This document shows positions 1 to 48,161 of a DNA stretch of 48,161 nt, piece by piece. Below the pieces are notes generated by a model. That model had not been told where the DNA came from. It did no database searches and saw only the letters and a list, made by a program, of their open reading frames with translations. Position 1 is the stretch's first letter. Each line of letters opens with the position of its first letter. The DNA comes from an uncultured Pelagibacteraceae bacterium (lineage in GTDB: Bacteria; Pseudomonadota; Alphaproteobacteria; Pelagibacterales; AG-422-B15), in NCBI GenBank assembly GCA_902570675.1, contig CACFYZ010000006.1:1-48161 (forward strand). The letters run 5' to 3'. The position numbers were made by a program, and so were the translations under genes.

Positions 1-3000
1 ACGAAAAAATTAATTTTAAGAAAGTTTCAACAGAAATTTTAAATCCCGATGGGTCGCCCGTATTTAAGTTAGAAAACTTTGAAGTTCCCGAAAACTGGAG
101 TCAAGTAGCCAGCGATATACTTTCACAAAAATATTTCCGCAAAGCAGGTGTTCCTAATAAGCTTAAAAGAAAAGAAGAAAAAAACGTTCCTTCATGGCTA
201 TCTCCTAGAATCGCTGATGAAGACTCGCCAGAGCTTAAATACTCTTCAGAAATAAATTCACAACAAGTATTTGACCGTCTCGCAGGTGCGTGGACTTATT
301 GGGGTTGGAAAGGTGGATATTTTACAACAGAAGAAGATGCTAAGTCGTTTTTTGATGAGGTCAGATTCATGCTTGCAAATCAAATGGTAGCCCCGAATAG
401 TCCGCAATGGTTTAACACTGGTTTAAATTGGGCCTATGGAATTGACGGACCCTCACAAGGTCATTTTTACGTAGATCACGAAAGCAGTAAGTTAACAAAA
501 TCTTCTAGCTCTTACGAACGACCACAGCCACATGCATGTTTTATTCAAAGCATAGATGACGATTTAGTTAATGATGGTGGTATAATGGATCTATGGGTTA
601 GAGAAGCAAGACTTTTCAAATATGGATCAGGAACAGGAACAAATTTTTCAAATTTACGTGGAGCAACTGAAGGTCTTTCAGGTGGAGGAAAGTCCTCTGG
701 CTTGATGAGCTTTTTGAAAATTGGAGATAGAGCTGCTGGAGCAATTAAGTCAGGCGGCACAACAAGAAGAGCTGCTAAGATGGTTGTTGTTGATATTGAT
801 CATCCGGACATAGAGGAGTTTATTAAATGGAAGGTAACTGAAGAACAAAAAGTTGCAGCTCTTGTGACTGGTTCAAAGATATGTTCAAAACATTTAAAGA
901 AAATTATGAGTGCATGTCATAACTGCGAGGCTGATGGAGAAAGCTGTTTCGAACCCTCAAAAAACCCTTCGCTAAAGAGGGAAGTATTGGCTGCAAGAAA
1001 AAACGAAGTTCCAGAGAACTATATACAGAGAATTATTCATTTTGCAAAACAAGGTTATAAATCTATCGAGTTTGAAACTTATAATACAGATTGGGACTCA
1101 GAAGCGTATGTGACAGTTTCAGGTCAGAATTCAAATAACTCTGTAAGAGTAACAGATGATTTTTTAAATGCTGTAACTGAAGATAAGGAATGGAATTTAA
1201 TTAATAGAATAGATAACTCGGTTAATAAAACAGTAAATGCTAGAGAGCTATGGAATGAGGTTGGTTATTCTGCGTGGGCCTGTGCAGATCCAGGGATTCA
1301 ATTCCATACGACAATTAACGATTGGCATACCTGCCCCGAAAGTGGAGAGATAAGGGCTTCGAATCCCTGTTCAGAATATATGTTTCTTGATAATACGGCT
1401 TGTAACCTGGCTTCGTTAAACTTGATGACCTTTATGGATGAAAATAAGTGCTTAGACACCGAATTGTTTAAACATGCAGTAAAGATATGGACTTTAATTT
1501 TAGAAATTTCGGTCATGATGGCTCAGTTTCCATCAAAAGAGATAGCCAAATTATCTTATGAATATCGTACATTAGGTTTGGGTTATGCCAACCTTGGTGG
1601 GTATTTAATGTCTAAAGGAGTGGCTTATGATAGCGAGGAGGGTCGTGCGAACTGCGCAGCTATAACAGCTTTGATGACTGGAATGTCTTACGCTACTTCA
1701 GCTGAAATTGCCTCGGAACAAGGTCCTTTTCCAGGGTATCAACAGAACGCTAAGAATATGCTGAGAGTAATGCGAAACCATAGAAGAGCTGTTCAAGGTA
1801 AAACGGATGAATATGAGGGCCTTCACATAAATCCTGTCCCTTTTGTAGTTGAGAACTTAAGAGATATTAACTTAGGAATAGAAGCTCAAAAAGCTTGGGA
1901 CCTAGCATATGAAAATGGTCAAAAGTATGGATATAGAAACGCTCAAACAACTGTTATTGCTCCAACTGGAACAATTGGATTGGTAATGGACTGTGATACA
2001 ACAGGCATTGAACCAGATTTTGCAATGGTTAAATTTAAAAAGCTCGCCGGTGGTGGATACTTTAAAATAATTAATAGAACAGTTCCTGAAGCATTAAGAG
2101 AATTACAATACACAGAAAATGAAATAGATGAGACCATAAATTATGCTGTTGGTCACGGGACTCTTAAAAATGCCCCTTCAATTAATCACGAAACTCTCAT
2201 GGAAAAAGGTTTTGAAGACGCCCAAATTGATCTATTAGAACAAAATCTAAAGAATGTATTTGATATAAGGTTTTCTTTTAACTCTTTTACTTTAGGAATG
2301 GATTTTTGTAGAGATAAGCTGAACTTCTCGGAAGAGCAGTTATCAGATATGAATTTTAATATGTTGACAGCTCTTGGATTTACAAACGAAGAGATTGATG
2401 AGGCAAATATTTTTTGTTGTGGAACTATGACACTCGAAGGATCACCATACATAAAGGAAGAGCATTTACCAGTATTTGATTGTGCAAATCCATGCGGCAG
2501 AATTGGTAAACGTTTTTTATCGGTTGAAAGTCATATCAAAATGATGGCAGCGGCTCAACCGTTTATATCAGGAGCAATATCAAAAACTATCAATATGCCA
2601 GCTGACTCAAATGTAGAAGATTGTAATGAAGCTTACATGATGTCTTGGAAATTAGGTACAAAGGCGAATGCATTGTATCGAGATGGTTCAAAACTCAGCC
2701 AGCCGTTGGCCTCAAAATTAGTTGAGGATGATATTGAGACTGAAGAAATTGAAATTGCTCAAAATCAAGTAGAGAAAACAATTGCAGTTGCTCAAGAGGC
2801 TATTAATTCAGTTGTTTATGGAAGTAGAAACAAAGTGCCTGACAGAAGAAAAGGTTACATTCAAAAAGCCATTGTTGGAGGTCATAAAGTATATCTGCAC
2901 ACAGGCGAATATGAAGATGGAAGTCTTGGCGAAATATTTATTGACATGCACAAAGAAGGAGCTTTCTTAAGAAGTCTGATGAATAATTTTGCAATTGCAA

Positions 3001-3545
3001 TATCTATTGGGCTTCAATATGGAGTTCCTCTTGAAGAATATGTTGAGGCTTATACATTTACAAGATTTGATCCAGCTGGGGTAGTACAAGGAAATAATAG
3101 GATAAAGAATGCAACTTCAATTCTTGACTATGTATTTAGAGAGCTTGCTGTATCTTACTTAGGTAGAAATGATTTAGCTCATGCTAATGATACCGATGTT
3201 GATTTTTCTTTAGGAACAGGTGCGGAAGAAGGAGCATTAAAAACGAATGAAATACCATGGAAACTAGTAAAAAAAGTTTCAAGCCAAGGGTACCTTAGAA
3301 GTCAAGAGGGTCTTTCAGTTGTTAATTCTACCGGCGATATCTCCTTGAATACTTCAGAAGTTTCATCTCACATTACAGATATAAACCCACCCACTACTTC
3401 TGATGACTCAATGAGCCGAGTTCAGGCAGCTAGAATGATGGGCTATGAAGGTGATGCGTGTCCTGAATGCGGATCATTCACACTCGTTAGAAATGGAACC
3501 TGCTTAAAATGTGATACTTGTGGAGCTACTACAGGTTGCTCTTAA
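1..3545 (+). CDS. nrdJ: Vitamin B12-dependent (class II) ribonucleoside-diphosphate reductase, 5'-truncated by window
   Basis: Reduces ribonucleotides to deoxyribonucleotides with adenosylcobalamin as radical source, oxygen-independently. The reading frame is open from base 3, before the first Met at 369, and the upstream residues ([18 protein letters not shown]-like [21 protein letters not shown]) match the N-terminus of alphaproteobacterial NrdJ, so only about 20 residues appear to be missing. About 1180 residues are visible, close to the family's roughly 1200. Recognisable parts are [10 protein letters not shown], the NPCSE motif within [23 protein letters not shown]'s first half, the [15 protein letters not shown] loop, and a C-terminal zinc-ribbon-like tail with CPECG and CLKCDTCG. 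It ends flush against the convergent aspS with no spacer. No B12 riboswitch can be judged because the leader lies outside the window. Confidence 0.96.
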
Positions 3546-5342
3546 CTAGTCTTCGGTAGGAATATATTTTAAGCTTAATTCATTTAACGCTTCCTCATCA
3601 ACTTCTGCTGGAGCTAACATCATTAAATCTTGAGCTTGCTGATTCATTGGAAATAAAATAACCTCTCTTATGTTTTTTTCCTGAGCTAATAACATAACTA
3701 TTCTATCAATGCCTGGTGCAATTCCACCATGTGGCGGAACACCAAATGTAAAAGCGTTTATCATTCCACCAAACTTTTCATTAACTTGTTGTTTATTATA
3801 GCCAGCTATCTCAAAGGCCTTAAACATTATTTCAGGTATATGGTTACGGATCGCTCCAGAAGAGAGCTCGATCCCATTGCAAACAATATCATACTGATAA
3901 CCAAGAATATCTAAAGGATCCATCTCATTTAAAGACTCTAATCCGCCTTGAGGCATAGAAAATGGGTTATGACTAAAATCTATTTTACCCGTCTCAGGAT
4001 TTTTCTCATACATAGGAAAGTCAACTATCCAACAAAATTTAAACTTATTTTTTTCTATAAGACCTAATTCATCACCAATCTTGTTACGTGCGGCTGCAGC
4101 AATATCATAGACCATTTTTCCTTTAGCGCAGGCAAAAAAAATTGAGTCGCCGGATTTAAGTTTTGCTTTTATTGCAATACGATCTTGGATTGCCTCTGGA
4201 ATAAATTTAGCAATGGGTCCCTTACCTCTTAATTTACCATCATTTTCCTCAAAAATAATATATCCTAAACCAGCTGCATTAAGATCTTTTTTAGCCCAAG
4301 AATTGAGATTGTCATAAAAACTTCTTGGTTGATTATGTGTGTTTGGCGCAGGGATTCCTAAAACCTCTCCTCCCTCATTTATAATTTTTTTAAACGCCGA
4401 GAATTCTACATCTTCTTCGACAAACTCATTTGAAAGATTACAAATAGTAATTGGATTACGTAAATCTGGTTTATCTGTTCCATATTGCTCCATGGAGTCC
4501 TTGTAAGTAATTTTTTTAAAAGGCATTTCACTTACATCAAATTTTGAAAATTTTTTAAAGACTGAATAGAGTATAGGCTCAATTGCATTAAAAACATCTT
4601 CTTGATCAACAAATGCCATTTCTATATCCAGTTGATAAAATTCTCCTGGACTTCTGTCAGCACGAGCATCCTCATCACGAAAACATGGTGCGATTTGAAA
4701 GTATCTGTCAAACCCACCAGCCATAATTAATTGTTTGAATTGTTGAGGTGCTTGGGGTAATGCATAAAATTTGCCTGGATGCAATCGACTCGGTACTAGG
4801 TAATCACGGGCACCTTCAGGACTTGATGCAGTTAATATTGGAGTTTGCATTTCCAAAAAACCCGCTTCAGACATTAACTGTCTTATGTGTGATATAATTG
4901 AGGATCTAAGTATAATATTTTTATGTAATTCACTGCGTCTAATATCCAAAAATCTATATTTTAGTCTTATCTCCTCAGGATAATCATTTTCACCAAAAAC
5001 AGGCATTGGAAGCTCATTTGCTCTTGATAGAATCTCCAATGCTTCAACTAATAATTCTACTTTTCCAGTATCAAGACTCTCATTTATTGTATCTGAGGCT
5101 CTTTTAATAACTTTTCCAATTACTTTTATTACAGACTCTACTCTTAAATTATTAACAACATTCAATAAATCTTCTTCAGATTTTTCAATAACACACTGTG
5201 TAATGCCATAGTGATCACGCAAATCAATAAATAAAACATTTCCATGTTCTCTTTTTCTGTTTATCCAGCCGGCTAATGTAACTTTTTTTTCAGTGTCACT
5301 TTCTCTTAGCTCGTTGCAATTATGTGATCTATATTTATTCAT
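3546..5342 (-). CDS. aspS: Aspartyl-tRNA synthetase (probably non-discriminating Asp/Asn type)
   Basis: Class II synthetase that charges tRNA-Asp in the cytoplasm. It has an N-terminal OB-fold anticodon domain (about residues 1-105), class II motif 2 ([15 protein letters not shown]) and motif 3 ([12 protein letters not shown]), and the bacterial insertion domain. Start chosen at MNKYRSHNC (5342), which matches the family; an in-frame ATG at 5363 would add seven residues. The anticodon domain has His33 in RKREHGN, the residue typical of non-discriminating AspRS that also charges tRNA-Asn for GatCAB transamidation; the discriminating E. coli enzyme has Leu there. That specificity is inference. 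It is divergent from rnd with a 35-base gap. Confidence 0.97.
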
Positions 5343-5377
5343 AACTTTGAATTCAAAAAACATATATAGTTTGATTT

Positions 5378-5917
5378 ATGAAAATAGTCCAAGATAATAA
5401 ATCTCTGGTTAACTTATGTAAATTACTAGCAAAACAGCATATAATTTATTTAGACACAGAATTTAAAAGAGATAAGACATACTGGCCTCAGCTTTGCACA
5501 ATTCAATTTAGAACTTCACGACAAACGTATCTGTTGGATATGGTTGATATATTTAAATATGATCTTGAAAAACTAAAGTATATTTTAAGTAGTAATGTGA
5601 TTTTAAAAGTAATTCATTCCGCGAAACAAGACATTGAGGTACTAAATTATACCTTTGGAATTAAAGTAAAAAATGTTTTTGATACGCAGCTTGTATATGA
5701 TCAGATTTTTCATACAGCCACAATTGGATATAGAAATATTGTAAAGAATCTTTTAAATGTAAATCTATCTAAAAAGTTACAGTCTTCTGATTGGTCTCAA
5801 CGCCCTTTAAACTCTAAACAATTAATATATGCAGAAAATGATGTAAAATACTTACCTAAAATATATCTCTTTTTAATCCAGAAAATAAAAAAAAAAAAGA
5901 ATGGTGAGAATAATTAA
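5378..5917 (+). CDS. rnd: Ribonuclease D, N-terminal 3'-5' exonuclease domain (split gene, part 1)
   Basis: DEDDy-family 3'-5' exoribonuclease domain used in tRNA 3'-end and stable RNA processing. The three Exo motifs are visible: LDTEF (Exo I), HSAKQDIEVL (Exo II) and YAENDVKYLPKIY (Exo III, with the DEDDy Tyr/Asp). At 179 residues it stops just after the nuclease core, whereas RNase D proteins usually continue into HRDC domain(s). The frame ends at a stop 19 bases past a run of twelve A (5887-5898). The missing HRDC part is in the next frame starting at 5901. Removing one A fuses the two into a protein of about 281 residues. The fragment may still be an active nuclease on its own. Confidence 0.9.
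   Translation: MKIVQDNKSLVNLCKLLAKQHIIYLDTEFKRDKTYWPQLCTIQFRTSRQTYLLDMVDIFKYDLEKLKYILSSNVILKVIHSAKQDIEVLNYTFGIKVKNVFDTQLVYDQIFHTATIGYRNIVKNLLNVNLSKKLQSSDWSQRPLNSKQLIYAENDVKYLPKIYLFLIQKIKKKKNGENN
5887..5898 (+). other. A12 homopolymer at the rnd frame junction
   Basis: Twelve consecutive A residues lie between the exonuclease and HRDC parts of rnd. The upstream frame reads IKKKKNGENN then stop. With eleven (or fourteen) A the frame runs on as KKKR into MVRIIKEMNL and the HRDC domain. Such a tract is a recognised substrate for RNA-polymerase slippage in AT-rich genomes, but it is also a common site of sequencing or assembly indels; the sequence alone cannot separate these. Confidence 0.85.
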
Positions 5918-6224
5918 AGAAATGAATCTTATAAACACTGAAGTTGGTAATACATTTGAACCTAAATTGGCATATAAACGAATAAAAACAAAAAGCGTTA
6001 ACAGAAATCAAAAAATGCTAATAAAAAAATATGCGCATTGGAGAGAGTTGCAGGCACAGAAGTATGATATACCGCGTAATTGGGTAGTATCTGATAAAAA
6101 TTTAATACGTGCGTCAAAAGAGAGGTTTGACGATTTATTAAAAAATAGAAAAAATAAAGATCAAATGTTGGAACAATTTAAATCCTATCTGAAGTTAAAA
6201 AATTTCTCACAAAAGGGACTGTGA
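5901..6224 (+). CDS. rnd: Ribonuclease D, C-terminal HRDC region (split gene, part 2)
   Basis: Reads as the continuation of RNase D: a linker, then an HRDC-like helical domain with LIKKYAHWRELQAQKYDIPRNW and LIRASKERF, matching the family pattern of L..WRE..A...D.PR.W followed by L...A. This domain contributes to substrate RNA binding. The ATG at 5901 falls directly after the A12 tract and is probably just an internal Met of the full protein, since 'MVRIIKEMN' lies where family members have continuous sequence. It overlaps the end of part 1 by 17 bases and the 3' end of the convergent hdaA by 47 bases. If it is not joined to part 1 by slippage it would be a lone HRDC fragment. Confidence 0.82.
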   Translation: MVRIIKEMNLINTEVGNTFEPKLAYKRIKTKSVNRNQKMLIKKYAHWRELQAQKYDIPRNWVVSDKNLIRASKERFDDLLKNRKNKDQMLEQFKSYLKLKNFSQKGL

Positions 6225-6843
6225 TCTTATTTTTACTTTTCAAAGACTCGTAGTTGAGCGTTTCTAACAATGAGAATAGGCAGAGATAGTCTCTTTCAGT
6301 GCGACTAACAATAAATTCGATAACAGATTTATCAATTATTATTTGAGCATTGCTAAAATATTTTATAATTAAGACTCTTAAGAGCTTATCATCAAGATCA
6401 TTTATTCTAGCCGAGGTAAATGAATTGACACGTGACTCAAGATCTTTGAGTGCAATTTTCTTATTTTTACTAGGATCGATAGCTACCAATATTTTTGATT
6501 TATTCATCACAAGCTCATTATAGAATTGCAAAAATTCTGATTCGTCATCGGATTTTAATAAATGAAAATTATCTATAGCTATATTTTTATTGCTGGTTAT
6601 TGAATTCCAATCATTAATTTCATTACAGTTAAATAAAGCAGCATTGTTATAAGATGACCAAATATTAAGTAAATGAGTTTTTCCTGATTTTGACATCCCT
6701 AAAATTGAAGCAGACCCATTATACCAATTTTCTGTTTCTTTTAATAAAGAAGAAACTTCTTTATTACTGTCACTTATAAAAAAATCATCGGGATTGAAGT
6801 TTTCTATATTTGCTAAATTAAATACTAATTGTCCTTTTTCCAT
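6178..6843 (-). CDS. hdaA: HdaA, DnaA-like regulator of replication initiation
   Basis: Small AAA+ DnaA paralogue that, bound to the sliding clamp, stimulates ATP hydrolysis by DnaA and prevents re-initiation. At 221 residues it has a near N-terminal clamp-binding motif QLVFNL (residues 5-10, compare QL[SP]LPL), Walker A GMSKSGKTH (49-57), Walker B IAIDN (88-92), an arginine-finger region LESRV, and a C-terminal lid/sensor 2 region, without a DnaA domain IV DNA-binding helix-turn-helix. Its neighbours pgsA-like and DUF2066 genes are the usual alphaproteobacterial context. The start is one base away from the end of the upstream pgsA-like gene. The sequence is divergent, so assignment rests on motifs plus synteny. 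Confidence 0.85.
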   Translation of the reverse strand: MEKGQLVFNLANIENFNPDDFFISDSNKEVSSLLKETENWYNGSASILGMSKSGKTHLLNIWSSYNNAALFNCNEINDWNSITSNKNIAIDNFHLLKSDDESEFLQFYNELVMNKSKILVAIDPSKNKKIALKDLESRVNSFTSARINDLDDKLLRVLIIKYFSNAQIIIDKSVIEFIVSRTERDYLCLFSLLETLNYESLKSKNKITVPFVRNFLTSDRI

Positions 6844-6844
6844 T

Positions 6845-7390
6845 TTAATTAATATTTTTTACCCAATGAAAAATATATATAAACATTGATATGGTTGTTG
6901 TTATCATAACAATACCAATTAATACCTCTATTAAATTATAACTTAAAACATATTTAGAAAAACCTTCGGTACTGCCAAGCAATGTTATAATTACTAAAAT
7001 AAACTGAAAGAATGTATTCACTTTACTAATTTGAATTGGATCAACTTTTGTTTCTATTTTAACAATAAATGAAATAATGAAAGATCCCATAATTATTATG
7101 TCTCTAGAGATAACAAGAATAATTATAAAAGTGGGCAATAGATTTAAGGTTCCGATCAAGATAAATATCGAAATTACGAATGCTTTATCTGCAATAGCAT
7201 CTAAATAAGAGCCTAACTCACTCTGAACGTTCCATAATCGAGCTAGTAAGCCATCTAATAAATCACTAAAAGCAATAAGAATTGTAAATAAAGCTGCATA
7301 AAACAATAGGTCTGATAAAAGTAACCATGCAACTATTGGTATAGTTACTAGTCGAAGTATAGATAGTAAATTTGGAATATTTTTAGTCAT
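6845..7390 (-). CDS. CDP-alcohol phosphatidyltransferase family protein (PgsA-like)
   Basis: Integral inner-membrane enzyme that transfers a phosphatidyl group from CDP-diacylglycerol to an alcohol. The signature D-G-x2-A-R-x8-G-x3-D-x3-D is complete in DGLLARLWNVQSELGSYLD followed by AIAD. Most of the rest is hydrophobic with about five membrane segments. Start chosen at MTKNIPNLLSILR (7390), the usual family N-terminus; an upstream Met at 7423 would add eleven residues inside the preceding gene. It overlaps the upstream DUF2066 gene by 8 bases and precedes hdaA by one base, so it is probably translationally coupled. The substrate (glycerol phosphate or another alcohol) cannot be decided from the motif. 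Confidence 0.9.
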   Translation of the reverse strand: MTKNIPNLLSILRLVTIPIVAWLLLSDLLFYAALFTILIAFSDLLDGLLARLWNVQSELGSYLDAIADKAFVISIFILIGTLNLLPTFIIILVISRDIIIMGSFIISFIVKIETKVDPIQISKVNTFFQFILVIITLLGSTEGFSKYVLSYNLIEVLIGIVMITTTISMFIYIFHWVKNIN

Positions 7391-8468
7391 TAATACTAAT
7401 TTTATAGTATGGTCCGAAATCAACTAATCTCATATCCTGCTGGGACAATACAAGTTTAAATTTATTGCGATCACCAGCAAATATAATTATTCCATTAACT
7501 TCGTTAACATCAAATGAGGTTAAATAATAAGATTTTAGAAGCTCTATTTTTTCAAAATTTTCTTTTAATTTTACCCATTGATTTAGATCATCAACACTAA
7601 ATTTAAATTTATATTGGTATTTCTCATCTTCTGCACTCGTACTTTCAATCCATACATTGAGTAAATCATTCTTAATTTCACTGATTATATTATTAAATAT
7701 ATCTTTACGGTATAAATTATAATATTCATTAAAAGTTTTATTTATAACTTTAATTTCATTATTTATCTCAATTTTTACTATTATATCAAATATCATCTCA
7801 TCATTTTTTATATAGGAAGGAGTGCACCAAATAAGTATATAATCTTCCGTTGATTGAAATTTTGTATTTTTACTAAACTCGCCTTCTAAAAATTTGCTTA
7901 CTGAAATTTCTTTCATCTCGGATGAGGAAAATGTATTAATATTAATTAGTAACTTTTCACTTACGTTATTTACTTTTCGCCATTCCGTATTCCACATATT
8001 AAATAACATGAAAAACTGGTCACTATTAGAAAAAGCGACATATGTCTCAATATTTTTAGAATTAATTTCAGAAAATAGTAATGATTGCGAGTCATAATAT
8101 TCCCTTACCCGAAAAGGAGAAAAATTAATATTAAACACAGCGCTGTACAAATCTGTTGAAATTTTTTCATCAATGAATTCAACGCTTTCAACAAAATAAG
8201 AAATATCCAAGTCATCAATTAATAATAATAATGATTGATATCCATTGGAGGATAAAAGTAATTTAGACATTTGCTGAAAACCAATTTTTTCAGCTTTATT
8301 AATTGCACTATTTCTAATATTCTCCTCATTAGAGAATGGAATTTTTATTGTTATATTGCCTGATGAAAAAAAATTATTCTTACCCGTATTTGCATAGCCA
8401 TATGGTAATATTGCAAAAATACAAATTGTCGCTATTGTAAATAGCTTAATAAAAATTTTATTCATCAT
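7383..8468 (-). CDS. DUF2066 domain-containing secreted protein
   Basis: Protein of 361 residues with a signal peptide (about residues 1-26, hydrophobic TIATICIFAILPYGYA). The mature N-terminal half has the DUF2066-type pattern: a beta strand, then NSAINKAEKIGFQQMSKLLL. Family members are periplasmic or envelope proteins of unknown function, found in Alphaproteobacteria immediately upstream of the pgsA-like and hdaA genes, as here. The remaining 200 residues are polar and AT-rich without a motif I recognise. It is divergent from purM with only 15 bases between the two start codons. Family assignment is by pattern and synteny; function is unknown. Confidence 0.75.
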   Translation of the reverse strand: MMNKIFIKLFTIATICIFAILPYGYANTGKNNFFSSGNITIKIPFSNEENIRNSAINKAEKIGFQQMSKLLLSSNGYQSLLLLIDDLDISYFVESVEFIDEKISTDLYSAVFNINFSPFRVREYYDSQSLLFSEINSKNIETYVAFSNSDQFFMLFNMWNTEWRKVNNVSEKLLININTFSSSEMKEISVSKFLEGEFSKNTKFQSTEDYILIWCTPSYIKNDEMIFDIIVKIEINNEIKVINKTFNEYYNLYRKDIFNNIISEIKNDLLNVWIESTSAEDEKYQYKFKFSVDDLNQWVKLKENFEKIELLKSYYLTSFDVNEVNGIIIFAGDRNKFKLVLSQQDMRLVDFGPYYKISIND

Positions 8469-8483
8469 AATATTAAATATACT

Positions 8484-9527
8484 GTGAAAAAATTATCATA
8501 CTCAAGTTCAGGTGTAAGTATAGATAAAGGCAATAAATTTGTATCTCAAATTAAAAATTTAATACAAAAAGATAAGCAATTAAAAAGATCTGATATTGGT
8601 GGGTTTTCAGGTCAATTTCCACTCGACTCTAAAATAAAAAAACCAATTCTTGTCGGAGCAACTGACGGGGTTGGAACAAAAATTGAAATTGCTAGAATGA
8701 TGAAAAACTATAGAACAATAGGTATTGATCTGGTGGCGATGTGTGTCAATGACCTAATTGTTGATCAAGCTAAGCCTCTTTTTTTTCTTGATTATATTTC
8801 AACCGGTAAACTCGATATAGAAAAAGCTTCTAACATAATAAAAGGAATTATCGATGGTTGTAAAAAGTCTAATTGTTCACTGCTAGGCGGTGAAACGGCT
8901 GAACATCCAGATGTTGAAGCCAAAAATAAATTTGACCTTGCTGGCTTTTGTGTTGGAATAAAGAGTGGAATTAATAGCTATAAGCCTAAATTAGTAAAGG
9001 GTGATATTATTATAGGGCTTAGATCCTCGGGATTGCATTCAAATGGATATTCTTTAGTAAGAAAAATTATTAAAGTAAATAATCTTAAACTAACCAAAAA
9101 AATAGATAAAAATAAAACCTTGGGTGAATTATTACTTGAACCAACTAAAATATATGTTGAACCAATACTTGAATTATTTTCAAAAAAAATAATTAAAACA
9201 TGTGCACATATTACTGGTGGTGGCATAACTGAGAACTTACCCAGATCACTTAGTAAAAATATAATTGCAAATATAGATTTAGGTAAAATGCATGTTCCTA
9301 AAATCTTTAAATTTATAAAAAGCTATGACATTTCAGAAAAAGAAATGCTGAGAACTTTTAATTGTGGATATGGCATGCTTTTAATTATAAATAAAAATAA
9401 AATTGATAAATTTCAAAATACTATTAAGAAATTTAAATTAACATATGATAAAATAGGAAATTTAGATTATTCTATCGATCAATCAAAAAAAATTAAATTT
9501 AATGGAAAAATAAATTTTAATGAATAA
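8484..9527 (+). CDS. purM: Phosphoribosylformylglycinamidine cyclo-ligase (AIR synthetase)
   Basis: Catalyses ATP-dependent ring closure of FGAM to AIR, step five of purine synthesis. At 347 residues it is of family length. Conserved blocks are visible: YSSSGVSIDKGN, the GATDGVGTK substrate/ATP motif, DLVAMCVNDL, LLGGETAEHP, GLRSSGLHSNGYSLVR and HITGGGITENLPR. The start is a GTG at 8484 followed by KKLSYSSSGV, the standard N-terminus. It lies 15 bases from the divergent DUF2066 gene, and its stop overlaps the purN start by 8 bases, indicating a purM-purN operon with coupled translation. Confidence 0.97.
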   Translation: MKKLSYSSSGVSIDKGNKFVSQIKNLIQKDKQLKRSDIGGFSGQFPLDSKIKKPILVGATDGVGTKIEIARMMKNYRTIGIDLVAMCVNDLIVDQAKPLFFLDYISTGKLDIEKASNIIKGIIDGCKKSNCSLLGGETAEHPDVEAKNKFDLAGFCVGIKSGINSYKPKLVKGDIIIGLRSSGLHSNGYSLVRKIIKVNNLKLTKKIDKNKTLGELLLEPTKIYVEPILELFSKKIIKTCAHITGGGITENLPRSLSKNIIANIDLGKMHVPKIFKFIKSYDISEKEMLRTFNCGYGMLLIINKNKIDKFQNTIKKFKLTYDKIGNLDYSIDQSKKIKFNGKINFNE

Positions 9528-10092
9528 ATATCCAATTGGAGTATTTATTTCAGGTCGCGGTTCAAATTTGATGTCAATTATAAAGGCATCTAAAGATAAA
9601 AATTATCCTGGCGTAATAAAGTTGGTATTTTCAGATAATCCTTGTGCAAAAGGTTTAGAATTAGCAAAAGAAAATAATATCGAATACTTTACGCTGGATT
9701 ATAATAATTATGAAAATAAAAATATTTTTGAAAACGAAATTCTTGCATTAATTAAGCCATATAAACTCGAATTAATTTGTTTAGCGGGATATATGAGAAT
9801 TCTAACAAAAAATTTTATTGATTCTTATCCAGATAAAATACTGAATATACATCCATCATTACTCCCAAAATACAAAGGTCTAAATACCCATCGACGTGCA
9901 ATAGAAAATAAAGAAAATATTGCAGGGTGCACAGTGCATTATGTTAATCAAAACTTAGATGATGGCAAAATAATATTGCAAAGAGAAGTTAAGATAGATT
10001 ACGGTGAAACCGAGAAGACACTTGCCGATAAGGTCCTTGAGGCTGAGCATGATATATATCCAGAAGCCATTAAAATAGCACTTATGAAATAA
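9520..10092 (+). CDS. purN: Phosphoribosylglycinamide formyltransferase
   Basis: Transfers a formyl group from 10-formyl-THF to GAR, step three of purine synthesis. At 190 residues it has the phosphate-binding loop SGRGSNL (11-17), the catalytic Asn109-His111 in NIHPSLLP, and Asp147 in NLDDGKI, the full catalytic triad of the family. It is co-transcribed with purM, overlapping it by 8 bases. The last 11 bases overlap the 3' end of the convergent ndk. Confidence 0.97.
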
Positions 10093-10504
10093 TATCCTCT
10101 TGAGTAAAAAAATGACTAATTTCTATTTCAGCATTTTTTAGACTGTCTGAACCATGAACTGAATTCTTTTCTAATGATAATGCAAATTCTTTTCTTATTG
10201 TTCCTTCACTAGCCTCTTCTGGATTTGTTGCTCCCATTACATCTCTATTTCTTTGAACTGCATTATCGCCCTCTAAAACTTGTACTACGATTGGCCCTGA
10301 GCACATAAAGTCACATAAACTTTTAAAAAAAGGCTTATCCGAATGAACTGCATAAAATTCAGCTGCCTTGTCATGATTAAGTAGGATTCTTTTGGATGCC
10401 ACTATGCGCAAACCGGCAGCCTCAAGCATAGCGGTTATCTCTCCAATTTTATTTCTTTCAACTGCATCGGGTTTGATAATTGAAAAGGTTCTTTCTAGTG
10501 GCAT
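10082..10504 (-). CDS. ndk: Nucleoside diphosphate kinase
   Basis: Transfers the gamma phosphate of ATP to NDPs and dNDPs, supplying NTPs and dNTPs. At 140 residues it is of normal length, with [15 protein letters not shown] at the N-terminus, the [10 protein letters not shown] nucleotide-binding segment, and the phosphorylated His117 in KNSVHGSDS. It is coupled to the upstream pepA by a TAATG junction (one shared base at 10504), so both are probably on one transcript. It converges on purN with an 11-base overlap. Confidence 0.97.
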
Positions 10505-12030
10505 TATTTGCCTTCATAAAACTTATTTACAAACCTATTCAAAAGCTTAACACCAAAAGCTGTTGCTCCTTTGGGAGATGTCGGTAAAGGTTGTTTTGTC
10601 CATGTAGTACCAGCTATGTCGAGATGAGCCCATGGAACTTTATTTACAAACCTCTGAAGAAATTGAGCTGCAGTAATTGAGCCAGGACCTCTTCCGTTTG
10701 TAATATTTTGCATATCTGCTATTGGCGAATTAAGCATTTTATCATAACGATCGTTTAAAGGTAGACGCCATAACTTTTCGCCTTCTATTTCACCTGCATC
10801 AGATAATTGCTTACTAACCTTATCACTATTTGAAAATAGTCCTGCATATTCATCTCCTAAAGCAACTATTATAGCGCCTGTAAGAGTAGCCAAATCAACC
10901 ATTAATTCAGGTTTGTACTGTTCCTGCGTATACCACAGTGCATCGGCTAAAACCAACCTACCCTCAGCATCAGTATTAATTACTTCTATTGTTTGGCCTG
11001 AATAAGATTTTACAACATCGCTTGGTCTTTGAGCCTTACTTCCAATGTGATTCTCTACCAACCCTACCACACCTATAACATTCGCCTTGGCTTTTCTTAA
11101 CGCCAAAGCTTTCATAAGACCAATTACTACTCCAGAACCACCCATATCATACTTCATCTCTTCCATCCCATTAGGTGGCTTTAGTGATACACCTCCAGTA
11201 TCGAAAGAAACGCCTTTTCCTACAAATGCAATCGGTTTCTTTTTTTTATTTCTTCCTCCCAACCATTTCATAATCACTAATTGGGACTCATGGATACTTC
11301 CCTGACCAACTCCGACCAATGAACCCATGCCAAGTTTCTTCATTTCTTTTTCACCAAGGATTTTCACTTCAACACCATACTCAGAAAGGGCCTTTGCGTT
11401 TTTAGCTATTTCAGGAGGAGTCATTACATTTGGCGGTTCCGTTACTAGATTTCTCGTCAATGTAACTCCGTCATTTATTGCTTTAATATTCATATAGTTT
11501 TTTGTTAATCGCGTATGTTGCGAAGAATAAAATTTAACTTTTAATTTTTTATTATTTCTATTTTTATTTTTATTATTTTTTTCTTTTTTTGAAAAATATT
11601 TTGTAAAACTATATGATGCTAGTGAAAAACCTAATATTGTTTCGCTTGTTGAGTTGATAAAACTAATCTTTGACGAATTAATACCATCTGGATATATTAT
11701 GACCTTATCTTCCTTATAAAACTTTATTAGTGAGTAGAGATGGCCACCCAGAACTTGAAAATCCCTAACTGAATATTCTTTGTATTTTTTTAATTTAAAA
11801 ATAATTAATTTAGTTAGTTTTAGATTCTGAGGCTGATGTATTATTATGTAATCAAAATTTTTAGAATTTCTTGTTTGAAAAGAATTATCTGAATTTATTA
11901 TATTAGATATATATTTTTTTGAAATTTGGTCTAACTTTTTACCATACCCAACTAACTTACAGTTAGAATCACAGAAAATTATTCCTGTAGTGTCTTTTTC
12001 TTGTCTTAAATTATTAAATTGAATGTCCAT
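10504..12030 (-). CDS. pepA: Leucyl aminopeptidase (M17)
   Basis: Cytosolic two-metal aminopeptidase that removes N-terminal residues from peptides. The catalytic C-terminal domain is well conserved: [17 protein letters not shown], the YDMGGSG loop and NTDAEGRL, which carry the metal ligands and catalytic Lys and Arg. The N-terminal regulatory domain is divergent and rich in Lys and Asn, as is common in low-GC genomes. Length is 508 residues. It sits divergent to lptF, 40 bases from the start chosen there, in the usual alphaproteobacterial arrangement. Its stop overlaps the ndk start by one base. Confidence 0.95.
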
Positions 12031-12070
12031 ACTTATATACCTTTATCAAAATATTGATATAATTGAGAAA

Positions 12071-13192
12071 ATGTCAAGATTTACAACATATGCGATAAGA
12101 GAAATCTCATCAAGTTTTTTATTCCTACTTATTTTGCTTACAGGCATTTTATGGATGGGGCAAGGTTTAAGACACATTGATTTACTAACAACAGAAAATG
12201 TTTCATTTATTGCTTATTTTTCCTATGTAATTCTTTTAATACCTAAATTATTACTACTCACGGTACCGATCTGTATTTTTCTCGCAGTTTTATTTAATTT
12301 AAATAGATTTAGAAATGATAGTGAACTAATAATTTTATGGGCATCAGGAAAATCTGATAGCGAATTATTATTAAGGCCAATTTTATTTTTTTCATTCTTT
12401 GTTTTTTTAATTCATATGCTTTTAAGTATATATATTACCCCAGCATCTCTTAATGAATTAAGACATAAAATTATAGATATTCGTGAGTCAGGTATTCACG
12501 CTTCAATACTTAAAGAAAAAAAATTTATCTCACCAATTAATACTCTAACAATATTTCTGCAAGATAGAAAGGGTAATAAACTCACTGGACTTTTAATTCA
12601 TGATCTTAAGGATAAATCCAAACCTCAAACCTACATTGCTCAAGAAGGGGAATTCATAACTTCTGAAAACAAAAAAATCTTAAGATTATTTAATGGAGAT
12701 GTGCAAATTTATAACAAACAAGAGAATAAAATATCTGTAGTTGAATTTAAAAGTTATGACCTTAACCTTATGCCCTATAATAAAAAAGAAAACCCTCACA
12801 TATATGCTGATGAAATGTTGACATATGAAATAGTTAGGAAATTAAGAGGCAAATCCTTAAATGATTTTAGTAGATTTGAAAAAGAAGAATTTGCTGCTTT
12901 GCACACTAGAATAATAAATCCAATTTATATATTTTGCTTCGCTTTGCTCCCTTTATTGATTCTAAAGTTTTCTAAAAGACCCGACGATGGATGGGTACTT
13001 CCTGTTTCTATAATTTCACTAATTGCATTTTTTTCTCAAATACTACAAATTACGTTTCAAAATTTATTAATTCAAAATAATAACTTGGTAATAGTTTCTT
13101 ATTTAGTTCCTTTTTTCATTCTTGGGCTTACAATTTTTTTTCTAATTAATGAAAATTTTAATTTTTTAAAGTTAATAAAAAATGTTCGATAA
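12071..13192 (+). CDS. lptF: LPS export ABC transporter permease LptF
   Basis: Inner-membrane permease of the LptB2FG transporter that extracts lipopolysaccharide and feeds the LptC-A-D bridge. It has the YjgP/YjgQ layout: two or three N-terminal membrane segments, a periplasmic beta-jellyroll domain (about residues 130-250) and three C-terminal segments. Start chosen at MSRFTTYAIREISSSFLF (12071), the family-like N-terminus, preceded by a weak GAG; an ATG at 12023 would overlap pepA by 8 bases and add 16 atypical residues. The end overlaps lptG by 11 bases. Confidence 0.92.
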   Translation: MSRFTTYAIREISSSFLFLLILLTGILWMGQGLRHIDLLTTENVSFIAYFSYVILLIPKLLLLTVPICIFLAVLFNLNRFRNDSELIILWASGKSDSELLLRPILFFSFFVFLIHMLLSIYITPASLNELRHKIIDIRESGIHASILKEKKFISPINTLTIFLQDRKGNKLTGLLIHDLKDKSKPQTYIAQEGEFITSENKKILRLFNGDVQIYNKQENKISVVEFKSYDLNLMPYNKKENPHIYADEMLTYEIVRKLRGKSLNDFSRFEKEEFAALHTRIINPIYIFCFALLPLLILKFSKRPDDGWVLPVSIISLIAFFSQILQITFQNLLIQNNNLVIVSYLVPFFILGLTIFFLINENFNFLKLIKNVR

Positions 13193-14279
13193 ATTAAACA
13201 TTTACATATTTAAAAGGTTTCTCGTATCCTTTTTGCTAGTCTTACTAACGCTTTCAGTAATTTTGTTTGTGGGAGATTTTGTAGAGCAATTTAGGAAATC
13301 AACAACGAAAAATGTGCCCATTAATATAATATTCCAATTAACAGCTTTAAATTTTCCAAGCTTAATTTTTTTTACTTTACCAATTATTACTTTTTTTTCA
13401 TCTATTATTGCTTATTTAATTCTAATCCGAAATTCAGAAAAAATAATAATTGGATCTATAGGAATGTCCAATATCAAATTGAGTATACCATCTATAATAC
13501 TTTACGTGACGGTCGGAATTATTTTTGTATTTGTTGCAAATCCCTTGCTGACAATATTTGAAGAAAAATATAGTGAGTTAGAGTATAAATATATTGATAG
13601 AGTAGATAAATTTGCATCAATAACCAAGAATGGTCTATGGCTGAAACAAGAAAATAAAGCAAAAAACTTATCTAGCGTCCTGTATGCTAAAACAATAAAA
13701 AATCAGGGCAAAGATTTGATCGATTTTATGGTACTGGAATATGATGCCCAGGGAGCATTTCAGGGAAGGTTAGATGGACAAAAAGCAGAATTAAATGATG
13801 GTTATTGGCTAATGTCTGAAACACAGATATCGCCAAAATACGATAAATCCATCTATGAAAAGAATTTAAAATACGAAACAAATATTAAATTAGAGGATAT
13901 TACGGATAGCTTATCATCGCCATCGAGTATACCAATCTGGCGACTGGCTACATTTATAAGCTTTTTAGAAAGTTTGGGCTACTCAGCTATTGATTTTAAA
14001 ATGCACTTTTACAATTTAATTTTTCTACCATTATACCTCGCAGCATTAAGTCTATTAGCATCTTCTCTTGTAATAAACTTGAAACAGAACGACAAATATA
14101 CTTTAACACTTACATACTCTTTTATTCTCATTTTTATTATATACTTTTTATCAAATTTACTTGATGCTCTCGGATCAACTGGCCAACTGCATCCTATAAT
14201 AGCGAAAAGTACGGTGCCAATAGTTGTTATAATTCTCTCAACCGGGATCTTCTATTACTCTCGTATAAACAAAAGTTAA
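13182..14279 (+). CDS. lptG: LPS export ABC transporter permease LptG
   Basis: Partner permease of LptF in the LPS exporter. At 365 residues it begins MFDKLNIYIFKRFLVSF, has N-terminal membrane segments including VILFVGDFVEQFRK, a periplasmic domain (about 130-250), then three C-terminal segments ending in a short cytoplasmic tail. The LptG-typical block PIWRLATFISFLESLGYSA lies before TM4. It overlaps lptF by 11 bases and is 7 bases from lptD, so the three Lpt genes form one operon. Confidence 0.93.
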   Translation: MFDKLNIYIFKRFLVSFLLVLLTLSVILFVGDFVEQFRKSTTKNVPINIIFQLTALNFPSLIFFTLPIITFFSSIIAYLILIRNSEKIIIGSIGMSNIKLSIPSIILYVTVGIIFVFVANPLLTIFEEKYSELEYKYIDRVDKFASITKNGLWLKQENKAKNLSSVLYAKTIKNQGKDLIDFMVLEYDAQGAFQGRLDGQKAELNDGYWLMSETQISPKYDKSIYEKNLKYETNIKLEDITDSLSSPSSIPIWRLATFISFLESLGYSAIDFKMHFYNLIFLPLYLAALSLLASSLVINLKQNDKYTLTLTYSFILIFIIYFLSNLLDALGSTGQLHPIIAKSTVPIVVIILSTGIFYYSRINKS

Positions 14280-14286
14280 ACGTCTT

Positions 14287-16374
14287 ATGAAATTAATAAG
14301 TATTATTAAAATTAATATTCATTTGATTGCTTTATTGTCTTTTTTTGCTTTATTTGATTACAAAATAATTGCTGATCAGGAAATAAAAATAATAGCTGAT
14401 GAACTATCCATTGATGAAAAAGAAAATGTTATTAAGGCCATGGGCAATGCAACTGCAATTAGTGAAAAAGGTCAGAAAATTCGATCTGATACGTTATTTT
14501 ATGATAATATAACTAATGAAATAATTTCTACGGGAAATGTTGTAATTAATGACGAGTTCGGAAATACTTATTTTGCTTCGAAAATATTATCAAATAGAGA
14601 AACGGATAATATTCGAGGTTCAAGTATAAAGGTAAGATTGAATGATGGGTCAAGAGCAGTTGGATCCTCTTTTGAAAAAAATAATGATATAACTGTAATA
14701 AAAGATGCGGAATACACACCTTGTATTGAGGAAAGATATTTAATAAAAAATTGCCCTGGGTGGAAATTAAAATCAAAAAAAATATATCAAGATCATAATA
14801 CAAAAACTATACACTATGATCATGCCAAGATAGAACTATTTAATGTTCCTGTTTTTTACCTACCATATTTTTCTCATCCAGATCCTTCAGTAAAGAAAAG
14901 ATCCGGGTTATTGATGCCTACTGTTGAAACAGATTCGCAGCTCGGAGATATATTTTCATTACCGATATTTTATAATATACAAAACAATAAAGACTTAACC
15001 TTTACTCCAACCGCTCAATCTAAAAGTAACAACTTTTATGCTTTTAATTATAGACATCTTAATAATGTCGGAAGTTTTAATATTAATACAAGCATAGATG
15101 ATAATGACGATGATAGTGGTACGAGCAGCCATTTCTTTCTCAACTCAAACTTATTTAATTCGTTTGGTTCATTAGACATGTATATTCAATCAAGTAATAA
15201 CGATACTTATATGAGAAAAAATAAAATAAACAAACTAACTGTTTTAAATTCGGGTTTAGAATTTAAAAGACAAACTGAAAATACTTATCTTGCTGTAAAT
15301 TCAAATGCCTACAAACACTTGACAATTCAAGATAGCGAACAGTGGGAATATGTTTATCCAAAGATAATATATAATATCAAAAATATAAATAATCTCTATG
15401 GCGGAAGTGTTTCACTAGATAATGAAGCCATGGTTAAAAAAGATCTTAATGATAGCAGTTCTTCAATTATTTCAACTCAATTGAATTGGAAAAAAAAAGT
15501 TATTGATAATAACAGTGGTCTACTTTTTGACAATGAGAGTAATTTGCGAGTTGTATCAATTAATATTGACTATAAAAATCAACCAAATGAGGAGAATGTA
15601 AGATTCTTTCCTCAATGGAGTAGCAAGATTAGTTACCCTCTTATAAAGTTTTCTGACAAAGCAAGTTACACACTCACACCTATTATAATGCCAATAGTTG
15701 CTCCTTATAACAATTACACTGATCAACAAACAATATCTAATAGTAATTTATTTTCTAATAATAGAGCTCCTTCTATATCTGAGTGGGAAAGTGGACCAAG
15801 GGTAAATTATGGTCTAGAGCTATTTTTAAGTCAGGAAGAAAATACAGATATAAGTATAGCTTTGGGGCAAAGTTACAGATTAAATAAAAATAAAGACGAT
15901 ACCGCAGAAGAACTTTCAGACTATTTTCTTTCATCAGGATTGTCACTAAATAATAATTTTTTGAATACTTCGTTCGTAATTGATAGAAAAGATATAGATA
16001 TTAAAAGTATTAATCTTAATTCTTATACCCAGATAAATAAATTTAAAATTGCTATTGATTACGATTATACATCAGGTAAGTATACTACACCTGAAGAACA
16101 AATTGCTATTGGAGGCGAATATAAATTAGCAAGAGATTTTAAGTTCAAATTTACAGGTTCCAAGAATTTAGATACCAACAAGAATATTGGATATCAATAT
16201 GGACTTCTTTATGAAAATGATTGTTTAGGAATTGATCTAAATTATTACCGTGATCTTACAAGTGATAGAGACATATCTGAAAGTGATGGTTTTAGTTTTA
16301 CTGTAGTGTTAAAACCATTCGGTTCTACAAATAATTATGGAAAAGTTAAAACTTTTGGACCTCAAATAAAGTAG
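14287..16374 (+). CDS. lptD: LPS-assembly outer-membrane protein LptD
   Basis: Outer-membrane beta-barrel that inserts LPS into the outer leaflet. Visible parts: a signal peptide (about residues 1-29), an OstA/LptA-like beta-jellyroll (IIADELSIDEKENVIKAMGNA, DTLFYDN), the conserved segment VPVFYLPYFSHPDPSVKKRSG's core, and a C-terminal beta-barrel of aromatic-rich alternating strands. Cys146, Cys156 and Cys646 are present; Cys146 (TPC) and Cys646 (ENDC) fit the inter-domain disulfide known in LptD, while no Cys is seen near the mature N-terminus. At 695 residues it is shorter than E. coli's 784. It is placed between lptG and surA; SurA is a chaperone known to help LptD folding. Confidence 0.93.
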   Translation: MKLISIIKINIHLIALLSFFALFDYKIIADQEIKIIADELSIDEKENVIKAMGNATAISEKGQKIRSDTLFYDNITNEIISTGNVVINDEFGNTYFASKILSNRETDNIRGSSIKVRLNDGSRAVGSSFEKNNDITVIKDAEYTPCIEERYLIKNCPGWKLKSKKIYQDHNTKTIHYDHAKIELFNVPVFYLPYFSHPDPSVKKRSGLLMPTVETDSQLGDIFSLPIFYNIQNNKDLTFTPTAQSKSNNFYAFNYRHLNNVGSFNINTSIDDNDDDSGTSSHFFLNSNLFNSFGSLDMYIQSSNNDTYMRKNKINKLTVLNSGLEFKRQTENTYLAVNSNAYKHLTIQDSEQWEYVYPKIIYNIKNINNLYGGSVSLDNEAMVKKDLNDSSSSIISTQLNWKKKVIDNNSGLLFDNESNLRVVSINIDYKNQPNEENVRFFPQWSSKISYPLIKFSDKASYTLTPIIMPIVAPYNNYTDQQTISNSNLFSNNRAPSISEWESGPRVNYGLELFLSQEENTDISIALGQSYRLNKNKDDTAEELSDYFLSSGLSLNNNFLNTSFVIDRKDIDIKSINLNSYTQINKFKIAIDYDYTSGKYTTPEEQIAIGGEYKLARDFKFKFTGSKNLDTNKNIGYQYGLLYENDCLGIDLNYYRDLTSDRDISESDGFSFTVVLKPFGSTNNYGKVKTFGPQIK

Positions 16375-16377
16375 ATT

Positions 16378-16992
16378 ATGAAAAAATTTAATTTTTTTAT
16401 TTATATCCTTATTTTAATTGTAATTTCTTCATCAAAAACATTATTCGCAAATCCACTGGAGCACAAAATAGTTGTTATAGTCAACGACAAAATTATAACG
16501 TCATTTGATATAATTCAGAGAATTAAGATAAATTCTATAATAAATAACATAAAACTTAACGAAGGTAATATGGACATCGTTCGAAATAGCGTTATAAACG
16601 AGTTAATAGACGAAAAAATCAAAATTGAGAAATCTAAGGAGTACAACATCAAAGTTGATGAAAAAGAGTATTTAGAATTTGAAAATAACATACTTAATCA
16701 AAAAGGGATCATAAAAGATAATCTAAATACTGTATTTATCGAAAATAATATAGATTATGACGAATTTAGTAATTTTATTAAAACTCAGATTACGTGGCAA
16801 AAAGTAATTGGTGGTCTTTACTATAGACTTGTATCTGCAAGTGAAACTGAGATAAATGAAGTATTAAAGAATAATCCATACATATCAGATGATCAAGCTA
16901 AGCAAATTGTTATTCAAAAACAATTAGATCTTAAGAGTAACAAGCTATTAAGAGACTTAAAAAATGAGGCAACAATTGAGTATAGAAAATAA
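16378..16992 (+). CDS. surA: SurA-like periplasmic chaperone lacking PPIase domains
   Basis: Periplasmic chaperone for outer-membrane proteins. At 204 residues it has a signal peptide (to about LFA24), the SurA N-terminal chaperone domain starting IVVIVNDKIITSFDIIQRI, and a terminal helix, QIVIQKQLDLKSNKLLRDL then ATIEYR, that corresponds to the C-terminal helix of SurA which packs back on the N-domain. No parvulin (PpiC/rotamase) segment lies between them, whereas family members of about 300-430 residues carry one or two. The frame is uninterrupted, so this looks like a clean domain loss. It sits 3 bases after lptD, its probable client, and overlaps rsmA by 29 bases. Confidence 0.85.
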   Translation: MKKFNFFIYILILIVISSSKTLFANPLEHKIVVIVNDKIITSFDIIQRIKINSIINNIKLNEGNMDIVRNSVINELIDEKIKIEKSKEYNIKVDEKEYLEFENNILNQKGIIKDNLNTVFIENNIDYDEFSNFIKTQITWQKVIGGLYYRLVSASETEINEVLKNNPYISDDQAKQIVIQKQLDLKSNKLLRDLKNEATIEYRK

Positions 16993-17776
16993 ATATGCAA
17001 AAAAATCACTGGGTCAAAATTTTATTACAGATAAAAATATTTTAGAAAAAATAAGTGAATTTGTTCCTTCAGATAAAAATACAAATATTATTGAAATTGG
17101 CCCAGGAAAAGGAGCTCTTACTTATTATTTAGCAAAGAAAAAGTTTAAGTCATTATTATTAATTGAAAAAGATAAAGAACTAATCGAGAAATTAAAAAAG
17201 AAATTTGATGACAAAACAATTAAAATAATAAATGAGGATGCACTTAAAATAGACTTTGAAAAATTAAATTTAAATAGTGATGTTATTATTGTTGGTAATT
17301 TACCATTTAATATATCTACGCAGTTACTTTTTAAATGGCTAGAGGTCTGTAAGTGGCCACCTTTTTATAAGAGAATGGTATTGATGTTTCAAAAAGAAGT
17401 TGCAGATCGTATCCTATCCCCAAACGGTAATAAAAATTATGGAAGAATTTCTGTTGCAGCTCAAGCTAGATGTAAAATAAGAAAAGTTTTATCTGCCCCG
17501 TCGGACATGTTTAGACCAGTTCCAAAAGTAGATGGAGCAATTTTGGACTTTGAACCACATACAGATTATTTAGAATTAGACTTCACTATATTACAAAAAA
17601 TACTGAAAGAGGCTTTTAGCCAAAGAAGAAAAAAAATTAAAAAAAATCTAAGCAATTATATTAATTTAATAAAAGATCTTAATATAGATGAAAATTTACG
17701 CGCTGAAAATTTGAGTGTTAAAGATTACTGCAATATATCGTTGGCTTTAAATAAGCGATCTTCTTTGCTGAATTAA
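16964..17776 (+). CDS. rsmA: 16S rRNA (adenine1518/1519-N6)-dimethyltransferase
   Basis: Dimethylates two adenines in the 3'-terminal hairpin of 16S rRNA during 30S maturation (KsgA). The Rossmann-type SAM domain shows KSLGQNFI at the N-terminus, motif I EIGPGKGALTYYLA, and motif IV NLPFNIST, followed by the C-terminal lobe with FSQRRKKIKKNL. Length is 270 residues. The start lies inside the end of surA (29-base overlap) and its 3' end overlaps the convergent gmk by 30 bases. In many Alphaproteobacteria pdxA separates surA and rsmA; it is absent here. Confidence 0.96.
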   Translation: MRQQLSIENKYAKKSLGQNFITDKNILEKISEFVPSDKNTNIIEIGPGKGALTYYLAKKKFKSLLLIEKDKELIEKLKKKFDDKTIKIINEDALKIDFEKLNLNSDVIIVGNLPFNISTQLLFKWLEVCKWPPFYKRMVLMFQKEVADRILSPNGNKNYGRISVAAQARCKIRKVLSAPSDMFRPVPKVDGAILDFEPHTDYLELDFTILQKILKEAFSQRRKKIKKNLSNYINLIKDLNIDENLRAENLSVKDYCNISLALNKRSSLLN

Positions 17777-18313
17777 TTCATATATAGTTTCTGTACAAAT
17801 ACGTATATTGTCGTTTATAACAACATGATCATACTCTTCCTTGTGACTTATTTCAGTTTCATAGAATGACATTCTTCTATTTATGGCATCTTCATTATCA
17901 CCTGATAATTCAGATCTAGATAATAATCTTTGATAAATAATATCTTTTGATGGCGGTACAATAAAAAATGATAAAATATTTGAGTAGCTTGATTTTTTGA
18001 GTTGCTGCGCTCCTTGCCAATCAATATCAAACAAAACATCATATTCGTTTTTTAATAAATCCATTACATTTGAATGCAAGGACCCATAAAAGTTTCCAAA
18101 TACAGATGCGTATTCTGCATATTCTTTATTTTCTATTTTTTCCTTAAATTTTTTTTCGCTAATAAAATTATAGTCTTTTCCATCAACTTCATTATCACGA
18201 GGAACCCTAGTAGTATCAGAAATAGAAATTTTCAATTTATTATCAAGTTTTAATAGATTCTTACAAATAGAGCTTTTCCCTGCTCCAGATGGAGAAGAAA
18301 TTATCACTATCAT
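17747..18313 (-). CDS. gmk: Guanylate kinase
   Basis: Phosphorylates GMP/dGMP to GDP/dGDP. It has the P-loop SSPSGAGKSS near the N-terminus, the GMP-binding segment TTRVPRDNEVDGKDYNF, and the lid region RLLSRSELSGDNEDAINRRM. At 188 residues it is slightly short for the family (about 200-220), trimmed at both ends. It follows fabF by 9 bases on the same strand. In many alphaproteobacterial genomes mltG and yicC lie between those genes; neither is here. Confidence 0.96.
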   Translation of the reverse strand: MIVIISSPSGAGKSSICKNLLKLDNKLKISISDTTRVPRDNEVDGKDYNFISEKKFKEKIENKEYAEYASVFGNFYGSLHSNVMDLLKNEYDVLFDIDWQGAQQLKKSSYSNILSFFIVPPSKDIIYQRLLSRSELSGDNEDAINRRMSFYETEISHKEEYDHVVINDNIRICTETIYELIQQRRSLI

Positions 18314-18322
18314 TAATAAATT

Positions 18323-19582
18323 CTATCCAGCATACTTTGTAAAAGATAAAGAAACATTGGTTCCTCCAAATCCAAATGAATTAGACATTACATTTGTTAC
18401 CTCTAAAGCAATCGGAGCATTCTTAATAAAATTTATTTTTTTTGTAGGAAACTCATTTTCTAAATTTAAGTTATAGGGTAGCTCTCCGTTAATAATACTC
18501 ATTATTGAATACGAAGCCTCAACTCCTCCTGCAGCACCTAATAAATGACCTGTTTGAGATTTTGTAGAAGTAACGTTAACACTTTTATTTACATCTTTAA
18601 ATAGTCTATCTATTGCAAATGCCTCTATTTGGTCTCCGGATGGGGTAGAAGTACCATGAGCATTTATATATTCGATGTTTTCAGGAGCTAATTCAGCATC
18701 TTTTATACAGTTAAGCATTGCACGATATGCCCCATCACCTGATGGTTCAGGCAAAGTGTAATGATATGCGTCTGATGACATACCATATCCTGTTACTTCG
18801 CATAAAATTTTTACCCCTCGTTTAAGTGCATGATCTAACTCTTCTAAGATCAATATTGAAGCACCCTCTCCCATTACAAAACCATCTCTATCTAAATCAA
18901 AAGGCCTTGATGCCTTAGTAGGTTCATCGTTATATTTAGTGCTTAATGCCTTACATGATGAGAAGCCTTCTATACCAACAGGTGAAATTGTTGCTTCTGC
19001 ACCTCCCGTCATCATAATATCAGCTTGCCCATGCTGAATTAATCTAAATGATTCACCAATTGCATGTGCTGACGATGCGCAAGCTGATACAGTTGAATAA
19101 CTAGGGCCTTTTAGATTATACTTGATAGACAAGTATCCTGATGCCATATTAATTATTCTTCCTGTAATAAAAAAAGGACTTACTCTATTGCCTTTATTAA
19201 ATTCAATAGAGGTCTCTTCAATACCTGGCAGACCTCCCATACCAGATCCAATTATACAACCTGATCTAAACGATGTTGGATCAGAAATATCACTTAAATT
19301 GGATTGTCTAAATGCCTCTTCAGCTGCAGCATATGTAAACTTAATAAAATCATCAATTTTCTTTATTTCTTTTTTTTCTATCCATTCTTCAGCGTTAAAA
19401 CATCCATTTTCTAAACTTCCAAATGGGACTTCGCATGCAACTTGGCATTTATAATTTGATGCATCAAATTTTGAAATTTTTTTTCCACCCGATTTGCCAG
19501 AGATTAAGTTTATCCAATTAACATCAGAACCACAACCAAGTGGTGTCACCAAACCTATGCCTGTGACAACAACTCTTTTCAT
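18323..19582 (-). CDS. fabF: 3-oxoacyl-[acyl-carrier-protein] synthase II
   Basis: Condensing enzyme that extends acyl-ACP with malonyl-ACP in type II fatty-acid synthesis. The Cys-His-His triad is complete: Cys168 in TVSACASSAHAIG, His309 in NAHGTSTPSGD, and His346 in KSQTGHLLGAAGG; the C-terminal NSFGFGGTN is also present. At 419 residues it is of normal length. It is 16 bases downstream of acpP, in a fabD-fabG-acpP-fabF operon. Confidence 0.98.
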   Translation of the reverse strand: MKRVVVTGIGLVTPLGCGSDVNWINLISGKSGGKKISKFDASNYKCQVACEVPFGSLENGCFNAEEWIEKKEIKKIDDFIKFTYAAAEEAFRQSNLSDISDPTSFRSGCIIGSGMGGLPGIEETSIEFNKGNRVSPFFITGRIINMASGYLSIKYNLKGPSYSTVSACASSAHAIGESFRLIQHGQADIMMTGGAEATISPVGIEGFSSCKALSTKYNDEPTKASRPFDLDRDGFVMGEGASILILEELDHALKRGVKILCEVTGYGMSSDAYHYTLPEPSGDGAYRAMLNCIKDAELAPENIEYINAHGTSTPSGDQIEAFAIDRLFKDVNKSVNVTSTKSQTGHLLGAAGGVEASYSIMSIINGELPYNLNLENEFPTKKINFIKNAPIALEVTNVMSNSFGFGGTNVSLSFTKYAG

Positions 19583-19598
19583 AATTAAATTTGAATTA

Positions 19599-19832
19599 TT
19601 ATTTCGACTCTAAATGCGAAATTGCATCTCCAACAGTCAAAATTGTTTCTGCCTTTTCGTCAGGAATTTCTACATCGAAAGCTTCTTCAAACGCCATCAC
19701 CAGTTCTACTGTATCTAAACTATCTGCACCAAGATCATCAATAAATTTAGCTTCCTCAGTAATCTTACCCATATCCTCTATACCTAAATGTTCTGCAATG
19801 ATTTTCTTTACTTTATCAGCAACTTCACTCAT
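19599..19832 (-). CDS. acpP: Acyl carrier protein
   Basis: Carries growing acyl chains on a 4'-phosphopantetheine attached to Ser38, in the motif [14 protein letters not shown]. At 77 residues it is acidic, with the four-helix ACP pattern and the conserved IPDEKAE segment. It lies between fabG (42 bases upstream) and fabF. The plus-strand overlapping frame at 19591-19860 is a shadow of this gene. A purine-rich AGGAG upstream of the start (read on the minus strand) fits strong translation. Confidence 0.98.
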
Positions 19833-19874
19833 AAATACTCCTATTAATTTAATTCACTAGTATTACTACATACA

Positions 19875-20594
19875 TCACATTGTCAAGCCACCATTAACAT
19901 GAAGGACTTGACCAGTAATATATGATGATTCTTCATTTGATAGAAAAAAAACAACTTCTGCAACTTCACTAGCCTCACCCATTCTACCTACTGGGATTTT
20001 TTGAATCATAGAATCTAGCTTCGATTTATCAACAGAATTTAATATATCAGTGTTTACGAAACCAGGAGAAACACAATTTGCCGTAATTCCTCTAGATGCC
20101 AATTCATTTGCAATTGTTCTGGTTAATCCTTCAATTGCTGCTTTAGAGGCAACATAGTTAGATTGTCCTGGATTTCCAATTTTTGCTGCATCTGAAGTAA
20201 CATTAATAATTCTACCCCATTTATTTTTAACCATATCTCTGATTAAAAGTTTAGTTAGAAAAAAATTAGCATTAAGATTGAGATTTATTACATCTTCCCA
20301 TTCTTGATCTTTCATTCGAAGAAATAAATTATCACGAGTAATCCCGGCATTATTTATTAATACATCTGTGTGCCCGTAATATTTTTTAGAATAGTTAAAT
20401 AATTCATTAATTTGTTCTTTATTTGACAAATTACATTGGCAAATTTTAAGTCTTTCAGAGTATGTTTCTTCAAGTGCTTTTAACTTTTCAAGGTTTGTTC
20501 CGGTTGCACAAATATTATGCCCAGCAGCATGAAACTTATTAACTAATGCGTTGCCTATTCCTCCCGTTGCACCTGTTATTAAAATATTTTTCAC
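19875..20594 (-). CDS. fabG: 3-oxoacyl-[acyl-carrier-protein] reductase
   Basis: NADPH-dependent SDR that reduces 3-oxoacyl-ACP. It has the TGATGGIGNA cofactor motif, NNAG, catalytic Ser134, Tyr147 and Lys151 (SNYVASKAAIEG), and the C-terminal ITGQVLHVNGGLTM. At 239 residues it is typical. It follows fabD by 4 bases in the fatty-acid operon, which supports the FabG assignment over other SDRs. Confidence 0.97.
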   Translation of the reverse strand: MKNILITGATGGIGNALVNKFHAAGHNICATGTNLEKLKALEETYSERLKICQCNLSNKEQINELFNYSKKYYGHTDVLINNAGITRDNLFLRMKDQEWEDVINLNLNANFFLTKLLIRDMVKNKWGRIINVTSDAAKIGNPGQSNYVASKAAIEGLTRTIANELASRGITANCVSPGFVNTDILNSVDKSKLDSMIQKIPVGRMGEASEVAEVVFFLSNEESSYITGQVLHVNGGLTM

Positions 20595-20598
20595 AATA

Positions 20599-21531
20599 CT
20601 ATTTTTCTAATTTTTTCAGATCTTCTATTTTACTAATAGAAAAAGCGTGAATATTTTTAGACGTTCTTTTTATAAGATTCGTTAACACATTCCCTGGTCC
20701 TATTTCAATGAATTTACTATAACCGTCTATAATCATATTTTGCATTATCTCTCTCCATTTAACAATACTGACAACCTGATCGATTAGCAATTGAGCTATT
20801 TCATTTTCTGTACACTTTATTGACGTGACATTTGAATAAAAGTCCGCATTAAATTTATTGAAATTTATTTTATTAATTTCTACTTGTAAAATTTGAGCAG
20901 CATTTCTCATTAATTCGCAGTGAAATGGTGCACTTACTGGTAGCTTTATTGCTCTTCGAATATTTAAACTTTTTGCATTTTCTGAAATGAATTCTATTGC
21001 ATTAATTTCACCACTTAGAACTATTTGTCCATCAGCGTTATCATTTGCTAAGTATATCTTACCGTATTTTGATGCAGAATTTACAGCATAATCTACTATA
21101 TCCTCTTCACACCCTATCAACGCGATCATTCCTCCTGTTCCTACTGGCATACTATCTTGCATTGCTTTAGATCTAATTTTTAAAAGTCTGACTGAATCAT
21201 TAAAACCTATACCGCCATTAGCAACTAGGGCGCTATATTCTCCGAGAGAGTGCCCTGCGACAGCCTGAAATGACCCTTCAGGCAATAAATTTTCTGATAA
21301 TAATGCTTTAAAAATTGCTACACTTGTAGCCATTATAGCAGGTTGAGAATTCTGAGTTTCAGATAATTCACTCGCATTTCCATAAAATATTAAGTTTGTC
21401 AAATCTCTATCCAATGTATGATTTAGTTGATCATATATTTCTCTAGACTCACTATAATTTTCGAAGAACTCGATACCCATTCCAATATACTGGGAGCCCT
21501 GACCTGGAAAAATTAATGCTGTTTTCATCAA
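20599..21531 (-). CDS. fabD: Malonyl-CoA:ACP transacylase
   Basis: Loads malonyl groups onto ACP. It has FPGQGSQYIGMG at the N-terminus, the nucleophile Ser95 in GHSLGEYSAL, Arg120, and catalytic His204 in SAPFHCELM. At 310 residues it is typical. Two adjacent Met codons at the start (21531, 21528) make the exact initiator uncertain. It is the first gene of the fabD-fabG-acpP-fabF-gmk run and is divergent from rpsF with a 70-base promoter region. Confidence 0.97.
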   Translation of the reverse strand: MMKTALIFPGQGSQYIGMGIEFFENYSESREIYDQLNHTLDRDLTNLIFYGNASELSETQNSQPAIMATSVAIFKALLSENLLPEGSFQAVAGHSLGEYSALVANGGIGFNDSVRLLKIRSKAMQDSMPVGTGGMIALIGCEEDIVDYAVNSASKYGKIYLANDNADGQIVLSGEINAIEFISENAKSLNIRRAIKLPVSAPFHCELMRNAAQILQVEINKINFNKFNADFYSNVTSIKCTENEIAQLLIDQVVSIVKWREIMQNMIIDGYSKFIEIGPGNVLTNLIKRTSKNIHAFSISKIEDLKKLEK

Positions 21532-21556
21532 AAAAAGAATACTTGCTTAAAGACCA

Positions 21557-21562
21557 ATTATA
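21557..21562 (-). promoter_or_regulatory. Candidate -10 box (TATAAT) for fabD
   Basis: On the minus strand the 70-base fabD/rpsF spacer contains a perfect TATAAT, giving a leader of about 20 bases before fabD. The -35 region at 16-18 bases' distance is poor (TTATTA or TATTAA). On the plus strand TTGCTT (21543-21548) with a 17-base spacer to TATTTA (21566-21571) is a possible rpsF promoter. Both are pattern matches in AT-rich DNA. Confidence 0.3.
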
Positions 21563-21601
21563 GAATATTTATTCCATTTTTAATAATAAGTACACTTATA
21601 T

Positions 21602-21928
21602 ATGGCACTTTTTGAACATGTTATAATGCTTAAACAAGACTTAAGCACAACTGATTTAGATGGAGAATTAAAGAAACATACAGATCTTCTCAGTGAACTT
21701 AGTGGTAGCATAATATATAAAGAAACATGGGGTTTACGTAATTTAGCTTATCCTATCAAAAATAATAAAAAAGCCTTTTATGAGTTTATGAATATAGAAA
21801 TTCCTGAAAAAAACTTGAACGCTTTAAATTTAAAATTAAACCTTAACGAAAATGTAATTCGTTATTTATCAATCAAGGTCAAATCTTTTGCTGACACTCC
21901 AACTTTAATGATGAAAGATAACGATTAA
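21602..21928 (+). CDS. rpsF: 30S ribosomal protein bS6
   Basis: Small-subunit protein that pairs with bS18 on the central domain of 16S rRNA. At 108 residues it starts [15 protein letters not shown] and contains the family's [13 protein letters not shown] and NENVIRYL blocks. There is no long acidic C-terminal extension. It is first in the rpsF-rpsR-rplI operon, overlapping rpsR by one base (TAATG). I do not see a recognisable bS6:bS18-binding autoregulatory leader in the 70 upstream bases. Confidence 0.97.
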
Positions 21929-22125
21929 TGAAAATGGAAAAAATGAAAAAAAATGAAATGAATTTTGACTATAAGGATATCAGCTCACTAAGAAAATTCA
22001 TCTCTGAAAAAGGAAAGATCACTCCCCGTAGAATAAGCTATATTTCAATTAAGAAGCAAAAAGATCTATCTAATGCCATAAAGAGAGCAAGATATCTTGC
22101 ATTGCTCCCTTACACTGGGAGGTAA
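21928..22125 (+). CDS. rpsR: 30S ribosomal protein bS18
   Basis: Binds 16S rRNA with bS6. At 65 residues it is short but complete at the core: [50 protein letters not shown], where bacteria typically have GKI.PRR.TG....Q..L..AIKRAR..ALLPY. The usual TG is SY here. The basic N-terminal tail is reduced; Met3 or Met6 are alternative starts. Its start shares one base with the rpsF stop, so the two partners are translationally coupled. Confidence 0.96.
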
Positions 22126-22127
22126 GC

Positions 22128-22574
22128 ATGCAAATAATTCTTTTGGAGTCGCTATCAAAATTAGGTAAAGCTGGAGAAATAGTCAATGTAAAAGATGGAT
22201 TTGCAAAGAACTTTCTCATTCCACAAAAAAAAGCTGTTGTTGCTAACAAAAAAAATAAATTAAATTTAGAGGCTAAAATGTCATATATTAGCGAGAATAA
22301 TCAAAATAAGATTGAAGAAGCTGAAAAACTAAAAAGTAAAATTGAGGGAAAAACCCTAAAAATTAACATGGAAGCTAATGATGACGGTAGATTATACGGT
22401 GCAATTACTAAAAAATTTATTGTAGAACAAGTTAAACAATCTCTTTCAGTAGAATTGCATGCTGAAAGCATTATTCTAACTCCCATTAAATCTATTGGTG
22501 ATTATGAATTAAAATTTCGTCTTTATGACGAAATTCAAGCCTCTATTAGATTAGTGATAAGTAAAAGAACTTAA
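22128..22574 (+). CDS. rplI: 50S ribosomal protein bL9
   Basis: Large-subunit protein with two globular domains joined by a long helix. The N-domain motif MQIILLESLSKLGKAGE followed by VNVKDGFAKNFLIPQKKAV is diagnostic; the central helix runs about residues 45-80 and the C-domain shows GRLYGAITKK. At 148 residues it is standard. It is last of the ribosomal trio, 2 bases after rpsR, and is followed by a 146-base spacer before dnaB. Confidence 0.97.
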   Translation: MQIILLESLSKLGKAGEIVNVKDGFAKNFLIPQKKAVVANKKNKLNLEAKMSYISENNQNKIEEAEKLKSKIEGKTLKINMEANDDGRLYGAITKKFIVEQVKQSLSVELHAESIILTPIKSIGDYELKFRLYDEIQASIRLVISKRT

Positions 22575-22637
22575 ATTTATTTGCAGTAAATACAGTTGGT
22601 TACTCACCTAGTATAAACTCAGATATAACATATGAGT

Positions 22638-22669
22638 GATATTAACAATTTTTCTATGATGTTAATATC
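22638..22669. repeat. Perfect 10-bp inverted repeat between rplI and dnaB
   Basis: GATATTAACA at 22638-22647 and its exact reverse complement TGTTAATATC at 22660-22669, with a 12-base loop. It lies 63 bases after the rplI stop and 51 before the dnaB ATG. The stem is AT-only apart from the G and C pairs near its ends, and no T-run follows, so it is a poor intrinsic terminator. It could be a protein-binding palindrome or mRNA structure. Function is unknown. Confidence 0.5.
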
Positions 22670-22720
22670 TTTCACAATATTATTACTGACAATATTTTCT
22701 ATTTGTTAATAATTAACTTA

Positions 22721-24178
22721 ATGTCATCCACCTATACGCTTCCTACAAGTAATCTTAGCCCGAAAGAACTACCGCATAATATTGAAGCAGAACAAGGACT
22801 TCTTGGGGCAATTTTGCTCAATAATGAAGTTTTCTATGATGTAAGTGAAGTTATAAATATCGATCATTTTTACGAGGCAGTTCATAAAACTATATTTGAG
22901 GTAATTCATAAATTAATATCTAAAGGTCAAATTGCGACACCTATAACTTTGAAAAGTTATTTTGAAGTTGAAAAAACTTTAGAAGAAATTGGTGGATCAA
23001 GCTACCTAGCGAGACTTGCTAATTCGGCAGTATCTCTAGATTATGCAAAGAGTTATGCGCAAATAATTTATGACCTTGCGGTTAGACGTGGACTTTTTGA
23101 ACTTGGTGGCAAAGTGCAACACAATGCTATAGAAAGTGAAATGGATGTAAAACCCTCTGATTTAATAGAAGAAGCAGAAAAAGATCTCTACCAGATATCT
23201 GAAAAAGGAATATCGACGCACAACGTTCAAACTTTTAAAAGTTCTGTTGAAGAGGCCATTGAACTTGCGACAAAAGCATTTGAAAAAGATAGTAGTGTTG
23301 TTGGATTGTCATCAGATTTTAGAGATCTTGATGCAAAACTCGGGGGGTTTCATCCTTCAGACTTAATTATAATTGCTGGAAGGCCATCAATGGGGAAAAC
23401 GTCACTAGCAACTAACATTGCATATAATATTGCTAAAAATGCATACCAATCACAGGATAAAGATTCAAGTGTATTATTTTTTTCACTAGAGATGTCGTCG
23501 GAACAGCTGGCAACAAGAATATTATCAGAACAAGCTAAAATAAGTTCAAACGATATAAGAAGAGGAAACTTATCAGAAAATGATCTGGACAACCTTGTTT
23601 CTGTATCTAAAAATATTCTCGAAATACCACTATTCATTGATGATACACCAGCAATAAATATTGGGACCCTCTCCTCTAGAGCAAGGAGGTTAAAAAGAAA
23701 AAATGGGCTTGGAGCAATAGTAATTGATTATCTCCAATTATTGAGACCAAGTAAAACATCAAGAAACGAGTCAAGGGTTTTAGAAATTTCAGAAATTACT
23801 CAAGGATTAAAAGCATTGGCGAAAGAAATGAATATTCCAATAATAGCATTATCACAGTTATCTAGACAAGTAGAACAAAGAGAAGATAAAAAACCACAGT
23901 TGTCAGATTTAAGAGAATCAGGATCAATTGAACAAGATTCTGATGTTGTAATGTTTATATTTAGAGAAGAATACTACTTAGAAAAAAATGCTCCGTCTCC
24001 AGGAACGGCTGAATTTATTGAATGGCAACAAAAGATGGATGAGATACATGGCCAAGCAGATCTTTTAATATTAAAACAAAGGCACGGCCCGACAGGAAAT
24101 ATTAAATTAAGTTTTGAAAGTAAATTTACCAGATTTGGCAATTTTATAAGCAAAGAGCATTCTGATAACTACGAGTAG
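22721..24178 (+). CDS. dnaB: Replicative DNA helicase DnaB
   Basis: Hexameric 5'-3' helicase of the replisome. It has the N-terminal DnaB domain (LPHNIEAEQGLLGAILLN, FYEAVHKTIFE), then the RecA-like motor with Walker A GRPSMGKTSLA, EMSSEQLATRILSEQ, Walker B AIVIDYLQLL and the SQLSRQVEQREDKKPQLSDLRESG block's first part. Start chosen at ATG 22721 (MSSTYTLPTSNL), 485 residues; a TTG at 22703 is in frame but would add six non-family residues. It follows the ribosomal operon and precedes alr by 11 bases, conserved alphaproteobacterial synteny. Confidence 0.97.
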   Translation: MSSTYTLPTSNLSPKELPHNIEAEQGLLGAILLNNEVFYDVSEVINIDHFYEAVHKTIFEVIHKLISKGQIATPITLKSYFEVEKTLEEIGGSSYLARLANSAVSLDYAKSYAQIIYDLAVRRGLFELGGKVQHNAIESEMDVKPSDLIEEAEKDLYQISEKGISTHNVQTFKSSVEEAIELATKAFEKDSSVVGLSSDFRDLDAKLGGFHPSDLIIIAGRPSMGKTSLATNIAYNIAKNAYQSQDKDSSVLFFSLEMSSEQLATRILSEQAKISSNDIRRGNLSENDLDNLVSVSKNILEIPLFIDDTPAINIGTLSSRARRLKRKNGLGAIVIDYLQLLRPSKTSRNESRVLEISEITQGLKALAKEMNIPIIALSQLSRQVEQREDKKPQLSDLRESGSIEQDSDVVMFIFREEYYLEKNAPSPGTAEFIEWQQKMDEIHGQADLLILKQRHGPTGNIKLSFESKFTRFGNFISKEHSDNYE

Positions 24179-24189
24179 TCCGCAAAGAA

Positions 24190-25293
24190 ATGCAAGACAT
24201 TGATAAAAACACCGTTCTTAATATTAATTTAAAATCTATAAAAAATAATTACAGGAAGATTAAAAAAAAAGTAAATAGTAATTGCATTGTAGCTGCAACA
24301 GTAAAAGCTAATGCTTATGGACTTGGTATTAAAAAAATTGTACCTAAACTGTACAGATCTGGATGCCGCTATTTTTTTGTCGCTACAACAAATGAAGCCT
24401 TAGAAGTAAGAAAGGTTAATAAATCAATTTCAATATTTATACTAAATGGGCTCGTAACATCTGATTTATCAATTATACATAAATACAATTTGATACCTAT
24501 AATCAATAACTTATCAGAACTTAAAAGAATCGAAAAATATCAAGTAAAAATTAAAAAATCACTAAAGATTGCAATACATTTTGATACAGGCATGTCCAGA
24601 CTAGGGTTAGATAAAGATGAAACAAAATTGATTTTAGAAAATAAAGAAAAATATATTAACTTCTCAAATGTTGTTCTGGTAATGAGTCATCTTGCTTGTG
24701 CTGATACACCTTCAAAAAAAAAGAATGGCCATCAATTAAAGAATTTTTGTAAAATTATAAAATATTTTCCAAATACTAAACATAGTCTAGCAAATTCTGC
24801 AGGTATACATTTAGGTAAGAAGTATCATTTTGATTTGGTTAGACCTGGTATATCGCTATATGGTGGGAATCCTCTAAAAGATAGTAAAAATATTTATGAT
24901 AATGTAATCAACCTAAAGGCAAAAATTATTCAAGTGAGAAATATATCTAAGAATGACACTATTGGATATGGAGCTACGTTTAAAGCGAAGAAGAATATGA
25001 TCATTGGAACTGTTCCACTTGGATATGCAGATGGATTTAGTAGATTATTCTCAAATAATTTTGAAGGATACGTAGGCCACCAAAAAATTAGTATAGTTGG
25101 CCGTGTATCAATGGATTTAATTACCTTTGATGTAACAAATATTAAAGGAATATCAAAAAACAAAAATGTTTACGTAGATATCATAGGAAATAAAAATAAT
25201 ATCAATAAGATATGTAAAAGGATTAGTACAATACCCTATGAGGTTCTAACCAAACTTGGTAAAAGATATAATAGAACATATACTTCATATTAA
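24190..25293 (+). CDS. alr: Alanine racemase
   Basis: PLP enzyme that interconverts L- and D-alanine for peptidoglycan. Lys39 in TVKANAYGLG is the Schiff-base lysine; the second catalytic base, Tyr, is in TIGYGATFKA; RVSMDLITFDV is the C-terminal domain block; HFDTGMSRLGL and RPGISLYGG are also conserved. At 367 residues it is of family length. It follows dnaB by 11 bases and its stop is immediately followed by the ATG of the exporter gene. Confidence 0.96.
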   Translation: MQDIDKNTVLNINLKSIKNNYRKIKKKVNSNCIVAATVKANAYGLGIKKIVPKLYRSGCRYFFVATTNEALEVRKVNKSISIFILNGLVTSDLSIIHKYNLIPIINNLSELKRIEKYQVKIKKSLKIAIHFDTGMSRLGLDKDETKLILENKEKYINFSNVVLVMSHLACADTPSKKKNGHQLKNFCKIIKYFPNTKHSLANSAGIHLGKKYHFDLVRPGISLYGGNPLKDSKNIYDNVINLKAKIIQVRNISKNDTIGYGATFKAKKNMIIGTVPLGYADGFSRLFSNNFEGYVGHQKISIVGRVSMDLITFDVTNIKGISKNKNVYVDIIGNKNNINKICKRISTIPYEVLTKLGKRYNRTYTSY

Positions 25294-27729
25294 ATGGAAA
25301 ATATTTATAGATTGGTATTAGAAAAATATTCTAAATACGCCTTATTTTTCATTATAGTCATAATTTCATTTTTTTTATATAATATCAAATACTTTCAAAT
25401 TGATGCATCCTCAGACACATTAATTCTTGAGCAGGATAAAGATTTAAAAAAATTTCGGAATGTAATTGATGATTATTCGAGTAGTGACTTCTTAATTGTA
25501 ACATTCACTGATAATGAAAAAATATTATCCAAACCAAACTTAACTATTATAGGAACCTTTATTAATAAACTAAATGAATTTTCATGGGTTGAAGAAGTAC
25601 AATCTATATTTGATGTACCTTTATTTACAGTAAACAATCAAACACTCATTGATTTACTCAATGAGGTTCCAACACTTGAAGACGAAGATATAGATATAAG
25701 CCTTGCCGAAGCAGAAATTCAAAAAAGTGAAATTTTTAAAGATCTAATTATAAGTTCAGATCTAACAAGTACGGCTATTCTTGTAAACTTTAAACGTGAT
25801 TTAAAATATGAGGCACTTCAAAAAGAGAGGTTTAACTTATCTTATGCTAAAAACTTATCTAGTGAAGAAATTGAAAATAAAAAATATATTAATGATTTAT
25901 ATAATCAGCAAAAACAAATTTTTGATGCATTGAGACATCAAAATTTAATTGAAATTAGAGAACTAATTTCTTCATTTGATGACTCAGGTCTTAAATTACA
26001 TCTTGGAGGAATATCAATGATAGCGGACGATACAATATCCTTTGTAAAAAACGATATTATTTTTTTTGGACTAGGTGCACTTATATTTATACTTATTTTA
26101 CTTTATCTTGTATTTAGAAGTCCTCTCTGGATGCTATTTTGTGTTGCTAATTGCTTTGCTGCTCTAACTATAATGACTGGTCTTGTGTCTCTATTGGGAT
26201 GGAAAGTCACAGTTATATCGTCAAACTTTATTATGCTTATGTTAATTTTAACTCTGTCAATGACAGTTCATATTGCTGTTCGATATAAGCAGGCATTAGC
26301 AGAAAAACTAAATTTAAATAAAATTGAAAGTATTATTTTTACAGTTAAAAAAATGTACAAGCCTTGTCTTTATTCAGCTCTTACAACCGTGTTTGCTTTT
26401 TTAACACTTTATTTAAGTGGCATTAAGCCAGTAATGGATTTTGGCTTAATGATGTGCGTTGGTCTTATTGTTGCCTATTGTACTAGTTTTATATTTCTGC
26501 CTATCATGATGATGGTCCTAGGTCTTGATCCCAATAATTTATCTAAAGAAATTAATAGTAATAAAATATTTGTTAGTATTTCATCAAATTATAAACAGAT
26601 AACTATAATCATCTTCTCATCACTATTTATTTTAGGAATTATAGGTTCTACATTTTTAGAGGTCGAAAATAGTTTTGTAGACTATTTCAAAAAAGATACA
26701 GAAATATATAAAGGTATGAAATTGATTGATGAAAAGCTTGGGGGCACAACACCACTTGATATTATTATAGAATTTGACACAAACACGACCGAAGCTGAAA
26801 ATTTTGATGATGAAGACCTGCTTGATTTTGGTATTGCTTATGATCCAACTGACTATTGGTTTACGAAAGAAAAAATTGATTTAATAAAAAATATTCATGA
26901 TCATCTTGAAACTTATAATTTTGCTGGAAAGGTTTTGTCTTTGGCGTCTGTGATAAGAGTAGCAGAATCTTTAAATTCTGGTAATGAATTTGATAGCTTA
27001 GAGTTAGCTGTTTTGTATAAGAAATTACCCACTAAATTAAAAGATCAAATATTAAAACCTTATGTTCAAATTGAAAAAAATCAAGCTAGGATTACAATGC
27101 GTCTAATTGATACTCATCCTGATTTAAAAAGATCTGATTTTGTAAATGATTTAAATGATTATTTCACAGAAAATATTAATACAGATAATATAAATGCGTA
27201 TTCAACCGGTGTATTGATACTCTACAATAATATGCTTGAGAGTCTTTTTGACTCGCAAATTAAATCACTTGGAATAGTTTTAATAGGCATATTTGTTATG
27301 CTAGTCTTTTTATTTAAATCCTTATCGATCGCTATCATTGCAATAATACCAAATATAATTGCTTGTTTTGTCATACTTGGAACGATGGGTTATCTTGGAA
27401 TACCTCTTGATTTAATGACAATCACAATTGCTGCAATTACAATAGGTATTGCAATAGATAATAGTATTCACTACGTGTACCGCTATCAAGAATTTAGGTC
27501 GGATAATAACTCTAGTATCGAAGCAATGGTCAATAGCAGTAAGACGGTAGGCATGGCTATAAGAAATACCTCATTAACAATAATTTTTGGTTTTTCAATT
27601 TTAATATTTTCGAACTTTTATCCAACAATATATTTTGGAATTTTTACTGCCCTTGCTATGTTTATTGCAATGATTGGCAGCCTAACTTTACTGCCTATTA
27701 TGTTACAGTTTTTAAAGAAAGATATTTAA
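25294..27729 (+). CDS. MMPL/RND-superfamily exporter
   Basis: Inner-membrane protein of 811 residues with the 12-segment RND layout: TM1 (about 15-32), a periplasmic domain (33-243), five segments (about 245-420), TM7 (about 433-453), a second periplasmic domain and five segments (about 660-805). This pattern resembles MMPL and hopanoid-type (HpnN) lipid exporters rather than AcrB: it is shorter and has the motif GIAIDNSIHYVYRYQEF. The proton-relay Asp is present in the second half (Asp722) but the equivalent first-half position is Ser322 (LSMTVHIAVRY). Cargo is unknown. It abuts alr with zero spacing and is followed at once by cvpA. In related genomes radA often occupies this position. Confidence 0.85.
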   Translation: MENIYRLVLEKYSKYALFFIIVIISFFLYNIKYFQIDASSDTLILEQDKDLKKFRNVIDDYSSSDFLIVTFTDNEKILSKPNLTIIGTFINKLNEFSWVEEVQSIFDVPLFTVNNQTLIDLLNEVPTLEDEDIDISLAEAEIQKSEIFKDLIISSDLTSTAILVNFKRDLKYEALQKERFNLSYAKNLSSEEIENKKYINDLYNQQKQIFDALRHQNLIEIRELISSFDDSGLKLHLGGISMIADDTISFVKNDIIFFGLGALIFILILLYLVFRSPLWMLFCVANCFAALTIMTGLVSLLGWKVTVISSNFIMLMLILTLSMTVHIAVRYKQALAEKLNLNKIESIIFTVKKMYKPCLYSALTTVFAFLTLYLSGIKPVMDFGLMMCVGLIVAYCTSFIFLPIMMMVLGLDPNNLSKEINSNKIFVSISSNYKQITIIIFSSLFILGIIGSTFLEVENSFVDYFKKDTEIYKGMKLIDEKLGGTTPLDIIIEFDTNTTEAENFDDEDLLDFGIAYDPTDYWFTKEKIDLIKNIHDHLETYNFAGKVLSLASVIRVAESLNSGNEFDSLELAVLYKKLPTKLKDQILKPYVQIEKNQARITMRLIDTHPDLKRSDFVNDLNDYFTENINTDNINAYSTGVLILYNNMLESLFDSQIKSLGIVLIGIFVMLVFLFKSLSIAIIAIIPNIIACFVILGTMGYLGIPLDLMTITIAAITIGIAIDNSIHYVYRYQEFRSDNNSSIEAMVNSSKTVGMAIRNTSLTIIFGFSILIFSNFYPTIYFGIFTALAMFIAMIGSLTLLPIMLQFLKKDI

Positions 27730-28248
27730 GTGGATATTGATTATTCATCATTTTTAAATGTTTATGATATATTTTTTTTAATTATTTGTCTAATTTCAAT
27801 CTTTTTTGGTATAAAAAATGGTTTCATAAAAAGTTTTTTTAATTTAGCAAAATGGATCTTAATTTTTTATATAATAAAAAATTGTTTTATTATACTTAGA
27901 CCGTATATTGATCCTTATATAAGTAATCAAACGATATCCGATATAGTAATTTTTTTAGCGACCCTAATTATTTCATATATTATACTATCTTCCCTAATTA
28001 GGATCATTATAGGCATCATGCAGCCCAAAAAATCAGGGCTAATCGATTTTGGATTTGGCGCAGTGCTGGGAATATTTAGAGGCTATGTTATTTTTATTTT
28101 ATTAATTTTCTTTCTCAGTAAAAATGTTGCTCCAAATTATATTAGTGATATCAAGAAAAATAGCTCTTTCAACGATATAATAGAATATGGTGTAGATTTA
28201 ATTGATTATGTGCCAAGGGAATTAGATAAAATAGATATTAAGATATAA
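27730..28248 (+). CDS. cvpA: CvpA family membrane protein
   Basis: Inner-membrane protein of 172 residues with about four hydrophobic segments. It carries the CvpA pattern NVYDIFFLIICLISIFFGIKNGFIKS and a later GLIDFGFGAVLGIFRGYVI, which match the Pfam family named for colicin V production. The start is a GTG at 27730 directly after the exporter stop. The biochemical role of CvpA remains unclear. In many bacteria it precedes purF, which is not present here; a short-chain dehydrogenase-like gene follows after 2 bases. Confidence 0.88.
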   Translation: MDIDYSSFLNVYDIFFLIICLISIFFGIKNGFIKSFFNLAKWILIFYIIKNCFIILRPYIDPYISNQTISDIVIFLATLIISYIILSSLIRIIIGIMQPKKSGLIDFGFGAVLGIFRGYVIFILLIFFLSKNVAPNYISDIKKNSSFNDIIEYGVDLIDYVPRELDKIDIKI

Positions 28249-28250
28249 TT

Positions 28251-28937
28251 ATGCGTTCTAAAAATTGTTTAGTAACTGGTGCATCTTCTGGAATTGGAAG
28301 GGAAACATCAATTGAATTATCGCATTATGCTAAACATATTTATATTGTTGGTAGAAACGTCTCAAAACTGGAAGAGGTAAATGATTTAATAGTGTCTAAT
28401 GGATGCGAATGTACAATTGTTCCTTTAGACTTGTGTGAAGAAAATAGTATTGAAAACTTATCGCGTGAAATTTCAAAAAAAAATAGCTCTATTGATTATT
28501 TAATCCTATGTGCCGGTAGTATTTCTCAATTATCTCCGATAAGTTCAATTGACAATGAAAAATTTAAAGCAATTATAGATTTGAACTATATTGCAAACTT
28601 TAGAATCTTAAAAAATTTTCATTTATTACTTAAAAACTCAAAAGATGCACAACTAGTAGTGCTTTCGATAAATCCTGATTATATTGAAAGCCTTTATTGG
28701 GGAATTTATAAACCGGTAATGCTCGCTCTTAATGAGCTAATAATGACATACGCAAAGGAAAATAAAAAAACAGGCATCAAAGCCAAAATATTATGTCCAA
28801 GGGGTGTAAATACCCCTTTTAGAGAAAATATAATGCCGGGCGAGAATAAAGAGAATTTGATTGAACCAACCATAATTGCAAAAAAATTAGTTGAATTACT
28901 TAGTAACAACGAAACCGCTCGGATAATAAATATTTAG
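28251..28937 (+). CDS. Short-chain dehydrogenase/reductase-like protein with altered active site
   Basis: Rossmann-fold SDR of 228 residues with an intact cofactor motif TGASSGIG (about 8-15), a LCAG equivalent of NNAG, and a C-terminal PRGVNTPF block. The active-site segment aligns as WGIYKPVMLALNEL against the usual WGAYAASKAALNAL, so Tyr153 remains but the catalytic Lys is Met157; the catalytic-Ser region reads VVLSINPD. It may bind NAD(P) without classic SDR chemistry, or use a variant mechanism. It follows cvpA by 2 bases, where Alphaproteobacteria often have cvpA-purF-SDR. The last 4 bases overlap convergent der. Confidence 0.8.
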   Translation: MRSKNCLVTGASSGIGRETSIELSHYAKHIYIVGRNVSKLEEVNDLIVSNGCECTIVPLDLCEENSIENLSREISKKNSSIDYLILCAGSISQLSPISSIDNEKFKAIIDLNYIANFRILKNFHLLLKNSKDAQLVVLSINPDYIESLYWGIYKPVMLALNELIMTYAKENKKTGIKAKILCPRGVNTPFRENIMPGENKENLIEPTIIAKKLVELLSNNETARIINI

Positions 28938-29767
28938 CCTAAATATGGGTTTTTAGAACTTATAAATTTAAAGTTAATTGGAATTCCTTCTAGCTTAAAA
29001 TAATTTCTGAATGAGCTATCAAAATATTTTTTAAATATTAAGGGTGCTCGATTTTTTGAATTAATGAAAACTTTAAAAGAAGGTATCGCTTCATTCAGTT
29101 GAACGATATATTTTGGTCTGATTTCTATTTTTTTTACTTTTGGAAATCGATCTTGTTTAATTAAATGATTAAGGAATTTATTTAGTTTTGATTTTTTTAT
29201 TTTAGTATCTTTGATCTTTGTTTTATTTATTAATTGTTTGAGTAAACTAGTGATTCGTTGATTCCTTTTAGCTGAAATAAACTCGATATTTACCATTCTA
29301 TATTGTCCATAATTATTTTTAAGATATTTGTAGATTTTAGATTGAAATTTATTCTTATCATCTAAAATATCCTGCTTATTAAATAAAAAAAATATTATTT
29401 TTTTTTTATTTATTGCTAAATCAGCAAGTCTAAAATCTTGTTTAGTGAAACTTTCTAATGAGTCTATTAGCAACAATACAGTATCAACTGCGCCGATTAA
29501 CTTAATTGCTTCTCTATTGCGTTGAATTTCATCAATATCATTAATTTTACTTTTTCTTCTGAGTCCTGGTGTATCAACAATTGTAAAAGATTGATTGTTA
29601 TATATAAATTGGTCTTTTATCAGTTGTTTAGTGAGTCCATATTCTTCACCAACAGGTGAAATATTTTTTTTTATTAAACAATTAAATAAAGTTGATTTAC
29701 CTGAATTAGGTTTTCCAATTATACAAATATTTATATTACTTGAGGGTGTAGACATTAGAATTCTCAT
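28934..29767 (-). CDS. der: Der/EngA-type GTPase reduced to one G domain plus KH-like domain
   Basis: Ribosome-assembly GTPase for the 50S subunit. It has a single G domain: G1 GKPNSGKST (18-26), switch Thr46, G3 DTPGL (65-69), G4 NKQD (130-133), G5 SAK (165-167), and a C-terminal KH-like domain (about 190-277) with KLNKFLNHLIK and FRNYFKLEGIPINFKF. The TPGLRRKSK and QDFRLADLAI motifs identify it as the second G domain (GD2) of Der. Der normally has two tandem G domains and 440-490 residues; the first is missing. Upstream is bamB, overlapped by 32 bases (or 20 from Met5), so no hidden GD1 sits there. The yfgM-bamB-der order is conserved, supporting Der over another GTPase. Confidence 0.85.
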   Translation of the reverse strand: MRILMSTPSSNINICIIGKPNSGKSTLFNCLIKKNISPVGEEYGLTKQLIKDQFIYNNQSFTIVDTPGLRRKSKINDIDEIQRNREAIKLIGAVDTVLLLIDSLESFTKQDFRLADLAINKKKIIFFLFNKQDILDDKNKFQSKIYKYLKNNYGQYRMVNIEFISAKRNQRITSLLKQLINKTKIKDTKIKKSKLNKFLNHLIKQDRFPKVKKIEIRPKYIVQLNEAIPSFKVFINSKNRAPLIFKKYFDSSFRNYFKLEGIPINFKFISSKNPYLG

Positions 29768-31034
29768 CAGTGATGAAGACTGTATCGTTAGTAATAATTG
29801 GATCTATTATGATTTTATTTATACCAACATTTTGTTGAGATACAATCTCACCAGTTATTGGTGAAATAATCTTAAGGTCTCCAAAATATGACATTGTGTA
29901 TAGCAAGTTATTAAGTAAATAAGGCCCCAACCACATATTTAAGTCATCAATTTTATTTCCTTTTCTAAATTTACCAAGATTTGAAATCCAATAAATATCA
30001 CCACTTGTTCTGTCTAGACATATTAATCGTCCGTCCTCATCAATAAGGTAAATCTGATTTCCTGAAACTATAGGTGTTCGATAACCTGATATATCAACTG
30101 ACCAATTTCTTTGTCCGTTAATAATGTTTACAGATATTATTTTTCCATGAGAGCTAAGCGAAATAATCTCAGTACCAGCAATAACGGGACTTGCGGCAAT
30201 ATCTTTTAATGCAAAATTACTAATTAGCGAAGCCTTAGAAACATTTTCTGACCATATTGGCCGACCTTGATCATATATAAAAGATATTAAGTCGCCATTA
30301 CTAAATGGTGCAATTATAATATTTTCATATGCAACTGGGGATGCTGTAAAAAGATTTTTTTTACTTTCTTCAATAGTTTGAAATGTCCACTCAATATCAC
30401 CATTTTCAAAATTTAATGAATAAATTCGATTATCAGCAGTAATAAAATAAATATAATCTCTGTAAATCAGTGGAGGAGATAAAATTGGAAAGTCAATGTC
30501 AACTTCCCAATTTATTTCGCCATTATCTGAATTAATTAATTTTACTTGACCATAGGCATCTACAAAAACTATCTTTCCATCAAAATATGCTATTCCACCT
30601 CTAAAAACTTCATATTTATTATCAGATTGACTTTTCAGACTGATTTTAAAAATTGACTCATTATTTTTTGTATTAATGCATTCAAGGTGACCTGTACTAA
30701 TTACATGGCATAGTTGATTATCAAAGTATATTGGTTGGATAATATTTATGGGACCTTTTTTTGAGGAAATAATTTTTTTTTCATTTCTTAATGTTGATAA
30801 GGTAGCAAGATTATTAAGATTGTTCTGAGGATTTTGATAGTGCTGTGACCAATATCCAATTTTTTTTGGTGAGTCTATTGTAATATTTGCCGTATTCAGA
30901 TTTAGTGTTTCAGATATTTCAGCATTATAACTTAAAACTGGAAATCTATCTTCTTTGACTACATTTTCTTTACTGCCTGTACAACTAGTAATAAAAACTA
31001 TGAAAAATAGTATATAAAAATATTTATTTTTCAT
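29736..31034 (-). CDS. bamB: Outer-membrane assembly lipoprotein BamB (PQQ-like beta-propeller)
   Basis: Lipoprotein subunit of the BAM complex that folds outer-membrane barrels. It has a lipoprotein signal peptide ending FITSC (Cys18 lipidated), followed by a beta-propeller with repeated PQQ-type strands such as GEINWEVDI, GDIEWTFQT, GQRNWSVDI and GDIYWISNL. At 432 residues it is typical of alphaproteobacterial members. It is preceded by a yfgM-like gene with no gap and overlaps der at its 3' end, the conserved yfgM-bamB-der cluster. Confidence 0.92.
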   Translation of the reverse strand: MKNKYFYILFFIVFITSCTGSKENVVKEDRFPVLSYNAEISETLNLNTANITIDSPKKIGYWSQHYQNPQNNLNNLATLSTLRNEKKIISSKKGPINIIQPIYFDNQLCHVISTGHLECINTKNNESIFKISLKSQSDNKYEVFRGGIAYFDGKIVFVDAYGQVKLINSDNGEINWEVDIDFPILSPPLIYRDYIYFITADNRIYSLNFENGDIEWTFQTIEESKKNLFTASPVAYENIIIAPFSNGDLISFIYDQGRPIWSENVSKASLISNFALKDIAASPVIAGTEIISLSSHGKIISVNIINGQRNWSVDISGYRTPIVSGNQIYLIDEDGRLICLDRTSGDIYWISNLGKFRKGNKIDDLNMWLGPYLLNNLLYTMSYFGDLKIISPITGEIVSQQNVGINKIIIDPIITNDTVFITDENSNVYTLK

Positions 31035-31667
31035 TTATTTAATTGATTCAAGAAATTTTTCTGATCGTATAACAATATCATTGGGGGCTTCTGGATCATT
31101 GATAATTTCTTGAAAGCTATTCTTTGTTTGCTCAAAATCTCCGGAGAAAAGATAATGTAAAGCAAATAATTCTAAGAATAAATACTTAAAGGCACTATTA
31201 TCAATTTGACTATCAGAAAAATAAACTGATATCTCATCTTTAGTAATTTCATTTAAATTACTCATTAAATAAAAATATCCAGCTGCATCATTTAAAATTT
31301 TGTTAATTTCTCTATCCCTCATTAATTCAATAAGAATTGCTTGTGACTGCTCTTTTTTTCCTTGACTCATTAGGGCGTTTGCCATCTTTAGACGTATTAA
31401 ACCTCTCATAAAAATATTACTGCTATTTTCAATATTAGACAGAGAAGAGACTATTTCATTTTCTGAGGGTAAGTTTGACGCAATAAGATAATTTTCAACT
31501 TGTTTTTGGTTATTTGAAATATTGAGAGATTTATTGATTTGATAGCCTATTACTGAACTAATAATTAACAAAATAAATACGATTATGTAAATACCATATT
31601 TTTTCCATAAACTTAAAATTCTGTCTTTTCGCAAATCTTCATCGATTTGTCTTAATACATCTGACAT
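31035..31667 (-). CDS. YfgM-like membrane-anchored TPR protein
   Basis: Protein of 210 residues with an N-terminal cytoplasmic stretch (DVLRQIDEDLRKDRILSLWKKYG), one transmembrane helix (about 24-44) and a periplasmic alpha-helical, TPR_21-like domain. This is the layout of YfgM, an ancillary factor of the Sec translocon and periplasmic chaperone network in E. coli. It is upstream of bamB with zero spacing and overlaps panB by one base. Family assignment is by layout and context, as the helical domain is divergent. Confidence 0.8.
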   Translation of the reverse strand: MSDVLRQIDEDLRKDRILSLWKKYGIYIIVFILLIISSVIGYQINKSLNISNNQKQVENYLIASNLPSENEIVSSLSNIENSSNIFMRGLIRLKMANALMSQGKKEQSQAILIELMRDREINKILNDAAGYFYLMSNLNEITKDEISVYFSDSQIDNSAFKYLFLELFALHYLFSGDFEQTKNSFQEIINDPEAPNDIVIRSEKFLESIK

Positions 31668-32494
31668 TATTCATTGCCTTTATTTTTTATAATCTGTACA
31701 TTCATTTCATATGTATGTTCTGAACCTGGAAAGACTCTATTTCTTACATCTAAAGCATATTGACTTACAGAATTCTTAATAAGTTTATCTAAATTTATAT
31801 ATTTTTTGACAAATTTTGGGGCCACATTGGTGAGGCCTAGCATATCCTCTGTAACCAAGATTTGGCCATCACATTTTGGTGAAGCGCCTATACCAATTGT
31901 AGGTATTTTTAAAATGGAAGTTATTTCTGCTGCCAATGGCTCAGCCATGCCCTCTAATACAACTGAGAAAGCACCACCCTCTTCAACTGCCAGTGCATCG
32001 TCAATATACTTTTGCCAGTCAAATTTATTTTTACCTTTCACTTTATAACCACCATCTAACAAAACACTTTGTGGCTGCAGTCCAATATGGCCCATCACTG
32101 GGATAGATCGGCTTGTAAGATACTTAATGGTATTGAACATATTTTGACCACCCTCAAGTTTTACGCCATTGCAATTTGTTTCTTTCATGACCCTAGCAGC
32201 GTTCATAAAAGCCTTATCAACAGATTCTTCATAAGATCCAAATGGAAGGTCAACGATTACACATGACTTTTTTGAGGCCTTTACAACTGACTTTGAATGT
32301 TCAATCATTTGATCAATTGTGACAGGAAGTGTATTTTCATAATCATAAAGAACCATACCAAGAGAGTCTCCCACGAGTAGTAAGTCTCCAGCATCATCAA
32401 TTGCACGTGCAATAGGAGCAGTGTAAGCTGTTAAGCAAACAATAGGCATCCTGCCTTTAAGGTTTTTTATATCAGCTGAGGATTTTCGTCTCAT
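31667..32494 (-). CDS. panB: 3-methyl-2-oxobutanoate hydroxymethyltransferase
   Basis: Transfers a hydroxymethyl group from 5,10-methylene-THF to alpha-ketoisovalerate, giving ketopantoate for pantothenate and CoA. Signature blocks: VCLTAYTAPIARAID, LLVGDSLGMVLYDYENTLPVT (start), GVKLEGG, MGHIGLQPQ, ALAVEEGGAFSVVLEGM and IGIGASPKCDGQILVTEDMLGL's first part. At 275 residues it is typical. It leads the minus-strand panB-yfgM-bamB-der run. The next pantothenate gene, panC, is not adjacent. Confidence 0.97.
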   Translation of the reverse strand: MRRKSSADIKNLKGRMPIVCLTAYTAPIARAIDDAGDLLLVGDSLGMVLYDYENTLPVTIDQMIEHSKSVVKASKKSCVIVDLPFGSYEESVDKAFMNAARVMKETNCNGVKLEGGQNMFNTIKYLTSRSIPVMGHIGLQPQSVLLDGGYKVKGKNKFDWQKYIDDALAVEEGGAFSVVLEGMAEPLAAEITSILKIPTIGIGASPKCDGQILVTEDMLGLTNVAPKFVKKYINLDKLIKNSVSQYALDVRNRVFPGSEHTYEMNVQIIKNKGNE

Positions 32495-32552
32495 AAAACC
32501 GGTTTATACTTGATAAAAATTAAAATTTCTAGAAAAAGCTAAGATACTGATT

Positions 32553-33077
32553 TTATTCTTTTAAATCCCTATCAATTAACACTGCAATTAGTGTTGCGGG
32601 CTTTTTACCGTTATTGATCCAAGCGTGATTAGTGCCTCTTTGAACCACAACATCAAAAGGCTTTAATTTTACTTCTTCTTCATCTAAAACCAATGTTACA
32701 TTACCTTCAAGCAGAATAATGTAATCGATTGTTTTTGTTTTATGCATTGCTGGATGTCTTGTGATATCAACCCTATGATGTGCTGCCCCAATTCGTGAAA
32801 AAACTTCCTCAGCCATCTTATTAAGTATTTCAACTGAAACACCTTGTGGTGTTGGCATTATTCTAAAATATCGAAACTTAGAACCGCCAACAGGTGGCGA
32901 TAATATGATATCGCTATCCGCATTATCAAAGTCACTAAGAGTGTCTACTGCTATGCCTGTCTCATTCCAAATTTCATATAAACCTCCAATTTCTTCTCCA
33001 ATCGAGCGTGCTGGAGGTCCGTCAATTTTAATTATGGATTTTCCGTTCGTGTTATGTCCTGTAACAATTCTTCTCAT
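32553..33077 (-). CDS. Cupin domain-containing protein
   Basis: Protein of 174 residues with a C-terminal cupin_2 barrel: motif 1 region RHPAMHKTKTIDYIILLEGNVTLVLDEEEV's first part, and motif 2 region FDVVVQRGTNHAWIN. His residues at the start of motif 1 and in motif 2 could bind a metal. The N-terminal half (about 1-95) contains GGLYEIWNETG and GSKFRYFRIMP, as seen in uncharacterised cupins of Alphaproteobacteria. No substrate can be inferred. It follows a membrane-anchored protein gene by 16 bases, a probable two-gene operon. Confidence 0.82.
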   Translation of the reverse strand: MRRIVTGHNTNGKSIIKIDGPPARSIGEEIGGLYEIWNETGIAVDTLSDFDNADSDIILSPPVGGSKFRYFRIMPTPQGVSVEILNKMAEEVFSRIGAAHHRVDITRHPAMHKTKTIDYIILLEGNVTLVLDEEEVKLKPFDVVVQRGTNHAWINNGKKPATLIAVLIDRDLKE

Positions 33078-33093
33078 TAATAACTTCCTTTAT

Positions 33094-33612
33094 TTAATCC
33101 CTTCTAACATTTGGAATTAGTTCCTCTTGATAACCTTCTTTAAAGGTTGCTCGATCACCATAAATTTCATTTTCAAACCATTCGACAAATTCTATTGATT
33201 TAATTCCTCTCCAATATCTCCAAGTCGATTGTGCAATAGGCGCTTTCATTGTTCCCAGTTTCAACATATGCATTCTCATTTTTAAGTGTGATTCATCAAC
33301 AAATCCTTTTTCCACTTTTTCGTATGTATCAAAAATATCTACTAATAAGGCATTTACATATACTGCGACTCTCCATTTATCTGCATCGTCTAATTCACCC
33401 GCTGCCCAATCTTTCGATAAGAAATCACTAAACTCTTTATCTTTTGAGGTATTAAAATACCTTTCATACATCCTATGTGTTAATGAATGTCCAAACTGAG
33501 CTTTGGTAATTTCATTTTGTAAATGAATCTGAATTCCAAGGTATATTACAGATACAACCACACCAAATGCCGCAACCATTTGAACTATAAGTATGGCTAT
33601 GTCTGAATTCAT
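33094..33612 (-). CDS. Uncharacterised protein with one N-terminal membrane helix
   Basis: 172 residues. One hydrophobic helix at about 5-28 (IAILIVQMVAAFGVVVSVIYLG) is followed by a soluble helical region, charged and rich in aromatic residues, with WAAGELDDADKWRVAVYVNALL and STWRYWRGIKSIEFVEWFE. The pattern recalls uncharacterised 'DUF' proteins of marine bacteria, but I do not recognise a named family. It has uneven spacing to neighbours (171 bases to photolyase, 16 to the cupin), fitting an accessory two-gene unit. Confidence 0.7.
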   Translation of the reverse strand: MNSDIAILIVQMVAAFGVVVSVIYLGIQIHLQNEITKAQFGHSLTHRMYERYFNTSKDKEFSDFLSKDWAAGELDDADKWRVAVYVNALLVDIFDTYEKVEKGFVDESHLKMRMHMLKLGTMKAPIAQSTWRYWRGIKSIEFVEWFENEIYGDRATFKEGYQEELIPNVRRD

Positions 33613-33719
33613 AATGCTTAACTATACATCATTGTGTAGTTGAGGCAAAAACTTTGCTAATTAAGGCATCTCTTCTACGAAATTAACTAATAAATTGTAA
33701 GCTAGAAAGTGTTTCTTAC

Positions 33720-33761
33720 ATGAGTTCAAAATCTGTGAGAAAAATCATTTTCTCAACTCAT
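33720..33761. repeat. Nested inverted repeat between photolyase and membrane-protein gene
   Basis: Inner perfect stem TGAGAAAA (33736-33743) with TTTTCTCA (33748-33755), loop of 4; outer arms ATGAGTT (33720-33726) and AACTCAT (33755-33761) share one base with the inner arm, so both stems cannot be fully formed. It lies 23 bases past the phrB stop, the right place for a terminator on the minus strand, but the T-tract after the stem is weak. The rest of the 171-base spacer holds nothing I can identify. Confidence 0.4.
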
Positions 33762-33783
33762 AGAAGAAATAAAAACTAGTTAT

Positions 33784-35211
33784 TTATGCTTTGGTCGATG
33801 CAAAGGCCTCGAGTGCCTTTTGTCGTGAAGTGCCTATTTCCACTATTGGTAAGGGATAATTATCTCCTAATCTAACGTTTGCTGACTCTAAAATTTCTTT
33901 AGGAGCTTCCCATGGGTTATATAAATATTTATTAGGCATATCTTTTAACTCCGGAATATATTTCTTTGTGTATTTTCCGTCTGGATCAAATTTTTGTCCC
34001 TGCATCACGGGATTAAATATTCTGAAGTAGGGTGCTGCGTCAGCACCAGAACCTGCAATCCATTGCCATCCTGCACTATTGTTAGCTAAGTCTGCATCAA
34101 CTAAACAATCCCAAAACCACCTTTCGCCATGATGCCAATGAAGTAGAAGATTTTTAACTAAAAATGAACCAACGACCATTCTTAGCCTATTGTGCATATA
34201 GCCAGTTTGGTACAGCTCTCTCATCCCGGCATCAACAATTGGATATCCAGTTAAGCCCTTTTGCCATTTTTTTAAATTATTTTTATCATTATCCCATGGG
34301 AATTTATCGAATTTTTTCTGTAGATTCTCCTTTGGTAAAGTTGGAAAATGATAGAGTAAGTTAAACGAAAATTCTCTCCAACCTAACTCACTTAAAAAAT
34401 GATCCAGGTCTCTTTTAATTTCTTTTTTTCCTTCTTGTGTTTTGGATCTATACCAAACTTGATTTGGAGATACTTCTCCGAAATGCAGATGAGGAGATAA
34501 TTGAGAAACATTATTGCCCGATGGAAAATTTCGACCGTCTTTATAGTTTGTTAATCCGTTCTTAATAAAAATATCAATTTTTTTTTGGGCGCCCATTTCA
34601 CCTGGAGTCCATAAGTTATTCATTTTAAGATACCAATTTTCATTTGGAATTAATCTAAGATCATTAATATCTAATCCGTCTTTATGCACAATCAGGTTAT
34701 TTATTTTTGGTTTTTGTATAGGGACCCTTGGCATTTCAGAATTAAGACATCCTTTTCTGTAGTAAGGTGTGAATACTTTGTATGGAGTCCCATCATTTTT
34801 TTTAATATTCCATGGCTCCCAAAGCAATGAAGCGTTTGAAGTCTCTACAATTAAACCTTTATCTTGAAAATATTTTTTAATGTTCTTATCCCTTTTTATT
34901 CTCCACGGTTCATAACATCTATTCCAATATATTCCTTTGATATTATTGCCCTGAGACAATTGATCTAATATTTTTTTGGGATCGCCTCTAAAAAAACTTA
35001 AGTTATCATTAAGTGACTTTTTTAAACTTAGCAAAGAATGATGTAGCCACCACTTGCTTGCTGATCCATTAATATAATCTTTTGAGTTTTCATCATCAAA
35101 GATAAAAATTGGCATCGTCCTGCCATTAGCTATACATTTCACTAATCCCGGATTATCTGAGAGTCTTAAATCCTGCCTAAACCAAAAAATATTAATCTTA
35201 ATATCATTCAT
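33784..35211 (-). CDS. phrB: Deoxyribodipyrimidine photo-lyase (class I cryptochrome/photolyase)
   Basis: Light-driven repair of cyclobutane pyrimidine dimers. Layout: N-terminal antenna-binding alpha/beta domain (INIFWFRQDLRLSDNPGL, about 1-130), linker, and C-terminal helical FAD domain with SQLSPHLHFGEVSPNQVW, LGWREFSFNLLYHFP, MRELYQTGYMHNRLRM and NNSAGWQWIAGSGADAAPYF, which contains FAD and electron-transfer Trp positions. At 475 residues it is of normal length. The neighbours differ from core operons and there are long spacers on both sides (171 and 186 bases), so it is probably a separate transcription unit suited to sunlit water. Confidence 0.95.
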   Translation of the reverse strand: MNDIKINIFWFRQDLRLSDNPGLVKCIANGRTMPIFIFDDENSKDYINGSASKWWLHHSLLSLKKSLNDNLSFFRGDPKKILDQLSQGNNIKGIYWNRCYEPWRIKRDKNIKKYFQDKGLIVETSNASLLWEPWNIKKNDGTPYKVFTPYYRKGCLNSEMPRVPIQKPKINNLIVHKDGLDINDLRLIPNENWYLKMNNLWTPGEMGAQKKIDIFIKNGLTNYKDGRNFPSGNNVSQLSPHLHFGEVSPNQVWYRSKTQEGKKEIKRDLDHFLSELGWREFSFNLLYHFPTLPKENLQKKFDKFPWDNDKNNLKKWQKGLTGYPIVDAGMRELYQTGYMHNRLRMVVGSFLVKNLLLHWHHGERWFWDCLVDADLANNSAGWQWIAGSGADAAPYFRIFNPVMQGQKFDPDGKYTKKYIPELKDMPNKYLYNPWEAPKEILESANVRLGDNYPLPIVEIGTSRQKALEAFASTKA

Positions 35212-35397
35212 GATATGTATATATAATTTAAAAATAAATACTTTCCATTAATTTGATGGAACAAGTATCTAATTTTTTGGGTTTGAAATTACCAGATATT
35301 TCAGGAATTCTTTGAATGAATTCATTTACACCTACCATTTTATTATTCGCTTAATAAAGCATGCCTTCTTTTCGCTTTTCAGTTAAGGGTAGGTTTT

Positions 35398-35703
35398 TTA
35401 TGAAATTATTTTATTCTTTTCATTATCAACAATGACAGGGCTTTCATAGTATTCAATTTCTGGTTTAGAGAATCTTTCTGTTATCCACTTTATTCTATCT
35501 TCATTAAACCATCTTTTAGCATTTTCTATTGTTGAAAAAGTATAGACTCCACCAGCAAAACCATTTTCAGTATCCGCTATGTAATTTTTTCTTAATAGAC
35601 CTTCTACATCTACATATAATACTGAAGTTTCAATAAATTTTTCTTTGAGGATTTTTAAATTAAGTTCGTCAGATATTTTAAATTTAACTATCACTGTAAT
35701 CAT
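35398..35703 (-). CDS. YdhR-like putative monooxygenase family protein
   Basis: Small (101-residue) ferredoxin-like alpha/beta barrel protein. The segment NGFAGGVYTFSTIENAKRWF resembles the core of YdhR-family proteins (E. coli YdhR: EAGGIYLF... A..YL), as does the following KPEIEYYESPVI. Start chosen at ATG 35703, which has a good Shine-Dalgarno GGAG seven bases upstream; the TTG at 35715 would lie before that site. YdhR-like proteins are often annotated as monooxygenases without demonstrated substrates. Function here is unknown. Confidence 0.72.
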   Translation of the reverse strand: MITVIVKFKISDELNLKILKEKFIETSVLYVDVEGLLRKNYIADTENGFAGGVYTFSTIENAKRWFNEDRIKWITERFSKPEIEYYESPVIVDNEKNKIIS

Positions 35704-35757
35704 TGCTTTCTCCAAATATTTAAAAAATTAAATATTCCATATTAATATGCAATTTTA

Positions 35758-37296
35758 TTATTCCCACTCAATTGTTCCTGGTGGTTTTGAGGTTGTATCG
35801 TATACTACTCGATTAATACCCTTCACTTCATTGATTATTCTAGTTGAGACTTTACTTAAAAAATCAGCTTTAAAGGGATAAAAATCCGCTGTCATACCAT
35901 CAACAGAAGTGACTGCCCTTAATCCACATACTTGTTCATAAGATCTGTGATCACCCATTACCCCAACAGTTTTCACAGGCATTAATACTGCAAAAGCCTG
36001 CCAGATTTCATCATATAAGCCAGCACTTCTAATTTCTTCAATATATATGTTGTCCGCTTGCTGCAGTATCTTTACTCTATCTGCAGAGACCTCGCCAAGT
36101 ATCCTTATGCCTAAACCCGGTCCTGGAAATGGATGACGACCAATAAATTTAATAGGCAATTTCATCTCAATGCCTAGACTCCTTACTTCATCTTTAAATA
36201 GCTCACGTAGTGGCTCAACTAATTTGAGTTTCATTTTTTTTGGTAAACCACCAACATTATGGTGAGATTTAATTATTGATGTTGGCCCACCATGAAAACT
36301 CTGACTCTCTATTACATCTGGATAAATCGTCCCCTGAGCTAAATATTTGGCACGTTTAATTTTTTTTGCCTCTTGATTGAAAATTTTAATAAATAAGTTG
36401 CCAATAATTTTTCTCTTTTTTTCTGGATCTGAAATTCCCCTTAATGCATCAATAAAAGTTCGTTTTGAATATTTTATAATTAAACGTGATTTAAAATATT
36501 TTTTAAATAATTTTACTACTTCTACTGTTTCATTGTGTCTCATTAAGCCAGTATCAACATAAATACACGTTAACTGATTATTAATAGCCTTTGATATTAT
36601 TGCAGCAGTTACAGTGCTGTCCACGCCACCTGATAACCCACAAATTACTTTATCTTTTTTAACTCTGTTTTTAATTTCTTTTATTTGGTTTCTTAAATGA
36701 TTTTTCATGCTCCAGTTTTTTTTAGCTTTACAAATTTTAAATATAAAATTTTCAATTATCTTATGTCCATTTAGTGTATGAACTACCTCAGGATGAAATT
36801 GGAGTCCGTAAAATAATTTTTTTTTATTTTCTACTGCAGCAAACTTAGTATTAGAACTAGAGGCAATACTAGTAAAACCTTTAGGTAAATTTATGACTTT
36901 GTCACCATGACTCATCCACACATGGCTTGAAGTTTTTCCTTTATTGAATCCTGTAAAAAGTATGCTTCTTTTAGACGGTTTAATTAAAGTTTTTCCAAAC
37001 TCTCTTTTTTTAGACAATTGAACTTTTCCACCTAACTGATGACATATAAGTTGCATCCCATAACAAATACCTAAAATAGGTATATTTAGGTTAAAGGCTT
37101 TTTTGTCAATTTTAGGTGTGTTAGCTTTATGGACACTTGCTGGACCTCCAGAGAATATAATCCCAGAACAACCAGTTTTTTTAATATTTATAAGTAAGGA
37201 ATTATTGGAAATAATTTCACAGTATACTCCTGCTTCTCGAACTCGCCGAGCAATGAGCTGTGTTACTTGTGATCCAAAATCAACAATATAAATCAT
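35758..37296 (-). CDS. guaA: GMP synthase (glutamine-hydrolysing)
   Basis: Converts XMP to GMP with glutamine and ATP. The class I amidotransferase domain has Cys78 (GICYGMQ), His168 and Glu170 (LQFHPEV); the ATP-pyrophosphatase domain has the PP-loop SGGVDS (222-227); the C-terminal dimerisation domain ends with the family signature KPPGTIEWE. At 512 residues it is typical. Its ATG follows the stop of the TPR gene directly (TAAATG), so it is the last gene of a guaB-TPR-guaA unit. Confidence 0.98.
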   Translation of the reverse strand: MIYIVDFGSQVTQLIARRVREAGVYCEIISNNSLLINIKKTGCSGIIFSGGPASVHKANTPKIDKKAFNLNIPILGICYGMQLICHQLGGKVQLSKKREFGKTLIKPSKRSILFTGFNKGKTSSHVWMSHGDKVINLPKGFTSIASSSNTKFAAVENKKKLFYGLQFHPEVVHTLNGHKIIENFIFKICKAKKNWSMKNHLRNQIKEIKNRVKKDKVICGLSGGVDSTVTAAIISKAINNQLTCIYVDTGLMRHNETVEVVKLFKKYFKSRLIIKYSKRTFIDALRGISDPEKKRKIIGNLFIKIFNQEAKKIKRAKYLAQGTIYPDVIESQSFHGGPTSIIKSHHNVGGLPKKMKLKLVEPLRELFKDEVRSLGIEMKLPIKFIGRHPFPGPGLGIRILGEVSADRVKILQQADNIYIEEIRSAGLYDEIWQAFAVLMPVKTVGVMGDHRSYEQVCGLRAVTSVDGMTADFYPFKADFLSKVSTRIINEVKGINRVVYDTTSKPPGTIEWE

Positions 37297-37692
37297 TTAG
37301 TTGGCTAATGCCTTAAGGTTATTAAGGGCGTCACATTCAACGCTACACAGAATTTCAAGATTTGAAATATATTCTACATACTCATCCATTAAACCTAAAT
37401 TATATGAAATTTTTCCTAACAAAAAATTCAATTCGGTATTGTGGGGAACTAATGTAAATGCAATATCGTAATATTTAATTGCAGTTAATTCGTTGTCTAG
37501 ATTTTCATGCGACTTTCCCAACAAAATATATGAGTCTGATGATTTTGGGTTAAAGACAATCTCTTTTTCCAAATACTTAATTGCATTTAAGTAATTTTTA
37601 TTTTCATAATTAGTTACTGCTTCATTAAAATAATTTGCAGAATAAGCATTGGTTGCAAAGAGTAAAAGTTGTGCAACTAAAATTAATTTCAT
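37297..37692 (-). CDS. Secreted TPR-repeat protein between guaB and guaA
   Basis: 131 residues. An N-terminal signal peptide ([18 protein letters not shown], cleavage near A20) precedes three TPR-like helix pairs: YFNEAVTNYENKNYLNAIKYL, SDSYILLGKSHENLDNELTAIKY and ELNFLLGKISYNLGLMDEY. Cys114 and Cys118 near the end could form a disulfide in the periplasm. The start overlaps the guaB stop by four bases (ATGA), and its stop abuts the guaA start, so all three are translationally coupled. Why a periplasmic scaffold protein is in this operon is unclear; partner unknown. Confidence 0.85.
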   Translation of the reverse strand: MKLILVAQLLLFATNAYSANYFNEAVTNYENKNYLNAIKYLEKEIVFNPKSSDSYILLGKSHENLDNELTAIKYYDIAFTLVPHNTELNFLLGKISYNLGLMDEYVEYISNLEILCSVECDALNNLKALAN

Positions 37693-39155
37693 AAGTTTGT
37701 AGGATAGTTGGGCGACTCACGTGTTATGTCGACATCATGTACATGACTTTCTTTAAGGCCTGCTCCAGTAATTTCAATAAATTGAACATTTTTTTTAAAT
37801 TCTATAATGTTCGACGAGCCAGTATATCCCATTGACGCTTTTAAGCCGCCAACAAGTTGATGCACAATGGGAGCTATAGGTCCTTTGTATGGCACACGTC
37901 CCTCAATGCCTTCAGGGACATGCTTGTTACTTTCTGTTATTTCTTCTTGAAAATACCTATCTGCAGAACCACGGGCCATTGCACCTAAAGATCCCATTCC
38001 ACGATAAGATTTATAACTTCTACCTTTAAATAAGTATACTTCGCCAGGAGACTCATCTGTGCCTGCGAATAGTGATCCAATCATTACAGCGTTAGCTCCA
38101 GCTCCAAGAGCTTTAGCGATATCGCCTGAATACTTAATACCGCCGTCAGCAATTAATGGAATGCCCATTCTATCAGCAATTTCTGCACAATCCATTATTG
38201 CAGAAAATTGAGGGACTCCTATTCCAGCGACTACCCGGGTCGTACAGATTGAACCCGGACCAATGCCCACTTTAACACAATCTGCTCCCTCATTTATTAG
38301 TTCGTTAGTTGCTTCTAAAGTTGCTACATTTCCAACTATTACGTCAATAGAGAACTTAGATTTAATATGCTTAAGAGTAGAAATTACTTTTTCTGAATGC
38401 CCGTGAGCTGTATCGATTACAAGAACATCTACTCCTGCATCAATTAATTGTTCAGCCCTAGTCATCGCTTCACTTCCAACGCCTATTGCAGCGCCAACGA
38501 GAAGTCTTCCTTTTGAATCTTTAGAGGCATAGGGGTTTAATTGACTCTTTTCAATATCTTTAACGGTTATCAAACCTATACATTTACCTGTCTCATCAGT
38601 CACCATCAGCTTTTCGATTCTATGTTGATGCAGTAGATTTTTTGCATCTTCTGTCGAAATACCCTCATTTACTGTAATTAAATTCTCACTAGTCATTAAT
38701 TCATTTATTTTTTGAGACATATCTCTTGCAAAACGCACGTCTCTGTTTGTTAATATACCAAGCAGTTTATCGTGTGTATCAACAACAGGAATGCCGGATA
38801 TTTCATTATTCTTCATCAAATCTAGAGCATCGGACAATGATGCATTTGGCGATATCGTTAATGGGTCAATTACCATGCCAGTTTCAAATTTTTTAACTTT
38901 TGATACATTTTGAGCTTGTAGAGCAATAGGCATATTCTTGTGTAAAATTCCCATACCTCCTGCTTGTGCAATAGCAATTGCTAATTTGTATTCAGTTACT
39001 GTATCCATCGCTGAAGAGAGTAAGGGAATACCAAGAGTGATTTTTGACGTAATTTTAGTTGATGTTTCTACATCAGTAGGAAGCACGGATGAACGAGCAG
39101 GCTTGATTAATACATCATCAAAAGAAAGAGATTTTTTTATACTGGAGTGCTCCAT
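37689..39155 (-). CDS. guaB: Inosine-5'-monophosphate dehydrogenase
   Basis: NAD-dependent oxidation of IMP to XMP, the first committed step to GMP. The TIM barrel is interrupted by a tandem CBS (Bateman) domain at about 92-205 ([36 protein letters not shown]). Catalytic Cys304 is in [13 protein letters not shown], and the flap region has [10 protein letters not shown]. At 488 residues it is typical. It is 31 bases after rlmE and overlaps the TPR gene by four bases. Confidence 0.98.
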
Positions 39156-39186
39156 CGGTGATAAATAATTTATTTAACAATAACTG

Positions 39187-39840
39187 TCAATTAATCAGTG
39201 TTTTTTTTCTTAGACATACTAAATATATTTCACTTGATTCAATTCGACTTGATTTTGGCTTGAATGAAGAAACTTTATCAAAATTCTTTTTAGCGGTTGA
39301 TAAAAGATCAGAAATATCGCCAGTTCTAAAATATTTTGCAACAAAGTTTCCCTCTTTTCTGAGGTTTTTAATTGAAAAATTAAGAGCATTTTCTACAATT
39401 TCCTTTGACCGAAGAAAATCAGATGTCTTATTTCCAGACAGGTTTGGTGAGATATCTGACAAAATTAAATCAAATGCTCCAAATTCCTCTATATTTGTAT
39501 AAAATTTATCTGATAAAAAATCACATTTGTAGAATTTGACATTATTGATTGGCTTCATTGCTAGTAAGTCAATAGCTACAATTGCTTTGGCGTTCTCTAA
39601 TTTTTCACTGAGTATTATAGACCAACTACCAGGCGCAGATCCTAAATCTAAAGCTTTTTCAACATTATGAAGTAAGTTAAACTTATCTAGAATTTCGAGC
39701 AATTTATAGGCAGCTCTTGAGCGATAATTAAGGCTTGTAGATTTTTTGACAAATTCATCATCTAAATGCCTTTTAAGCCATTTTTTACTTTTTTCATTTA
39801 ATGATTTGTTTTTTATTTTCATAATATCATTGTTTTTCAA
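39187..39840 (-). CDS. rlmE: 23S rRNA (uridine2552-2'-O)-methyltransferase
   Basis: SAM-dependent FtsJ/RrmJ-family enzyme methylating the A-loop of 23S rRNA. It has SRAAYKLLEI with the catalytic Lys, SAM motif LGSAPGSWS, LILSDISPNLSGN with the catalytic Asp, KYFRTGD with the second Lys and SRIESSEIYLV with the catalytic Glu, a complete K-D-K-E tetrad. Length is 217 residues from Met at 39840; Met7 (39822) is an alternative. It leads the rlmE-guaB-TPR-guaA run and is divergent from the efflux operon with 123 bases between. Confidence 0.95.
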   Translation of the reverse strand: MKNNDIMKIKNKSLNEKSKKWLKRHLDDEFVKKSTSLNYRSRAAYKLLEILDKFNLLHNVEKALDLGSAPGSWSIILSEKLENAKAIVAIDLLAMKPINNVKFYKCDFLSDKFYTNIEEFGAFDLILSDISPNLSGNKTSDFLRSKEIVENALNFSIKNLRKEGNFVAKYFRTGDISDLLSTAKKNFDKVSSFKPKSSRIESSEIYLVCLRKKTLIN

Positions 39841-39886
39841 TAGGTTATTATCATTTGTATCATACTTGAAAGATAAAATATGGCCA

Positions 39887-39905
39887 CTATATCAAATTGA
39901 TATAG
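39887..39905. promoter_or_regulatory. Candidate PadR operator O1 (perfect 19-bp palindrome)
   Basis: CTATATCAA-A-TTGATATAG: two exact 9-base arms around one central base. It lies 59 bases upstream of the tolC ATG, just upstream of the best promoter match. A second near-identical copy is centred exactly 30 bases away, about three helical turns, so both would face the same side of DNA. The operon encodes a PadR-family repressor. PadR family members bind AT-rich palindromes; this regulator-operator pairing is inference. Confidence 0.6.
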
Positions 39906-39908
39906 GTA

Positions 39909-39936
39909 TTGATTATATATATCAAACTGATATATA
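39909..39936 (+). promoter_or_regulatory. Candidate promoter of the tolC-padR-efflux operon
   Basis: TTGATT (39909-39914) as -35 and TATATA (39931-39936) as -10 with a 16-base spacer, predicting a start near 39943 and a leader of about 20 bases before the ATG at 39964. No Shine-Dalgarno is seen. The -10 lies within operator O2 and the -35 is just next to O1, an arrangement suited to repression. Confidence 0.4.
39917..39935. promoter_or_regulatory. Candidate PadR operator O2 (19-bp palindrome, one mismatch)
   Basis: ATATATCAA-A-CTGATATAT: same core as O1 (TATATCAA-A-YTGATATA) with a single mismatch between arms at 39927. It overlaps the putative -10 box. Its similarity to O1 over 16 central positions beyond simple AT-richness, and the 30-base phasing, argue for a repeated protein-binding site. 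Confidence 0.55.
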
Positions 39937-39963
39937 TGCATCCCTTAATAATATGAATGTTTT

Positions 39964-41253
39964 ATGAAGAATAAATTTGTTACTTTAACAATCATTTTCA
40001 ACATTTTTTATGGCTTCAATGCAAGTGCATTAAGTTTAAAAGATGCAATCAATGAGTCTCTTGTAAATAACCTTTCTCTAAAAGCAGAGAGCTCTAATGT
40101 GTCAATTGCAGAAGAAGATTACTTTCAATCTAAGGCCGACTTTTTTCCTACCATTACTTTAAGTGGAAATATTGCTGAAAGTGATTATACGGATATTACA
40201 AGTCAAAGTGGTGCGGGTTCAGCTGGTTACGAATTAACTCCAAGTAGTAAATCAGTTATTTTGTCGCAAAATATATTCAGTGGTTTTAATAAAATTTATA
40301 GCGCTAGGTCCACAAGAGGATCTCTAGCGGCGACAAAACTAAATCAGGAAAAAATAAAGCAAGATATAATACTAGAGACGATTGAGGCTTACTATAATGT
40401 TATCCTTGCTCAAAAAACTGTAAACTCCTATGAAGATAACCTTAAGTCAGTTGAGGAGCAATTTAAGGCAACTACAAAAGAGTATGAGGTAGGACTATCG
40501 TCTAAAACAGATGTCGCACAGTCTGAGGCATTTTATAATAATGCAAAAATTAGTTTACTTGAGTCTCAAATTATTGAAAAAAACTTAAGAAACTCATTTT
40601 CTGATTTAACGGGCGTTGAAGCAGATGACTTAAAATTTTCTGAAATTGAAACTACGCTTCCTACAACATTGGACGAATATAGAGATGTCGTAAACTCGAA
40701 TAATTATGCAATAAGATTAGCAAAGGCAAATTTAGATATTTCAAATGCTAATGTCGGGATAGCACGATCAGCTTATCTACCACAAGTAAGTCTTACTGCG
40801 ACTAAATCTGAACTTGATGAATATTCATCCACGGTTGACTCACTTACAAATGAAGAAATAAAAGCAACAGTTACATGGCCTATATTCAATTCTGGTAAAT
40901 CTCTATCGAATGTTAGAAAGGCTAAAAAAGCTAAAAATTTACAGATGATTCAACTTCAAAAGATCCAAAATGAAATGGTCACTCTTTCAAGTAACATTTG
41001 GCAAAAACATCTTATAGCTGAAAGAACAATTAAAGCGGCAGAATTAACATATGAAGCAAATAAAATTGCTTATCGGGGAACAGAAATAGAGCAAGAAGTT
41101 GGCGAGAGGAGTGTTTTAGATGTTTTGACTGCTCGTAAAGCCCTTTTAAATTCTGAAATTGCTTATTTTACAAAACAAAAAGACAGAGAAGTTACAAAAA
41201 CACAGGTTTTGTATATGGCCGGTAACTTAAATGTGGATACGCTAGGATTATAG
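39964..41253 (+). CDS. tolC: TolC-family outer-membrane efflux protein
   Basis: Trimeric outer-membrane duct for tripartite efflux or type I secretion. It has a signal peptide (about 1-22, cleavage after ASA), then two OEP repeats: LSLKDAINESLVNNLSLKAESSN with QSKADFFPTITLSG, and the second with NNYAIRLAKANLDISNANVGIARSAYLPQVSL, then long heptad-rich helices (Leu/Ala/Glu). The family's AYLPQVSL and WPIFNSGK patterns are clear. At 429 residues it is typical. It is first in an operon with padR, a membrane-fusion protein and two RND permeases, so it probably serves this pump; the specific symbol is by family. Confidence 0.9.
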   Translation: MKNKFVTLTIIFNIFYGFNASALSLKDAINESLVNNLSLKAESSNVSIAEEDYFQSKADFFPTITLSGNIAESDYTDITSQSGAGSAGYELTPSSKSVILSQNIFSGFNKIYSARSTRGSLAATKLNQEKIKQDIILETIEAYYNVILAQKTVNSYEDNLKSVEEQFKATTKEYEVGLSSKTDVAQSEAFYNNAKISLLESQIIEKNLRNSFSDLTGVEADDLKFSEIETTLPTTLDEYRDVVNSNNYAIRLAKANLDISNANVGIARSAYLPQVSLTATKSELDEYSSTVDSLTNEEIKATVTWPIFNSGKSLSNVRKAKKAKNLQMIQLQKIQNEMVTLSSNIWQKHLIAERTIKAAELTYEANKIAYRGTEIEQEVGERSVLDVLTARKALLNSEIAYFTKQKDREVTKTQVLYMAGNLNVDTLGL

Positions 41254-41256
41254 ATT

Positions 41257-41805
41257 ATGCAAAAAGAAACAATATGTCTAGGAATTTTATCATTGGGCCC
41301 AAGATCAGGTTATGAAATTAAACAAATGTTCCAAGGCCCGTTATCAGATTTTTATAGTTTAAGTTTTGGTACAATTTATCCAACTTTAAATAAGCTTCAA
41401 TCAGGTAAATTTGTATCTTGTAAACAACATACTCAAAGTAAAAAACCAGACAAAAAAGTATATACAATTACAAAAAAAGGCATGGCTCAAATGCAAGAAA
41501 ATTTATTAGGTGATGCCTCATCTTATATCAGATCAGGAAATTACGGTGATCAAATAAAATCTGAGTTTTTTTTATTAATATTATTCGCTAAGTACTTGCC
41601 AAAAGAAACACTTGATACAGTTCTTAATGAAAGAGTTTTATTTTTAAGGCAAAAATTTGAACAATTTAAATATGATGGACCTGTTCCGGGTGATATCAAG
41701 GCACTCAGAGAAGAAAAATCTATATCCTTTATAAGAGGATTAGCAGCCGCGTTGCTGGATACGGGTTTAACTTATATGGAAAAAAATAGGGAGAAATTGA
41801 GTTAA
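41257..41805 (+). CDS. PadR-family transcriptional regulator
   Basis: 182 residues with an N-terminal winged helix (about 1-80): ICLGILSLGPRSGYEIKQMF, the recognition region FGTIYPTLNKLQ and a wing KKVYTITKKG, all diagnostic of PadR. The C-terminal half is helical (Vir_act_alpha_C-like) for dimerisation. PadR-type repressors commonly sit next to and control efflux or detoxification genes. It lies 3 bases after tolC and 1 base before the fusion-protein gene, so it would be autoregulated if the twin palindromes upstream of tolC are its operators. The ligand is unknown. Confidence 0.93.
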   Translation: MQKETICLGILSLGPRSGYEIKQMFQGPLSDFYSLSFGTIYPTLNKLQSGKFVSCKQHTQSKKPDKKVYTITKKGMAQMQENLLGDASSYIRSGNYGDQIKSEFFLLILFAKYLPKETLDTVLNERVLFLRQKFEQFKYDGPVPGDIKALREEKSISFIRGLAAALLDTGLTYMEKNREKLS

Positions 41806-41806
41806 T

Positions 41807-42871
41807 ATGTTAAAAAAAATTCCTGTAAATTATCTTTCTGCAATCATAATATTTGTGCTTGTAATAGCTTGGATATTTTCTGGTTCGTTAAGTAGTAATG
41901 ATCAGTCAATGCCTGCTGCTACTGAAATACTAGTTAAAGATTTAATTTCTGTTCGTGCCAAGAATTTCGAAGCACAAAATAAAACTTACTTTCTTACAGT
42001 CAGGGGCAGAGCCGAGGCTGATAAAGTTGTGCAATTAAGACCAAAAACTTCATCTACTATTGTTTTCACGGTTGAAAAAGGTTCATTTGTAAAAAAAGAC
42101 GATATTATATGCGAGCTTGATCCGGAAAATCGAATTGCAGCTTTAGATGAGGCAAATGCCTCAAAAAATAAAGCCCAGTTGCAATTTGATGCAATAAAAA
42201 CTTTATCTGATGAAGGTTACAGATCAGACAACGCTGTTGCAACTGCTGAAGCAGCCCTAAAGGCTTCTATTGCAAGAGTTGAAATGGCAAACAATGAATT
42301 GAATAACGTAAAGATGAGATCGCCTTTTGATGGCTTTGTTGAAGATGTTTTCTTAGAACTTGGTGATTTAATTACACCCACCACACCTTGCGCAAAAATT
42401 ATAAAACTTAATCCCATGATAATCACAGGTGAAGTAACAGAAAAGAATGTTGACAAAATAAATCTTGATCAAGAAGTTAATATTAATTTTATAGATAAGA
42501 GTTCAATGACTGGCAAAATAAGTTTTATCAGTAAAAGTGCTAACCCTAGCACAAGAACTTATAAAATTGAGTCAACAGTTGATAACAAGAGTGGCGTTAT
42601 TAGAGAAGGTCTGTCAGCTGACATACTTGTACCGATCAGTCAGGTTAAGGCACATTTAATACCCTCCTATTTAATTTCACTTAATGACGATGGAGATCTT
42701 GGAGTTAAAATCTTGAATGAACAAAAAGTTTTATTTAATGATATACAAATTATTGAAGATACCGTTGAAGGACTGTGGGTTACTGGGCTACCTAAAGACT
42801 CTACAATCATTACAGTAGGTCAAGAATATGTTGTAAGTGGTCAAAGCGTTGAAGTTGAATTGGTTAACTAA
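41807..42871 (+). CDS. RND efflux periplasmic adaptor (membrane-fusion protein)
   Basis: 354 residues. A single N-terminal membrane segment (about 9-26, LSAIIIFVLVIAWIFSG) anchors it to the inner membrane. Then follow the lipoyl/barrel-sandwich halves (VVQLRPKTSSTIVFTVEKGSFVKKDDIICELDP in part, and VKMRSPFDGFVEDVFLELGDLI), a short helical hairpin (about 108-163) and a beta-barrel domain (PMIITGEVTEKNVDKI). This is the HlyD/AcrA family. It is one base after padR and 6 bases before the first RND permease. The hairpin is short compared with AcrA. Confidence 0.92.
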   Translation: MLKKIPVNYLSAIIIFVLVIAWIFSGSLSSNDQSMPAATEILVKDLISVRAKNFEAQNKTYFLTVRGRAEADKVVQLRPKTSSTIVFTVEKGSFVKKDDIICELDPENRIAALDEANASKNKAQLQFDAIKTLSDEGYRSDNAVATAEAALKASIARVEMANNELNNVKMRSPFDGFVEDVFLELGDLITPTTPCAKIIKLNPMIITGEVTEKNVDKINLDQEVNINFIDKSSMTGKISFISKSANPSTRTYKIESTVDNKSGVIREGLSADILVPISQVKAHLIPSYLISLNDDGDLGVKILNEQKVLFNDIQIIEDTVEGLWVTGLPKDSTIITVGQEYVVSGQSVEVELVN

Positions 42872-42877
42872 AATTAA

Positions 42878-45800
42878 ATGATTGAATTTTTAGTAGATAG
42901 AAAAAGAACTGCTTTAGCTTTACTACTTGTTCTAATCTGTGCAGGTATATTTGGTCGAATAAATATTCCTATAGAAAATGAACCAGAGATAATTATTCCT
43001 GTTGTATACGTTGGGGTTGGATTAACTGGTATCTCTCCTCAAGATGCGGAGAGATTGCTTCTAAAACCAGTTGAAGACGAACTAAGGAGCATTGAGGGTG
43101 TTGATCAATTGCAAGGCTTTGCATTTGAAAATTATGCAGCTGCAATTATAAAATTTGATGCTGCTGATACGATGAAAAAATCATTAGATAAGGTAAGAGA
43201 TGCAGTAAATGATGCTAAGATAAAATTTCCTGATGATGCCAAAGAACCAGTAGTCAGCGAAGTTTCTGTTCAAGATAACCCAACCGTAATACTTTCTATT
43301 GACTCACCTTCAGCATCTGAACGTTATCTTTTAAATTTAGCTCAGGAGATAAAAAAAGATATTGAATTAATTCCATCAATATTTGACGTTGAATTAGCTG
43401 GCGCAAGAGAAGAACAGCTCGAAGCTACTTTAAATAGGTCACAGATGGAAAATTATAACATTTCTTTTGCAGAGATTATTAATTCTGTTTCAAATAATAA
43501 TCAGGTTGTTACAGCTGGAGAGATTGAGACTGGACAGGGTCAATTTTCAGTCAATGTACCTGGTCTATTTGAAAATGCACGAGACATCTATGAACTTCCA
43601 ATCAGATCAACCAACAATAGCTCTGTAAACTTGAGTGATATTTCTGAGATCAAGAGAAACTTTAAAGATAGAGTAAGTTATACAAAAGTTAACGGTGAAC
43701 CTGGAATATCCCTTTTAGTCAAAAAAGGTCGAGGACGTAATGTAATTGAAACTATTAATCAAGTAGACGATGTCGTTCAAAAATTTAAAGCCAAAGTGCC
43801 ATCTGATATCAACTTTACTTATGTTATGGATACCAGAGAAATCATGCAAGATAACGTGGATTCTCTTCAAGGCAATATATTGCTTGCAACGATTTTTGTT
43901 CTGTTGGTAACAATGCTAGCGTTAGGAGTGAGATCATCTTTGATTGTGGGCTCAGGAATTCCTGTATCAATATTGATCGCTCTATTTGTAATGTACGTCC
44001 TTGGTTATGACTATAATTTTATGGTTATCTTTGGGATTCTTGTTGCGCTTGGAATGCTTATTGATGGATCGCTGGTGGTGGTTGAAATGGCAGATAGAAA
44101 AATGCTTGAAGGACTAGACCGGGAAAAAGCATATATATACTCTGCAAAGAGAATGTTTTGGCCAATTGTTGCCTCTGCTGCAACAACTTTGGCCGTTTTT
44201 ATCCCCCTTTTCTTTTGGCCAGGTATGAGCGGTCAATTTATGAAAATACTACCTGTAACAGTTTTTGTTGTTCTCGCTATTGCGCTCGTCTTTAGTCTAA
44301 TGTTTGTGCCAGTCATAGGTAGTGTTGTTGGAAAACCATCTAACGCATCTGCAAACGCTTTTAAGAAACTCGGATCTGATCAGAGTTTTAATTTAAAAGA
44401 GTTAACAGGCTATATAGGTATTTACGTTAAATTTTTGGAAAAACTTCTCAAAAAACCTATTTTGACTTTATTAACGGTTTTTATCCTTCTATTTACAATC
44501 ATCACCAGTTTTTTTAGTTTTGGAAAAGGTATGATCTATTTTTCTACAGGTGATCCTTATTTCGGTAAGGTAAAAATATTTGCTCGAGGAAACTTATCAA
44601 TTGAAGAAGTTAATAGGCTTACAAGAGATGTAGAAATTATAATTAACGAAAAGGCAGGAATAAAAAATTATTTTTTACAAACTGGTCAGTTTAGTAATGT
44701 TGGTGGTGGTAGTGGTGGAAATTCAGAAGATTTAATTGCCACTGCGTTCTTCGAGTTTGTAGATAGAGATAAAAGAGAGAATGGTCATAAAATTATTGCT
44801 GATTTAAGAAATGATTTCAGGTCGATTAATGGGATTAAAATTGAGGTTACAGAAGAATCTGGTGGTCCACCTGTTGGTAAAGATATACAAATTAGAATTA
44901 CTGGGCCAAGTAGCGAAAGCCTTATCGATATCACAAAAGAAATTCGGACATATGTCGATCAAAATGTTGAAGGATTGGTTGGTGTGGAAGATACATTGCC
45001 TGTTCCACTCGTTGATTGGGAGTTGATAATTGATAAACCAAAAGCTGCACAATTTGGAGCAGATATTTTTACAATTGGGAAAGCTGTTAGTCTTGTAACT
45101 AATGGGGTCATGATTGGAAAATATAGACCAGATGATGTAGACGATGAGCTAGAGATTTATGTTAGGTATGCTGATAAGGAGAGGTCAATTGATCAACTTG
45201 ATACTATCATGATTGAAACAAGATCAGGTCAAATTCCAATTAGTAATTTTGTTGAAAAAAAACCTAAGCAAAATGTAAGCTTTATTAGAAGATACGATGC
45301 ACGAAACGCAATGTATATAAAAGCAAATGTTGAACAAGGAATTATCGCAGCTAATAAAGTAGATCAAATACAAGACTGGATTACTGATCAAAACTACCCT
45401 TCATATATCGATGTTGCCTTTGGTGGTGAAAACGAAGAACAAACTGAGTCAATGAAATTTGTAACCCAAGCATTTATTATTTCGTTATTGATTATGGCAG
45501 CTTTGCTGGTAACTCAATTTAATAGTTTTTATCAAAGTTTCATTATTCTTACGGCGGTTATTATGAGTACAGCTGGCGTATTTTTTGGATTACTTTTATT
45601 TAATCAGCCTTTTTCAGCAATTATGCACGGCGTTGGTGTGGTTTCATTAGCGGGTATTGTAGTAAATAATAATATTATATTAATCGATGCTTTTAATTTT
45701 GTCAGAGAAAAAGACACAGATAATCTTTTTAATAGTGTTTTAAAAGCTTGTGCCCAAAGGCTTCGACCTATTTTTTTAACGACAATCACAACAATGCTGG

Positions 45801-46024
45801 GTCTAATTCCTCTTGCCCTAAATTACAGTATAGATCCACTAGCTCGTACAATCGAATATGACTCTAATGTAAGTGGTTTTTGGACACCACTTGCACAGTG
45901 TATTGTATACGGTCTGTCATTTTCAGCATTTCTTACTCTAATAGTTACTCCATGTTTACTGATTTTACCATCTCACGTCAGATCTCTTATGAAAACATCA
46001 AGTAAGCAGACTGTTGAGGTATAA
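42878..46024 (+). CDS. RND efflux permease 1 (HAE1/AcrB-like)
   Basis: Inner-membrane proton-driven pump subunit of 1048 residues with the RND layout: TM1 (about 10-27), porter domain, TM2-6 (about 335-475), TM7 (about 525-545), second porter domain, TM8-12 (about 865-1030). N-terminal ALALLLVLICAGIFGRINIPIENEP and LVTPCLLILPSHVR near the end are typical. The TM4 motif is LIDGSLVVVE: Asp396 kept but the second Asp of AcrB is Gly397. The TM10 Lys is replaced (VVNNNIILID, Asn930). A Gly-rich loop lies at about 608-616. It forms a pair with permease 2, 2 bases away. Substrate unknown. Confidence 0.93.
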   Translation: MIEFLVDRKRTALALLLVLICAGIFGRINIPIENEPEIIIPVVYVGVGLTGISPQDAERLLLKPVEDELRSIEGVDQLQGFAFENYAAAIIKFDAADTMKKSLDKVRDAVNDAKIKFPDDAKEPVVSEVSVQDNPTVILSIDSPSASERYLLNLAQEIKKDIELIPSIFDVELAGAREEQLEATLNRSQMENYNISFAEIINSVSNNNQVVTAGEIETGQGQFSVNVPGLFENARDIYELPIRSTNNSSVNLSDISEIKRNFKDRVSYTKVNGEPGISLLVKKGRGRNVIETINQVDDVVQKFKAKVPSDINFTYVMDTREIMQDNVDSLQGNILLATIFVLLVTMLALGVRSSLIVGSGIPVSILIALFVMYVLGYDYNFMVIFGILVALGMLIDGSLVVVEMADRKMLEGLDREKAYIYSAKRMFWPIVASAATTLAVFIPLFFWPGMSGQFMKILPVTVFVVLAIALVFSLMFVPVIGSVVGKPSNASANAFKKLGSDQSFNLKELTGYIGIYVKFLEKLLKKPILTLLTVFILLFTIITSFFSFGKGMIYFSTGDPYFGKVKIFARGNLSIEEVNRLTRDVEIIINEKAGIKNYFLQTGQFSNVGGGSGGNSEDLIATAFFEFVDRDKRENGHKIIADLRNDFRSINGIKIEVTEESGGPPVGKDIQIRITGPSSESLIDITKEIRTYVDQNVEGLVGVEDTLPVPLVDWELIIDKPKAAQFGADIFTIGKAVSLVTNGVMIGKYRPDDVDDELEIYVRYADKERSIDQLDTIMIETRSGQIPISNFVEKKPKQNVSFIRRYDARNAMYIKANVEQGIIAANKVDQIQDWITDQNYPSYIDVAFGGENEEQTESMKFVTQAFIISLLIMAALLVTQFNSFYQSFIILTAVIMSTAGVFFGLLLFNQPFSAIMHGVGVVSLAGIVVNNNIILIDAFNFVREKDTDNLFNSVLKACAQRLRPIFLTTITTMLGLIPLALNYSIDPLARTIEYDSNVSGFWTPLAQCIVYGLSFSAFLTLIVTPCLLILPSHVRSLMKTSSKQTVEV

Positions 46025-46026
46025 AA

Positions 46027-48161
46027 ATGTTGCGTAATATATTATCAGCTATCCTTTTAAGAAAAAAAACAATTTCTACGTTACTACTTATGATTATTCT
46101 TTTAGGAGTAATTTCTTATGTAACATTTCCAAAAGAGGAGATGCCTGAAATTGATCTCAAAACAGTTGCTGTAATTATTAAATATGACGGTATGTCAGCA
46201 AATGAAATTGAAAAGTTAATAGTTGAGCCAATAGAGAGAGAGCTGATGGCTCTGAAAGATTTAGATGAAATCATCTCTATATCAAAAGATAATATAGCTT
46301 CATTCATGGTCTCTTTTAACTTAGATACTGAAAATGATAGTCTTGCGAAGTTAGTAAGAAACACAATTTCGGATGCAAACGACAAGCTTCCAAGAGAAAT
46401 GGAAATAATTGAAGTTAAAGAATATGACTCATCAATGTTCTCAAGAATATATATTGGGCTATACGGTAACGTCCCATACGAGGTGCTTTTAAAGGCAGCT
46501 GATGCCTATAAAGACTCTTTAGAAAAAATAGGGAATGTAACTGAAGTTGATATTAAAGGTGAAAGAGAAGAAATAATTAAGATCACTCTTGATCCAAACA
46601 TGCTGCAGAAATATAAAATTAATGTTGCAGATGTCTATAATGCGCTTCAATCATACAATAACATTGTTCCTGCAGGCGTACTGACAGATGAAAATGCAGA
46701 TTTCTCAGTCAAAATACCAGGTCTATATCAAAATTATCGGCAGATAAGAGATTTACCTATCCAAGCAGAAAATAATTTCACATTATCTCTTGGTGATATT
46801 GCTGAGGTTAAAAGAAGTTACGATAAAAGTAAAAATACAGTAATTGTTAATGGACAACCAGCCTTAAGTTTGGAGGTATCACGAAAATCAGGTACAAATG
46901 TACTTGATACCTACAAGGACGTAAAAAAAGTCTTAAAAGAAAATGATGGAAAATTCCACCCTTTAATTAAAACCGTAATAGTAGATGACGAATCTACAGA
47001 GATTAAACAAAGAATAGAATCTTCAGAGAATACAGTAATTACAGCAGTTATACTGGTTATGATTATCGTTATCGCGGCACTAGGTATACGCAGCGGATTG
47101 ATAGTTGGGTTATCTATCCCAACTACATATTTGTTTTCTATATTGATACTCGACTACATGGGCATGACTTATAATCTTATGACTGTCTTCGGGCTCATCT
47201 TGGCTGTTGGTCTCTTAGTCGATGGGCCAATAGTGATTACTGAATTTGCGAGAGCCGAACAGGAAAGAGGAGTTAGAAGAAGGGATTCATATATTAATTC
47301 CTCATATAATATGTTTTGGCCAATTATTGCCTCAGCTCTTACTACCATTGCAGCTTTTTTTCCTCTTCTTTTTTGGCCAGAAATGCTTGGTCAATGGCTA
47401 AGGGTAATTCCATTAACTGTTATAGTTGTTTTATCTACATCTTTAGTAGTCACATTAATTTTCTTGCCTGCTGTTGGTTCAATGATAGAGCGTAAAACAT
47501 CACAGATGTCAGACAAAAATATTAGGCGGGACAATCTTTTTATAACGACTTATGAAAGCTTGCTAAATCAAGCGATTGCTAAACCCATTACTGTATTAGT
47601 TATGACTCTTGTTACATTTACAGCAGTAATAATGCTATACAGTAAATTTAATAGTGGTGTTATTTTCTTTCCAAATGATAAAGCTGCGACCGCACGTGTA
47701 GAAGTAATGGCACGTGGCAACTTGTCCCCTACTGAAACTGGAAATTACATAACAGAAGTATCGAATATTATTAATGCTAACCCTTATGTTGGAAATTATG
47801 TAGCTAATACAATTAGTAGAAATAGAATTTGGTTATTTGATGACAGCCCAACCGACATTGTGGGACGAGTTTGGTTAGACTTGATTCCTATTGATCAAAG
47901 ACCTGATAGTGATTTATTGCTGATAGATATTCAAAAAGAATTGGATAAAATAAATGGCTTTGAAGCAAGAATTAAAGGAAATACCTATAGTTCCTCAATC
48001 ATTGGTCCAAAGGATATAGAAATAGAAGTGACCGCAAAAGATAAACGATTGATTAATCAAGTAGCACAAATAGTAAGGGACAAATTATTAACACTTAGAG
48101 GTGTTCAAGACGTTGAAATTAAATACCCAGTCACGGGTATAGAATGGCTATATGATATAGA
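46027..48161 (+). CDS. RND efflux permease 2 (partial, continues beyond window)
   Basis: Frame open from ATG 46027 to the window end (711 codons, no stop). It begins MLRNILSAILLRKKTISTLLL and has a PKEEMPEIDLKTVAVI segment like the RND N-terminus, TM2-6 with VGLLVDGPIVITEFARAEQERG, and FWPIIASALTTIAAFFPLLFWPEMLG, then TM7 and the second porter domain. As in permease 1, the TM4 Asp pair is reduced to Asp399-Gly400. It starts 2 bases after permease 1, so the two are probably co-translated and may form a heteromeric pump, as in MdtBC. The C-terminal TM8-12 region lies outside the window. Confidence 0.92.
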   Translation, partial: MLRNILSAILLRKKTISTLLLMIILLGVISYVTFPKEEMPEIDLKTVAVIIKYDGMSANEIEKLIVEPIERELMALKDLDEIISISKDNIASFMVSFNLDTENDSLAKLVRNTISDANDKLPREMEIIEVKEYDSSMFSRIYIGLYGNVPYEVLLKAADAYKDSLEKIGNVTEVDIKGEREEIIKITLDPNMLQKYKINVADVYNALQSYNNIVPAGVLTDENADFSVKIPGLYQNYRQIRDLPIQAENNFTLSLGDIAEVKRSYDKSKNTVIVNGQPALSLEVSRKSGTNVLDTYKDVKKVLKENDGKFHPLIKTVIVDDESTEIKQRIESSENTVITAVILVMIIVIAALGIRSGLIVGLSIPTTYLFSILILDYMGMTYNLMTVFGLILAVGLLVDGPIVITEFARAEQERGVRRRDSYINSSYNMFWPIIASALTTIAAFFPLLFWPEMLGQWLRVIPLTVIVVLSTSLVVTLIFLPAVGSMIERKTSQMSDKNIRRDNLFITTYESLLNQAIAKPITVLVMTLVTFTAVIMLYSKFNSGVIFFPNDKAATARVEVMARGNLSPTETGNYITEVSNIINANPYVGNYVANTISRNRIWLFDDSPTDIVGRVWLDLIPIDQRPDSDLLLIDIQKELDKINGFEARIKGNTYSSSIIGPKDIEIEVTAKDKRLINQVAQIVRDKLLTLRGVQDVEIKYPVTGIEWLYDI

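Follow-up and report, generated by a model that had tools for sequence, protein, structure and literature searches.

Organization of the rnd locus

The window analysed here is contig 6 (48,161 nucleotides) of a 1.03-Mb draft genome of an uncultured Pelagibacteraceae bacterium, which comprises 32 contigs and is 77.65% complete. All of its named relatives belong to Pelagibacteraceae or Pelagibacterales, most being AG-numbered isolates, and mark it as a SAR11-type bacterium. On the forward strand, an RNase D-like gene (rnd) is distributed over two reading frames that change at a tract of twelve adenines (A12, positions 5887–5898 by direct reading), the next base being G at 5899. The first open reading frame (ORF1, 5378–5917, frame 0) codes for 179 amino acids with a complete DEDD 3'-5' exonuclease domain and stops six codons past the tract. 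The second (ORF2, 5901–6224, also on the forward strand) codes for 107 amino acids in the +1 frame relative to ORF1; its ATG at 5901 stands right after the tract, and a linker precedes its HRDC domain. The two ORFs overlap by 17 bases. The divergent upstream neighbor is aspS (aspartyl-tRNA synthetase, named by reading; 3546–5363, reverse strand). Downstream, a convergent Hda-like gene (6178–6843, reverse strand; PF22688 Hda_lid) is followed by a gene for a CDP-alcohol phosphatidyltransferase (pgsA-like; 6845–7423, reverse strand). All three neighbors are syntenic in relatives: the order aspS-rnd-hda-pgsA includes all four genes in 36 of 38 loci (one gene copy is counted twice, as L035 and L078), and the other two loci end before the last two genes. 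The tail-to-tail overlap of ORF2 with the Hda-like gene spans 47 bases (6178–6224), with similar positions in relatives. No tRNA and no Rfam family was found in the window.

ORF1 matches the Pfam exonuclease profile PF01612 over positions 2–172 of 173 (E = 4.2e-37, 128 bits). ORF2 matches the HRDC profile PF00570 with 24.8 bits at a cut-off of 23.8; for three intact relatives the scores are 23.0, 17.3 and 23.2. Positions 1–170 of the ribonuclease D profile TIGR01388 are matched by ORF1 and positions 177–251 by ORF2, and a single RNase D-like protein of one relative is matched by both (E = 1.2e-64 and 1.3e-26, respectively). The preliminary description had placed the exonuclease and the HRDC domain in consecutive frames at the A12 tract and had read them as one family-like protein; coordinates, frames and Pfam matches bear out the former, and the successive matches to one profile and to one relative's protein, the latter. 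Judged by sequence comparison, it is confirmed that the two ORFs represent one RNase D-like protein in two frames, and a chance arrangement is ruled out. The HRDC domain does lie in the next frame, as described, but does not follow the tract immediately: a linker comes first, and the Pfam match begins some 110 bases downstream, at ORF2 residue 37.

ORF1 also aligns with residues 7–164 of Escherichia coli RNase D (PDB ID 1yt3; E = 2.8e-19), and the residues of the DEDD motif look present in this alignment by eye. A search of PDB with the HRDC half alone gave weak, seemingly unrelated matches only (E = 0.64 or worse). The E. coli protein and the one studied here both have a DEDD exonuclease followed by HRDC, as in TIGR01388; however, E. 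coli RNase D has 375 amino acids, whereas the SAR11 forms have 276–281 and, intact or not, fall short of the TIGR01388 cut-off, and the gene studied here occupies two frames. The NCBIfam cut-off of 298.95 bits is reached neither by the halves (156.3 and 39.2 bits) nor by intact relatives (213.7, 214.2 and 225.6 bits), hence the name RNase D-like.

RNase D-like genes in related genomes

The search of the family covered 53 genomes including the studied one and gave a match in 52. Assigned by E-value, an RNase D-like gene is present in 41 relatives; in the remaining genomes of the family there is either no match or a more distant, NrnC-like one, mostly of 204–210 codons. Three of the 41 copies (in G028, G005 and G033) were left out, with 38 complete copies retained; the contig positions of these three demonstrate truncation by contig ends, so they were rejected as natural short forms. 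Thirty-three copies were found again in a contig scan with identical open frames and were counted once, and two NrnC-like loci (L082 and L083) were left out.

Every one of the 38 complete copies is a single unbroken ORF of 276–281 codons. The A12 frameshift was thus found in none of these relatives, a set that contains no conspecific genome and whose closest RNase D shares 63% identity. Tract length and frame were compared in relatives, as had been suggested, and the gene is whole there, mostly with an A7 or A8 run in frame. Forty of the 41 copies are informative, as one ends before the site; 29 of these have an in-frame A8 (14 copies) or A7 (15 copies) at the same offset in the gene, and in the other 11 the runs are interrupted, shorter or displaced. 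Since A7 or A8 is common in the genus and the split is seen in none of its members, the run was inherited and the change of frame is private to this genome.

The order-wide search covered 297 genomes, 53 from this family and 244 from the sister family. Among the matches listed, one spanning both exonuclease and HRDC was found in eight of the 244 sister-family genomes (genera g5, g7 and g8; E ≤ 5e-32), and nearly all other sister-family matches listed are shorter and NrnC-like. The RNase D-like gene is thus kept across one SAR11 family and rare in its sister family, which looks like a clade-level loss with retention of NrnC-like genes. By this distribution RNase D seems dispensable in the sister family, which would fit tolerance of a broken copy. 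An NrnC-like paralogue was not found in the studied draft genome. Its loss was considered and rejected: its neighbor (KdsD-like by reading) was not found either, so the draft probably has a gap there.

Conservation of the two halves

For both halves, identities of the studied gene to relatives are similar to those among intact relatives. Identity to the gene at locus L007, for example, is 63% in the N-terminal half and 49% in the C-terminal half, and the intact pair L007 and L005 has 67% and 45%, respectively. Of the columns invariant over the 38 relatives, the studied gene retains 44 of 45 in the N-terminal and 14 of 14 in the C-terminal half; for columns conserved at 90%, the respective counts are 63 of 70 and 19 of 19. 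When the 31 members of the genus are taken alone, 3 of 19 invariant columns are missed in the C-terminal half and 4 of 69 in the N-terminal half. Branch lengths of the studied gene fitted on one tree equal 0.581 for the N-terminal and 0.673 for the C-terminal half, a C/N ratio of 1.16 compared with 1.34 for the whole tree. As far as sequence can tell, the HRDC half is without decay or acceleration. If this half had become untranslated, its neutral divergence from that point on would be bounded at about 0.048–0.063 per site (95%) in a rough model that rests on absent stops and unchanged conserved columns, with the part overlapping the Hda-like gene excluded.

The frameshift is therefore either recent or present only in the draft. 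The retained columns and the branch lengths agree with the earlier observation that both halves are conserved, and they rule out an old pseudogene. Conservation of the two halves does not, on the other hand, favor rescue by slippage or a dual product, because a recent mutation and an error in the draft predict the same.

Other long tracts in the draft

The studied genome contains 27 distinct A/T tracts of at least 10 bases (33 overlapping matches). Twenty-four of them were classified, and three on contig 19 were omitted. Among the classified tracts, only the one in rnd parts two long sense frames (170 and 108 codons). At L125 the tract lies between antisense frames of 64 and 100 codons, but the sense frame reads through. 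Two tracts (L127 and L139) are intergenic, and the other 21 lie in frame within genes or at their edges, according to our own reading of the open frames. A second A12 tract of this genome lies in frame in a trmB-like gene (named by reading; contig 1, 118442–118453, L045:1501–1512); it may serve both as a candidate slippage site and as an assembly control. An A11 tract in an apt-like gene was rejected as a second frameshift: it is in frame, and ten relatives from the genus align from residue 2 through the tract.

Tracts of at least 12 adenines are present in 12 of the 43 genomes of the genus, so that such a tract by itself is not rare. There are 14 distinct tracts of this kind, and the 13 others do not part two long frames. 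Long in-frame runs within genes of relatives include A13 at L153:1501–1513 (genome G040; flanked by 174 and 163 codons) and A12 at L148:1501–1512 (genome G025; 72 and 194 codons). Judging from such genes, SAR11 relatives appear to tolerate very long A runs inside coding regions. With the other long tracts in frame, there is no general fault in the tract lengths of the draft, which can render such tracts correctly and could still contain a single miscalled one.

Slippage and ribosomal frameshifting

To reach ORF2, translation has to enter the +1 frame: the RNA would have to lose one A or gain two, or ribosomes would have to shift by +1. A slippery heptamer, A AAA AAG, characteristic of dnaX-type −1 frameshifting, is present in frame 0 at 5893–5899. 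Nevertheless, −1 ribosomal frameshifting was rejected: ORF2 is in the +1 frame, whereas the −1 frame holds no conserved ORF and stops early, after KKKEW right past the tract, and folding near the tract revealed no unusual RNA structure downstream as in dnaX-type sites (z = +1.25, −0.68 and +1.46, with +1.25 for 5899–5970).

A run of nine or more A/T at the frame junction, as the A12 tract provides, is described in PMC5009743 as enough for slippage by bacterial polymerases, and corrected transcripts amount to 12–50% in two endosymbionts (PMC5009743). For the A11 run of Citrobacter tssM, frameshifting of 20–25% and mRNAs with 10–15 adenines are reported (PMC4256274). For A7–A11 runs, the efficiency of insertion is given as no less than double that of deletion (PMC6260861), and one in vitro study of A11, cited there, found deletion predominant. 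Conservation of the frameshift in relatives, another mark of slippage genes, is absent from all 38 complete copies. Because bacterial polymerases slip at long A runs, a leak of full-length product is plausible here, and rescue by slippage with a useful pair of short and long products is possible.

Interpretation

The reading that we favor, and to which we give about an even chance, is a recent real indel in rnd of this lineage accompanied by leaky slippage. A one-piece RNase D-like gene with an exonuclease and one HRDC domain would have lost its frame very recently, when an inherited A run prone to slippage changed in length. From the DNA as given, ribosomes in frame 0 would make a 179-residue protein with the whole exonuclease domain. 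Since long A runs make RNA polymerase slip, both frames would probably be joined in a minor share of the transcripts, and some full-length enzyme would still be made beside the exonuclease-only form. Three steps of this reading are inferred: a genuine indel in the cell, slippage at A12, and stability of both products. The single ORF and the A7/A8 runs in relatives, the gene order, the lack of decay and the in-frame state of the other tracts all speak for this reading; against it, rescue needs a deletion (or two additional A's), whereas insertion is reported as favored in the source cited above.

If the draft had the tract length wrong, the result would be indistinguishable from a recent indel. 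An error of amplification, sequencing or assembly, with a whole gene in the cell and a wrong tract length in the draft, is accordingly a serious rival, which we rate below the recent indel yet consider quite conceivable. It is consistent with the fragmented and incomplete draft, with a frameshift shared by no relative and with the missing signs of decay; moreover, the AG- and AH-numbered relatives and one record named SAG suggest single-cell genomes and hence amplification, possibly here too. Against it stand the in-frame trmB-like A12 and apt-like A11 tracts, the uniqueness of rnd among the 24 classified tracts of this genome, and the 13 other tracts of at least 12 adenines in the genus.

The remaining explanations fare much worse. 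Selection might maintain slippage as a programmed source of two products, a long RNase D and a short form with the exonuclease alone. ORF1 does stop just past the end of its complete exonuclease domain as defined by Pfam, many relatives have an exonuclease-only NrnC-like protein of about 204–210 amino acids alongside RNase D, and an A11 run yields two forms of TssM, both needed (PMC4256274). We nonetheless regard a dual product as very improbable, as the frameshift is private, no unusual RNA fold lies near the tract, and AT-rich genomes of the genus readily produce long A runs. Equally slight credence is given to an A12 switch, by which slippage of RNA polymerase in this streamlined ocean bacterium would draw two forms of RNase D, one exonuclease-only and one with HRDC, from a single gene while the tract length drifts in and out of frame in the population. 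A true gene split, with ORF2 translated from the ATG at 5901 as a second subunit beside ORF1, is highly unlikely: the 17-base overlap is a layout compatible with coupled translation, but two independently evolving genes were looked for and found in no relative, the single ORF in all 38 complete copies being evidence against a split; Met is absent at the position of the ORF2 start in 11 aligned relatives, and inspection by eye shows no Shine-Dalgarno-like motif ahead of the ATG, which only GA separates from the A run.

Comparison with known systems

The poly-A/T frameshifts of Blochmannia and Buchnera, as described in PMC3017870 and PMC5009743, resemble the rnd case in the AT-rich reduced genome, the indel in a long A tract, the conservation on both sides and the lack of acceleration. 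They differ in that the hosts of those tracts are insect endosymbionts and not a SAR11-type lineage, and some frameshifts reported for endosymbionts are conserved (PMC3017870), unlike that of rnd, which is private and known from DNA alone. The closest parallel is Blochmannia vafer, for which eight genes with polyA/T frameshifts are reported, with no rate acceleration in the four that are frameshifted only there; its authors left recent mutation possible too (PMC3017870). In tssM1 of Citrobacter rodentium an A11 run likewise lies shortly before an early stop with a C-terminal domain in another frame, but there A's are gained by slippage and a need for both forms was demonstrated (PMC4256274), while rnd would require one A fewer or two more.

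Overall, the A12 tract in rnd is one more homopolymer frameshift of a known kind in an AT-rich genome, and either a recent slip or faulty sequencing is the most likely cause. As it stands, the finding has little import, the gene being seemingly largely absent from the sister family. Automatic annotation would yield two truncated genes at rnd, which calls for caution. SAR11 is an abundant free-living lineage, and a literature search for SAR11 together with transcriptional slippage retrieved no report among the papers covered. If the A12 tract is real and rescue by slippage is shown, a phenomenon of endosymbionts would be extended to SAR11.
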